This document shows, one piece after another, positions 1-64,000 of a stretch of DNA of 64,000 nt. The notes under the pieces were generated by a model. The model ran no database searches, was not told where the DNA came from, and saw only the letters and a program-made list of their open reading frames with translations. Every line of letters starts with the position of its first letter. Position 1 is the stretch's first letter. This stretch comes from Tieghemiomyces parasiticus (taxonomy: Eukaryota; Kickxellomycota; Dimargaritomycetes; Dimargaritales; Dimargaritaceae): positions 1 to 64,000 of the forward strand of contig JANBPT010000085.1 in the NCBI GenBank assembly GCA_027575765.1. Direction: 5' to 3'. Both the position numbers and the translations under genes were made by a program.

Positions 1-582
1 CACATTGTGGATTATTACCTGGTCCACTTGATGACGGCCAATGACCTGAGGACCAGCGCAAATTTGGTCAACGAAGCCCTAGCTGTGACGGTGGACCCGC
101 CCCAGGCTACGCAGAGAACACTGTCGCGCCCGTCGGTCGTGAATTTAACCACCTGGCACCTCCTTCAACCTTGGAACTGCCAGGCCTTGGCCTTTACCTG
201 GTGGCTATTCGCCGAAACCGTTGTCAGCTACCTCGGACAGAGCATCTTTCATAGCCTCACCACCTTTGCACCCGGGACGGACCCGTCCCTCGCGACCCGC
301 CGGATCGTAGATCTGTGGCCACGGTACCTATCGACGCATTTAGGTCCGCGCGGGTGGCCCATCGACCCCGTCGGCCCTATGGCCCCGTCTCGTGTAACGA
401 CGCAATCCTCATCCGGGTCGTCCGCCGCGGAACGACCAGACCATAGCCCTGATGGCTACGGTGAAGTAGATGCTCACGTCTACGCCAGGGCGGAGCGGCC
501 CGCGATCGACACCCTGCGCCAGAATTCGCCGCAGGCCCGACTCTTGCGCATTCAGGAATTCTGCGAGGCCTTCACCTACTGA
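1..582 (+). CDS. C-terminal part of an unidentified protein
   Basis: A frame open from the window edge to a TGA at 580-582 encodes about 193 residues, so the 5' part lies outside. The first 100 residues look like a folded helical protein with a Trp-rich hydrophobic stretch (residues around 60-80, with TWW followed by VVSYLGQ). The middle is Ser/Pro-rich and the last 30 residues return to an amphipathic, helix-like composition. I do not recognise the family. It converges on HRD3, whose stop lies 357 bp further on. No ATG is needed, because this would be a terminal exon. It could still be chance, but its length and codon composition favour a real exon. Confidence 0.45.
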   Translation, partial: HIVDYYLVHLMTANDLRTSANLVNEALAVTVDPPQATQRTLSRPSVVNLTTWHLLQPWNCQALAFTWWLFAETVVSYLGQSIFHSLTTFAPGTDPSLATRRIVDLWPRYLSTHLGPRGWPIDPVGPMAPSRVTTQSSSGSSAAERPDHSPDGYGEVDAHVYARAERPAIDTLRQNSPQARLLRIQEFCEAFTY

Positions 583-938
583 GCTATTAACGTCATTCAT
601 ACCCTTCGATTACCTATTAAGCCATGTCAAATGCCAAAACATTGATTTGATACCTACTCGTTGACGATATTCCCTAGTCGGGACGCCTTAAAATTCCTAA
701 CCAGTCATTTGGCTTTTCCTGGATTTATTTTTACCTGTTGCCATATAAACCTATCTAATCCGACTCCCCCAATAACGCACTTGACCAAACTGTGGGCATA
801 CCTGACCTGGGCGTTACTGAAGCCTTTCGATTCATGGCATGTCAAAATTGTTTATTGTATACGACAGTAAATACTTGGAGCGAAAATATCGCCACCCAAG
901 CAGAATTACACGCCAAATAGTGATGAGGCTAGGTACCG
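583..938. other. Convergent intergenic region
   Basis: AT-richer sequence between two converging genes. The only element I can name is the minus-strand poly(A) signal listed at 851-856. Confidence 0.5.
851..856 (-). terminator. AATAAA poly(A) signal of HRD3
   Basis: TTTATT on the plus strand reads AATAAA on the minus strand, about 85 nt beyond the HRD3 stop codon. Confidence 0.5.
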
Positions 939-3900
939 TTACAAATCACTGGTCGACTCATCCGAGGAAGCTGCGGGCGGAAGGGGCGGGGGTGACCGGG
1001 CGGCGGGGCCGGGTATGTGGACGGAGTCCTCCTCTTGCACAGCGCCACCCTCCTCTTCCGCCTGGATTGTCGGGCAGCCCTCGACAATCGGGGCGGGATC
1101 AGCGGAAGTATGCTCCATCGAGTCACTGGCAACCTCGGCGGCTGTCGTGGTCTCTACAGGCGGAGGCGATATCGCCTCCGTCTCCACCTCCGACTCGTAC
1201 CCGTCCATCGATGAGTTCGTGGAGGGTACCCTTGGCATTATATACTCGGCCTCGAACGCCGTTCCATCGTCATTCTCGTCATGGCTGAAGGTCGGACGGT
1301 GACGGAGGGTGCCCAGGTCCCGCGGGCGGAGAGACGAGATAGCAGCGGGGATCACCGGTGACTCCAAGCCAGCGGCGTCGGTTGTCGGAGTTGGGGGTAC
1401 CGAGGTGGTCGGTGTAGGTGGTTGGGTGCGTGGATGATTCGGCCGGCCGTCGTCCAGCTGGCGCGCCAGGGCTCGCCACTCCTGGGCACGAATGGCCCCG
1501 GGGTTACCCATGCGGGCCCGAATCTCGTCGCGTAGATGCTCGTGCATGCCCGCCCTAGGCCCGTCCCGTGGTTGCTGCTGCGGCGGTGGGAGAGGTGCCC
1601 CGGGGTCATTGGGGCCGAGAGCAAACCGGTTCTGCCGGACATACATCATCCAGCCCACGAGGGCGCACAGGCCCAGAATGACGAGGTTTTCTAACCAGCT
1701 GTCCTCGTCGTAGTCGAGGGTACCATCGGTCTCAAACCGACCGTCTGGGTCGTGTTCGAACGCCCCCATCGGGTCATCTAGACGCTCCTGCGTGCGGCGG
1801 CGGTGGTGGGCCTGCGCTTCCTCAATCACATCCGCTGGCGGGTAGTACGGCCGGTTGAGCTCGACATGGCCGAACGGGTCCCGCCAGGGCGTGTTCTGGG
1901 TCGGGATGCGTGGCCGTTCTAGCGGCTGGGTCACCGCGGTGGGGTCGTCGGTTCCAGGAATGGCGGCGGCCTGTGGGTTAGCCGGATCTCCGGCTTCATC
2001 CGCCAGGTACTCGCCCTTCCCATCATCGAGTGGCGGCGGGGCGTCCTCCCTGACCTCATCGTGGCTGCCAAACAGGAACGACCCCGTTCCCACGTCCTCG
2101 CCATGAAGCCAGGCCCAATAGTACCGCACTGTCAGACGAATGAGAGAGAGGGTAACGGGGAGGGACCCCTTCGGGTAAGTTGACGCGGCACGCTCGTAGC
2201 ACCGCTTGGCCATGTAAAAATCGCGAGGCACGCCCAACCCGTTCTCGTGCATCCAACCAAGGTTCCACATGGCAATGGGATTGAGGTGGTTCTCAGCGGC
2301 CAGTTGGTATGCGGCGGCGGCTCGCTTCAGGTTGCGTGGGACACCACGGCCGTCAAAATAGTAGTCGCCAACCTTGATTAAGCCATCCACGTTGCCCTGG
2401 TTGGCGGCGCGGGTCCAGGATGACAAAGCCAGCTGGGGAGCCAGTCGATTCAGGACAAGAGCGTGCGACTCGGGCGTGGACCCGGTGAGCTCCAGCAGCC
2501 AAGCCAGGTTGGCCTGTGCCACCTCGTAGCCCATCTCGGCGGCTAGGGCGTACCGCACTAGCGAGTTGGTCAGGTCGTTGGGATCGAATGGCTGCGTCTG
2601 GGCGTGGCGGGAGGGGACCAGCGGCGTGTACAACCAGTTAGCCTGTTCTGCCACCTTCTTGAACAGCGGGACAGCGTTCTCGCAGGACGCCGGGGTGCCG
2701 CGGCCAGACCGATAGAGCTGAGCTAGGTGGTACATGCCCAGGGGGTGGCTGAACCGGGCAGCCACCGTAAAGTAGTTGAAAGCATGGGTGTAGTGCTTAA
2801 GCTCCTTATAGCGCAGCCCAATCTCAGTAAAACTAGCCACGTCACCACGCTGGGCGGCCTGGTCGAACCACGTCATGGCCAGCTCCTTGTTACGCGGGAC
2901 TAGGGTTCCGTCGCGGTAGAATATGCCCAGCCAGTACATGGCGTTGCTGCTGGCTCGCTCAGCCCCGCGCTGGAACCAGTAGTAGGCAGTCTCGTTGCTG
3001 GGTCGCACCCCCTCACCGCGCACGTACATCTGGCCCAGACTGGCCGCCGCGATCCCGGCGAGCAGATCCTCATAGGCGAAAGAGTGGCCGTTGAGAGCCT
3101 CTAGGAAGCTCTCGGGCCAAGGCGTGCCTGGGGTCTGGTGCGTCGGATCAACATAGCGCGGGCCGGCGTAGGCCTTGGGATCCGTCACCTCGAGCTCGGT
3201 CACGATGGAGCGGAGGTACCTAAGGGCCAACGGGTAGTTGGGCTCGGTGGTAGCAGTTCCAGCATAGTGGATTTGGGCTAGGGTGAGCTCGGCTTTCAAG
3301 TCCCCGCGGTCGGCCCGGTACCGCCAGTACTCGAGCACATCGGCAAGCATGCTAGGGTCTCGCGGCCGCCGATCGTGACCATTATCCTCGGGCTGGATAC
3401 CGTACACGCCAGCGTCGGCGTCGCTCAGGCGCGGGTACTCCAGGGGCAGATGACGGCCCCCGGGGGGACCGGCTAGCAGGTGCTTAATGGCCCGGCGCGC
3501 CACATGGTGGTAGTTGGATAAGGCCACGTCGCAGTGGGCGGGAGCGCCCGTGCCCGTGTGGTAGCGGTAGGCCACGGCCATCTTGGCTGGTAGGTGGCCC
3601 TGCAGAGCCGCGAAGGTGTAGTAGAGAACGGCCCTGCTGGGACTACGCTGCGGATGGTGCCGCGGGCCGTAAGGGAAAAGTGGCCGGCGTAGGGTGACAG
3701 TGTCACCGTCAGTGGTAACCTGCGGCACAGGCAAGGCCGCCGGCGGGGCAGTCCGGGAATAGTCAGCGCTGTCCCACACGTTAGTATCGAATCCGAAGCC
3801 TGTAGCATAGAACCAGCCCACCATAAACTGAGCGGTCGGATGGCCGGCCTCGTCAGCTAGGCGGTGATAGAATCGAAAGGCGCGGTCGAACCGGTGCGGG

Positions 3901-4595
3901 ATGCTATACTCGCCGTACAGGTAGACGTGGGCCAGGGTGAGCAGGGCGTTGGCGTAGTTGTATTCGTCACCCAGGAAGTGGAGCAATCGCATAGCCTCAG
4001 CCACCAAGGGTTCAATGTGGATCGCCTGGTCTTCGACCCCCGGGTGGTCCAAGGCATAGGGCGAAATATAGGCGTCTAGGCGCGGGTCGCGGCGGTGCAG
4101 GCGGGTGAGGGGTCGCCGAGGGTCGAATCCTGACCCATCTTCCGCCCCACTGGCCGTGTCACCGATCCGCAGTGCCGACCGCCACAGGTGTTGGGCGTTT
4201 TCTAGTCCGGGGGCCAAGGTAGTGGCGTAGAACTGGCGGATGGCCAGCCGGACCGATTTGGGCAACAGAATGAACGGCGAGATGCCGTCGCCAGTGGGAA
4301 TGCTGCCGCCTCTGCCTTGTGCATATAGCGGATAAGCGCGCTTTTCGTACCTGTCAAGGATGGTGGTTGCCTCGGCGTAAATCTCGTCGGCGGTCAGGCC
4401 GTTGGGGCGGGAGCTAGGCGATTCCTGAGCGGTGGTAGCTGCTGCTACGGTACCCTGGGTCTCGGCAGCCTGCACGGTACCTGATAGCACAGCCAACAAT
4501 GCCCAAGGCACGCCGAGTAATACTGGGTAACCGGTTAAGTTGACGTGATGGGGTGGGGTCGAAGGGTTATTGGAACAGTTAGGTTGCGTCAACAA
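939..4595 (-). CDS. HRD3: Hrd3/Sel1L, ERAD ubiquitin-ligase adaptor
   Basis: About 1,210 residues. The family's known role is to bind the Hrd1 ligase in the ER membrane and receive misfolded luminal glycoproteins for ER-associated degradation. The body is a chain of Sel1-type TPR-like repeats (for example the AQFMVGWFYATG, AMYWLGIFYRDGT, MYHLAQLYRSGRGTP and PIAMWNLGWMHENGLG blocks). A single membrane segment follows near the C-terminus (LVILGLCALVGWMMY), then a Pro/acidic cytosolic tail of about 230 residues, long for the family. The N-terminus contains a good signal peptide (GYPVLLGVPWALLAVLS, cleavage after VQA) but no in-frame ATG precedes it. The 5' end given here is only the limit of the open frame. 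An upstream exon is therefore expected: an ATG at 4654 or one near 4742 with a GTAAGT donor near 4715 are candidates, but neither joins perfectly. Confidence 0.88.
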   Translation of the reverse strand: MLTQPNCSNNPSTPPHHVNLTGYPVLLGVPWALLAVLSGTVQAAETQGTVAAATTAQESPSSRPNGLTADEIYAEATTILDRYEKRAYPLYAQGRGGSIPTGDGISPFILLPKSVRLAIRQFYATTLAPGLENAQHLWRSALRIGDTASGAEDGSGFDPRRPLTRLHRRDPRLDAYISPYALDHPGVEDQAIHIEPLVAEAMRLLHFLGDEYNYANALLTLAHVYLYGEYSIPHRFDRAFRFYHRLADEAGHPTAQFMVGWFYATGFGFDTNVWDSADYSRTAPPAALPVPQVTTDGDTVTLRRPLFPYGPRHHPQRSPSRAVLYYTFAALQGHLPAKMAVAYRYHTGTGAPAHCDVALSNYHHVARRAIKHLLAGPPGGRHLPLEYPRLSDADAGVYGIQPEDNGHDRRPRDPSMLADVLEYWRYRADRGDLKAELTLAQIHYAGTATTEPNYPLALRYLRSIVTELEVTDPKAYAGPRYVDPTHQTPGTPWPESFLEALNGHSFAYEDLLAGIAAASLGQMYVRGEGVRPSNETAYYWFQRGAERASSNAMYWLGIFYRDGTLVPRNKELAMTWFDQAAQRGDVASFTEIGLRYKELKHYTHAFNYFTVAARFSHPLGMYHLAQLYRSGRGTPASCENAVPLFKKVAEQANWLYTPLVPSRHAQTQPFDPNDLTNSLVRYALAAEMGYEVAQANLAWLLELTGSTPESHALVLNRLAPQLALSSWTRAANQGNVDGLIKVGDYYFDGRGVPRNLKRAAAAYQLAAENHLNPIAMWNLGWMHENGLGVPRDFYMAKRCYERAASTYPKGSLPVTLSLIRLTVRYYWAWLHGEDVGTGSFLFGSHDEVREDAPPPLDDGKGEYLADEAGDPANPQAAAIPGTDDPTAVTQPLERPRIPTQNTPWRDPFGHVELNRPYYPPADVIEEAQAHHRRRTQERLDDPMGAFEHDPDGRFETDGTLDYDEDSWLENLVILGLCALVGWMMYVRQNRFALGPNDPGAPLPPPQQQPRDGPRAGMHEHLRDEIRARMGNPGAIRAQEWRALARQLDDGRPNHPRTQPPTPTTSVPPTPTTDAAGLESPVIPAAISSLRPRDLGTLRHRPTFSHDENDDGTAFEAEYIMPRVPSTNSSMDGYESEVETEAISPPPVETTTAAEVASDSMEHTSADPAPIVEGCPTIQAEEEGGAVQEEDSVHIPGPAARSPPPLPPAASSDESTSDL

Positions 4596-5671
4596 GGTTG
4601 TTAAAGGTTGGCACGGCTGTCAGGTGCGGACGGCGGTGACGCTACCTCAGCCATTGCTTAAACAGGCGCTACCCCTCCCCCTCTGACATCGCCATCCAGG
4701 TCGGGACTGTGACTTACCGATGACTTGGCGTTTACAAGCCCTCATCGTGACGAAAAAGGTTTAATGTGGGGATTGCCAAGCGAAGCAGCCAGGAGTAGAT
4801 GGCGAGCTGCAGAGAGGTGAAATGGCGGCAAGGTTTGCGATGCGAAGGTGTCACAAAGTATACGAGTCAGATGTCAGGAGTTCCATTGACCCCTGTGGGG
4901 AGGGAAGCTAAGTTGTAGACCCTGCGGAGCAGAGAAGTGGATTGAATGAAGGGACTATGAAGCCGGTATGGAGGCGGGAGATGCGTTAATAGGAAAGGAG
5001 GGGGCGCACGCGGGAGAAGAAAGGGCCCACCTCTCGCCTATGTAGGCTCCGTCCAGACGGTCACCACGGAGGCGGGGAGGGTATATGGTGAACCAAGCTG
5101 TGCGCGGGAGAATGCAGGTAGGGAATAATTCGAGCAGTACCGCTGTGACGCTCCCATGTTGGCTAGATCTTCGCCTACAGCCCAAGTCAAGTTGAGCGGG
5201 AAGAATGGTGAGCTTGTTTCCGTTGGAGTGGGTGAGGAGAGGGAGTTGCAGACCTGACGCTGGATTGTCCTGGCGGGTAGATACATTACGGGTTGTCGCT
5301 ATTACATCCCCACCATCAGCATATCTACTTTCGGCTGTGGTATCGCATCGCTATCGATTTGAAGCCGACCAATACTCCCCCCTCGCGCGCGCCACGGCGA
5401 GGCCTACATGGCTACAGGGCGGTCCCATCTACGTGGCCCGCCCATTTATTTCTCCCGTTACGGATACTGCTGCACCAGACCGAACAAACTCTCATTTTAC
5501 ACAGGTCTGGCCAGCTTGACCGAGCGTCGATAATGTGAAAATAATGATAATGACAAGAGGCAAGAAGGATAAAAAGAAAAGAAGAGGGTAAACCACTACA
5601 CCCTTCGTGCGAAAGCAGAATATTCCGGCCGGGGGTAGTATATAGCGTATGACCCTGCACTACTAAATGTA
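4596..5671. other. HRD3 upstream region / SPT6 3' flank
   Basis: About 1.1 kb. It should hold the HRD3 promoter and its missing first exon, and the SPT6 3' UTR. A GTAAGT-type donor on the minus strand lies near 4715. Short open frames on both strands look like chance. Confidence 0.4.
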
Positions 5672-8600
5672 CTACCAGCCGAAATCGGGCTGCGCGGACG
5701 ACGAGGAGGATACTGGCCGACGGTCCCATGATGATCCCGAAGTCGCTGTCGACGACGAGCGATGGGACGACGTCCCACCGCCGCTGCTACCCGACATGCC
5801 GGTTGGCCCGCGGTCAAAGCGTGACTGACGGCCTCCGCTGGACGACGAGTGTGGACGACTGTTGCCACTGGCCGACGACCGGGCCTTATTCATCTGCATC
5901 CGCTTGAATCCGTTTATCAGCTCGCCCACGCTGGCGTAGGCCGCATTCCCCAGCTTGTAGGCGTTCGGACACACCTGGACCTTCCACGTCTGGACGGCGG
6001 CGCGAGGGTTGGCCATAAAGGCCAAGAGGAACCAACCGGGGCGATCAGGAGCCAGGACGAAGGCGTAGTCGCCGGACTGTTTGGCGTTACATGCCGACCG
6101 TAGCGTCACGCCAACCTCGTCCTGGGTCTGGGCAGTGAACTTGGGGTGGGCCATCATGGCCTCAACACGCTTGGCCATGGGTTCAATGTGGGATGCCAGG
6201 AGCTCGTCCAGGTCAGAATAGGTCGCGTCTTCGCCCACACGGAGTGTCCGGTCACTGTCGGGTCCCTGGCCGCCCTCCTCGACCACGTCCACGTGCTGGT
6301 ATACCCCGTCGGCCACCTTCCAAGTAACGGCCAAGTGGTCGCGGCCGCGCGACGAGGCGCGGATCACCACGTCACCGATCGGCCGATCGGCCAGGTACTC
6401 CTCGGCCTCGCGGGACCGCAGCGACTTAAACAGCGGGTGGTTGATGACGCGGGTCGCCCGGGTGCTCAGCGACGCCGAAGCAGCCTCGCGCTGGGCCTCA
6501 CGTCGATGGCGGGCCGTAAGCACCTGGTCCGCGTCATAGTCAAAGTACGGATCGAGTGGCGGGTGACGCTTACCATTCTGGGCTCGGGCGTACTCGAGGT
6601 CAGAGGGCCGCGCCGAGAGGTCCACGGAGAATTTCTCGCGGTTGATTTGGGTCACAACGCAAGGCAGAGCTTCGCCCTCACTGAGTACGTCACTGACCTG
6701 TTCCACGCGGTCCTCCATAATGCGCGAGACTGGCAAAAACCCGTCCAGGTCAGAGTCCAGCTTGCAGATGGCAAACCGTTCGCGTACCCGCTGCACGGTG
6801 GCCACCACCACCTGATCCACCCACAGCGAGTCGTCGGTCTCGCCGGTCAGCATGGTGAACACGCGCTCGGCGGTGGGTGGACGGTAAGGCCGGCGCGGGT
6901 CGGCGTAAGGGTGCTGGAGCTCGCGCTTGATTCCTCGTAGGACCTCCAACTTCGGTTGTTGCAGCTGCTTCTCCAGCTCCTGGGCGTAGTCCTCCAGGAG
7001 CAGTTCATTGAGCTTAGCCGGGTCGCTGTGCATGAGCTCCTCAACGTGCAGCGACGGGTTGTCGTCGTCGTCAGCCTCATCTTCCACCTCGACTTCCAGG
7101 GCGTCGGTGGCCATCTTGCGCGCCAGTGCGTAGTCCTCTGGGTGGATCCGGGTGTCGTCCAGGACGTCGTAGGTGCACGGCACGACGCGTAAGAAGCTGG
7201 CGCAGTTCATAAAGATCACACGCGTTACCACTTGATTGATGATGAGGGCAGCGCGGGAGTCGAGGCGACCACCGGCTACTACCTCCAACCGCTTGAGTAC
7301 ACTGGCAACCTTGCGCGGACCCAGGCCGGCCACGTAGGGCAGGGTGGCAGCCAGGTGGGGGAATTGGACGGCCCGGTTCACGTCCACCCCCACCCGATTA
7401 ACCACGTTGACGAAGGCCCGCTCCACGTAGCGTCCCAAGACGTCCTCGCCGAGCAGAGTCTGGCTCGGGTGGTGTGCAATAACACGCACAGCGGGCCCCA
7501 GGGCTGCGTAAGCGGCCAGTGGGTCCTGTAGAGCCCGTCCTAGCGCCACGCAGTAGCGGAGTGGGGAAGTGAGCTGCGGAAACTGCTCACGACCAGCCGG
7601 TGAATCACGGTACATGCGAGCGGTCTCGTCGTCAACCCAGGTGACGGTCATGGACTCGGCATTCAGATTGGCGCTGCGTTGGTAGTCCTCGACGGCTAGT
7701 TGGACATCCTCGAGCAAGCGCTTGGAAGCGGTGGTGGTACCTGCCACGCCCACCACATCGGGGCGGCGCTTACCAAGAAGGTCGACAAACTCCCGGGCGT
7801 TATCCGGGTCACGCAGGTCCATTAGAACCCCCTGGTCGACCAGCTGACCGCGGCTGTCCAGGGCCGCCCAGGCCACGCCCTGGCTGCGAGCGTTCTGGCC
7901 CTCGGCCGGGGTCACGGTGAGCACCCGGGGATTCTCGGTCTGGGCCAAGGCCGGCGGACGGCAGGCCTGGACGTTCAGCTTGGTTTCTAGCGCCTGTTGG
8001 ACGGCCTGGCCAACACACTCCTCAGACTCGCTGCGCAGCCAGTCCCGCGTGTATCGATCAGCCAGCGGGAGTAGGTACTCGCGGAAGGCCAGGGCTAGTA
8101 CTTCACGTCGGAACTCGTCCCACTGGGCGGCAATCTCACTGAAGTAGCCCCCCACGTAATGCTGGGCCATGGTGTCCAGTACGCCCTGCTCCTGGGATAG
8201 CTCGATGCGGACCCGCAGGAGCCCGTCGCCCTCGCCCTTCAGTATATCCAGGAACTGGCCTGAGCCCAAGAAGGCCGTGACGGGCTTGGCACGCAAAAAC
8301 TTAAACGGGTAGTACGGGTGTAGATTGTCGACTAAATGTTCACCCTTCGCGGTGGGTGTGACGGTGACGGTGGCGTAGTAGCGGCAGGCGGCGCGGATCT
8401 GGCTGCGGATGAGCGGGTCATAGGATATCTCCTGGGCCAGCATAGCTTGGGCGGCCCGGATAACCTTCGCCGGGGTGTGGAATTCACCATTCACAAACTG
8501 ATCGGCCAGGGCGTCGAGGCCCTCGCTAGGCGTGTCTACGAAGTGGGTCTGGGTCTGCTCAACGTAATTGACCGCGAACTTTTGGGAGGCCAGCGCCGCA

Positions 8601-10702
8601 CGGGCGGCGAAGGCAGCCACGGGGGACTTGCGGCAGCGGTCGTACAGGGCATGCTTGGGCGGCCGTTTCAGGTCATCGGTGTCTCCGGCCTGGGCCGCGG
8701 CGGTGGTGGCCCGCCGGACGGCCAGGAACTTGGCCCCGTAGAGTAAGTGGAGGTACTCGACCAGGTCGTGCACCTCCTCGACGGTACGGATTTGGTCTAA
8801 CGAGGCCCGGATATAGGCCAGGGAGTACGGGCTGCCGGCGGGCTCCTCGGCCTCGACGTCACGTAGGCGGCGGACCAGTTCGGCTACCTCGCGTTTACGC
8901 TGGGTGAAGGCACGGAATTTGGTGTCCACCTCAAAGAGTGTCCAGAGGTCGTGGGCCGAGAGGATGAGGCGGGAGTCATCGTTCCCCTCGACATCGTCCC
9001 GACTTCCGTCGGCCGGGGGTTGGTCGCGCCCGTGGTCGTAGTCGGTGTCGCGTGAGCGGCGAGGTAGGGTGGCGGCTACCTCTTTCGAATATACCAGGTA
9101 ATCCCGACGGTTCGCCAGGATGAAGGGCACTTCCAAAAAGTCCTGGCCGACGAATCGGATCACATTAAGCACGGCGGCCGTGTATTCCTCGAAGGCGCGG
9201 CCTTCGGTGACAGTCGGGCGCAGGAAGTGCTGTAGGGCCCACTCGGTTGCAGCCTCCACCTCGTCGCCGGTTAGCCGACGGATCATGGTGGGTTCCGTCT
9301 CGTCCTCGGCAGCGCTGGCACCCCGGACGGCGGGGGCCGGTAGGGTGCGCAGGCGCAGTTGCATGCGCTCGGGAATGTCGCGGGCGCGGATTTCGTTATC
9401 GGCGTCAGTCATGAGCTTGCGTTCGAGCTCAGCGGGTTCAAATAGGTCCTTGAGTTGGACGTCGGCGGGGCGGCCCCCAGGCGCACGGAGGCCGTCTTCG
9501 TCCTCATCGTCGTAGTCGTCGTAATCCCCACCGGCCGGACGACGGCCAGGCGGAGCCACCTCGAGGGCAAAGTCGTACTCAGTACCATCGCCGAATACCT
9601 CGTAGATGTTGTGCCACGAGTCGGCGTCTAAGCCTAATCCGGCGATACCGGGGACCACGTGAGCCATGGCGTGGCGGGACCTTGCCCCGCTACGTCCACT
9701 CTCCCTTTCGTAGCCATCCTCGTCCAGGTCGGCCTCGTCACCGCCCTCCGGCAACTCGTCGTCCTCATCCTGAAGGGCGTGGTGATCGCGCCGGCCGCGG
9801 CCCGTGTTGTGCCCGCGGCTGTCGTCGTCTTCGTCTTCATCGGCGATGAAGTCGTCCAGATCGTCGCGCATGTCCCGACGGTGGCCAGGCCGCCGGGCGT
9901 AACGGTCCTCGTCGTCGTAATCGTAGCGCTGGTCGGCGCTGGTCCCGTAGCTATCGCGCCGACCCCGGGAACGCTGATGGTGGCCCGCGCCACCTCTGTC
10001 GTCATCATCCTCGTCGAACATGCGACTGAGGTCGTCGTGGTGGTCCCGCGGGCGGCGACCATCGCTGCCGGTCGGGGGTGGGGATCGTTCCTCGGCGTCC
10101 TCCTCGCCATCCGAGTCGAGTTCCCGACCACGACCACGCTTCAGGCGGCGCAGGCGGTTATCGCTGGGGCGGGATAAGCGGATTCCCATGTTCTCCTCAA
10201 CTAGGGCCAGGTCTTCTTCGTCGAGGTCTTCCTCCTCCTCACGTCCGTGGCCTCGGCGTCGTCGTTTACTGTGACTACGGTCCGCGTCGCTGCCGCTGTC
10301 CCGTTCGTCATCGTCCTTCTTGGTGTCGCCACCGATGGTGCTGGTTTGACTGCGGGCAGATGAGCTGCGGGAACGGTCCTCGGCGTCGTGGCCCGTGCCA
10401 GAACGCGGGCGTTTCTTGTGCTTGTGGCGACGCCGGCGGTGGTGGTCCGCATCGTCCTCATCCTCGTCGTCATCTACGATAAAACCGGAGTGCCGCAACT
10501 CAGCCTGGGCTTCCTCGTCATCGTCGTCTTCTTCCTCGTCAGAATCGACGCTTTCGCCATCATCCTCGTCGTCATCGCTGTGACCGGGTGTCGAGGGCGG
10601 GGGTGGGTAGGAGACGGGGCGCTTACCAGCCACGCGGCGAACGGGCTGATCATCCTCGCGGCCACTGGAAACCTCATCGTCAGAGTAGGCGCCGCTCGCC
10701 AT
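5672..10702 (-). CDS. SPT6: Transcription elongation factor and histone chaperone Spt6
   Basis: 1,676 residues, close to human SPT6. Spt6 travels with RNA polymerase II and reassembles H3-H4 nucleosomes. In order: a very acidic N-terminal third (runs of D/E broken by basic SRSSS patches, residues 1-400); a helical Tex-like core; a YqgF/RNase H-like fold around residue 975 (RPDVVGVAGT); a helix-hairpin-helix near 1,120 (LPYVAGLGPRKVASVL); an S1 domain near 1,290-1,350 (ending FLPVSRI); and the tandem SH2 module from about 1,420 to 1,600. A Ser/Gly-rich tail ends in FGW. I start at ATG 10700-10702. The frame stays open 71 codons further upstream, but that stretch has an unrelated composition and is probably leader. 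It is divergent from the four-TM gene and uninterrupted by introns. Confidence 0.95.
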   Translation of the reverse strand: MASGAYSDDEVSSGREDDQPVRRVAGKRPVSYPPPPSTPGHSDDDEDDGESVDSDEEEDDDDEEAQAELRHSGFIVDDDEDEDDADHHRRRRHKHKKRPRSGTGHDAEDRSRSSSARSQTSTIGGDTKKDDDERDSGSDADRSHSKRRRRGHGREEEEDLDEEDLALVEENMGIRLSRPSDNRLRRLKRGRGRELDSDGEEDAEERSPPPTGSDGRRPRDHHDDLSRMFDEDDDDRGGAGHHQRSRGRRDSYGTSADQRYDYDDEDRYARRPGHRRDMRDDLDDFIADEDEDDDSRGHNTGRGRRDHHALQDEDDELPEGGDEADLDEDGYERESGRSGARSRHAMAHVVPGIAGLGLDADSWHNIYEVFGDGTEYDFALEVAPPGRRPAGGDYDDYDDEDEDGLRAPGGRPADVQLKDLFEPAELERKLMTDADNEIRARDIPERMQLRLRTLPAPAVRGASAAEDETEPTMIRRLTGDEVEAATEWALQHFLRPTVTEGRAFEEYTAAVLNVIRFVGQDFLEVPFILANRRDYLVYSKEVAATLPRRSRDTDYDHGRDQPPADGSRDDVEGNDDSRLILSAHDLWTLFEVDTKFRAFTQRKREVAELVRRLRDVEAEEPAGSPYSLAYIRASLDQIRTVEEVHDLVEYLHLLYGAKFLAVRRATTAAAQAGDTDDLKRPPKHALYDRCRKSPVAAFAARAALASQKFAVNYVEQTQTHFVDTPSEGLDALADQFVNGEFHTPAKVIRAAQAMLAQEISYDPLIRSQIRAACRYYATVTVTPTAKGEHLVDNLHPYYPFKFLRAKPVTAFLGSGQFLDILKGEGDGLLRVRIELSQEQGVLDTMAQHYVGGYFSEIAAQWDEFRREVLALAFREYLLPLADRYTRDWLRSESEECVGQAVQQALETKLNVQACRPPALAQTENPRVLTVTPAEGQNARSQGVAWAALDSRGQLVDQGVLMDLRDPDNAREFVDLLGKRRPDVVGVAGTTTASKRLLEDVQLAVEDYQRSANLNAESMTVTWVDDETARMYRDSPAGREQFPQLTSPLRYCVALGRALQDPLAAYAALGPAVRVIAHHPSQTLLGEDVLGRYVERAFVNVVNRVGVDVNRAVQFPHLAATLPYVAGLGPRKVASVLKRLEVVAGGRLDSRAALIINQVVTRVIFMNCASFLRVVPCTYDVLDDTRIHPEDYALARKMATDALEVEVEDEADDDDNPSLHVEELMHSDPAKLNELLLEDYAQELEKQLQQPKLEVLRGIKRELQHPYADPRRPYRPPTAERVFTMLTGETDDSLWVDQVVVATVQRVRERFAICKLDSDLDGFLPVSRIMEDRVEQVSDVLSEGEALPCVVTQINREKFSVDLSARPSDLEYARAQNGKRHPPLDPYFDYDADQVLTARHRREAQREAASASLSTRATRVINHPLFKSLRSREAEEYLADRPIGDVVIRASSRGRDHLAVTWKVADGVYQHVDVVEEGGQGPDSDRTLRVGEDATYSDLDELLASHIEPMAKRVEAMMAHPKFTAQTQDEVGVTLRSACNAKQSGDYAFVLAPDRPGWFLLAFMANPRAAVQTWKVQVCPNAYKLGNAAYASVGELINGFKRMQMNKARSSASGNSRPHSSSSGGRQSRFDRGPTGMSGSSGGGTSSHRSSSTATSGSSWDRRPVSSSSSAQPDFGW

Positions 10703-11872
10703 GGTGGAAAAAAAAGGGGGGAGCGGGAATGGACAACTGATGAGAGGATTGGATACAGGTCTCGATACGCGCAAGTCTATAGTAAGTAAATAAATGGCAG
10801 AGTTCGGGACAGAAGGCCGTCTGATGCCCAGTCTCATGCAGCCATTTGTCTTGGCCTTTTTGTCAAAAACTCCCATCTCGATAACCGCCGGGGCTGTCAC
10901 GAAGGCGATTCCCAACGTGACGCGCGCCTAGTTCATTATCTGTACCGCTCTATGGCCCTAAATTACCAAATAGTCCACTGTACACCGCGTTCTTGGGAAT
11001 CTAACCTAAATCAAGTTACGGCGGCTTACCATTCTCAAACGGGTAATAACGCAACCCCAACGTTCCAACCACGCGGCTGCTCCCGCCTTTGAACCTTATC
11101 AAGTAGCGTCAGTTTTGATCATCACCGAGTCCCGAGTGCTCGAGTGGAGCCCTGATGAAAATTGACCGATCGACCAAGTGTAATAGCATAAGACCTTAAT
11201 CTTCACCGCACCGGGAATTTAGACTACCAGCTGCCTTAGATACGAAAAAGGGGGGAGGCGGGCCCCATTGAGGCTGAAATCCTTCTAAACCGATATGACA
11301 CTGCGTCAATAAATGTACTCCCTAAACCACCCAATTCTCGTGTGACACCCACACAAGGTTTTTTGTATAGAAGAGGTGGCTACTGTTATAACAAACAGCG
11401 TGGCATCGTAGGCCCTGGTTGCCTGTTACATAGACGGAAGCGCCCCCCAAAAAGTCACCCCAGTCAGTCCCAATCTACGAGGTTCTCAACCTGAGGATTG
11501 ACGTACCGGCTTTCAAGTGCTCTCCAATCCAACGAGCCTAAGGAGCAGAGGCTTAGCCAACCAAGCATGTGGCTTTTCAAGGCTAAGATTCCTCTACGCG
11601 ACCCATCTTTCTTTACTATGGCCATTTTGCCACCTCGTTGGGTTCAAAGAGCGCCACTCTCTGTTATGTGGCAATGTCAATGAGCTCGGCCCTACTTCCG
11701 ATGGCTTACGCTGGTTTGAGGCGCTTCAGATACAAAGGGCCCCTAGCGCGGCTGACTCAGCCACCGTTTATAAACTGATCCCTGCAATATTATAAGGTAG
11801 TGGAAACCCTGTGGCCGCAAACTTAGGGGAACTCCGCACCCTGTCAGTCGCTGGGCAAGCCAGACCCGGCCG

Positions 11873-11879
11873 TATAAAG
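11873..11879 (+). promoter_or_regulatory. TATA box of the four-TM gene
   Basis: TATAAAG lies 175 nt before the ATG at 12048, so transcription would start near 11905. Confidence 0.5.
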
Positions 11880-11950
11880 GCCCCTGATACCGGACAACCC
11901 TGCTATAGTCTCAACTATTCTGACTCATTCACCGCCTCCTAACATTCCCT

Positions 11951-12008
11951 ATGGCTGTCTAGTACCGCCCTTTTGATGCACCTTTATTGCTCTTCTCTAC
12001 TCTGGTAG
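11951..12008 (+). promoter_or_regulatory. Two upstream ORFs in the four-TM leader
   Basis: ATG-GCT-GTC-TAG at 11951-11962 is a three-residue ORF. A second ORF of ten residues runs from 11976 to 12008. Both end before the main ATG at 12048 and could lower its translation if they lie in the mRNA. Confidence 0.35.
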
Positions 12009-12047
12009 CCTGCTTGACCCTCACTTGGCTGCCAAATTTGCGCAACC

Positions 12048-12841
12048 ATGGGCATCTCTGAATTGCGTGTAGCCTTCTCGGCTAAGTTGAACCTACTGGC
12101 CATGGTCGCCCTCTTCTTCAACACGTTGGCATACATCTTGGCTTGCTGTGCCCTGGCCATGTCAGTCGCATTGGGCGCCAGATACATACCCACGGTAAGT
12201 CTCGATAACTTTCCCCGGACCTATTGGCCACTGGTACCGCGCCTTAAATTCAGGCGGCATAGCGGCTCTGCTCGGCCTACCTTAACACACTCAGTACATA
12301 ATACGTGGCGTGTCCCTCTCAATCCACTACCGGCCAGAACTTCCACTCGTTCAACGATTTCATGGTGCACCTCATACTCATCATCACCCTGCTGGTCTTG
12401 TTATTCTGGATGATGCGTGCCTACATCTCCCAGAAGGGCTGCTTCGCCACGATACCCGAGTGGGTGGTTTGGGCAATCGTAACCTACTTTAACTGCCTGT
12501 AAGTACCCAAGTTACTTATGCTACCCATAGGTAGACAGCCGTGTGGGCGGTACTTAACCATCTAGTAGCTAACCTAGGCAACCCCTCGGTCCTTTGTATA
12601 CTATACTCCCAACCGTTACAGGGTGGCCTTCAAGTGTCTGAGCGTCGACGTCGACTTCATCTACGACGAGAACCCACAGAACACTGACCGGGCCGGTATT
12701 GAGCTAATGCGCGCGGCCGGGTTCACGACGCTATGCGTGGGCATTGTTGACGCCATGTTCGCCGCCCTGGTGAGCTTTGCGGTCGTTGCCCCTGCCCCTG
12801 GCCCTTCGTTTCTGGAAGACTACTGCAGAGAAATGCCCTGA
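12048..12841 (+). CDS. Small four-transmembrane protein, function unknown
   Basis: Three exons: 12048-12194, 12338-12498 and 12622-12841. Both donors are GTAAGT, the acceptors end CCAG and ACAG, and the phases join (0, then 2). The product has 175 residues. Four hydrophobic segments are visible: one after residue 12 (LLAMVALFFNTLAYILACC), one in exon 2 (LILIITLLVLLFWMM), one across the exon 2/3 joint (WVVWAIVTYFNCLVAF) and one near the end (TTLCVGIVDAMFAALVSFAVV). Loops are short and there is no signal peptide. The topology recalls MARVEL-type tetraspan proteins, but I see no diagnostic motif and do not assign a family. An AATAAA signal follows at 12869. Confidence 0.8.
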
Positions 12842-12868
12842 CGAGCCCCTAAACCAACAGACCTACGG

Positions 12869-12874
12869 AATAAA
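12869..12874 (+). terminator. AATAAA poly(A) signal of the four-TM gene
   Basis: Exact AATAAA 28 nt after the stop codon. Confidence 0.5.
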
Positions 12875-13102
12875 CGGTAGCCGTTGAGTCCTTTTAACGG
12901 GGCTGGACCCTGATGTATCTTAACTTCGAGTTTTTCTACGCCTACTTCAAAAGCTTGAGCAGAGGCCAAGGCCGCCACATATAAACTGCGCTCAACCTAA
13001 TTCACCGATAAATACTGTCAATTGGGCTCCTCTGAGAAATATCGAGATGGGATCATGTTGTGAAAAGTTCGAAGAGAGTAAAGGCACCCGCTCTCCCTCG
13101 TT

Positions 13103-14817
13103 TCAATTCATGACCCACCAGAGCCAAAGGGCGAGGAGTAATGGGGTCACGGATACAACCCACCGGGGCGGACCGACGGGGCGTGGCATGAGGTCGGCCA
13201 GTTCGTGCACCGTCTCGTCCAAGGATTTGACGAATGCCTTCAGACCGAATGTATCCCTGGCCCACTCATGCCCGGCCGCCCCCAACCGACGGCAAGCCGC
13301 GGGGTCGGCCAGCAGGACTGTACGGATGGGCTCAGCGAACGCCTCGGGGGTTGGGCTCCGTAGGAACCCAGTCAGCCCGTCGCGCACGGTCTCCTTGGGG
13401 CCCCCGTTGTTGACGGCCACCACGGGCAGTCGGGAATACATGGCCTCCACGGGTACAATCCCGAAGTGTTCGAAACTGGGCGTGTAGAGCAGACAGAGCG
13501 CGTGGCAGAGCAGGTAGGCCCGCTGGTTCTCGGTAAAGGATGGTACAAAAAGCACGTCGACGGTGGGCGGCGTGGCCTCAGTGACATGACTGCGGACCGT
13601 GTGAGTGGTAAGGCCACCGTCGCGGGCGAGGATATTAAGTTCTTGCAGGTACTGGACGTTCTCAGGTACACGCGGATCGTAGCCTCCGCCCACTACCAAC
13701 CGGAGGGGCCGGTCGGGAACGGTGCGGCGCAGTTCGATCAGGGTCCGGATGGCCAGATCCACGTTTTTCTTGCGTTCGAAGCGGTTGATTGACAGCAGAA
13801 AGGTGCTGTCCGTGCCGTCCGCCTTCGTCAGCCGCAGGGGCCGCAGGGCGGGGTCTTCAACGTTGACATCCGTGCCGTATGCGTCGAGTCGGATTCCGGG
13901 GTAGAGCACAGCGGGGGCCCGGGTGATGGTGGGGAAGGCCCTTTTGAAGATGGAGGCCGTGAACCGACTGTTGACCACGACCCGGTCCGCCAGGGCCGTG
14001 GTGCGCTCCTCAAAGTAGTCAAACGGCAGGCGGTATAGGCGCTTTAGTCGGGAGGCTCCGCCCTGAATGAGGTATTTGTCCGGAAAGTGGCAGTAGAAAA
14101 GGGTCCGTGCGCTGAAGAGGAGACGGATCAGCGGGAGGTAGGCCGAGAGTTGGTCGCACACTACCACGTCGTAGATGTCTCCCTGGGTGAGCCAAAGTGC
14201 GAGGACAAGGTGCCAACCGCGGAGGATGGCGCACAGGATGTAGAACCGGCCGAAGATGACACGCGGAAAGAGGGTGTTTCCCAAAACGTGGATGGTCAGA
14301 GTGCCTGGAAGTGGGAGCGGGAAGCGGGGATAAGCAGCACAGAGTTGCTGGTCAGCCCCATTATGCTAACGGCGAGGGCCGTGCGGATCTGCCCAGTCAG
14401 TAGCACTGGGCAATGGCACCCCCTTGTTACCTACCGTCGTTGGTCTCTTGGAAACAGTGGCCGGGGTCGTGGTGGGACGTGTAGACGGTGACCTCGTGGC
14501 CTTGATCCTGCAGCCCGACGGCGGCGTCGACCACAAGCCGTTCCGCACCACCTAGTGTAGGTGTGTTTGAGTGTGAATATATATATATATATATATACAT
14601 GCGTGTGTAACCAAGGGCAAGTTGGAGTTATTATAGTGGGGGATTCAGAGCCCGCTGTCTTCGGATGCAGTGGACCGGCATCCATGGCCTGCAACCAGAC
14701 CAAAATGGGCAGGCCAGCGACGGCTACGGGCATCACCCTTCGGCTGCTAGTCTTACCGATGCCGAGGTCAGGGTGAATGAGGGCGATGCGTAGCGGTCGT
14801 TTCATTGGTGAGGTCAT
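13103..14817 (-). CDS. ALG2: Alg2 alpha-1,3/1,6-mannosyltransferase
   Basis: Exons in transcript order: 14817-14757, 14551-14435 and 14304-13103, giving 459 residues. Alg2 adds the second and third mannoses to the lipid-linked oligosaccharide on the cytosolic ER face. The first exon ends in the family's HPDLGIG motif, completed as [13 protein letters not shown] by exon 2. Further marks are [44 protein letters not shown], and the GT4 signature EHFGIVPVE followed by GGPKETV. A C-terminal membrane anchor ([16 protein letters not shown]) ends the protein. Intron 1 (205 nt) contains an (AT)n run close to its acceptor, and intron 2 is 130 nt. It is convergent with the four-TM gene and divergent from the Pro-rich gene. 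Confidence 0.95.
14576..14597. repeat. (AT)n microsatellite in ALG2 intron 1
   Basis: An uninterrupted AT dinucleotide run lies 24-45 nt upstream of the intron 1 acceptor, where a polypyrimidine tract would normally sit. Confidence 0.8.
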
Positions 14818-15676
14818 GGTGAGCAAAGTAGGCAGAGTGACGAGATGAGAGAAGCAGGGCTATTGACCCAGGCTGAGCGGCAGCGCCGGACCACCGCCCA
14901 GTATTCGAACATAGCGAAGGGACTCCCGCACAAGCCATACATCCAATATTCAATCCTATCGGTCTAACCCCAGTCCGTCAACCAAGTAAGGATCGCTGAC
15001 TCTGCTTAAACAGGTCCCTTCCGCCCAGTGGGGTCCATTTACGACCTGCATGGACGGACTTGCGCGACGTAGACAAGTAGACGCGCCTTGCCGCTTAGAA
15101 CCAAGTAGCGCGATATCGTACCCCCTTGGCCGTGCCTATTCCATTACCCGTGCCCGAGGGCTTCAGCTTCCACTGTGTTTAGTTTGAGAGTATTCGCGGC
15201 GGAGTGGCAAACGTCAGTCAAGGGCCGTATGGAGGCGAGGAGCGGTTGGCTTGTACAACACCGGTACCACCACCGCCTCAGTGTCCCTTCAGTGGACGCG
15301 TAGTGCGGAGGCGCCCAGGAGTGGAATGGTGGGGTGGCGGGCCCCAACGGAGACCGAGCCTATCTGCCCTACACTAGCTCCACCGTTTAACCGCTGCCCG
15401 GTTTCGGTCCAGCGTAGTACATCTCAACAGACGAGTATAAACAATGCCGGCGGGCCGCACCTGCCGCGGTCCCACCTGTTGTTTACCTTTGCCCCCTCCA
15501 TTATTGTGCCGCTTACCAGGCCTGTCAAGCCATTCATAACTATCACCCTTAACCGGCACTTAACGCCTTAGCTGTGGCGTTATCCATGCACCTTGCCCCA
15601 GCTCGCACTCTACTATATCCTCTATTCGTCACTTAGTAACTATCCGGTAGCCCGTAGCCGACACCCAGCCGGACTA
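14818..15676. other. Divergent promoter region, ALG2 and Pro-rich gene
   Basis: 860 bp. Short frames on both strands show no family features. No TATA box is obvious. Confidence 0.4.
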
Positions 15677-16666
15677 ATGAAGCTCCACCAATTCTTTAAG
15701 GCCAAAAAGGCCACGCCGGCGCCCCCGGTCTGCCCCGGCAAGCCCACCGTGGTCCCGCCATCAAGTAAAGAGGAGACTACTACGACCCCATCGTCAAGTA
15801 CGGGGGCGCCCACGCTAGCCCCGTACACCGCGTTATTAAACTCAACGACCGCCCTCATCGAGGCCCTACCCCTCCCGAGCGCCCTGGTCCCCCCGCCCGG
15901 CCCCCGTTCGGAACTTTTAACTCTAGCCCCTCCCCACCAGCCGACCCTGGCACCTACACAGCCCCCCGGTCACCACCTCACCACCGAGGTCCCGCTGCGC
16001 CACCGTACCTTACGGAAAGCCCACTCCGCCATCGCCCTAGCTAATGCCGAAAAGGGAACCTCCCGGCCACGGTCCAGGAAACGCTACCCTGATTTATCCG
16101 TTCCAGCGACCGGGGGCGAGAAATCCCACCTCGCCGTACCGGTGCGCACGCTGACTCGCAAGCGGTCCTGCGACGTGCTTACCGATGAACCGGAGGCCAC
16201 GACCCTCAAACCGCACCGTAAGAAATCCCTCCAGGACCTTCTCCAGAATGACCTACGGGCGCTCGACAAACCGACGGCGTTTGCTGACCGTAAACCGCTC
16301 CTACCGTTGACCATCCCGGCTCGTAAGAAACGGCCTTCGTTGACCATCGTCAAGCGAGACCCCGACTCACCCCCGTCGTCGCCGCCACCACCGTTACCGG
16401 CGTTTGTGGCGCCGCTGTCCTACTCGCCGACCCGTCGTAGCCGTTACTACGTGTTCAGCGGGCAGATTGAGGGCGAGGGCCAAGTTACGGTCACCTCAGT
16501 CGACCAGCTGTCGGTGCCCGGACTCGTGGCGAGACGGGGGATCTCGGCGGCCCGCTCGGTATCCACCTCCGCCCTACCCGCTGCCAACGAGGCCGACGAC
16601 TTCATTCCGCGGCCCGGTAGCCTGCGTCGGGTAAGCCGGCCGCGGCTCCCTGCCGAAACTCTGTAG
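15677..16666 (+). CDS. Pro/Lys-rich protein with PIP-like N-terminus
   Basis: 329 residues, starting at the first ATG in frame (15677). The frame opens 28 codons earlier without an ATG. The protein begins MKLHQFFKAKK: a hydrophobic residue, then two phenylalanines at PCNA-box spacing, followed by basic residues. This resembles the N-terminal PIP boxes of replication and repair proteins, but the leading Gln is missing. The rest is low-complexity Pro/Thr/Ser with several basic clusters (PRSRKRYP, TRKRSCD, KPHRKKS, ARKKRP) that look like nuclear localisation signals. One more conserved-looking stretch lies near residues 250-285 (SRYYVFSGQIEGEGQ). I do not recognise the family. A nuclear, PCNA-associated role is inference only. 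Confidence 0.7.
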   Translation: MKLHQFFKAKKATPAPPVCPGKPTVVPPSSKEETTTTPSSSTGAPTLAPYTALLNSTTALIEALPLPSALVPPPGPRSELLTLAPPHQPTLAPTQPPGHHLTTEVPLRHRTLRKAHSAIALANAEKGTSRPRSRKRYPDLSVPATGGEKSHLAVPVRTLTRKRSCDVLTDEPEATTLKPHRKKSLQDLLQNDLRALDKPTAFADRKPLLPLTIPARKKRPSLTIVKRDPDSPPSSPPPPLPAFVAPLSYSPTRRSRYYVFSGQIEGEGQVTVTSVDQLSVPGLVARRGISAARSVSTSALPAANEADDFIPRPGSLRRVSRPRLPAETL

Positions 16667-17221
16667 CCCACCCAACGTGTGCTTCACTCTGTATCTTTTA
16701 CTCTAGTCCGTCATAGCGACCGATGCCGGTGCAGTCTGATTAAATGTGGTGTGGCGATATCCAATGAAGGACAAGTCTGGATACGGGCGCTTTGACACGT
16801 GCTGGGATGAGACAGTGCATTAAGGGAGAGTCCGAGTCGGCTAGGTATCACTCACTCTCTGGGAATCCCTGGCCCAATCCTGGTATGGAAAAACGGGTAG
16901 TTAATTCGCGTCCTCAGCCTCTGCTCTTGCGAGCCAGTCACATTGGCCTTGGGTATGGGCAACGTGGGAATGGCGGGGTCAAAAAGCTGGTGGGGGAGGG
17001 CAAGTCTCACCACCTTGGGGGTCCACTGGTTGGTGACTGATAACTGCCACCTGTCGTCCATGTGTGCCAGCCTAACCCTCATTGCCACGTTGGTCCGTTA
17101 ACATCGCACGCACCACCGTGAGCTGTTCCTTCCGTCCTTGTCACCCTGATAGCATCCAATCCAACTTAGTTCATCGGCCCCGCTGCTGCCGTCCCCCACA
17201 CACCCATCCTTCACCACCACC
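16667..17221. other. Intergenic region upstream of GCV3
   Basis: 555 bp between co-directional genes. The final 120 bp are C-rich and probably form the GCV3 leader. No TATA box seen. Confidence 0.4.
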
Positions 17222-17992
17222 ATGCTTACCACCCGCCTGCTCTCCCGGACCTTCCGTACCGTGCGGCCGACTCCGGCGGCTCTGAAGTGCAGCCTCCGGC
17301 CCGCCCTAGCCTTCCGCTTCTACTCGAGTGCTGGTCCTGGTAAGTGCGATTGGCCAGGTTATCGAGGATGCTGCGGGATTCGAGTCCTCTGTTTTATTGC
17401 ATCGTAGCAGCCGAATTCGTCCTCACCTGGCCATCGTTAGCTGACCTTTCGCTACCAAGCCCTCTCCCTTATTTCACCGCATTCCTACCCTCCAGTCACC
17501 AAGTACACCGAATCCCACGAATGGGTCCGCATTGAGGACAAAGTCGCCACGGTGGGTGTGACTGACTATGCCCAGGCCCACCTGGGCGACGTCGTGTTCG
17601 TCGAACTTCCGGAGGTGAATGCAATTGTCACCGAGGGTTCCCCTATTGCTATCGTGGAGAGCGTCAAGGCCGCCAGCGACATATACAGCCCTGTTGATGG
17701 CACCATTGTCGCTGCCAACGATGAGCTGACGAGCAGCCCGAATCTGATTAACGATAACCCGACCGACGACGGTAGGTACCGAAGGAGATCCCCTGAAAGG
17801 CAGGGCAGGTAGGGGAGCTCGGGCCTTTTCCCACCAGCAAGGCCACGGCGCAATCGCTAACTCTATTTTGCCTATCGCTCTCTCCACAATCTTTATCCAG
17901 GTTGGATGTTCAAGGTGTCATTCGAATCGGCGGACCCTTTCAAGAAACTGATGGACGCCGCCGCCTACAAGGAGTTCTGCACCAAGGAGTAA
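17222..17992 (+). CDS. GCV3: Glycine cleavage system H protein, mitochondrial
   Basis: Exons 17222-17339, 17496-17771 and 17901-17992; all phases join, giving 161 residues. The H protein carries the lipoyl arm that shuttles the aminomethyl group between the P, T and L proteins of the mitochondrial glycine cleavage system. Exon 1 is an Arg-rich, acid-free presequence (MLTTRLLSRTFRTVR, ending FYSS). The mature part starts KYTESHEWV. The lipoylation site lies in IVESVKAASDIYSPVDG with the modified lysine after SV. The C-terminus (GWMFKVSF, then EFCTKE) is complete. Donors are GTAAGT and GTAGGT; introns are 156 and 129 nt. Confidence 0.96.
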
Positions 17993-18161
17993 CCTTCCAG
18001 GAAGGCATTCCCCTCGAAGGCCCAACGCCGCTTTACTGCTCCCCCCTCCTATCACTGTGCACCTCACCCTCACCTCGGTACTTTTTATTTTATGGGGGGG
18101 GGCACGGCCACGGACTAAAACCCACCTGACCTATTCCACCTAGTTGAAGGGCATACATCTC

Positions 18162-18167
18162 TTTATT
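18162..18167 (-). terminator. AATAAA poly(A) signal of lipase A
   Basis: TTTATT on the plus strand; AATAAA on the minus strand, 35 nt past the lipase A stop. Confidence 0.5.
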
Positions 18168-18201
18168 ATTCAATCCTCGCCATAGTAAAACACCCTGGGC
18201 A

Positions 18202-20208
18202 TCAAGCTTCTAGTGACGCGTATCTATCCGCATGGTCGTGTGCGTGGTCACCTTGGGTCTGCGAGCAAACGTTGCAGGCCTCCCGATCCTTGGCAGTCAT
18301 GTCTTCACTTCGGAACATACGGCTAATGTGCTTGAAGTACAGGCGATGGTCAAGCATCTTGGATCCCCGAAACGTAACGGCCCTGGAGCAGTCTGGATCC
18401 CGTTCGAGAGTATACGTATCCATCGGACAATAGACGGCCAGATTGAGTTCCGGGTAAATATAAATCTCACCGGCTACATGATAGTACCCAAGCTTCTGGC
18501 CGGGCAAACTAGGGATAAAGTCCTTCCCGTTGTTAACCAGAATCGTTGGGATGTTGAGGGCATTATAGTACGTGACGAACTGGCTATTGCCGACCATGGG
18601 GCCGCTGATAAGGGCCATGTCAAAATCCGGATGCCAGGCCGGGTACTTGATAGCCAGTTTAAGACAGGTCAGAAACACCACGGCGGCACCCAGCGAGTGG
18701 CCGTCGCACACGATCCGCGCCTCCGGGTGGGTAAATTTCAACGAGGCAATCGTATGCTCAACGTCGGCGAAGGCCTTTTCGGCCATCTGCAGCATGCCGC
18801 TGTGGACCTTGGAACCGTGCCACATTTGGGGCCATGGGGTCTGCAAGACCTTGACATCCTGGACAAATGAGCGCCAGTCGGTAGACGTCGTTCCCCGTAG
18901 CGCGATAATGATTTCCTCGTGAGTTTCAGAATATGCTACAAAGCCGTGGACCGCGAGTTTCGGTTGCTGGATGTGGTGAATGATGTTAAAGGCCTTCGGG
19001 TCCTTGGGAAGAAGGTGGCAGTCCGGACTGCTGGTGTCAAGGTACGTGGCCAGCGCGGTTCTGCAGTGGGAAAGGATGAAGAGCGTGGATAGAACCTTAG
19101 GTGTGAGAGCTGGTGGGGGTGTGAGGGGTGAAGTGGAGCCCACCAGCAGCATGCCACAGAGAACGCTCATGCCACGTTGCTTGACTTACTCGATACGCCG
19201 GTGGATAAGGACGAGGGTCTCGGGGTCGACCGGATTCTTCGCCAGCAGGTTGCGTTCCCGCTGAGTGAGTTCCTTTGGCTCGTTTCGTTGGTTGCGTCGA
19301 TGCGACGGCATGGATAACCACCGGCGCAGCCGGCCAGTCGGTCGGATTTCCGAAGGACTTTCGTCCGACGGCGAGGTGGTTAACGCGTCCGCGTATTTCG
19401 GATGGTCGGACGATGATAGGCTCAGCTCGGGGGTATCATCATCGACCACAGGGGCCTCCCTCAAATCCTGGTCAGTGAAGCGGTCCTGGCCCACGGTTAA
19501 CTGGGGCTGCTGTAGGCCAGCCTGATCAAGACTGTCTAGACCTACAGCCAGATTAATGGCATCTGGGGTGGACATGGGGGCTCTGGCATAATGCGAGTGG
19601 TCGTTTCCCAGGCTATCTCGGGGGGCCGCTGGCTGCCGGCCAGATTCAGGCCTTTTTTTCGCCAGCCCACGTGAGGTTGCTGGTTGCCGAGCTAGCGGTT
19701 TGGATCCCAAGTGGCTGGTGGGTAGTCCAGGGGACAAGCCGTCGTGCGATGCGTCCCCTGGGCGTGGATTTTCGTCTACTGGGTACCTTGTTGGTGGCTC
19801 CGGATAATAGTATCGGTAGTCGGGCGATACACGGTATCTTTGGTCTCCATCTTCTCTCTGCATGTTGCCGGTGGTAGCGCGGCGGGTTGAGTAATAGTTG
19901 TAGTTATACTCCTCCCCGTCGACCATGGGCGGGCCTTGGTAGCGAGAGGGAGAATAACCATATTGTCCCTCTGCATCGTAGAGTCCATCGTACTGTTCAG
20001 AGTAGGGATACCCCGCGTTCCCGTAGTTGCTGGGTGGATAAACAACCCCTCGTCGTTCAGAGTCCCACAGACAAAAGGGTTGGGCGGTATACCCAGGCCG
20101 TAGTATGGTGGCAAAGTTGGGGTGAGGGAACATGGGCTGTTGGGGGTTGGATGACAATGGCGCGTTCATGTATGGCAAGCCACCATCATAATAGTAAGGA
20201 TAGGCCAT
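18202..20208 (-). CDS. Class 3 lipase with long Tyr/Pro-rich N-terminal region (lipase A)
   Basis: Two exons joined here: 20208-19190 and 19060-18202, 625 residues. The donor GTAAGT at 19189 contains an in-frame TAA, so the two halves look like separate ORFs. The phase 2 junction (GA+A) restores one frame. Residues 1-340 are disordered: Tyr/Pro/Gly-rich, then Ser/Arg-rich. The C-terminal half is an alpha/beta-hydrolase of the lipase class 3 family: ALRGT oxyanion loop, nucleophile elbow CDGHSLGAA (Ser near residue 462), PMVGNSQF, probable acid residue in NNGKDFIP, and probable His in LDHRLYF. The elbow serine and DH are as in active secreted lipases. No signal peptide follows ATG 20206-20208. 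An upstream exon is possible: ATG 20412-20414 begins MSLLPVSFA, behind a TATA box, but its donor (GTAGTT) is weak. Confidence 0.85.
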
Positions 20209-20234
20209 GGCTGCCACGACAGTGGGGGTAACTT

Positions 20235-20259
20235 AAATATATATATATAAATATATATT
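20235..20259. repeat. AT-rich dinucleotide run near lipase A 5' end
   Basis: Imperfect (AT)n run just upstream of the first long exon of lipase A. Confidence 0.7.
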
Positions 20260-20445
20260 TCTAAAGCTAGCGGAGATGACTAGTCGATATGGTATGGGCG
20301 TGAGTGGAAGTTTAGAGCAAAGGCAACGAAGGGGCACAGATAAGATCTAGTTGAGATAAGCAATGGCCAGCCAAGGTAAAACTACATAGCAAAGGATACA
20401 GGCAACAAAGACATTGAAGGCCCAGAGCGATTGCTGGCGTTCCTC

Positions 20446-20452
20446 CTATATA
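20446..20452 (-). promoter_or_regulatory. TATA box of lipase A
   Basis: TATATAG on the minus strand, about 32 nt before the ATG at 20414 and 238 nt before the ATG at 20208. It supports transcription starting near 20420. Confidence 0.4.
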
Positions 20453-21866
20453 TGTAGCGGTGTAGTACATCGGGCTTGATTCCTCCTTGGAGTCCCCATC
20501 CTAGTCAACCTGCGCTTCTACACCTTCCTAACCTTACCATCTTCCTCTCTTTTTTTTTTACTCGACCACCTGCCTCAGCCCAATAGCTTGGTCCTTCACA
20601 CACACGCACACCCTTCTTGTCCTACTACCACCAGAGTCGCGTCCACACCCCTTCCGATGCGCCGCTAGCTAGCGGGGGGAGGGGAGGCCTCGATCGTTGC
20701 ACAAAAAAATCATTCGCAGATGGCTTCTTTTTCCCCTCCTCTTCTTTCGGTATATGGTCACTTACCGAGGTCTACGTCGGCCCACAGTAACGCCGTAAGA
20801 GCAAAAAAAATCAACCTCACCACCACCGCCGTCACTGCCCCTTAGATTTAATTGTAAGGCTAGCTTACGATCGTGATGTGAAGATACGTATTACCCCACC
20901 CTCCTCGAATAGCACGACGCACGTGGGTATCCTCACGGGGAGCTACATCGCGGAGCACTCGAAAATGGGGGAAAACAGCCCTCGTGGACTGAGAGGTCTG
21001 CAGGACAGAAGAGACAAGTATGGTGCGGTGGTTGTGTCACGCTATACCTGTCACATCATTGGTGTGAGGAAATGGAAGCTGGGCCCCATGGGCACAACGG
21101 CGTCCGGGTGGCAGCGAGTAAGGTACGACTTACTAGAGGTAGCACCTACGCTCATGATTAATCCGACTTGTAGATAGGGATGACACGACCCGATGTGCCG
21201 CTATGGCCAACGCCGAGAGATACGCTCCCAGCGGCCTATCGATACCATCAAGTCCAGAAAGCCCAACTTCAATTCGCAAACGCCAACCCTGCCGTTAGAA
21301 AAATCCGAGGCCGAGCTAATGATAAAACACCATGCTACCAGTACCCGAGGTACCCGACACGTACTCGCGATCCTGGCGTCATTGTACACATCCGGCCAGC
21401 AGTGTCCGGTGGGTATCGCGAGGAAGGGCACGGGAAATACCGTCAACCGGATAATAGCCAGAATTCATGAACCGACGCTTAATGCGATCCCTTATCCACC
21501 TTATCGTCTCTCTGCCAGACCTTTCGGGTGGGTGGGGGAATCGGCAATTCGGGCGTGGTTCTGTTCAATTATGCAACTATTGCCGCGCAAGGAATATATA
21601 CCATCCACATTTCTCGGATTGTAGATCGGTTCTTTACCAGTTTCACCCACAATACTGCTGGCGAATAGTGGGGCTAACAACGTCTAAAACAGCAAACGAT
21701 ATTCACCCCCCACATTCATATTTCCCGGGTGCTCAGGAAAGCGACTTAATACGCCATATAGTTTATTGCTAAACGTTAATAGAATGTCCCTAAAAAACAG
21801 TCATACGCGTTATCACTTCCATTATATGGGGGCATGATAATCACGTTCATCTTGGCCAGCCCCTCG
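20453..21866. other. Intergenic region between lipase genes
   Basis: About 1.4 kb between lipase A's promoter and lipase B's stop. It includes a C/T-rich stretch (20490-20670) and a minus-strand AATAAA at 21762-21767 that would serve lipase B. No convincing gene. Confidence 0.45.
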
Positions 21867-23904
21867 TCACAAACGCCATGTAGAGCAGTCAGGATCGGGA
21901 TAGAGCGTATCGAGATTCTCAGGACAATACACAGGAGGGCCAGATTTGAATGCGAAGAACACCTCGGTCCCTACGGGTACGTACCCAGCCCCGGCCGTAG
22001 GCCCAACATTGAATATGGTCTGCCGGTGGTAGACTCGCAACGTTTTGACCCCCAACTGGTTATATATGGCCCGGAACGCCGCATTACCTACAAGCGGGGC
22101 AAATTCCAGCACAACATTGACCGTCCGCCTGCTAATCAGCTCCATATGATTCAGCAGGGTCATGGCCGCCAGGATCTGGGCTACGCCGGCGGCCTTACCT
22201 CGGCCCACAATGTAGACTTGGGCGTCGGCCGGGGACTGCATGATCGCCCGAAAAAACGTGGCGTCGAGGGCGTGTGCAATGTCCCTGGCCTTATCCAGGT
22301 ACCTTGGGTAGACACGGCTGCCCGTCCACAAGGGCGGCCATTGTTGGCCTTCGGACTCGAGGCTCTTTGTGACGGTTTTAAGGATATGGGAGCTTGGTGT
22401 CCAGGTTTGGTAGTTTAGCGCCAGGACCACAGCCTGTTGGTCCTGCGTCGTTCCCACCACCGCCTTCAGTTGACTTTTACCAATGTGCTGGCCGTGGATT
22501 TCAAAAATTTTGGACTCGTCAACACCGTCGTTCTTCGGTTCGCCAGCCCGCTTCCACACGGCCTCGATAAAGCTATGAAAAGTAGATGGATGAGAGAGAT
22601 ATATATACATATACATACATGTATATGTATATAGAAACGGCCGGAATGGTTATATGTAGGGGAGGGGAGGGGATTAGTGCTTAAAATGGCGAAGCGTATT
22701 ATATATACCCAGGGTCAGCCGTCGACTGACTTGGCCACCGTAAACTGGCAAAACCTATCATCAGCGAGGAAAAATAAATAGATCTCACTTACGAGTTCGA
22801 TTTGCGGATAATACCCTGATCTTCTTCCGTAACCCTCTGTTTCATACTTAACCGCCCGAAACGGGTCTCTATCGAACCAGCCTGGGATGAGAGACCCAGC
22901 TGACCGCTGGATTTGGACGGCATAAGGCGATTAGACATGCGGCGGGTTCTAGCCAGAATACCGGTGGGTAGTGGGGCTTGGTATCGAACAACCACCGGGG
23001 GTGCGGTAGGTGTCTGATGCTGGAAATATCCGTAGCGACTTGGATAATACGTCGGTCTCTCCCCTGGGATGGCCCGGGTGACTGGTGCGGCCGAAGTGGC
23101 AGCGGTGTCGCGGTCCTGAGTATCAATCACCGGCTCGTCCGACGTTCGCACATTGACGGGTGGAGGCGTATGGCGAGCCCCTGTCGCTTGACCTACGTTT
23201 CCAGAATCACCATCCCCTTGGTCATCCGAGCCGGGAGATACGCTGAACCCGTCGAGTTTTTCGGTATGGTATGGGCCCGAGGGGTTGAAGGAGGCGTACA
23301 TCCTAGCGTTCCACTCCTGTATTTGGCCCATCATTTCCATGTACCTGTAATATTCCTGCTGCTGGAGCCTCTGCGAGTCGACCATTGGGTGGGTCTGGAG
23401 GGCCGGATTCACGTATCCGCTGGGCTGGATGTCGTAATATTGGGGATCTATAATCGCCGCAGAAGCCCTTGGGTAAGGTCTGCTGAACCGAGGACGTTGA
23501 ATATTGTCGCTTTGGTGGCCCTGGGAGGAGTGGAATGCCTGTTCATCGAATACCGGCGGTGGGTGACTGATACCGAAGTCTAAATTGCCAAAATCTGCCG
23601 GGTGGGTGTAGTACGCGCGTTTGGAGAGGTGTACCTTGGTGGCCCTCGTAGAGCCTCCACTGTCCAAGCTGCCTTGAGCACCGTGCAGAGCCAGCTGAAA
23701 TAACGGGAAAATGGACCATAGGTAAGCCAGGGCAAGTTGGATGAAGGTAGTGCAAGTCGTTAGCCTCAATGGCCATCCAATTATCGTGAAGCTAATACTA
23801 TTTATACCTCGGTGGCCTATGATCGACCTGTATGGTAGATTCTCAAAAATTAAACCCAGGCTCTGTACACTTACCAGTAGCAGAGTTACAGGAAACGCTT
23901 GCAT
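21867..23904 (-). CDS. Secreted class 3 lipase-like pseudoenzyme (lipase B)
   Basis: Exons 23904-23875, 23694-22793 and 22572-21867; phases 0 and 2 join, giving 545 residues. Exon 1 plus the start of exon 2 make a signal peptide (MQAFPVTLLLLALHGAQG). A disordered Tyr/Gln/Pro-rich region follows to about residue 310, then a lipase 3 fold aligned with lipase A: shared LVGNAAF (A: MVGNSQF), YCP and DPDCS blocks. The active site is gone. The elbow GHSLG is GRGKA, the oxyanion ALRGT is ALNYQ, the acid position of NNGKDF is Thr in HRQTIF, and the protein stops before the catalytic-His segment. As in lipase A, the last intron has a phase 2 donor with an internal TAA. The frame is otherwise intact, so this looks like a maintained pseudoenzyme or a recent loss. 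It lies 1.4 kb from lipase A's promoter on the same strand. Confidence 0.8.
22600..22633. repeat. AT/AC/TG-rich simple repeat in lipase B intron 2
   Basis: Alternating TATA/CATA/TGTA dinucleotides just upstream of the exon 3 acceptor; partly self-complementary. Confidence 0.6.
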
Positions 23905-24971
23905 ATTAATGACGGAGTAGTAATTATATAACTGAGGATAGTAAACCGAGCTGGACTTGGAAAAACAAAATATTAGTCACTTAGAAGTAGAGATGAAGCG
24001 AGGCTGGGTCACGGTTAATAACCGCCAGCACAATTTAGAGTCACTTGGCGGACGAAGTGGTAGATATGGTCACTACTACGTTTCGGTGGTCACATTAGCG
24101 ATGGTCTCCGGAGTCTCAGCCGTAACTAGACGATGGTAGTTGTACCGAGAGAGAGGAGAGCCGAAGCAGGTTCGCATGGCTACGTAGTCAGCAAGGAAGT
24201 GGCGGGGGGGGGGGAAGCGCCCGAAGTGTGCAGCCCACGAGGGCGGTCGCACCACATTCTCACCAGCTCAGGTCTACAAGAGGAGGCCGCGTGATGACAC
24301 TGAGTCTTGCAGTGGAGGTTACACCAGGTCCAAAAGAGGTCCTGCTTGCGGCTCGTTCGTTTGTCGTAGACATCGGGACCATAGAGGTTGGGGTGAACCG
24401 AGACGATATGACGAATGACAACAAAATAATAATAGTAATATGTCCATACGAAGCAGGGCGACGGCGTAAGCGCAAAGAAAAATGTTGAAGAAAGGTGTCG
24501 TACAGTACACACAGACAGCTGGTCAGTCGGCGGCAATACAGACATGTTGGTGTGAGTGAGCTGTGGAGCACCGCAGAGCCGACCCTGGCCCACTCTCCTC
24601 TTGTATCGAAATGCGACCACAATCGTATCGGGAAAGGGTTTTGTACCGTCTAGATAGTAGAGTCGGCGCTTGCTCTTTGCTTAGGCGATAAGGGCGGCGA
24701 CCGATCTTGCTGGAGCAGGGGGGGTCTCCGACCGTCTACCATTTAGAACGAACCCTGCAATCATACAGACTAGTCACGGTTAGCAGGAAGTGTACAGCAA
24801 TGTCCGGCGCCAGAACAGCGCCGGCAAGAGGGGAGGAAGTAATATTTTTATTAACATGGCAACAAAGGCCGACGCGGTCAAAGCTCTCCATAAATCATTG
24901 GTTAAAGGTACAAATATGACCCCGCATTGAGGGCAGACATCAGTGGACCAGCCCCTCCCTCTCCTCCAATC
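23905..24971. other. Lipase B promoter / rhomboid 3' flank
   Basis: About 1.1 kb. A TATATAAT run on the minus strand at 23923-23930 lies only about 20 nt before the lipase B ATG. A minus-strand AATAAA for the rhomboid gene lies at 24846-24851. Open frames at 24180-24620 lack family features. Confidence 0.45.
24846..24851 (-). terminator. AATAAA poly(A) signal of the rhomboid gene
   Basis: TTTATT on the plus strand, about 120 nt past the rhomboid stop. Confidence 0.4.
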
Positions 24972-26333
24972 CTATTTGTACATGGCCTTGCAGGAGTCAA
25001 AGATGGCGGCGCAGGTCAGATTCTTACACCACGAGCAGATATCCTCGGGGTCGGTCCCGTTGTAGAAAGTAACGAGGCCCGCCGTGAACAATGTGATAAT
25101 GACGGCGACTGAAATGACCCACGAAATGATACGGATCGTCCTGGTGTACTTATCGAAGGGCAAATTCGACAAAAAGATGAGCCCAGCAAACAACCCGGCG
25201 ATGAACCCGCCAATGTGGGCGAAGTTGTCGATCCCTGGGAGCAGGCCGAGTACAAAAGTGAGGCCGATCGCAATGATGAATTTGAAGAGCTCTAGGGTCG
25301 GATTATGAATAAGGTGCCAGTGAAACAGGATTTCGAGCAGCTGGCAGGCAAACAGGCCCATGAGGGCCCCCGAGGCACCCACGGAGGCGAAGAGCGGCGG
25401 AGACAGGATGGAGCCCAGGACAAGGCCGCCGATGCCGCTCAGAATGTAGATACATCCGAAGCGCCACCATCCAATTTCGCGTTCGAGTTGGGCGCCGTAG
25501 GACAGCTGACTGAGGAGGTTGAAGAGGAGGTGGACGACACCAGCATGGAGGAAGATAGGGAGCACGAACCGGAAGCCCTGGTTGGGGGTCCCGTCGCCAG
25601 AGAAGCCGTTGAATCCGCAGAGATCTTCCCAAGTACACGTCGAGTTGGCGGTGTAGATACCGCCACTGTCCGGGCAGGGCGCGGGCTGGGAGCTGTACGA
25701 CCCCGGACGCATGCACGGCACGAAGCGGGCGCCGTTCCGGATGAGCGTGGTCACAGACGGACCGATCATGTAGTTGAACGGATCGGTCTGGATGGCACTG
25801 CCCGTGAGCTGCTTGTTAGTCACAATTTCTATAATCAAAGCAATAATTTGGGCGAGCGTAAAAGCGTAGACCACCCAGGGCCGGCGCCGGGCAAAGACAC
25901 GCTGGAATCCGCGTGGTGGCGGACCCGTCTGGTGCGGCGGAGATAATGGGCCTCCGTCGTGGCCCTTGAGGTCGACCATAGGAATGTGTGGTGGGGTCGG
26001 GCCGCCATGCTTGTCGGTGGTGTAGCCCAGGTGGGCCGTAGAATCCACATTGCCGTGGTGGAAGGACGGGTTACCCGTGTATACACTGGAGTACGCACTG
26101 TCGTGGTCGGCGGTTATATGGGAGCGGGGCGGGTAGAACGGGTCGTTTGGCAGCGGCGACCCTGGACTGCCCAGGAGGTTACGGTGCGGCTGGGAACCGG
26201 GGCTCCCGAGCGGGTCGTGGAAGCCCGCCTGGCTGCTATGAACAGTGATGCCATCGTTGGGTTCAGGGAACTCACGCGTCGCTGAGTGGGTGAACTCGGT
26301 GTGGTATGGTCCGCCACCGTTGGCGTGGGCCAT
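24972..26333 (-). CDS. Rhomboid-family intramembrane serine protease
   Basis: 453 residues from ATG 26331-26333; the frame extends 17 codons further but without an ATG. Rhomboids cleave membrane proteins within the lipid bilayer. A cytosolic Pro/Gly/His-rich region of about 160 residues precedes TM1 (WVVYAFTLAQIIALIIEIV). The first loop carries several cysteines (CMRPG, APCPDS, STCTWEDLCG), typical of fungal secretory-pathway rhomboids. Then come the HAGVVHLLFN motif, the catalytic serine in SVGASGALMG, and the catalytic histidine in NFAHIGGF two helices later. Six to seven TM segments are visible and the Ser-His dyad is intact. The gene is intronless over this span. The long N-terminal tail resembles RHBDL-type rather than mitochondrial (PARL/Pcp1) members. 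Confidence 0.93.
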   Translation of the reverse strand: MAHANGGGPYHTEFTHSATREFPEPNDGITVHSSQAGFHDPLGSPGSQPHRNLLGSPGSPLPNDPFYPPRSHITADHDSAYSSVYTGNPSFHHGNVDSTAHLGYTTDKHGGPTPPHIPMVDLKGHDGGPLSPPHQTGPPPRGFQRVFARRRPWVVYAFTLAQIIALIIEIVTNKQLTGSAIQTDPFNYMIGPSVTTLIRNGARFVPCMRPGSYSSQPAPCPDSGGIYTANSTCTWEDLCGFNGFSGDGTPNQGFRFVLPIFLHAGVVHLLFNLLSQLSYGAQLEREIGWWRFGCIYILSGIGGLVLGSILSPPLFASVGASGALMGLFACQLLEILFHWHLIHNPTLELFKFIIAIGLTFVLGLLPGIDNFAHIGGFIAGLFAGLIFLSNLPFDKYTRTIRIISWVISVAVIITLFTAGLVTFYNGTDPEDICSWCKNLTCAAIFDSCKAMYK

Positions 26334-29100
26334 GGCGCGACGGATGTTGTAGATGTGGGAGGTTGGTAGTAATGTGCGCGGCACTGGTGGAGCGCGAGAG
26401 AATCGGCTGCGTGAAGCAAGCGACGGTGGCGTTGAACGGCAGTAGGTTTAGAGTCCTGGTGAGGCCAGGATGAGGGCGGGGCTCGATTTTGGTATAGACA
26501 GTGCAAGCGAAGGAGAGATGACAGTGGTCGTGGTCTGCAAGAAGTAGGGAGGTGTTGAGGAGTGGCCACCGGCGGAAGGCGGTAGCGGGGACAGGACTGT
26601 TGTCGGTTGGTGGCAACCCCCCTAGTTTCACCACTGGCTTGGCGGAGACTTAATTGGGAAAGAAAGAAAAAAAAGAAGACCAAAAAAGAAGCGGAGCGGC
26701 CGCCACTGTGATGAGATGCGGGCGGACCCAGGCCCAGGTCCACACACTTGGCGTCGGACCAATCGGGGCAATAGGTGGGACGGGAACTGAACCCTCCCCC
26801 GTTGAACAGGTGGGGGGTTTGTAGGCTTCTCCAGCTACCCTGTTGAGTATTCGAGCTGGTAAGGGTGCCGGGTGACGGCCCCCTTCACTGCTGAGACGGG
26901 CAGTGGTGGGCGATGGCACAGGACGTTGATGATGATGAGCGGCAGGCGACAGCAGCCCTGGTGACACCCGCCAGTGGTGGCGGCCGTAGCGGTGCCACAG
27001 CGGCTGTCCACAACATGCCTGCCTCCTAATGACAGCAGACTGGGCACAGCCATCGCCCGTTAGCCGCTGCGGGATTCTCTGGCCGAAAAACGATCAGCAG
27101 ACACGCCTGTTGCGTGGTATGAGGCTGCCGAGCATCTACACTCACTCCGACGGAGTTGGGGAATATTAATGATAAGGGCGAACGACTAGTACGGCCGCAT
27201 GATTACGCAGTCGTTTGTTTAGCTGTCCGATCGCTGGTAATATTTCGTCATCCCCAAACCAAAACACTTCTATACATGTGGGCTGGGGTGTGGAGGTCGA
27301 TGTAGGTGGTGATTGTGCAGATACCAATGATATTGCGAATGAGTCTATCAAACGAGGCGGACGGGCTGACCGGCCGCATCGGGACTAGCAACGGGGTGGC
27401 TATGCAGCCATGATTATTTTTTTGACTGGTAGAGAATATGTGCACCGCCGCAAGTCTGCCATACACTTTTAAATGGAGGTAAAAGACGGTGACCAATCAA
27501 CACGGCGGAAGTCGAATTAGTCAGTCATGCCAATGTGGATTCAACAGCCGATGGCATACTTTTAAGGCCGGTGAGACTGATTCGAGTCGGAATGGACAAA
27601 GACCAAACCCCTAAACCCCTTGAAATTCCAATGTACCCTGCTGCGACGTACCCTCTTTCCACCACTCCTACAGACTGCTGATTGATTCAGGTGCAACTCT
27701 GTAGATTAGTCTTTAATACTACCGATCGACAGCACGGGAGGACGGGTGAAGGGAAAGGGAGGCGGTGCCGAGCAGGAGGCTCGAATGCGTAAGGCCTGAG
27801 AGGGCGACAACGCCCACCCCCTTGAGGTCCCTTACAAGTTTGGCCCATGGCCTGTGAATGTTAACATCGTGGCCGAGAAGCGGACCACAGACCTCCTGGG
27901 GAGCGACTAGCAGGGCATAGGCGGGGGGGCGCAGGAGGGAGGGCAATGCTTCTTAGTAATCTTCGCTCCGCCCGAATAACACCGGCACCCCTACCTAGTG
28001 GCTTTGATTCGCCAACTTTCCGACAGGTGAAACGGCAGGAGAGCAGCATCACTAGCCGAGACAATCTAATAAATATACACGTCCATTATGTAGCTCCAAT
28101 AAAAGCTATGTCTCATCACAGCCAACCTTTCGAGAACGTCGACGCCAATATTACCCCGCATCCGACTACAATGCCCCAGGTGTGGCCCACGCCCCGCTAG
28201 CTCCGCTCCTGGGCTCACCGTCGATAGCTACTAACACACAACCAAGGTGCAGCACACAACCCACACGAGTGCGGGTGTGGGGATGGCAAAGCATAAGGAT
28301 CTTCCGAAACTATAAGGCATCTTGGGGGGCCAGCCGAGCGTGCTGATCACCTCAACCGTATAATACCCAACTTATGCGGCCGAAAAGGGTTGCTCACAAA
28401 CAGTCTGCACCCTCTGCCGTGTTCTATATTTGCCGTCCTACTGCCTTGTTGCGCAAAATATAGCCGGTAAGAATAGACACGCCCCGCCCTCCCCAGCTGG
28501 CCAACAGCTTTCACATCGACAACTCCGCCCCACACACACGCGCTCTTTATTGTACTCCGCCGCGGTTTGAACGTCGCTCCTACTTCTCCCAGCGCTTCAC
28601 TTTACCAGTAGTCCAAAGCTCCTCTTCCCCGGACCCCGTCGGCTGGTCGGAGCCACTGCACTCTTGACATCCCGGCCCAGCACAGCACAGGGCCTCCTCC
28701 ATCTCCATTCCTGCGGCTTACTTCCATCCCATCTGGTCCCGCCACCCCCCCTCTCGCATCCGATTGCCCCCCCCCCACATCTTCCTGCTCTCTAGGTCGC
28801 CTTTACCACAACCCATCTCCACCCTGCCTGGCTACCCCCGCCTCACGAGCGCCGATACGGCAGCCCCACCCTTCCTTCTTTAACGTCTTTGCTGTACCCA
28901 CTTATAAACCCTCCCATCCTCGTGCCGCGCGCACCAACTCCCGTCGGCTAGGGCAGGTCCCCCACATTCTAGCTGCCACGCCTGCCACCATCCCCCACTT
29001 TTTGCCACCAACGCTTTCCCTGCTCATCTAGCCTTTCCTGCCTATACCACAACCCGCCGGTGCGTTTTCCCGGCGCCCGTGTGCCCTCAGCCCCTCCCCT
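26334..29100. other. Divergent promoter region, rhomboid and Sec7 gene
   Basis: 2.8 kb without a recognisable gene. The last 724 nt (28377-29100) contain no ATG on the plus strand and are C/T-rich, as expected of a long leader for the Sec7 gene. A TATAAA lies at 28903-28908. Confidence 0.5.
28903..28908 (+). promoter_or_regulatory. Possible TATA box of the Sec7 gene
   Basis: TATAAA 193 nt before the ATG at 29101, within the ATG-free stretch. Confidence 0.35.
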
Positions 29101-32100
29101 ATGCCAGCATCGCACCGACTCACAGCGGAAGCTTTCCCCGCGCGGGGTCCGCCGGTGTTCCGTATCCATTCAGCACCTGACACCTCTCCGCGCGCGCACA
29201 ACCTTGGCAAGCCGCATTCCCATCCGGGGCCGGCGTCGCCTGGTCGACTGGAATCCTCGTCGGTCCCTTGTGACGGACCCGTGCTAATGCGGTCCGACGA
29301 CGCACAAGCCTTGTCGCACCCGCACCATACCGCCCCCCGGCTACAGAAGAGTCACCGCCAGGGTCCGCCCCCGTCCAGACACCCACCAGAGACACAGGCC
29401 TCTAATGGCTGGCATGAAGACCGATATCGTCCTCCCTCTGAGCCCGAGACTGAACTCAACCCAAAGCGTGTTAGCCATATCAAGCGGCAGCCGGCCATTA
29501 GTACCAAAAACCCACGCAGTAGCTACCGGTTATCCTGCCGGCCCGCGGCCCCCGCTGGCAGCGTCGCAAATCCACCACCACAAGCCCCACGTCCGCGACC
29601 AGATTCAACAGCTCCGCCTCCTTCCCGGTCCCAAACCCGGCGGCGGCGCAATGCCCGTAAGTCTAAGACGCTCAGTATCATTGGCCAGGACCCCACCCCG
29701 CAGCAGTTGCAGGACATGCTCATGTCCCCGCTGGATGCCCTGATCCGGCACTTCGCTTCTGAACTCGCTGTCCTGGGCCAAGAGGCCAAAGTGCGGGACC
29801 GGCCCGGTCCAGTCATACGTAAGGCACCCGGTCAGGGCCCCCGGCGGGTTGCCATGGCTGACCTAGTCCAGCCGCTGCTGGCCGCCAACAGGGCCGCCGT
29901 GACCGATTCGTCTCCACCCGTCACTCCATCGGCTCCAGCTCGCCAGGGGCAGTCGCCTAAGACGCCTTCTCCGTCTGTCCGCAGTCAATCTCAGGAGGCC
30001 AAGGCGCCCGGTAAATCCACACCATCGGACGACGACCCCGACCCGATACCCCGCTCACCACCCATCCCGCGATCCCGTCCAGTCCAGCGGTCCCAAGATG
30101 TGTTTCAACGGTTGAGCATCTACCGGGAGGCCCAGCGTATTGACAGCGCCAATGGAACGGTCGATACGTCGTTATTGCGTCGATCCCGCTCATTCGCTGA
30201 TTTTTTTAATGTACTCCACGAAAAAGAGCAGGACTTGGCCCGTAGCCATAGCATCTCGCACACTTTCGGGCACGGTTCTCCCAAAGGTCCGATGCCCAAC
30301 CCTCGTTTCCAAGCGGATCAGCGCAGTGGTGTCGGGCGACGACCAGGTCACCCGGTCACTGCGGCCATCCCTAACCCAGCTCCTGCCATTCTCGCCGGAT
30401 CGCCCTTATCCCCCAGCCCCCCACCAGGCTCACAAATCGAGCGAGCCCTCAGCGTACTGCGTACGCTTTACAAGGCAGCCCCGGGGTCAGAAGCTGGTGG
30501 AGGGGAAGAACCGCACCGGGCTGCGGTTTCTACGGTGCGGTCGGCCAGCCTGGGCTCTGCCCGCGCCTTCCGAGGGGCCGGACGACACGAGACCACCGAA
30601 CAACTCGCGCTTAGCCAGGCCCCGCCGCCAATTACGCGGGCCCGGTCGGTGTGCGTGCTACGCGCCCCGGTCAGCCCGGTGTCCCAGCAGGCTGAAGTAG
30701 TAGTGCTTCGTGGTGGCGACGTGATCCTTAACCCAGCCGCCAGCCCACCCTCCTATCGCGCCCCAATACTGCCTCGCCCTAGCGTCGCGGCTCCCAACAG
30801 TACCCCGACCACCCCAGAAGCACCCGCCCGCGCTCTACCCCGGCATGGCACAGGCTCTGGGGCCTCTCCGACGCTTAAGGCCGAGGCTTCCCCCCTACGT
30901 AGCCCGCACAGCTCGCCAGCCCTCTCAGCGCGGTCCATTGGCGCCTCGCCGACCTTGAGCCCGGAGATGGAGGCCAGTTCCGAACCCCGCTTCGGCCACT
31001 TCAGACCCCCAGTGCCCCAGTCCCTAGTCCGCCGGCGGCTTCAGTTTGAACCCATGGCCGTCCTGGTGATTGCGCCCTACGGTACCGTCCCCGAAGACCG
31101 GCCCCTTAGTACCGCCTTGCATCGCCGCTCCCGTATATTCGTGGATAACCCACGGTCGGTGCCCACCAGTCCCACGGTGTCCCCGTGTAAATCTGGTACG
31201 ACAAATTTTGTCCGTTCGACCCCGCGCGCCGGTCACCGTCTCTCGACGATCCAAACCCCCGATAAAGACCCCCCACCGCGACTACGCAAGCAAAACACCC
31301 GGCGCCACCCCATCACGTTTTACTACCAGCCGCAGCACGCCGCTTCGGACGCGTCAGGCGGGGCCCGGCCATCGATGCGCGATAGTATCCAGGACCTGAA
31401 TTACCTCAGCCGTCAGTCGTTCGAACAGCAACTTCTTGACTCGGTGGGTGCAGACACCGCCTCTCACCTGGACCCCTCAGCCCTGACCATGGGTAAGGCA
31501 CGCGTCGACCATCCTCGTCCAATTTCCTTCTTTGCATCCAACGACCCAGACCTCCCACAAGCCCTGTCCAGCCGAGACGACCAGTCCGCCTCCACTTTCA
31601 TCATCCCGCACTCCCTGGTCAGCCGGGCCCGTAAGAACCGGTTCATCCGCCGCGAGGCCCTGAGTATGGTCCTGCTCGACCAAGTGGTGGACCTCCACAT
31701 TGAGGAGATGCAGCGGCAGGCCTCCGAACCCACCCCGCGGATCGGCGGCTTCGGCGTGCCCCATCCAGAAATCACCTTCCTGCGCGAACTCGGCCGTACT
31801 GCCCCGAGCGACACCGATCGTCCGCCGACCGTCCAGACCCCCATTGCTACCGCCGCCGAGTCTGCCCCCGCCTTACCCGAACTGCCCTTCTCAGCATCGG
31901 CCCCCTCGCTAATCGACGCTTCGCGCCCACCACCGCCCGAGGAGGGCCATACATTCGCTGCCGTGTCTCCGTCACCGCCCCCGCCGCCCAAGGACGGTGA
32001 CAAGTCGGCGGCTCGGAACCGTAGTGGCTCCCTCACGTTCGGTAAGCCGGACCCGCCTAAATCGGCACCGTCCCCAATCGCTAGTACTTTGGCCGCAGCG

Positions 32101-34731
32101 GCCAAAGCATCGGATAATCCTCCTACCCCCACGTTAGCTGAAACCGTCGCAGCCGCCGCCGCCGCTGCCGCCGCCGCGGTTGCCGAGGGCCTTGCGCCCA
32201 CCCTCTCCCCGGCGCCTGTTTCGCGGCCGCCGCGTCAGTTACTCTTCCATGGGCCCTCTCTCCAGATCCTCAATAGCGTGTCGGCCAAACAGTGCTATCT
32301 ACTCCTGTTTACGGACGTCCTGGTGGTGGCACGCTCCTTCCGGCGACCTACGGCCCCAGGGGCCGGCATGCCCTCAGGGTTCACCCTGCAGGACATGTTC
32401 CAGGTTCGGAGCGTAGTGCCGCTCTACCGCGCCCAAGTCCACCTAGAGCGCCACCCGACCAGCCAGAGTCCGGCCCTAAAACCCATCAGTCGGACCCACT
32501 CGGAGCACGACTACGCCCACCTGGACCCCACTCCCACGGTCGGCCCTGCCCACTCGTCTCCGGGCCGCAGCCTCTGGATGGAACCCCGCTTGCGTGCTGC
32601 CTGCCGCCAGTTCGAAGCCAACCCGCTCCTGGCTATCCTACAACTACTCCAGGAGAAACTGGTTCCACCTGACGCTGAGTCGGTGGCTGCGTTCCTATAT
32701 CGGACCACCCTTCTCAATCGTAAGCAGCTTGGCATGTACCTCGGCTATGGCTGTCGCCATGCTTGGCGAAGTCGCGAACCCGTACTGACTTCCCCGTACA
32801 ATCAGCACATGACGCGCGCGGACCCACACTACCTGCGCAAACTGGCCGTCCAGCACCCGCTGGGCGCAGACATTGAACGCCGCCGCCGCTTCCACCACGC
32901 CGTGACGTGGGCCTTCCTTGACCGATTCCGCTACCATCCTCTACCCGTGGACGAGGCACTACGCATCTTCTTGCTCTATATTCGACTGCCCAGTGACCCC
33001 CATGTCATTGACTACCTGCTCGAAACCTTCGCCCGCCACTGGTACGAGAGCGTGCAGGAGGCAGTTGGCAGTGGCGGCGTGGCCGGCGAGGAACAACCAT
33101 CGCCGGCGTCCGGACGGACTCCACCGCGGATTCGCGAGTTCTTCGAACCGGCCTCTCCAGAACTCACCGTCAAATTGGTGTACGCCACCATGACCCTCAA
33201 TTCCGACCTGCATAACCCGCTCCTACAACGCGAGTCCACGCCCGAACTGGCCTACGTGGACTTTGTCACCAAGTTTAAGGTGGCAGGGGCGGCTCGCGGC
33301 CGTGGCGAACCGAACTACGATGCTGATCTGTCCCTCGACGACCTGCCGCTGGCCGAGTTATCGGCGCACCATATGGACCAGTACGAGACCGAGGTGCCCT
33401 CGGCATACCTTGAAGCTGTATTCCACCGCGTGTTGACGGATAAGTTGGAGATGGCCGCCGACTCCAAACGAGTCATGGTCCATTTCCAGTCCGCTCCGGA
33501 CTGTGCGGCCACCGTGGGAACTGGCAGAGGGGCCACGTCGGCCACCAGCGGCGGCGTCGGTACTAGTGACATATCCGGCCCGCTGCCTAATGCCCTCCTT
33601 GCATTTCCACCCTCTTTCAAGAACGGCCCGCTTAATTTCTCGACCGACTTGTTCCCCAACCGCTTGATTATGCATGGGGCCCCCTCGCGCGACCTGCGGG
33701 CATACCTAACCTCTGTTCCACTCGACCCGTCGGCGTCGCCAGCCCCCGTTGCCGACCTCCTGCGTAGCCTTACCCCTGCCGCGGAGGTCTGGATCCGGAT
33801 ACCCTACCCGGACCCATCCTACCGCGTCCGCCTCTACTCATCCTCGCTCGTCTGTGTCCCCGAGGTGGTAGATTTTGCTGACAGCAGAGTGCAACGTGTG
33901 GCCATCTACCCTACCGCTCTGGGTCGCACCACTCTGTACTTTATTCCTCGCGGTCGTAACAGCCGGGTATACGCCGGACTACCCGTCAAGAGTGTCCTCG
34001 TCGAGGGCGGGTTCATGGAGCATACGGTGACCGTCTCACTCAGCGTGTCCCCGCCGCCACCGCCTGCGACACCAATTCCCGGGGTAGACCCCGCCAAAGC
34101 AACGGGACCTGGCACTCTCTACCACCCCGGGCACGGCCATTCCCCACACGCGCCCACGGCAAAGCTCAAACGGTACATGTTTGGGTTTAGCTCCAGCGTG
34201 GCCAAGGAACGCTGGGTCCAGGCTATCCAGCAGGCCGTCGCGGATTACCACAGCCCTCCAACCACTAACGCCGCGCAGCTGCTGCCGCCGCTCGGACGGT
34301 CGGCTTCCGATTCGGATTCGGTGGCGGACCCGCCTCGTTCCGCCGGTCAGGCTGACATTTCTGGCACCAGCGCCACGACCAGCCCCACGAGCCGCCCGTT
34401 GCTCATGGCCAGCCTCAGCTCTCCGTCCATCATGCGCAGTACAGGCAACCAACCATTGCGTCCGCCATTCCACCGCTTGAACTCGTCGGTGTCCTCGTCC
34501 CCCGCGCCCTCGCTCTTGTCCCTGACCACCTCCCGCCAGATGCCCCACCCTACCACGGGTTCAGTCTACACGTCACCCATCCAGATCGCCGAAGAGTTTT
34601 TGCAGCACATCGAGCAGGCCGTCCGCCAGCACCATCAGAAGCACCCATTACCCCTGGAGCACAGCCCCGGGCAGTTCCCGCCTAATTCCATCCCGGGCAC
34701 GAACCTTATCCGACATATTTGTCAGCTATAA
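29101..34731 (+). CDS. PH-Sec7-PH Arf guanine nucleotide exchange factor (Syt1-like)
   Basis: 1,876 residues. Sec7 domains load GTP on Arf GTPases to start vesicle budding. Residues 1-1,030 are disordered (Pro/Ser/Arg-rich, with an Ala run near 1,020). A PH-like fold (about 1,046-1,110; CYLLLFTDVLVVAR) precedes the Sec7 domain (about 1,163-1,395; VAAFLYRTTLLNRKQLGMYLG, ALRIFLLYIRLP, MTLNSDLHNPLL). A second PH domain (about 1,512-1,717; closing WVQAIQQAV) follows. The order matches fungal Syt1-type GEFs. Two oddities: the residue after YLG, normally the catalytic glutamate, is Tyr, and about 45 extra residues follow before the next helix (FHHAVTWAFLDRF). I use ATG 29101, the first ATG after a 724-nt ATG-free stretch. 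AATAAA follows at 34858. Confidence 0.9.
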   Translation: MPASHRLTAEAFPARGPPVFRIHSAPDTSPRAHNLGKPHSHPGPASPGRLESSSVPCDGPVLMRSDDAQALSHPHHTAPRLQKSHRQGPPPSRHPPETQASNGWHEDRYRPPSEPETELNPKRVSHIKRQPAISTKNPRSSYRLSCRPAAPAGSVANPPPQAPRPRPDSTAPPPSRSQTRRRRNARKSKTLSIIGQDPTPQQLQDMLMSPLDALIRHFASELAVLGQEAKVRDRPGPVIRKAPGQGPRRVAMADLVQPLLAANRAAVTDSSPPVTPSAPARQGQSPKTPSPSVRSQSQEAKAPGKSTPSDDDPDPIPRSPPIPRSRPVQRSQDVFQRLSIYREAQRIDSANGTVDTSLLRRSRSFADFFNVLHEKEQDLARSHSISHTFGHGSPKGPMPNPRFQADQRSGVGRRPGHPVTAAIPNPAPAILAGSPLSPSPPPGSQIERALSVLRTLYKAAPGSEAGGGEEPHRAAVSTVRSASLGSARAFRGAGRHETTEQLALSQAPPPITRARSVCVLRAPVSPVSQQAEVVVLRGGDVILNPAASPPSYRAPILPRPSVAAPNSTPTTPEAPARALPRHGTGSGASPTLKAEASPLRSPHSSPALSARSIGASPTLSPEMEASSEPRFGHFRPPVPQSLVRRRLQFEPMAVLVIAPYGTVPEDRPLSTALHRRSRIFVDNPRSVPTSPTVSPCKSGTTNFVRSTPRAGHRLSTIQTPDKDPPPRLRKQNTRRHPITFYYQPQHAASDASGGARPSMRDSIQDLNYLSRQSFEQQLLDSVGADTASHLDPSALTMGKARVDHPRPISFFASNDPDLPQALSSRDDQSASTFIIPHSLVSRARKNRFIRREALSMVLLDQVVDLHIEEMQRQASEPTPRIGGFGVPHPEITFLRELGRTAPSDTDRPPTVQTPIATAAESAPALPELPFSASAPSLIDASRPPPPEEGHTFAAVSPSPPPPPKDGDKSAARNRSGSLTFGKPDPPKSAPSPIASTLAAAAKASDNPPTPTLAETVAAAAAAAAAAVAEGLAPTLSPAPVSRPPRQLLFHGPSLQILNSVSAKQCYLLLFTDVLVVARSFRRPTAPGAGMPSGFTLQDMFQVRSVVPLYRAQVHLERHPTSQSPALKPISRTHSEHDYAHLDPTPTVGPAHSSPGRSLWMEPRLRAACRQFEANPLLAILQLLQEKLVPPDAESVAAFLYRTTLLNRKQLGMYLGYGCRHAWRSREPVLTSPYNQHMTRADPHYLRKLAVQHPLGADIERRRRFHHAVTWAFLDRFRYHPLPVDEALRIFLLYIRLPSDPHVIDYLLETFARHWYESVQEAVGSGGVAGEEQPSPASGRTPPRIREFFEPASPELTVKLVYATMTLNSDLHNPLLQRESTPELAYVDFVTKFKVAGAARGRGEPNYDADLSLDDLPLAELSAHHMDQYETEVPSAYLEAVFHRVLTDKLEMAADSKRVMVHFQSAPDCAATVGTGRGATSATSGGVGTSDISGPLPNALLAFPPSFKNGPLNFSTDLFPNRLIMHGAPSRDLRAYLTSVPLDPSASPAPVADLLRSLTPAAEVWIRIPYPDPSYRVRLYSSSLVCVPEVVDFADSRVQRVAIYPTALGRTTLYFIPRGRNSRVYAGLPVKSVLVEGGFMEHTVTVSLSVSPPPPPATPIPGVDPAKATGPGTLYHPGHGHSPHAPTAKLKRYMFGFSSSVAKERWVQAIQQAVADYHSPPTTNAAQLLPPLGRSASDSDSVADPPRSAGQADISGTSATTSPTSRPLLMASLSSPSIMRSTGNQPLRPPFHRLNSSVSSSPAPSLLSLTTSRQMPHPTTGSVYTSPIQIAEEFLQHIEQAVRQHHQKHPLPLEHSPGQFPPNSIPGTNLIRHICQL

Positions 34732-34857
34732 GTTGTATTGCGCATGGGAAAGATGTAGAAGAGGGAGGGAGGGAAGGATGATGGGGATGGTAAACAATAC
34801 ATACATACCCTTAGTTGTGATTGCAAGGTGCCCGTACGACAATGTAAACCCAGATTT

Positions 34858-34863
34858 AATAAA
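34858..34863 (+). terminator. AATAAA poly(A) signal of the Sec7 gene
   Basis: Exact AATAAA 127 nt after the stop, in the 316-bp gap before the converging HAS1. Confidence 0.45.
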
Positions 34864-35047
34864 CATGTTGAAACACTGCCGAAGCGATACTGTGACAGGT
34901 CTGTAATTTACCCATCTTGGCGAGCGACTTGATGTGGCACAGGGTGATTGGGCCCATCGGATTTAGGCCCAATTAATGGATTCGTAGCAACCACCGCGTG
35001 TTTAATATAAGCCTAGATGCAAACGAGGAAAAACATCAAGATGGTAA

Positions 35048-36919
35048 TCAACCGGTCTTGGGCTTGGGCGCCCGCTTGTTCCGGTCCTGGGTGCTGCGAC
35101 CCCGCTTATTCACATCCACGTGGGGCACGATTGTGAGGCCGAACGACTTGGCAACCTTATCAAGCTTGAGGGAATCAAGGCTGAAGACCTTTTTAAGGGC
35201 GGTGGAGTTGTAGGCCTTAAGAAACGACGAGTAGGCGCCGACGGCGCTGGTGTGAAGGTAATGATTTTTGGCCAATAGGTTCTCGAGCTGGGGTTGGATA
35301 TTGGCCACCTTGCTCGGCGGGAACTGGTACTCGTTGAGCGGCACCTTGGCCTGCTTAAGGTAGCTGAGGAACCCGAGGTTTTCCGGCGTGAGGAACAGGA
35401 GGGAGCGGCCGCTACGGCCGGCGCGGGCCGTCCGGCCCACGCGATGAATGTACTCGCGGGGGTCATCCGGGGGGTCGTACTGGATGATCCAATCGACGGC
35501 GGGAATATCCAGGCCGCGGGCGGCCACATTGGTACAGAGGAGAGCGCCCTTGTCGGCGTTACTATACTCAAAGAAAGTGGCCGTGCGCTTGTTTTGGGAC
35601 ATGCGACCGTGAAGACCCAGGACCGGCACGTCGATGTAGTTGAGGAGCTCGGTGTGGTAAGCCACGGACTTGCAAGACGATAGGAACACAATGACCTTCT
35701 TCTCCCGGTACTTGCGCAGCATGGTGAAGAGCAGCATGAAACGCTTGTCAATCTCAGTCACCACGTACCCCTGGTCCAGGTTATCGGCCGTGGATGCGTC
35801 CTTCTTCTCGTCCACGTTGATGTAGAGCGGGCCACGCTTAAGGGAGATGCGGGCCAGGTCCTGCACCTTGGTGGTCTGGGTGGCCGAGAAGAGAAGGGTC
35901 TGGCGGTCGGCGGTCGGGAGGAGTTTGACAATTTGTTTCATTTCGAGCTCGAACCCGCAGTCTAGGATGCGGTCGGCTTCGTCGATGACCAAGGCCTTCA
36001 GGTTGCTGTACACAAAGTGCTTGGTGTTCTGCATGTGGTCCAATAGGCGGCCCGGGGTGGCTACCAAAATGTTGACGCCCTTGGCCAGCTTAGTGGCCTC
36101 GGCGTTACGGTTGGCTCCACCAATCACGAGTCCGAAGGTCTGGGAATGGAATTTCATCAGGTCGCGCAGCACCCCGAAGATCTGGAGCGCCAGCTCGCGG
36201 GTCGGCGTGATGATCACCACACCCGCGCCGTTGTGCGGCTTGAACTGCAACTGGGAGAGCAGCTCGATGGCCGGGATCAAAAAGGCCACCGTCTTGCCCG
36301 ATCCGGTCTTGGCCGCGCCCAAAATATCGCGCCCGGCCAGGGCCGGCGGGATACACCTCGCCTGAATTTCCGTCATGCGCTTGAATCCCATCTGCTGGAT
36401 CGCTTCCAAGGTGGCTGAGCTGGCCTTGAGGCTGGCGAAGTTAAAGCTCACGTCGTCCTGGGTACCAGTCTCGTACTCGATTTCTTTGCTGGCGCCAACC
36501 TTCCGCCGCTTCTTGATCTCCTTGGGTGCGGTCTCGGCGGCCGATGCGGAAGCCGTGGTCTCTGAGGAAGCCGGAGTATCAACGTCCATCCCGTCATCAG
36601 GTTTCGCGGCGGTCTCGCTGGCCGGTTTCTTACCCCGGTTACGCGATCTCTTTGAGGTGGCCTTAGCCGGGGTGACTGCAGGAGTGGAGGCAGTGTCCGA
36701 CGCCAGTGCCGGGGCATTGGACGTGGTCTTACTGGGCTTCTTTTTTTTGGCGAGCGAGACGGGAGCTGTGTCGACTTCCATGTCGTTACTAACCGGGGCA
36801 GGGATCTTGGAGGCGGATTCCCGCGTCTCACTGGGCTTGGAGCGGCGGCGCTTACTAGCCTTCTTGGCTTCGGTGTTGACCGAGGCCTCCGGCACGTTGG
36901 CTACCGGAGATGGGGCCAT
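35048..36919 (-). CDS. HAS1: DEAD-box RNA helicase Has1
   Basis: 623 residues from ATG 36917-36919. Has1 (human DDX18) is a nucleolar helicase needed for 40S and 60S subunit maturation. A Lys/Ser/Ala-rich tail of about 150 residues precedes the helicase core. All motifs are present: Q motif ([10 protein letters not shown]), motif I (AAKTGSGKT), Ia (PTRELALQ), II (DEAD in VIDEADRIL), III (SAT), the second-domain HGRMSQ and ARGLD, and VI ([10 protein letters not shown]). The C-terminus has the Has1-type block ([17 protein letters not shown], then KSFGL) and a basic end. No intron. It is convergent with the Sec7 gene and divergent from SVP26. Confidence 0.96.
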
Positions 36920-38511
36920 GCTGGTCAGGGATTTAATGGGAATGGGAGTTGAGTTAATTGATAGACGGAGGCAAATGGAATCGGGTCAGGTGGATGAGTT
37001 AAAAAATATGTAGGGGTAAAAAGCACTAGCAAATCCTAAAGCAAGTGAGCAGACGTGATATTGGTAGTAACAACGATAGTAGGCTGCCAATAGAAGTAAA
37101 AAAAAATAAATGAGCCAGAGGCATAGCTGGCAGGCAGCAATCAACAGTACCATCGCTTTAGGACTCGCGGAACTCGGTCAGAACGACTTGCGAAGGCAGC
37201 AGGTCAAAGTGAACGAACGAATGAGAGAAAAAAAAAAAAGAGGTCATAACTGACTTTACATCGATGTCGGCTAACCCTTAGGCAAAGAGGGATATATATT
37301 AATCACGTGACGATAGTTGTGGTAGGAGATGATTCAGAGTTGGAATATGAATAATTAAGCATTTAGTAGATTATGGTCATTCATTAGTAACGACTGTTGG
37401 CACATTAATATATACATATATAGCGAAAGGGCCTGTAGCTTGGGGACTTGTCGGTATACCACTAGTGTAGAGGAGTGGTTAAGAAATAATAGAGGTGCTT
37501 GAAGAAGTATAAAAGGTGTCGTTCATAAGGAGGCGTGGGCTAGATGGCTGCGAAAAGGCACGGCAGGAAGAGGTTGTATTTTAAATAGCGGCTGCAGAAG
37601 AGGCCAAATGTACCATGGTGATGAGGGGTGGGTGGCAAACTAGGGGGATGGCGCACGCCAGTCTGTACGGGCTAGATGCGGGAGGATAGGGAGTGGAACC
37701 GGATATCGTTCTTGCCGGTGTACATATCGTGGTGTTGGGTCATTCTAGGCGGCCGCAACAATCTACTAACGGATGTTCCCTGGCGGGGATCGCGTTGCTT
37801 GGTAAGAAAAGTTGGGGCCCGTTGGCATCCCTTCGATTAGCTACTGCAGGCCCATAACACCAAACGAGTGACCCTTTCCTTGCCGGTTCAGTGCAGTGAA
37901 TGGCCTCCGAGCCGTACCACTCGGGGCCTTACTGTAGGCAATCCCAACCACTTAGCATCGTATCCAGTTGCGTATGATCACTCCCTGGCACATTCAAAGT
38001 CCTGCACTTCAGTCCTGGCGGCAGTACTAAAAGCTGTTAAAGCGAATTCTGCGTCTTTGAGCGGACAGACCCCGGTTGCGGTTAGTGCCGCTGATGCTTT
38101 AATTATGTCGCATATAATGGAAAAATCAGTAGCTCTCGGCTTGGTAAAGGTATGACACGTCGGCGTAGCTAGGTTTCGGTATCACAGCAAGTTACGGTTT
38201 CGCTGCGACTGCCCTTGGCTGCTCAGGGTTCGGGGGGGGGACCAGCCCAAACCCGTCCAGTGCCCCAGAGTGCAGCATCTGACGTTCAACCTTTCTGACT
38301 CAGAATTGCCACCATCTGCATTGGTCCGTCGCTGGACCCATCTCCTTCTAGTCCCCCTCCTCTGAATTGCAGCCTTCGTTGTCTGTGTCCTCCGAACGGT
38401 CCACGCCGCCCGAACTGCCCTGCCACTGGCACGCATCCCCCCACGTTGCAGCCCCTTGTGTTCGCCTCCTTGTTTCCACACCCTTAGTCCCCACGCATAG
38501 ACTTCTACGCC
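36920..38511. other. Divergent promoter region, HAS1 and SVP26
   Basis: 1.6 kb. AT-rich with short A runs near HAS1. The last 357 nt before SVP26 (38155-38511) have no plus-strand ATG and contain a G9 run at 38230-38239. No gene seen; a 95-codon frame at 37868-38155 has no ATG start and no family features. Confidence 0.45.
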
Positions 38512-39440
38512 ATGGCCGGATTCATGGCACTATTGAGCATTCTCGGGGCTCTCGTTGCCCTCGGTTTCGCCGTGTTCTGCCTGGTATGCGGCCTGTACCA
38601 CATCTCGGAGCTCGTGGAGGAGAAGACAGCGGCGGTCCGCCACGCTATTCTTTACAGCACCTGGCTGGTGGTGGCCCTCCATCCGCTACTATGGCTTGCC
38701 GACGGCTTGCCCTGGCCTCGGCTACTGTTTTCGCTGTTCTGTCAAGTTGTCTACAGTCTACACCTGGGCACGTTCCCCTACACCAACACTGAGGGCTTCA
38801 CCTTCATTGCCACTTGCGGTAGGTGATAACATGCCAACAGCGTGGTTGGCCGACCGTAGCCGGATATATCCTCCCTCGTAAACCATATCCGCCATACCAA
38901 CGGCCAGGGCAGTGGGCCCGTCATAGTTGATCTACAGGTTGTAACCCTCTTTCTGCCTCCGCACTCTGCCCCATCCTTTCACGGTACCTACACCTAGTCC
39001 TTGTCATCTGTAACCACTTTCTCTGGTTCCTTTATTTCATCGACCACCATTTCGCCACGACCGAGGCGGTGTCCTTCTTAGTGATGTGTGTCTGGCTGGT
39101 ACCGCTCATGTATCTAGTCTCCCTCACGTCTAGTGAGAACCAGCTGCCGGATATGGGTAAGCGACCATTTACCCGGTTAAGGGACTATTACTACTGGGGC
39201 TGATCGGAGAGAAAAGGCCAAACTGGCCTGCGTTCTTCGGCAGGCAAATACTAAAATTTACCCCTCACCCTCCTCTACCTTCCCCGGTATACTGCCCCAC
39301 ATCCGCGTCCTGCCCTATCTACAGCCCATAACCCTCATATGAGGAACGCTCAAAAGACACCCGGGATCCTAAAGTCCTTCTTTGGTACAATCCTGGGCAA
39401 GTCGGAAACACCCTTGCCAGCCAAGAAGCGGACATTCTAG
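38512..39440 (+). CDS. SVP26: Svp26/TEX261 family ER-Golgi membrane cargo adaptor
   Basis: Exons 38512-38818, 38998-39156 and 39325-39440 join in phase, giving 193 residues. Svp26 sorts Golgi mannosyltransferases into COPII vesicles; TEX261 is the animal counterpart. Family marks: the N-terminal CGLYHISELVEE (TEX261-like AGLYYLAELIEE), four membrane segments, a TFPYTNTEGFTFIATC block at the exon 1 end, CNHFLWFLYFIDHHF in exon 2, the ENQLPDMG loop, and a short Lys-rich cytosolic tail ending PLPAKKRTF. Donors are GTAGGT and GTAAGC. The 3' ending corresponds to the usual full length of the family. The fungal symbol is assigned by family membership. Confidence 0.9.
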
Positions 39441-42400
39441 CCGGTTTCCGATCTATCAAGCCGAATCGAATGACTTGCTTATATGTGGTGACAGTGCTCG
39501 ATCCGGGACATGGAGTTCGGTAAAGCATATATAGCCCGCCCCACTGCCATTGGTGTATGTTAAGACCTACTTCACCGAGTACGCGCTAACCGCTCCAGAT
39601 AGGGGTAAGAGGGAGGGAGAACCGAAGGTGATTCAATTTCTTCGGATTTGTTTGTCGTTCGTGGCTGCGTATGTTACACGCCACCAATTCGGCCCTTCTT
39701 TCCTGGGTGCCGATCTCCGCTTTATCCTGTCAAAATTTTGGAATCAGCCACTTTTGGACCTGCTTTTCATTCTGCCCTTACATTCCCAGTTGCTAATTAT
39801 CATTCAGAAAAGTCCGACCTGTCGGTCTGATTAGTAGCCATTGTGTTCATTTCACCAATCTATGTAATCACGCCACACCAAGGTGACCATATCAACACGC
39901 AACAGTTGGCCACTTCTTTTTACGGATATTTTCAAGCGGGTATCTTGATCAGTACGAAGGCCACTGAACTGGAGTGTATTGGATGGCCGTCACCTGCTGA
40001 CAAGGTTTTGGCATGGGTGAAAGGGACTGCCAAATTGAAGGCCGCTTTATTGCGGTGGTGGCCTTGTTGCGTTCTTATCTCTTTATGCAGAGACTCAGCC
40101 ACCTACCAGATTTCTGTACAGCTGGAGTCAGTGTTTGCCATCAATGGTTCACCTTTAGGGTCTCCACTTCGTGGAGAGTACAACCGAGAAGCGACCAACG
40201 AATACTACTGATTGTGAGGCTTTCCTCTGCATGGCTCACGCCACGAGCACGAGCTGTTACTTTAACAGGCCTTTTCCAAGCCGCCAAACAGGTGGGTGTA
40301 ATGGGGAGGGGGTAGAGCTGTTCTATTTGAGGGCGAAGGATCTCTTCTTTAGAGTTAATCAACTCCCACTCTACCATCCAGCTACCCCACCTCCAGCATC
40401 TACTTCGCCCAAACTTTTCTCCTGGGTATACTAAGGGAGGACACTGATGGCACGAGAAGCCCCTGACAACGCAATAGTAGGCAGGCAGCCCTACATATCA
40501 CCAGCTATGGCGCAGCGTTGAGCGGGAGGGCGCCAGGCGGAACAGCTTTCCTAATATCAAGGACTTCAAGTACACATAGACGACATCAACAGCTGCTCGG
40601 GTGCAGAAGTTGGCATAACCCCATGGCCACCTTCACACATATCGGCGCAAATAGTGGGGTGCTGGATTGATATCGACCAGCGCCCTGCAGAAAGTAAAAT
40701 CGGCAGGGTAATTTAGCGCATTAGGGTTACGATGGGATTACCAGAAGAGAATAGGGAAATCAAGGGTTCCACTAAGGTGAAGAGACGGTGCCAATTTGCG
40801 GGAGTCAGGCACAAAGGTGGCTCGAGTGGCCGCCAATAGGGAAAGCGGTTATTTAAAGTACTCACAGGTACGACTGTGAGCTGACTAAAAAGAAGGCTTT
40901 CCTTCACAATTCCAAGTCTATAGTGCCTTCTCTCAGTAACCTGAAAATGACTATGGGGCGCTGCTATAGTTGGTACATAGAGCGGAAAAGCCGCTATGTC
41001 CAGGAGGGGAAGGGGCTGTCTCCTTGATTACACCTTGTATTCCGGAGTTTATAGTAAACAGTCAGTCCAAATGAGGAGGGCTAGATCAAAATATCGAGGA
41101 GCTTTAACATAATCACGCCTCCGGGTTCGAAGGCACCACATACTACTCCAAACATCCTCGTACGCTGAGATGTAGCCCGAACACAAAAGGGGGATTTGCT
41201 TCCCGGAAAGGTAGGGCTGTTGACGCCTTTGGAGTTTATGGGCTTCGCCTTCACGTGCAGGATGATAGAACCCCAAAGCCAATCGAAGATGTATAACGCG
41301 GTACCTGCGTGATATCCGTTGAGGCACTTTGATATGTGGGTTAGACACCTCTCAATTCAACGCCAATCTAACAGGGTAGCCATGGCAGGACCGTTCCTTA
41401 ATTTGACCTTTAATCCGATTATTGGTGCGTAGCCTTCCGAGATGCCATCGGAGTATTGGCCACTGGGGGATCATATCATCCATTCATAGAAAGGCACTGG
41501 CCCACCGACCGCCGGGCCATCTAGTGCACTCTGAGGTGGTTACGGATGAGGCACCAATGCTACGACAAGTGGTTCCATCAATTGATTGCTGAGGGTGAAG
41601 AGAACCTGGATGAGAGATAGCAATTACGGATAGGCGGCAACTTATTAGATTCCGTTGAAAATCTCAGGGCCGCATCACAAAACTCACCCAACCCTATTCC
41701 TATCTGTAAACTTTTCCTTTAAAACCCGGTCAACTTCGTGCGATCAAACACTCCCGCTTCGAGCATTCACGAATCCGACACTCTACCTGCCCGGAAGAAT
41801 CCCACAGTGCGTGAAGGACACTCGTTACCAGCCTCGGTCCCTAACTGGCAGTTGCGCGTTCGGATAGAGCCTGTCAACGACCAGACTGCGGGTTTAAGTG
41901 GGTCCAAAGTCATCTCACCCCAGGTCACGTAGAACTAAAGATGAAAATTGATTGCGATTGCCCGTACTCATTTCGATCTAGTTGTACGGGGAAGTCGTTA
42001 ATGCCACGCTAAACAATGAGCAATTGGTAAAGCGGGAGAAACAGGGACAGCAAAGGAGGCCGCGTTGGTTATAGTAGCCTCGGTAGATCTAATGGGGCCT
42101 ATATAGGCTGCTACCACTGGTCTATTCTATCGTCAGAGCTACCTGGCCATACCTTAAAGATTTGATCCAGATTAAGACCGGAATTGGGAAGGTAAATAAG
42201 GAGCTTTGTAGCTGGATGATCGGTCTTCTACCATGCAGGAGGGTGTCAATGTGGCTACTTTCCCCTTTACGGCCTAGTAGAAAATAGTCAAGGTTACGCA
42301 TAGCATTTTTAGACATCCGCAATGTCTCGTCGTACTACACGCAGTGATAACGAACCCCAACGCTTTGCGCTAGAATGGTGATATGCGATATATAATGAAG

Positions 42401-45400
42401 CAACCGCACCTCCTGACCGCCATATTCAAGCGGATGCGGACTTGCAGTGGCGTTCGAGATCTTGGCCTGTCAGCCAGGGGGCGGGAAGCAGTTGCGTTTT
42501 ATCGACCGACAGTCCGTGTGGTTACCAGCTTGATTATAGGCATGACATTTTGGTGATGGATGCCCGAGTAATTCACTATACATCTCAGCACACTACTGCC
42601 GGAGTGGATCCCTATACTGACCTACACGGCGTTACTAGTAAACAAAGGGGCATCAATGAAATGTTTCCCTAACCTACGCCGATCTGTTTCTGCGCCCACA
42701 CATGCTTGCGCCCCTTGTCATCATCATAATCCATCCGCTCAACGCTAATCTTGGCGTTGTGACTAGAGGGGCGGGTAATTACAGACACCATATAATAGGA
42801 CTCAAAAGATCGTGAAGCAGCGCGTGACAGCCCGAAACGCTTTACAGTCGATCGCATATAGCATCTTTACTAAAGAAAGGTAGTCCTTGATGGGAACGGG
42901 TAGGTTGGACTCACATGGCATCAAAAGGCCAAGCTCGGTGCCAAGTACAGGCATATCGGCGGATTGGTGTATGGTTCATCTTAAGGTACAGAGTGTAGGC
43001 AGACACCAGCTCCCTGTGCTCTTGGTAGATACGTCGTCACACTTGCACTTAGAATCTACTTCATCATCAATTGGTATGTTATTGTAGACGTGAGGATCAT
43101 AAGGGCTTAGGTGTTCGTACAGCATGGCCAGAAGGCACGTTTCATTGAGGAAGATATGCTCCATTATCAATCGGCACAGTTCTTGGCCGTTAGCCAACTG
43201 AGGGATATGTGTGACAACTACGCGTTCTTCAACTGTTGTCTACCATGGCATCGCGATGACATCCAACAGAGGCCATCCTGAAGCAACGGGACGAGTATTA
43301 ATAACCCAGTACCAAAACTTAGCATCGCACACTCGGGAGTTAAACGCCAACGTGACCAATATCATTGGGTGATAGGGGCTCATCACGAAAGTTCAGACCT
43401 CCGAAGTGTAGAGTACTAGACTTATCCTCGACTCCAGCATGCAACATCTGGCTGAGTAACTGGGGCCAGATCAGAAATTTTGCGGCCGATGTCAAAGAAG
43501 TGGCCCCTAGAAAAATAGTATACGTTTTGGGACTCCCATGATCAAAGACGCTAGAGTACGGCCAGAAGATGAGGGGGGATGACAAGCGATAGAGAAAGAG
43601 CGGGGTCAGGGGCAATGTAATCAGTTGTCACAGTATGGATTGGGCGGGCATGAAAGCAGTAAAGATTGGAAAGGAAAACAACCACCACTTCACTGCTTTA
43701 ATGCGACCCTGCCAAGTCCCACTTTTTACCCAATCTATCCAAACGTTACGCCTGGAGGTAAACTGAATCGTTGCACGCTTTACTCTGAATGTAAGCCCAC
43801 CTCCGTTTTCGTACAGGCGTGTACCGCTTCTGCTGCATTGGCCTTCTTTCGAATAGTCAGTGCAAAGTATTATTTAGCTTGTTGTAGTTCCTGTGTTGAC
43901 AAGGATCGCGTGAGTTTGACTGAAGATGCCCTTCGAAGGGGGCTGCAGTACGGTGCACATGAGATAGGGCGACTAGGGAGCTTGATGAAGGGAGACAACT
44001 AACCTGTCTGGATCCGATCTGGTATGAGAACTATCTCACACTAACAGCACCCAGGTCGTCGCGTGATTTTAAGGAGGGGGCATCTTGAAAATACCTTGCA
44101 ATCTCTTAACTCCTTCTCTCTCCATCCACACCATTTTTCCCCTTGCTTAATCATGAAAATAACAATAAAAGTGTCTCTCAGTTGGAGCAACCGCCGTACA
44201 CACACGCGCGCGGTTGTTCTCGGGTATCCTAACGATAAACATGCCCTGGCGGGATCCTTGGTGTCCCAATAGGGCCCAGCCCCAACTCTCTGTCATTAAG
44301 TCTGGGACTGCTGGAAGCTGCTGTCGTACCAAAAACCTAAGAGCAATGACTTGAATTGAGATACTGATTACGCTTTCATCGGTACACCCCGGGTCTGGAT
44401 CGTTAGCCACGGCCCCCTTCCTACCAAGTCTTTCCGCTAGCCCATTGTCAGCACCTGTACGGACATGCCATACCGCTGGCAATATAGAGTAGCGTCTTAG
44501 CCAGTGGGTCAATTGATGTAATGAATTGGGCAACGTTAACTCCATAAAAGGGAAAACTGCCATGACATCCTTGCGTCGGGCAACATTCCTCTCATGATGT
44601 CCATGATACCGCACGCATATGATCCTTTCCACTTCCAATGCCCTTTCCCGGTGCTACCCGATTGCTGAGTCTATGTCCCAGGACATGTACCCTAACCAGG
44701 GCGGTGCGGGGTTATGCGAGGCTATAGCTGGCCTGATAGGCGACCCTCATTTGTCGATGGCACCGAGCGAGAAACACAAACTCTGATAATCGAACACTAA
44801 GCTAAAAGTGTGAAACGAGGCTGCGGCGTCCAAACTTTTCGTAACTCCAACGGGGTCTAAAGGAGGGATCTCGCGAATTCAATCCGGATACCTCAAGCCG
44901 TTCATCGGCCTTCTTGCCTCAACCGTATTACATCTAATGTTCAAAGGAGGTTCTTTGTCGGTCTTCGTGGAATCCAGATGACTTGGCTTTGATGGGACCA
45001 CAATAGAACACAGTGACGTGTAAGAACTAAGGTCTGACAGCCAACTTCCTCCTTCTGAACACTGGGATATGGATTACGTCCATCAGGGAAAGGCTTCAGC
45101 TAGGAGTTGTGTAGGGTTCTTTAGGAATCGACTGGCGAGCCGGATCGGTAGAGTGGGGCGAATGCCTTGGGCATTTCTGCCCAGTAGGGTAGGCTTCGAG
45201 AGTATAGGATAGTGACTACTATCGGCAACCATTAAGGGTACTGGCTAAGGTCCCCAAGCCCTAACGCAGGCCAGATTATGCGCTTATGAAGGGGGTGGCA
45301 CAAAGCAATACGTCGACGTCAAGTAGGTAAGGCAGTTCGGAGTTCCCGTAACTGGATTTCTGAACGGCAGAGACCGTAGTGCCAGAGGATGTGGGAAAAG

Positions 45401-47479
45401 ATGGAAGCAAAAGCTAAGGCTATCGTCCCCTCTTTCTCTCCTCCACTCCCGCCGCCCCCTTTTTGCCCGCGTGGCGACCATCACCCCGCTACTCCCCTCG
45501 TTACTCCACCCCACCCCCCTAAAACTGGGATAGAGTAAAGGGCGAGGGGTGGGAGCACTGTCTTTAACCTACCCCTATTGTTTTTCTCAACTCGACCCGA
45601 TGTTATGATAGTTCTTTGGCTTGAGGACCTGGGCTGGGCAATTGTGTGGGCGTTATTCTTTATTGGGCCCCTGTATCCCCCAATTTTATCCTTAACGAAC
45701 AGTAAATATGGCACGGAATGCCTTAGGGTCGGCTGGGTTTCTAAAAGGAGGGAACCAGAAGGTCAAGCCCGTGCAAAGGCCCTCTCTACGAATAGCCCGA
45801 ATTAGGGAATATTGTAAAAATGACATTAATTTGTTACGCAGCCAAAGCCAGACGCGGATATGGGGCTCAGGAGAATAGATGAGCAATCCCGCTTGGCCAT
45901 TGCACCTGTATAGCCCGCTACTATCGCTTCATGATGATAACCTTGTGAAGCTAGAAGGTACAAGTCGAGGAGGATGTGTTCTAGCGCCCCCCTCTCTTAG
46001 AGTAACCGCGAATGATTCAAGTTTCGTAAATCAACCTATATTGGGCGAGGAAGGCGGACAACAGCCACCGCCATAAATGTTCCGTTTTTTTTTCCTCCCC
46101 AGCGTCTCAACAGCCTTATTGAGTGGATTTTCATTACACATATTTTTTCCGCGGGTCGTCCCCAGTCGACGAAGGCTGACTGGTGAGTTGCATTAAAAAT
46201 TGCTAGACCAGTATCTCTGACCGGTTGCTATAAGGTAAATATACCCAATGGAGTCCCATAATGGCGCCATAAAAAATATACATGCACCGAGAATGTAGTC
46301 CCTGGCAGGCCACGCATGTCGAAGTTCTAAGTAATCAGGAATAGAGCTAAGGACTAGACTGATACGCCTCGGTAGGAAACGGCGAGGGAAGCTGTAGCGG
46401 CTGGCTCATCCAGTATCGAATCAATTAACTAGCACGATAGAAAGAGTAACGATGTTATCAGGGTAACGTTAACCGAATCCTAGGTCTAGCGCAGAGGGGT
46501 AAGTGTCCTCATCGTTAGATTGCGAACAACATGGAGTTTGTCACTCCTTACTTCGCCCCTAGCGACCAGGGCGGCATGACATGGGCGGCATCGGGGGACA
46601 CGAAAGCAAGTGCGATCGGTAGGCCACGGTGCCCGCGTAGGCGAAGCGAGGGGTCACTGATTAACGAAGTTAGTTTTAGTGAGTGGTGCTGACCTTATGG
46701 TCCGTACGAGCACCTCGTAGGTTGTGGGAGGGCAGCCGGGTGGTACCCCATGTCGGTTTACATAGATTATTATTAACAGCCACGGGTGGTACGACGCCCG
46801 ATTAGCCTCGAGTGCCAACCAGCTTACCAGTAGCAAAGCGGCATAAGTAAACGCTCCAATTCGTACTGCGGACCATGACACCCTACAGCCGGTTCGACAG
46901 TCCTCATCAGTTATACCTAATAATCGGCTGTAAAGTCGTCTAAACCTTAAACCAAACGTTTGCACCAAAGTGGTCAGGCGCCGAGAATGTCAGTACCAGG
47001 TAAATCAATCCGAATGGGCTCAAGGTGTGGCTTCTAACCACGTATTTTTGACTAGTCCCGACAGGGACCGGGGAGAAAGTGGAGAGGCGGGGAAGCCCAG
47101 CCTCGGTTAACAATCTCGTGAGGCTGAATCGAGGACCAAGTCCCCTCCCCCACTTTTTTTTCTAGAGGGGTAAGGCTACTAGGATTGGGAGAGGGGGCCC
47201 TTGACTTGGGGAGGGTGGCATACTATACCGACAAAAAAGTGAAGCGTGCGTGCACGCGCACCTGGGAGAGGGGTGGTGTGATTGAGAAGGGTGGTGAGTC
47301 AATCGGTGGTGGGGAAGTCGCCACAGCATACCCATGAACACACGTATTATGACTAAAACAAGGGCTTGCGGAAGAAGGAGGGGACAAAGAAGACAAAGAG
47401 TATTCGCCCCCCCCACCAATCCCTCCTTTTTCCTTGTCTTCTAATCGTTCCTTTACCACCCTGTTTTGACCTCCTCTGC
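39441..47479. other. Gene desert upstream of the WOPR gene
   Basis: About 8 kb in which no frame shows family features, spliced-exon structure or codon bias. The longest frames (44147-44638 minus, 43625-44002 plus) are within what chance gives. Purine- or pyrimidine-rich tracts occur near 45420-45530 and 47050-47440. TTAAAG cores, some followed by TA (minus strand near 40257-40265, plus strand 40853-40860), are scattered. I read it as regulatory or non-coding DNA belonging to the WOPR gene. Confidence 0.5.
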
Positions 47480-47487
47480 TATATATA
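47480..47487 (+). promoter_or_regulatory. TATA box of the WOPR gene (predicted)
   Basis: TATATATA sits where the sequence changes from normal ATG frequency to ATG-depleted, and about 2.06 kb before the start codon. Transcription would begin near 47515. Confidence 0.4.
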
Positions 47488-47514
47488 CTGGTAGCACCGG
47501 CCCTGTCGGCACGC

Positions 47515-49548
47515 ACGTATTAAGCATTCGTGTCTCGACATTTTTCAGGTTGGACCTGCGCAGCCCCACAAACCTCAGCCCGTTCCCATCATCTTCCTGT
47601 GCACCTGGGGCTATTTCCATCCGTTGTTCGACGACCAATTGTATTTACTTCGCTCTCATATATTCACCAACCTAGCGCAATTCCTCACTCCACTTAAATA
47701 ACATAACTCGGCTCCTCCATCACACCGGTTTCACAACCTGATCCCATCCACAGCTGCCTTACTCCACAAAAAGCCATTATCCACTTCCGATTGGTGCACA
47801 CTCTGGACTTCATTCCCCACTACCCCTTCTGTCGGTATAGCCGCAAACGCATCACAAGCTAACCGTTGGTTGGCCTGAATTACCTATTAGAAACTGCCCG
47901 CGAGTAACCTACCGTAGTCAGTTCACGACTATATATCCCCGTACCTCGCTTAATGCCCGGACGCCCACGGCTTCCGCCCACCATTCGCTTGCTGCACTGC
48001 TTATAACCCATACAACGCTATTTGGATCAGCTTACTCTCAATTTCTTTCTTTCTTGGTACCCGCTACCTACCTGTCGGCAAGATCTACCGAGCTATCCGT
48101 GCGAGACGGCGCAATTCACCCTGCAACCGCAGCACCAGCTTTTGGCTGGACGTCTGTGCCCATTCGCCCCCATTTATCTCGGGCGACATTGTCACTTTTA
48201 TCTTGTGTTTCTTTGTGCAGCCATAGTTACCCAGCCCACATCTCCACGTCGCAATCCGCTCCTCTCCCAGTCTCTTTCCATATCCACTTGCTATACAGCA
48301 ACTTCTAATAACTCAACCACGCATCCCTAAGGCTTCAACCCGAGCCTCTGCCATACATCAGCGAGGGAATCCCTTCACCTGCCTCAACAGAACTCGTCGA
48401 TAGGGTGCAAGTCGCTATCCTCCCCCCAAGGGTGACCGTATCGCCACGTGTACCAACCAAGTTTCTCCTCCTCACAGCCGACTGCGACCAATCGTCGTGC
48501 GCCTCCTCTTCATTACTATCTTTTTGTCCCCACGTTTACTGTGACTGCTTTGTACCTTTCGACATCCCTCTGCTTCCTGGGTGTCCGTTCCTCCACTCAC
48601 TCACTCATCCGGCTCCGCCGCCTTTCTCACTCACCGAGGCCTGTGGTTGGCGAACTATCCACGTAGCCCTCTCAAGCACCACAGCCCGTATCATTTTGAC
48701 CAATCTGCTTTGCCAAGTCAGTTAAGATTACATCCCATTCCATTCGGATTTTTTTAGGTAAGTTTCCAATTTATCGCCGAGGATCCTTGCCGCTATCAGG
48801 GCGTCGGGAGGTAGTCTGGATGGCCCTAGAAAGACGTTCCAGCCGCCGTACATTATAACCGTCCTTCTTCCGCCGCGAAACAGTCGGAGCTCAGTCATCT
48901 CAACTTCTCGGCCAGCCCACTCACGAGCACTGGAGGTGGGCTGCTTCGTCCGGTTTAGGTCACTCCAGATGCCTGAACTGGGTAGAAGCTCCACCATAAA
49001 ATACTTCACATCCTCGCTAACCTTATTCCGGTTTCCTGGCGTATCCATTCCCTTAAATCCACCCTCTCTTTATCAGAAATTGGTACCGCGCAACCATTCC
49101 GTTGCTCCAAGTGCGCGTAGAAATTTCTATTGAGCGTCATCGATACGTGTATTTGAGCAATCGAATCCGGACGCAAAGTCTAATATTTACCTCGCACGAT
49201 ATCTCAGCTCTCCCTTTTGTAAAACAATCGTCTCGTCTATAGCCATCTTCCCAATTTTCCCATCCCCCAGGCCTTTGAAGGTGCTTGGACTCTTCCCGGA
49301 CTCTCCTCGTCCTCGCCTTGGATTATAGGTTATTCAGGCCACCCAGGTTATTCACCTGTTCGTTGCCCCTTTTTCCCTCTTGTGCACTACCCTTGCTTGT
49401 AGCTACCGCCTTTCTTGGCCGTGATACTGTCACCCTTGCAGCCCTTGACGGAGTAAGCTTGTCCAATAACGGTGTCCCCACACCAGTACAGCTGTTCTTT
49501 TCACCTGATTCTCAATCAGCTTACATCCTTTCCCTAATCTGGTTCATC
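47515..49548 (+). promoter_or_regulatory. Long ATG-depleted 5' leader of the WOPR gene
   Basis: Over about 2 kb of C/T-rich sequence only three plus-strand ATGs occur (47953, 48820, 48969), where 20-30 would be expected. The last two lie inside a likely leader intron: donor TTTAG|GTAAGT at 48757/48758, acceptors at 49076 (preceded by CTAAC and a pyrimidine tract) or 49270. The remaining ATG opens a 17-residue uORF. That pattern indicates a translated mRNA with selection against upstream starts. Confidence 0.55.
47953..48006 (+). promoter_or_regulatory. Single uORF in the WOPR leader
   Basis: ATG 47953 to TAA 48004-48006 encodes 17 residues (MPGRPRLPPTIRLLHCL). It is the only ATG left in the leader after removal of the predicted intron. 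Confidence 0.35.
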
Positions 49549-50835
49549 ATGCTGGAGTCCTACACAGGCTACATTGAGACCGGCCACGACGCTCTCCTAC
49601 TCTTCGAGGCCTGCCGGCGCGGTATTCTGCACCGCGTACAGCGACGTCTCGGGGAGAAGGAGCGCAACACCATCCGCTCCGGGTCTATTTTTGTCTGGGA
49701 CGAAGAGGAGTCCGGCATGAAGCGCTGGACTGACGGAAAGTCCTGGTCCGCCTCGCGTGTCCTGGGCTGCTTTCTGACCTACCAGGAGACCGAGGCTCGG
49801 CGCCGTAGCGGAGCCAAACCCAGTCCAAGTGCCACTTTACCGACACTTGGCGTTCACTCAGGTTCCGCTTCCCCATGCACCAGGACTAGTTCATCACCCC
49901 CCGTCGTAGACCTGACCAGCCCCAGTACCAGCAGTACCACCGCCAGCCATCTCGTCAAAGAGAGCGGACTTATCAAGAAGGCCCTTTCCCTAACCACTAC
50001 CGACAATCACAAGCTACACCTCATCTGCTACTACAGCAAGGCTGACATTCTCGCTCGTCGCCTCACTACTCCGACCTACGATCCGCGCCTCGCGGGCATT
50101 GCCATTCCCTACGGCTACTATCCGGAGATGGCCCCTGAGCTCGGTAATCCCACCGAGACAGTATTTTATTCCCCTGCTTACGCCCCCCGTGAGTCCCAAC
50201 TGCCGGTCTACCTAGTCAACCGAACCCCGTCCTATCCGCCACATTACGGCCACCTGCCCCTCCAGCATAGCGCTCACGTGCGCTTCGGTCCACCGGTTAG
50301 TGACGGTCCTCATATCGTCCCGTCGAGTAGCTTCTTGTTTACCTACCCCTCTCCCGATGCACCGAGTAGACCATCATACCCTGCCTATCGCGCTGTTCCC
50401 TCTTCGGTTCCCCAATCTGGTCAATCCACGAGTATTCCTTTGGACCTGAGCCCCCACCTACTACCCGTATATGAAACCCACCGGCCATCCAAAATGGCCG
50501 CCACTGACGCTGCGGTGGCCTATCGTGGCCGCCATCGCTCCTTTACCGTCCTCACCCCACACAGCGATGGCGCCGTTACCCTACCTGCGCTCTTCACCCC
50601 GCCGGAATCACATACTCCGAGAACACCCCAGCACCTTCCGCCGCTCATCTCGCCCAAACGGCTCTTTGACGTAGTGCTCGGAGAATCTTCCCAGCGCCCA
50701 AAAATGGAGCCTCTGCCCCCACCCTCGAGCCTTTTCGACGCCGCAGTTTCGTCCCCCTCGCCGGTACCTGTGCTTTCCGTTTACAGCGAGGATCGGCGCC
50801 AGCTCGACGCCTTGCGTAGCGTGCTTACCCTTTAG
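49549..50835 (+). CDS. Gti1/Pac2 (WOPR) family transcription factor
   Basis: 428 residues from ATG 49549, the first ATG after 577 ATG-free bases. The family's proteins begin with a few residues before the G-Y/H-I/V motif, exactly as here (MLESYTGYIETGHDALLL). WOPR regulators (Wor1, Ryp1, Pac2, Gti1) are fungus-specific DNA-binding proteins controlling cell-type switching, sporulation and morphogenesis. The first half-domain runs to about residue 85: LLFEACRRGIL, RRLGEKERNTIRSGSIFVWDEEESGMKRWTDGKSWSASRV, FLTYQE. A Ser/Thr linker follows, then the second half-domain at about 140-170 (LIKKALSLTTTDNHKLHLICYYSKAD). The C-terminal 250 residues are Pro/Ser/Tyr-rich, typical of activation regions. 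Sequence is closer to Pac2/Gti1 than to Wor1. It converges on the GATA gene. Confidence 0.93.
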   Translation: MLESYTGYIETGHDALLLFEACRRGILHRVQRRLGEKERNTIRSGSIFVWDEEESGMKRWTDGKSWSASRVLGCFLTYQETEARRRSGAKPSPSATLPTLGVHSGSASPCTRTSSSPPVVDLTSPSTSSTTASHLVKESGLIKKALSLTTTDNHKLHLICYYSKADILARRLTTPTYDPRLAGIAIPYGYYPEMAPELGNPTETVFYSPAYAPRESQLPVYLVNRTPSYPPHYGHLPLQHSAHVRFGPPVSDGPHIVPSSSFLFTYPSPDAPSRPSYPAYRAVPSSVPQSGQSTSIPLDLSPHLLPVYETHRPSKMAATDAAVAYRGRHRSFTVLTPHSDGAVTLPALFTPPESHTPRTPQHLPPLISPKRLFDVVLGESSQRPKMEPLPPPSSLFDAAVSSPSPVPVLSVYSEDRRQLDALRSVLTL

Positions 50836-52280
50836 TTGGTAAAGGTGGTTCTTGACCGCTGACTTTCCAGCCAGCCGACCTAGGCCTTTTGTATTATATC
50901 ATTTACATTATGATTTTTTCTATTTGCTACAGCCAATCATCCACTGGTCCATATCAACTTTACAATTTTATATTATTCCATCCTATTATCTGCTTGGCAT
51001 CCCTTATTACATGCTTAATCTTATCACACACATAAACAGCTCGCACATACTACTAGCGGTTGACGCTATGGAACCCTATTTAATCCTAAAATTTCAGCCT
51101 TGGTAAGCTGACCTACGCAACCATCGTTAGACCATGGACCCTTCCTCACTACACAGTCGACACGTTTACTCCCTGGCTATGATCCAGTCGTTAAGTGTGA
51201 GTTATTTTTTTATCTACCAGTCCCACTGAGGGAGTAATACCGTAATCGACTCCCCCTCTAAAGGATGGCTGCCAATGTCTGTTATGAGACTGAATACCAT
51301 TGCCTCGCCACTAAGCGGCAATATGCCCCCATTAAATCCGACTACGACTCGCTCAGATAAGACTCAAATTTATCAACGCCCCATGACACAATATCAATAA
51401 TCCGAAGCGGGATCGTGCTGTAAAAATAAGCTCATCTGGCCGGTACTTACCACAACCCCTCAATTACCATATACCGTATACGATGTAGGAAAAAGGCAGG
51501 AGATGGCTCCTGCGACTAATGGGTGCATTCACATCCCTACAGGAGATCAACACCACCCGTTAAGATGCCATGTGGCTCTCAGATTTGAGGAGCTCACTGC
51601 AACTGTTGGTTACCCACAACGATTCATTGCCACCGTTGATGCTGCCCACTTCTTACTTTGTAACTTTCTCAATAGATCAAACCACCGCTCACGGCGCCTT
51701 GGAAAAAGGTTGACTAACTAACGAGTGTGCCGATCCTCCCCTAATCAATGTAATTCTCCGGTTCTCAACCTCCATCCCCACTTAAAAAGCGTGCCTAACG
51801 AAACTTTAACCCCTACTGAGTAGAGTATATCATAGTAAGACTCAAGTTACACATGTACACGGAGGAAATTGCGGTGGACCCTTTCAGAGCCTCTATACAT
51901 ACGACTATCTGTAGTACCGGTTTAGAAAGTGGCTGCTGTAAGTATTGCCTTGATTCATCTCACGTTTCGTTTTACTTCCGGAGTGTCTACCGCTCAGTAC
52001 CGACAGATTGGACCAAATGCGACGTGCTGGTCTATACCGTACACGAAGGAAACATACCCGCATATAGATAAGAGAGGGGTGCTGTCGACGATCCAACCAG
52101 CCTAAATCTGTATTGAATAACTCTAATTGGTACTGGCACTATAGCTATAGAAAGCTAGAGGCCATCTATAAGTAATTGCACCGATTCCTTGATTTTAATT
52201 TTTATATCACGACGATCGACATATATATCGTTTTACTATAAGCGATCCCCCCTCTCACTGATTGACCCTCTATCATTCCC
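50836..52280. other. Convergent intergenic region, WOPR and GATA genes
   Basis: 1.4 kb, AT-rich. It contains AAACTTTAA at 51801-51809, which read on the minus strand is the TTAAAGTTT-type site reported for Wor1-family proteins. No gene seen. Confidence 0.45.
51801..51809 (-). promoter_or_regulatory. Candidate WOPR-protein binding site
   Basis: TTAAAGTTT on the minus strand matches the core reported for Wor1-type proteins (from memory). It lies 970 bp past the WOPR stop codon. Confidence 0.25.
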
Positions 52281-53287
52281 CTAACTAGAGCTCTGAGAAT
52301 CATACGTCCGGCGCCGTCGCTTTAAAGACGACGCTCCGTTTCCTTCATCGTCCCAGTCCCTGGGTCGCCGGTTGCGGCGCTGGTACCCGTCAGGTGGCTT
52401 TCCTGCAGTTGATCTGTAATGGGAGTTATACTTGCGGTAATGCTGACCGCACCGGTTGCAAAGATACTCCCCGTCTGGTCCCCGGCGCCATTGTGGCGTT
52501 GTGATGGCCCCGCAATTGCTGCAAAGACGAGCGGAGGACGGAGGACACACTGAGCTCTCGGCAGAAGCGGCCAAGCTTAGGTCGGCATCAATGGCGGGGG
52601 GAAGGGACGTCGGTGTTGGTAGGATTGAATGGCCACTGGCCCGAGTAGCAGATGGCTGCCTCAAAGTGCAATGAGCGTCAGGAGCAGGGCTGGACACCTC
52701 AAGGGCATCCGTCTCTGGGCGATTGGCTAGTGAAGGAGTAAAGAACAATGCGTACGAAAATTAAATTATTGGGTATGACCAATACCAGGGTTTGTTATAC
52801 GCCCGAATGATGGAGAGCCATTTCAAGGCTGTCATTTCGCCTGATAATGTAGTAACTTACATTCAAGGCGTATCAAATCAACCGGGCTGACCACTGGCAA
52901 GTAAGGATCTGCCGAATTAGGTGCAAGCGTCCCAGTCAAGACCGGTAGTAAACCCAAGAACCATAGATACTCGCCGGGAAAGGTTTTAGGGCCCACAAGG
53001 GATGGGAACAGGCTTCTCATTTCCTGATCCCACATGATAGGATTGCTGACAATGTCGGTAGGACCAACAGGGGTGGCTGTGATCGGGTCAGCCTGGTGAG
53101 GGCGAGAGTAGTAGCCAATGCTCTGGCCCAGGGAAGCCTCCCCTCCCACAAGGTATGCGCGCCCCTTCTGGCTTGGAGAGACGCTTGGACAGCTGCCGTT
53201 GGTATGTGGTAGGGACGGGGAACGCCGGGAACTACCCACCTCATTGACCAATGAGCCCATGAGGCGGCGGCTATCAGACGAGTCCAT
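52281..53287 (-). CDS. GATA-type zinc-finger transcription factor
   Basis: Exons 53287-52861 and 52726-52281 join in phase 1 (T+CC), giving 290 residues; the intron is 134 nt with a GTAAGT donor and CTAG acceptor. The single finger lies in the C-terminal part: CSNC, 17 residues including TPQWRRGPDGEYL, then CNRC, followed by GQHYRKYNSHYR. The 17-residue loop is of the C-X2-C-X17-C-X2-C class. A basic, Arg/Lys-rich tail follows (RRNRRPRD, KRRRRTYD). The N-terminal 180 residues are Ser/Pro-rich without a domain I know. GATA proteins bind HGATAR sites; the target pathway (nitrogen, light, iron or development) cannot be read from this sequence. The CNRCGQHYRKYN ending differs from the usual CNACGL and may mark a subfamily. 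Confidence 0.88.
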
Positions 53288-55702
53288 GATTGGAAACGTG
53301 TATCTACAATAAATGTCCTAACGGTAAATAAAGGTCGGGGAGGTCAGCCTGTATACGGCCATGAGCAGTCAGCAATCATATATAAAAATAGTTTTTCCCC
53401 TAATAAGTGTTGTTGGACAGGATCCTAAAAGCGCACAGACGATACGGAGATTGTAAAGATGTACAGAGGACTCCTATTGGTAAACGCAAAAGAGTGTTGC
53501 GTGGGACTAGTAATCGGAAGCGGTGTTTAGACTAGGTTGGGCGACGAGAACTCGGTTAGGAGGCTGGGCCCTACCTTTTTATCTGTCGCATGGTTTGGCG
53601 GCGGTATCTGTGCAGTGCTATTAGGCCCCGAGGCAATGTCCCAGGAGCTCCCCTATGGTACTGTACGGGACTATATTTCTGCTAACTGTGCGTCAGGACG
53701 GTCACGTTTAGCAGTGTGGCTCGGGTAGATGCTTATTTCGGTCCGGCATTTCCTAGTCGTTTGGCATGGGCCCGGCGGTCAGACGGCCCCAACCTATACC
53801 ATAAATCATGTAGACACATGCATTTTACTAACTGCTACCTAACGGGTTGTACTTATTAATCGACGTTCGCCTTAGGTTTCGGATTACTCCTAAGTGGTAC
53901 CCCCAAAACTTCAATGCAAACCTTTATGGGCCATTGACCATCTGGCAGGTATTTGTGGTCGGGGGAAGACCGCGCAAATTGCCGCATTAGCGACCCATAC
54001 TTTATGCAGGATGCGTGCAGTAGCGAGTCCGGCTATCATCACCAAGCCGTAGACCGTAACGAAAGCAGGGTTGATATGAGAGGTGGCACTGTAATCTACG
54101 TTTTTACGCCGATCAAGGTGCTGAAAGCGTAACAGGTATGGCTTGGAGACCATTCCCCCCTTAGTAATGGTGACAGGTGAGCGGGCAAAATCGATGGCAC
54201 AAGTATTAGCATGACCTGACGGCATAATGACAGCAGCCATCTAAGCCGCCACCGCACGTCCGTAATCCAACCGTTAGCCCCCAGTAGGCGCTGTCTACTG
54301 ATTATAAGTTGCCCCAACTAGCCTTTCAGTTAAGCTCCAAAACTAAACGGCGATTGTGCACCTTTTCCAACAGAGCCGTGGGATTCAATTTCATAGATAG
54401 CCTCCCTGATCGAGAGTATCGAGTCATAAGGCTACCTGTCGCAGGCAGTTGCCCTGCCGTCGTGGTCTTCAGTGTCGGCCTCGACCGTTCCGGGTGATCC
54501 AGGGCCCTTATATCAACCCCCAGGGGCTTTTGACGGTCCCTATTAACTTTGCGTGACCTTTAAGGCATTACATCATAGTTGATACCTTATATTGATATAG
54601 GGTAATGGAGTATACCCTGACATAAAAGGCTCTTTTAATGCCCCAGGCCTTCCACTTCCTTGTCCCTTGCCCGGTACCGCCTTGTGTCACAGTGGTTTGG
54701 GAATCCGCAGGACCACTTGGTACAACGCCACGCAACGATAGTCAACAATAGACCCTTTACCTTGACCCAGAAGTACCGGGAATTGACCAGTGTCACGAAA
54801 TTCTTGTACAGGCCCCTTGGTGTGCAAAATTAGGGGCATGTGTGGGAAATCGAGATAAGGCCACCAGTCTCCGGTGCAGCAGTAGGGCTGATACTGGGTT
54901 GTCCAGCGTACGACCAGTGAAGCGGGGACGACAAAGCTATCGGTAGAGGCGACGGTAGGTGCGAGAGCGCCCAGTACCGGGAAACCCGTACGACCGGAAA
55001 GACCAGCCGTCGAGCTGCCGGCCTGCTAATAGACGAGCCCCATATCAATTGCCAAGCGGGGAGACGCTGAGGCTAGTAGTTAAGAGACGAAAGTGGACAA
55101 AGTCAGCGCCACCGCCGAATACCAAAACAAGCATAAAGGGGAGAGGGCCCTACAATAAGATCCATATAGATATGAAGGCTAGAGGGCACCACGCCCCCGC
55201 GGCATCTAACAAGGCGCATGCCGGTGGATCAACTGGCTTGCTGGCGCCCTAGTCTTTACTCACGACCACTTACCAACGCCGTTGGGTCACCCTTACGTAT
55301 CGACTATGTCTCACGGGTAGTACGAAATTGTCTCGCCGGTGCCATCAGTCACAGACCTGCGCTGGTAATGTGTCCGGCAGCACCTAGGAGCGGTAAGGTC
55401 CCGGAAGGTGCCAATTCCAATATTCAGCAGTACAGGTTGGTATGGCTTGCTACCCCATCCGCCGTATTTTCACATGTTATTATCCCAGCCATCTTAACGC
55501 AGCTACGTTTAACAAATGCGGGGAGAAGGCATGAATGTTAAACTAATAGCAAAAGGGCGATGCAAATACAGGATCCTCGTGAACACGTAAGTTGGTGGTC
55601 AGCAGTGAGTCAGGTGGTTGACCAAGGATGCTGGTTGAAGACCGGTTGGTCGAAGGTCCATGGTGAGCTGCGACACTAACGTCAGGAGCTTGCTGGACAC
55701 GT
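53288..55702. other. Upstream of GATA gene; no gene seen
   Basis: 2.4 kb. Short frames (for example 54959-55252 plus, 53911-54240 minus) have no family features and no splice support. Confidence 0.45.
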
Positions 55703-56740
55703 TTAATGGCGAGTCTGAGTGCCGAACGACTCATTGCTGGACGAATTCTGACTGCTATTTTCAGAGATCGTGATATCGCTGAAGGATTTGCCATGACTGT
55801 GGCCGTTCACGGCCTTGGTGTCGAAGCCGTGGTAGGAGCTTCTCTCGAAATCCTTGTGGGCGGTAAATAATCCGTGACGGCCACAGCCGCTGGCGTTGGC
55901 GTAGTCGGCGACGTGGTGGGCATCGGACTGTGTGATCTGCTCGGCACTCAGTCCGCCGCTGCGGTCTCGAATATCCGCTTTAATATACTCATAGTTGCAC
56001 CTGTCATTCTTTATATGACTCTCTTCGGCGTAGACGTGGGTACCGTGATAGTCAGCGAAGTCCAAAGTGGACTACTCACTCGAATGGCTCAATCCGCTGG
56101 CGGCGTTGTGGTTATAGTGAACAGAGCTACCACCGCGGCCATAGTCGTGGCCGCTGCCTCCCCCGACCCAGCCGCCGCTTCTGTCATCAATACAGCGATA
56201 ATGGTCCGCGTTACCATAGTCATGCTCCCCGTTATGACCATCAACGCCGCCAACACCCTGACCGCTATACTCAGCTCCTCGTCCGGCGTACCTGTTGTGA
56301 CTGCTATGGTCACCGCTGCCCCACTGATAGGCCTCATGCCCCTGACCGCCGCTTTCCCATCCGTTACCACCGTGACCATGGTTGTTACCTACTTGATTCC
56401 CCCCAATGCTGCCGCGGTTATAGCTCTCGGCGCTGAACTGGGTAGTCTCACTCGCGTACTGGCTGACGCTGCTCTCGCTCTGGCTGTAATCGAAGGAGTC
56501 GCCGCGACGGTAACCATTCTCACCACCATAGCCGCTGAGACCGAGCTTTTAGTGGCCATGCTCGCCACCATACCCGTGACCATACTCTTAATCAATGGGA
56601 CAGCCGTTTTCGTCGCAATCGGGTTTGCCATTGGTGTTGTGACGGACGGCGTTGGCACTGTAGGCTTCTACTGGAGCCCCCGAGGCCTCGGCAACCATGA
56701 TTGTGGCCAGGAGGGCGGCGTAAGCGATGCTGATCTTCAT
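55703..56740 (-). pseudogene. Secreted Gly/His/Tyr-rich protein frame with three internal stops
   Basis: ATG 56738-56740 opens a clear signal peptide (MKISIAYAALLATIMVAEASG) followed by a charged, Cys-containing stretch. The same frame continues 345 codons to TAA 55703-55705 with a consistent composition: Gly/His/Tyr/Ser/Asn-rich blocks such as EYGHGYGGEHGH and SGHDYGRGGSS. It is broken by TAA at 56588-56590, TAA at 56549-56551 and TAG at 56072-56074. The 158 codons between the second and third stops are open. Splicing could in principle remove them: GTAGAA at 56671 to AG at 56546 (126 nt, phase 0), and GTAGTC at 56075 to AG at 56001 (75 nt). Both donors are weak and the supposed introns read like the same protein. 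A TATATAAA lies 205 nt upstream. Decayed gene, or a spliced or readthrough gene. Confidence 0.55.
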
Positions 56741-56945
56741 AGTGGTACCGGAGAAGCGGAAAAGCGTAAAGATCAGGCTAAGAATGACACCGAGGGTATG
56801 TAGAATGATGGATTTGAATATGGTAAGGTGGAAATATTAACGGCTCCTGGGGAACTAACGTCATGACCGGGGAAGTGGGAGGGACGCTAGGCCGGCAGTA
56901 GGTGTGGTTGTGGATGACATAGCACAGCAAGGTGGTCTTGCTAGG

Positions 56946-56953
56946 TTTATATA
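56946..56953 (-). promoter_or_regulatory. TATA box of the Gly-rich secreted frame
   Basis: TATATAAA on the minus strand, 205 nt before the ATG at 56740. Confidence 0.45.
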
Positions 56954-58470
56954 CTGTGTTTCATTTAGGAGGGAGGCTGTCAATGTCTAGCATGGTCACG
57001 AGTCAGCTTTAGCCTCTCTGGTCCTGGTGTACTAGCCACTTTTCTCTAGCAGGTAGGACTGAGCGGTTACTGTCCAAGACGCCAGTCCAGCCGACTATAG
57101 TGTCAAGGTGCGGCCCATACAATCTATACTTTGTACTGTCTGTTAGGTCTTTCTGTCCCTTAGTCCTTGAAAGGGGCCATTGGCAGGTTGGAGCTAATCC
57201 GGCATGTTGTGTAGCCCCCTTCTCATATACCTGTCACTAACCCCCCCCTACGCATGATTACTTGCCACGCAGTCGGCAGACACAGAGATACCTTGGGCTT
57301 ACGATAGCTGTGGCCACTTGAGCATGCAGTGGACCGCACTGACAATGAGTGTACATTTCTAGATCATACGCCGCCTTTACTGTGCTCGCCCACGCCAGCT
57401 TAGGCGCCCCTACTCTTGGCTGTTAGCTACAACCCGAGGGGGATAAATGTGGTAGAGCTCATTGAGAGGACGTTGCCTATTTCAGACTCGGGAGAGGTGA
57501 CTGCTAACCTCGTAAGGGGCGCTAATTGCAACTTGCCAGAGGCTTGCATTGGCACAGCAGTGGGGGAAGGGTGGCTACTGTACTGAACCTCCCCGCGCAA
57601 CAACTATATAAGTGAATGCCACTGCTCAGTAAACATTGATGACCATCAACCAAGCACAATACTGTAGTAAACTGTTACGTGGATATAAATTCCATAACGA
57701 ATCTATCTGGGCTATCCAGGGAACGTGTCGAAGCCTCCCAAGGACCGGTCAAGGCGAGACCGGTAATCCCAGTCGTGGTAGCTGTTACCGTTGGCTCCTG
57801 GATTTGTTTCGACCAACTCGGCCAGCGCGACTTGGAAACGTATGACGTCTGCATAAAGTTCCGCATCTAGCCTTTATCAGTGCATTACCTAATCATTTCA
57901 TCTGCTTCAACCTTTCCATCTCTACTCCGCTCCATGACTTCCATACTGCGGGGCCAGTATGCGCTAATTGGAATACTTCGTTCGTCCCGTAGTGTGCTAA
58001 TTTATGTGACGGTCTAGTTAGGTCTACACTGGTAAAAGATTATCGCCTACTTTCCTCTCCGTTGCCTCGACTTTGTAGCGTATGAATGTGCTTCATCGTG
58101 CCTGGTTCGTCGACAATGTCTAAATCTGGTCGTCATGCTACCAGTTCGGACTGTTTTCCACGTCGCTATCTAGCTGTAGGCGCGGGATAACCATGCTAGT
58201 AGTCCGAGTCAACTTAACATTACATTCATATGGGATTTTTCGTTACACTGCAACAGCCCAACATTATCTTTGCTTGACTGATACTTGGACGTTGTAAATC
58301 GTGGCCGAATGCCTGTGATTGGCGAGTACCCTACCATCCCCGTGAATTTGCACGAGGCGTTCATAAAATACATACGGTGGACTCGGACGCGTATGCAGAC
58401 GAGGCCAAACACGTCCTATTACTGCCCTGTTTCTGGGAGGTTAAAACTTGTACCGACGCAGACGTGTCGG
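56954..58470. other. Intergenic region; no gene seen
   Basis: 1.5 kb between the Gly-rich frame's promoter and the 3' end of the dUTPase gene. Only short chance frames. Confidence 0.45.
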
Positions 58471-59187
58471 TCACTCACTAAGCTTTCGAGCAAGCCACCC
58501 CGAGGAGCCGAATCCATCTTGACCGCGCGAAGTTTCAGGTAAATCCTGCACCTCGACCACAGGGGGCGTCTCGATTCGTTCTAGCACCAACTGAGCAATA
58601 CGATCGCCGGGCTGAATGGCAAACGGCGCGTCCCCAAAATTGAAGAGGATGACCTTGAGTTCGCCGCGGTAGTCCTCGTCCACAACCCCGGCACCGATAT
58701 CAATGAAGTGGTTCAAAGTCAGGCCGCTGCGCGGAGCGATACGGCCGTAGGTGCCATGCGGGACCTGGATAACCAGACCGGTGTTGACTAGACCACGAGA
58801 CATGGGGAGAATTTCGGCCGTGACCGCACTGTTCCAGGTGGGGCGATGTGATTACATCCACAGTACATATTAGAACAGAGTAATCATGTCCAGCCTTGTG
58901 AAGTCCTGAATGGGCCTTCAATTACACAGGTCTATACACACGGTGTGCTGGGCTTACCTGCAAAGGTCGTAACCGGCAGCGCCAGGCGAGCTTCGTACGG
59001 GCAATCGGGCCGCAGTGTGCTTGAGAATCACCCGTAGCATGGTGTTCAAGGCAGGCATGGCGATGGGTGCAGGTGTAACGGCACGACGAGGGGAGCGGCT
59101 ACGTTCCGAGTCCTCGGGGCGATCCAGGTGGGAAGCACTTCGCTTCAGTGATGTGTAGCGTGGCTGATTCGACCTAGTATCAACCAT
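58471..59187 (-). CDS. DUT1: dUTP diphosphatase (dUTPase)
   Basis: Exons 59187-58958 and 58828-58471 join in phase 2 (AG+T), giving 195 residues. dUTPase hydrolyses dUTP to dUMP and pyrophosphate and keeps uracil out of DNA. It is a trimeric beta-barrel with five motifs, all found in order: I AGYDLCSAVTAEI (spanning the intron), [24 protein letters not shown] with the catalytic Asp, [14 protein letters not shown], and [11 protein letters not shown]. Motif V usually reads RGxGGFGSTG, so it has an Asp for Gly. The protein then runs 10 residues past it (WLARKLSE), where most members end. The N-terminus has about 45 extra residues with SRSPRR and two further in-frame ATGs (MPALNTM), which could give shorter isoforms. 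Confidence 0.94.
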
Positions 59188-60130
59188 GGCCCAACTTTGA
59201 AGATGGTTGTCTATTACGCAAGCGAGGTTGGCGGATCAGCGCGGTAAAGGATGAACGCGCACCAGCTGGCGAGTATGTATGTGTGTGATCGTTACATAGA
59301 GCGCGCTGGAGGGAGTCTGCTGAGCTGACCAAACACGAGTGCTGAAGTGAAGAATTGGTACGTTCGGGGGGATTTAGGTTAAACTGGCACGAGTAGGTTG
59401 ATCACCCCTCCTCGTCCCAGGCTGCAAAGACTAACGTGTCCAGTAGAGAATAGTTACCCGGGGGTCGGTGGACGGGAAGGAGTGCAATTGGAAATTAGGT
59501 TTACTACAGCGGTGACTGCAGCCTGGCTCCTCTTTTGGTCTTTTTTTCTTACCCCTCACACTCTATGGTGGAAGTGGTGACGGAAAGTACATCCTCCACT
59601 GCCGTAGTCTGATGAACGATAAGTTGGGTCACTGATTGGCAGTCAGGACAACCACGTACGACGAATGTGGCCCAATTGACTATGAAAGCGTGGGGAGGTA
59701 GTGTAGCCAGCAAGCCGCGTGTAACTCAAAACGTTGAGGATACCAACTGTCACCTCAGGGTCAAAACAGGCCACTACAATGATCATCAGGTAAGCAGTGG
59801 ATGCTGGTAACGATCGGGAAATTACGCACTATCAGTACTATCTGATACACAGTCACAGAGCAGACACACCCTCAGCCTCCTAATATTCAACAACGACGAT
59901 AGAACATGGACTATCGACACGTGTAGAGGGGGAAGGCTACATGACAGTGATATTTATTGTGTCAAAGGCACTACGTACTTGGCTCCAACCCACTGCTCCC
60001 CTGGCCCCGTTACATGATAGGGGCACTAGGTCATTGGGTGATATCGCCTAGCGTGGATAAAATAAAATAATGCAGAGCAATACTACTGGGCGACAGAATA
60101 GTTAATCCGCCAACGCCCGTCTGGTTTTCC
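59188..60130. other. dUTPase upstream / KRR1 3' flank
   Basis: 940 bp. A minus-strand AATAAA at 59953-59958 lies about 175 nt past the KRR1 stop. No gene seen. Confidence 0.45.
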
Positions 60131-61945
<1,815 letters not shown>

Positions 61946-62833
61946 GGCGTAGCGATGGAGGGCGGTTAACTGTTGGTGCGGGGTGCTAGGGTAAACTGTC
62001 TTCGGACTGAAGCGCAAGGTAGTATCCCAGCGAAATGATGGTTATTGAATGATAAGCGGATGTGAAAACGTATGGGTGGCTCGCTACTTGGCATTTGGTT
62101 CATGAACCTGACCCAGCCTCTATCTAGCAGGAGGTCGAGAACTTCGCCCCGCCACTCAGAAAAAAAAAAAGAAATAGAATGTACATATGGTAGCTCCCCC
62201 CCTCAATGCCTGGACCTGTGTGTGCAATCGGGTCACGTGAGAATAACGTTTGGGCAGGATGCCGGGTACACCCGCCTAAAAATGCCCAAAAGGCATGGAT
62301 AGGGGATGACCACTTAGATTGATTGCCATGGCCAACCCACAGCTTACAATGTTCCTAGCAACCTTTCGTCAATGGTCCTATGTACAGTAAGGCCCAATAT
62401 CGTATACGGGGGGCTGGCTAGCCAGAATTTTACTTGTCCATTTAGAAAGAGACCTTTGGACAACGCATCAGTTGGCATCTGGCTTGGGCTGGTAGTCGGC
62501 GCTGGTCGCCGACTCGGACCTCCCCGCCTCCCCTTCTCCTCGGATTTAGGGAAGAGTTATCTCTTGCAACAGTGACCATTTGTATTGGATCCGGCGTCTC
62601 GGGTTGCCCCTCATGCCCACCCATGCGCTCCGCGCTAATGGCCCGCCAAGGTTTCTCTATAACTACCGTCAACCTATTTCCTTGATTCATGCTATGTATT
62701 TCGTTTTTGGTTTAGAAGGAAATCAATTCGAGTGGTAGGGTGGCGTGAGGGAGGGGGCAGTACTAGGACCTAAGAAAAAGAAGGCTATTCCGGGTGCTGG
62801 GTATACAACCAACCAGGGACGGTGCACTAGAAA
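61946..62833. other. KRR1 upstream / i-AAA protease 3' flank
   Basis: 890 bp. An A-run at 62160-62172 and short chance frames only. Confidence 0.45.
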
Positions 62834-64000
62834 TTACTTTGAGATGGGGTTCGGGATACTGTCCAGGGCCGGATGTTCGGGGCCAGCAATGGCGCTGGGA
62901 ACGTCGGTAGCCTTGGCGGCGGGCGTCAGGATCGGCGGTAGGGTCTTTCCCTCGAGGAGCATCTCAATGTCCTTGCCTGAGAGGGTCTCGCGTTCTAGCA
63001 GGGTGTTAGCCAGGAGCGCCAGCTGGTCACTGTGGTCAGTCAGAATGGTACGAGCCGTTTCGTAGCCGGTCAAGAGCAGTTCCCGCACCTCGCTTTCGAT
63101 GAGCTGCTTAGTGGCCGCGCTCGCATTCTCAAGTTCCTGCTCGGTAAAAGCCATGGGACCCACTTTCTCACTCATTCCGAGTTGGGTAACCATGGCCCGG
63201 GCCATGTGGGTGGCGGAAGTGAGGTCGCTGGATGCGCCTGAGGTGACATGGTCATAACCGCGGTGAAACTCCTCGCCCAACCGGCCGCCCATGCAGATGG
63301 CGATGTGAGCGTGCATTTCCTGCCGCGAGCGGTTAGTCCGGTCCATTTCGGGCAACTGCGAAACCATCCCGAGAGCCTGCCCGCGGGGCATGATAGTGGC
63401 CTTATGCAGCGGGTCGGCGCCGGGGACGTAGTAGGCCACAAGGGCATGTCCGCCCTCGTGGAACGCGGTGTTGCGCCGGTCCTTCTCGGTGATGACAGCG
63501 GACTTGCGCTCAGCACCCATCAGAATAGTGTCCTTGGCTTGCTCCAGGTTGTGCATACTGACGGCCTTGGCTCGCTCCCGGGAGGCCCGGATGGCCGCGT
63601 CATTGATCAGGTTGTGGAGGTCGGCGCCCGAAAACCCCGGGGTGCCCCGGGCGATGATGGTCAAGTCAACTTCAGGATCCAGAGTGATCTTCTTGGCGTG
63701 TAGCTTGAGAATCTCGACGCGGCCTCGTACGTCCGGTAGGGGTACGTGGACGGTCCGGTCGAACCGACCGGGCCGCACCAGAGCGGGGTCCAAAAGTTCA
63801 GGGAAATTGGTGGCACCGATGAATACTACGCCTTCGGTAGGTGAAAACCCATCGAGATCGACCAACAGCTGATTCAGGGTCTGCTTGATATGAGCCATGT
63901 CGCGCCCGCCACGGCGGCCGCCGATGGCGTCGATCTCGTCGATGAATACAATGGCCGGGGCGTGGGCCCTGGCTGCCGCAAACAGGTCCCGTACTCGCCG
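62834..64000 (-). CDS. YME1: Mitochondrial i-AAA protease (Yme1-like), C-terminal part
   Basis: 388 residues reading in from the window's right edge, so the presequence, membrane anchor and Walker A are outside. Yme1 is an ATP-dependent zinc metalloprotease of the inner membrane facing the intermembrane space. The fragment opens with RVRDLFAAARAHAP and Walker B FIDEIDAIGG. It continues with HIKQTLNQLLVDLDGF and the second region of homology (VRPGRFDR), then the protease active site HEGGH with the distal zinc ligand in GASSDLTSATHMA. The i-AAA assignment rests on IKQTLNQLLVDLDGF and the short C-terminal tail. HEGGH satisfies HEXXH; most relatives read HEAGH. No intron in this part. Confidence 0.92.
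   Translation of the reverse strand, partial: RRVRDLFAAARAHAPAIVFIDEIDAIGGRRGGRDMAHIKQTLNQLLVDLDGFSPTEGVVFIGATNFPELLDPALVRPGRFDRTVHVPLPDVRGRVEILKLHAKKITLDPEVDLTIIARGTPGFSGADLHNLINDAAIRASRERAKAVSMHNLEQAKDTILMGAERKSAVITEKDRRNTAFHEGGHALVAYYVPGADPLHKATIMPRGQALGMVSQLPEMDRTNRSRQEMHAHIAICMGGRLGEEFHRGYDHVTSGASSDLTSATHMARAMVTQLGMSEKVGPMAFTEQELENASAATKQLIESEVRELLLTGYETARTILTDHSDQLALLANTLLERETLSGKDIEMLLEGKTLPPILTPAAKATDVPSAIAGPEHPALDSIPNPISK

Follow-up and report, generated by a model that had tools for sequence, protein, structure and literature searches.

The window is a stretch of 64 kb from contig C1198 of the assembly of Tieghemiomyces parasiticus (Dimargaritales), which comprises 46.5 Mb in 1363 contigs. 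At 49549-50835 it encodes a protein with a Gti1/Pac2 (WOPR) domain (PF09729, E 5.8e-46). Six WOPR matches were found in the genome. The locus itself is present in four copies: the window copy and three more, named here by their contigs C827, C389 and C444, two of which are about 30% diverged from the window copy. In the alignment, the identity was 92.5% between the window copy and C827 and 94% between C389 and C444, and the two pairs matched at about 70% across the leader and coding sequence. The four-copy alignment spans 2.27 kb upstream of the WOPR start. The features of the locus are listed in Table 1.

Table 1. Features of the WOPR locus in the window, with the evidence for each.
Feature	Position	Strand	Evidence
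Likely distal promoter TATA box, TATATATA	47480-47487	+	Aligned place common to 4/4 copies; onset of ATG depletion at the box or shortly 3' of it
Predicted leader exon 1	47550-48757; 5' end uncertain (about 47510-47570)	+	ATG depletion
Candidate reverse CCAAT box	47790-47794	-	Identical in 4/4 copies
17-codon uORF	47953-48006	+	T at -3; aligned ATG absent in C389 and C444; one codon shorter in C827
Two candidate CCAAT boxes	48488-48492, 48700-48704	+	Identical in 4/4 copies
Predicted leader intron, 319 nt	48758-49076	+	GTAAGT donor, CTAAC and YAG acceptor 54-60 nt on, in 4/4 copies
Candidate second, proximal promoter, CATAAAATA (TATAAAATA in C389 and C444)	48995-49003 (-554), inside intron	+	Alignment, by eye
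CTAAC branch-point motif	49017-49021	+	Identical in 4/4 copies
Predicted leader exon 2, no ATG	49077-49548	+	0 ATGs in 4/4 copies
Coding sequence, Pac2-type WOPR protein, 428 aa	49549-50835	+	PF09729, E 5.8e-46; tree placement

Some observations were made around the locus and its copies. The public protein of the C827 copy (L007) has 316 aa, yet its DNA has an open 428-aa frame; the annotation has probably removed a piece as a false intron. Many Ras-family matches, like the WOPR loci, occur as near-equal pairs on separate contigs, a pattern suggestive of a heterozygous diploid or a duplicated assembly. An Erv26-family gene of at least two exons lies at 38488-39200 on the plus strand. In the 8-10 kb from there to the WOPR leader, a scan of 4 further ORFs of the 31 listed recognised no gene, so genes may still lie in this stretch. 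At 46519-46694, upstream of the TATA box, translated comparison of the duplicated copies gave short matches on both strands (88-89% identity), possibly marking regulatory DNA.

We counted ATGs in the 2069 nt from the TATA box to the WOPR start (47480-49548). The plus strand contains three, at 47953, 48820 and 48969. Dinucleotide shuffles gave 20.0 +/- 3.6 and mononucleotide shuffles 21.3; none of 1000 shuffles of either kind came down to three, and the lowest count in either set was nine. The minus strand of the same stretch carries 41 ATGs (read as CAT), and the deficit is confined to the sense strand. As a control, the 2 kb upstream of the TATA box were found to hold 28 ATGs against 26.7 expected. 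An earlier note on this DNA had reported three ATGs where 20-30 were expected, and the counts bear this out: three does not fit composition-matched shuffles, and the 2 kb upstream show no deficit. The ATG-free runs of 864, 577 and about 600 nt, the last of which starts upstream of the TATA box, also match the lengths that it gave (600, 864 and 577 nt).

The deficit was specific to this triplet and to this place. Among 13 triplets compared in the exonic leader of the window copy, ATG alone was strongly depleted (1 seen, 18.0 expected), and the next lowest were AGT (13 against 17.7) and TGA (11 against 14.4). CTG (31 against 27.1), GTG (20 against 14.7), TTG (35 against 27.1) and ACG were at or above expectation. 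In the exonic leader of C389, ATG was seen 4 times against 17.1 expected, and the next lowest triplet was ACG (15 against 21.2). When segments of 2069 nt were taken every 50 nt on both strands of 264 kb, only 3 of the 8838 held three or fewer ATGs; these three overlap, and all lie at the WOPR leader.

Two of the three ATGs of the window copy fall within a predicted leader intron, as the earlier note had proposed, and the comparison of the four copies supports this. The predicted intron is 319, 321, 313 and 313 nt long in the four copies. Introns of Ras-family genes in the same genome have donors of the GTAAGT or GTGAGT type (13 exon gaps), and CTAAC was present in 12 of the 13 gaps, usually tens of nt upstream of the acceptor, as read by eye and unscored. 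Since the donor, CTAAC and acceptor are kept in all four copies and resemble those of the Ras-family introns, the leader intron is well supported by the sequence. The most likely acceptor is at 49076, 60 nt past the CTAAC that all copies share. The same note had left 49270 as a second choice; this acceptor, about 250 nt from CTAAC, was rejected because the distance of 49076 is nearer to that in other introns, as judged by eye.

The predicted intron serves as an internal control. It carries ATGs at the expected rate in the four copies (2 against 2.0, 3 against 2.4, 5 against 4.2 and 5 against 4.9). Exon 1 has 1 ATG against 12.7 expected in the window copy, counted from the TATA box to the donor, and 4, 4 and 5 against 11.0-12.5 in the other three, counted from 2069 nt before the start. 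In exon 2, no ATG was observed across the last 470-485 nt of any copy, where 4.1-5.4 per copy were expected. The difference between exonic and intronic counts had a binomial p of 0.03 in the window copy alone (1/17.9 against 2/2.0), 0.0007 in the window copy and C389 together (5/35.1 against 7/6.3), and 0.007 in C827 and C444 together (9/31.6 against 8/7.3). Conservation alone cannot separate intron from exon, because between the window copy and C389 the intron (66% identity) is about as conserved as most of the exonic leader (60-63%); the first 170 nt are 48% identical.

The 5' end of the leader could be placed only roughly. The TATA box is exactly TATATATA in three of the four copies and TATATAAA in C444. 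In the first 170 nt or so 3' of it, C827, C389 and C444 together have 5 ATGs against 6.5 expected, with no clear depletion; the 5' end of the depleted leader is therefore probably closer to -1980 than to -2069. C827 has two ATGs near the TATA box, at -2025 and -1997, both with A at -3, so that either transcription starts downstream of them or they are tolerated. For these reasons the transcript start is placed roughly, near -2040 to -1980, and the predicted 5' end of exon 1, which is uncertain, at about 47510-47570. The TATA box, the GTAAGT at 48758 and the uORF lie where the earlier note put them. Its view that the whole stretch is probably mRNA can be kept for most of the stretch, which is probably leader; the first part 3' of the TATA box is doubtful, being not clearly depleted in the other three copies.

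We next consider whether the deficit has lasted since the locus was duplicated. The window copy and C389 differ by about 39% in exonic sequence, and 679 substitutions over 1721 gap-free exonic columns were placed at random on the leader of the window copy. This neutral simulation predicted 14.6 +/- 3.5 exonic ATGs in C389, where 3 were seen (one further C389 ATG, within an insertion absent from the window copy, is outside the simulation), and 0 of 2000 runs were as low. In the intron, as a control, 5 were seen and 2.75 expected. Purging has thus continued since duplication, as expected of a leader kept for scanning. Between near-identical copies the signal was mixed: 4 seen against 5.5 expected from the window copy to C827 (P 0.34), 5 against 6.7 from C389 to C444 (P 0.28), and, in the reverse directions, 0/2000 and P 0.05.

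To see how common such leaders are, 46 ORFs of at least 250 aa were surveyed, drawn from the window, the WOPR loci and a further 200 kb on other contigs. The set includes the six WOPR copies and single-ORF gene models with predicted starts. Over the 46 ORFs, ATG density was lowest in the last 300 nt or so only (0.33, 0.35 and 0.72 per 100 nt in the three final bins of 100 nt, against 1.1-1.8 at greater distance). Ranked by depletion, the WOPR gene of the window came first of 43 at 2 kb and third of 46 at 1 kb; at 1.5 kb it also came first, by a very narrow margin, with the L025 and L018 genes close behind. Six or fewer ATGs in 2069 nt were found at three places in 264 kb: the WOPR leader, L018 and L025; the estimate of prevalence rests on these 264 kb and the 46 ORFs. 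The L025 gene (L025:2983, contig C910) encodes a bZIP factor. Its upstream region resembles the WOPR leader in being nearly free of ATGs, with a single one in the last 1.4 kb (L025:1566-2982), which has C at -3; it is shorter than the WOPR leader and was considered from one copy. At L018:5504-6976 (contig C420), one ATG was found in the last 1.47 kb upstream of a minus-strand gene with an 856-aa ORF, which had no Pfam match.

Depletion was weaker at the Sge1-named pair C638/C427, with 1 and 2 ATGs against 4.2 and 4.5 expected in the last 500 nt, and 6 and 8 against 15.6 and 15.5 in the last 1.5 kb. A long leader as a trait of all WOPR genes in this genome was rejected on this ground, and for C638/C427 themselves this weaker depletion neither shows nor excludes one. 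The pair is called Wor1/Sge1-type here by its source name and its position outside the Pac2 side of the tree; a second tree places the group nearer to the Pac2 side than to Wor1. Since L018, L025 and, more weakly, the Sge1-named pair are depleted, long purged leaders probably occur elsewhere in the genome. On the minus strand of L010, between about 277 and 87 nt ahead of the annotated start of an Sge1-named gene, a GTAGGT donor, CTAAC and a CAG soon after were seen, which may frame a small leader intron holding the nearest upstream ATG. ATG-free runs of about 700 nt also lie directly upstream of a Sec7-domain gene (28377-29100, plus strand) and of a rhomboid gene (26334-27013, minus strand).

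Depletion of ATG, its strand and codon specificity, the intron control and persistence after duplication are supported by these results. As our main reading, with a probability of about 0.82, we propose that the WOPR gene has a leader of about 1.65-1.75 kb that is spliced and scanned and is under selection against ATGs. In this model, 47480-49548 would mainly be the 5' untranslated leader of a Pac2-type WOPR mRNA, and transcription would begin shortly 3' of the TATA box. Splicing out of the predicted intron would leave the leader at the length given, and ribosomal subunits would scan it from the cap end to end. New exonic ATGs would therefore be selected against and intronic ones tolerated. 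The few exonic ATGs left downstream of about -1980 stand in poor contexts and would mostly be skipped. The earlier note had likewise ascribed the purging to scanning-dependent selection, and both the intron control and the four-copy comparison favor it; depletion was found to be specific to the sense strand and to exonic sequence.

It is possible, although we hold it to be rather unlikely, that the gene has several promoters. The distal TATA box would then give the long spliced leader and a conserved cluster of CCAAT boxes and TATAAAATA (48488-49003) a leader of about 0.5 kb, so that promoter choice would set translation. This is compatible with the scanned leader. In its favor, the leader does contain a TATAAAATA-like site and two CCAAT boxes that all four copies share unchanged, no ATG lies downstream of the acceptor, and alternative leader lengths are described at developmental regulators of Histoplasma (PMC4503680). 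These motifs are candidates chosen by eye, however, and the conserved CCAAT boxes are 3 of the 9 CCAAT/ATTGG matches at 47400-49600 in the window copy. C389 and C444 also have an ATG at -509, which would fall within the short leader if that were unspliced. Several promoters alone would leave the purge from -1596 to -792 unexplained (1-2 ATGs seen against 5.6-8.7 expected per copy), so a long transcript is still needed. Autoregulation through the Wor1 motif TTAAAGTTT was rejected: with at most one mismatch, 9 sites occur in the window against 7.6 expected, and 0 in 47480-49548.

The 17-codon uORF could in principle control translation, as the earlier note had held, and it does begin at the only exonic ATG of the window copy (47953). 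C389 and C444 carry another uORF, of 9 codons, which starts 14 alignment columns farther 3'. We consider a regulatory role improbable. The start is not conserved, being missing in C389 and C444, which have further exonic ATGs and uORFs; the peptides differ, and C827 lacks one codon of the window copy's length. Even after splicing, about 1.2 kb would separate the end of the uORF from the main start. Its ATG has T at -3; of the 32 ORFs in the survey with at least 350 aa, 30 have A or G there and 0 have T. Downstream of -1980, the exonic ATGs of the four copies amount to 10 occurrences at 6 sites aligned to the window copy, all with C or T at -3, which is suggestive of poor context, given only six sites on a C+T-rich strand. 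Judged by start context, leaky skipping is more likely than regulation by the uORF, and the uORF is probably incidental, with a leaky start. A conserved start in a usable context, as a regulatory uORF should have, was not found.

It is very unlikely that, instead of the leader of this gene, the stretch is a separate transcript or codes for a protein without an ATG. Short open frames do give weak matches between the duplicated copies, but these are spread over several frames and both strands, as nucleotide similarity would produce. Read back from its ATG, the WOPR frame stays open for 90 codons in the window copy and for 73 each in C389 and C444; no ATG occurs in this extension, and in C827 it closes after 11 codons. 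The depletion on the sense strand extends to the WOPR start, and the window has no Rfam family at the gathering threshold and no tRNA. No convincing coding potential was detected in the leader. Finally, chance or the composition of a pyrimidine-rich strand (61.7% C+T in the sense strand) is refuted as far as shuffles and comparison reach, since dinucleotide shuffles were never that low, triplets of the same letters lacked strong depletion, the intron kept a normal ATG rate and the deficit persists in diverged copies.

The scanned leader offers several candidate uses for its length: room for regulatory DNA in the transcribed region, where the copies share CCAAT and TATAAAATA-like sites, alternative starts, or lowered translation efficiency. 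Any regulatory purpose of the length would be putative, and so would the translational control that the earlier note read from the leader. Stable RNA structure was rejected as an explanation in both parts tried, since over 47950-48757 the predicted folding did not exceed that of 20 shuffles (z 0.15), and over 49077-49548 it did so only slightly (z -1.75, 5 of 100 shuffles as good). A more speculative idea, to which we give little weight, is that long AUG-purged spliced leaders are an old, selected trait of WOPR-family and other developmental regulators (in a Zoopagomycota lineage as well as Candida), with length itself as the device, independent of uORFs. Among the papers listed on Tieghemiomyces and on WOPR/Pac2 leaders, by title and beginning of abstract, we found no earlier description of this leader. 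Here DNA by itself sufficed to predict a leader longer than 1.5 kb in an early-diverging fungus, the intron acting as a built-in control and the gene copies as replicates made by evolution. A Pac2-type gene can thereby be counted among the developmental regulators of fungi that have very long leaders, and in it leader length can be studied separately from uORFs.

The WOPR family has two clades, GTI1/WOR1/RYP1/SGE1 and PAC2, according to PMC3364952. We examined the place of the window protein in two trees of the WOPR block. In the second, it grouped with Pac2-type proteins at 98/97 support and C. albicans Wor1 fell outside; the identity of the ascomycete Pac2 proteins is per source names. This tree has 33 rows (31 hand-picked proteins and 2 PDB pieces) and 82 columns kept; it omits the Endogone and Sorochytrium rows and one of the two Smittium rows, and its Wor1 and YHR177W (PDB) rows are long branches. 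In the first, which lacked Wor1, the Pac2-type grouping had 92/90 (36 proteins hand-picked from 180, with 2 dropped as their anchor motif was not found). The protein thus has the PF09729 domain and groups with ascomycete Pac2-type proteins, outside the Wor1/Ryp1/Sge1 clade. By this placement the gene is Pac2-type, not Wor1-type, and its link to WOR1 is by family, not orthology; the earlier note had likened the gene to WOR1, and the trees do not support equating the two. The term "switch regulator" may still fit loosely, since Pac2 also regulates form: in Histoplasma it is required for cAMP-induced filamentation, as PMC12505909 reports.

The 5' UTR of WOR1 in Candida albicans is reportedly long. 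For that 5' UTR a lowered translation efficiency has been reported (Guan and Liu 2015). The likeness is a long leader on the gene of a WOPR-family regulator; the gene here differs in being Pac2-type, and its leader is read from sequence. Longer-leader transcripts of RYP2, RYP3 and WET1 in Histoplasma, as described in PMC4503680, also place long leaders on regulators of cell form, and control both by uORFs and by other means is proposed there. Those alternative leaders were measured by RNA-seq and ribosome profiling (PMC4503680), whereas the T. parasiticus leader, almost free of ATGs, is predicted from DNA. In Cryptococcus and Neurospora, start context decides the use of upstream AUGs in long leaders (PMC7049704), a role that start context would also have in the leader proposed here. 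Their long leaders are AUG-rich according to the same source, whereas that of T. parasiticus is long but AUG-poor.
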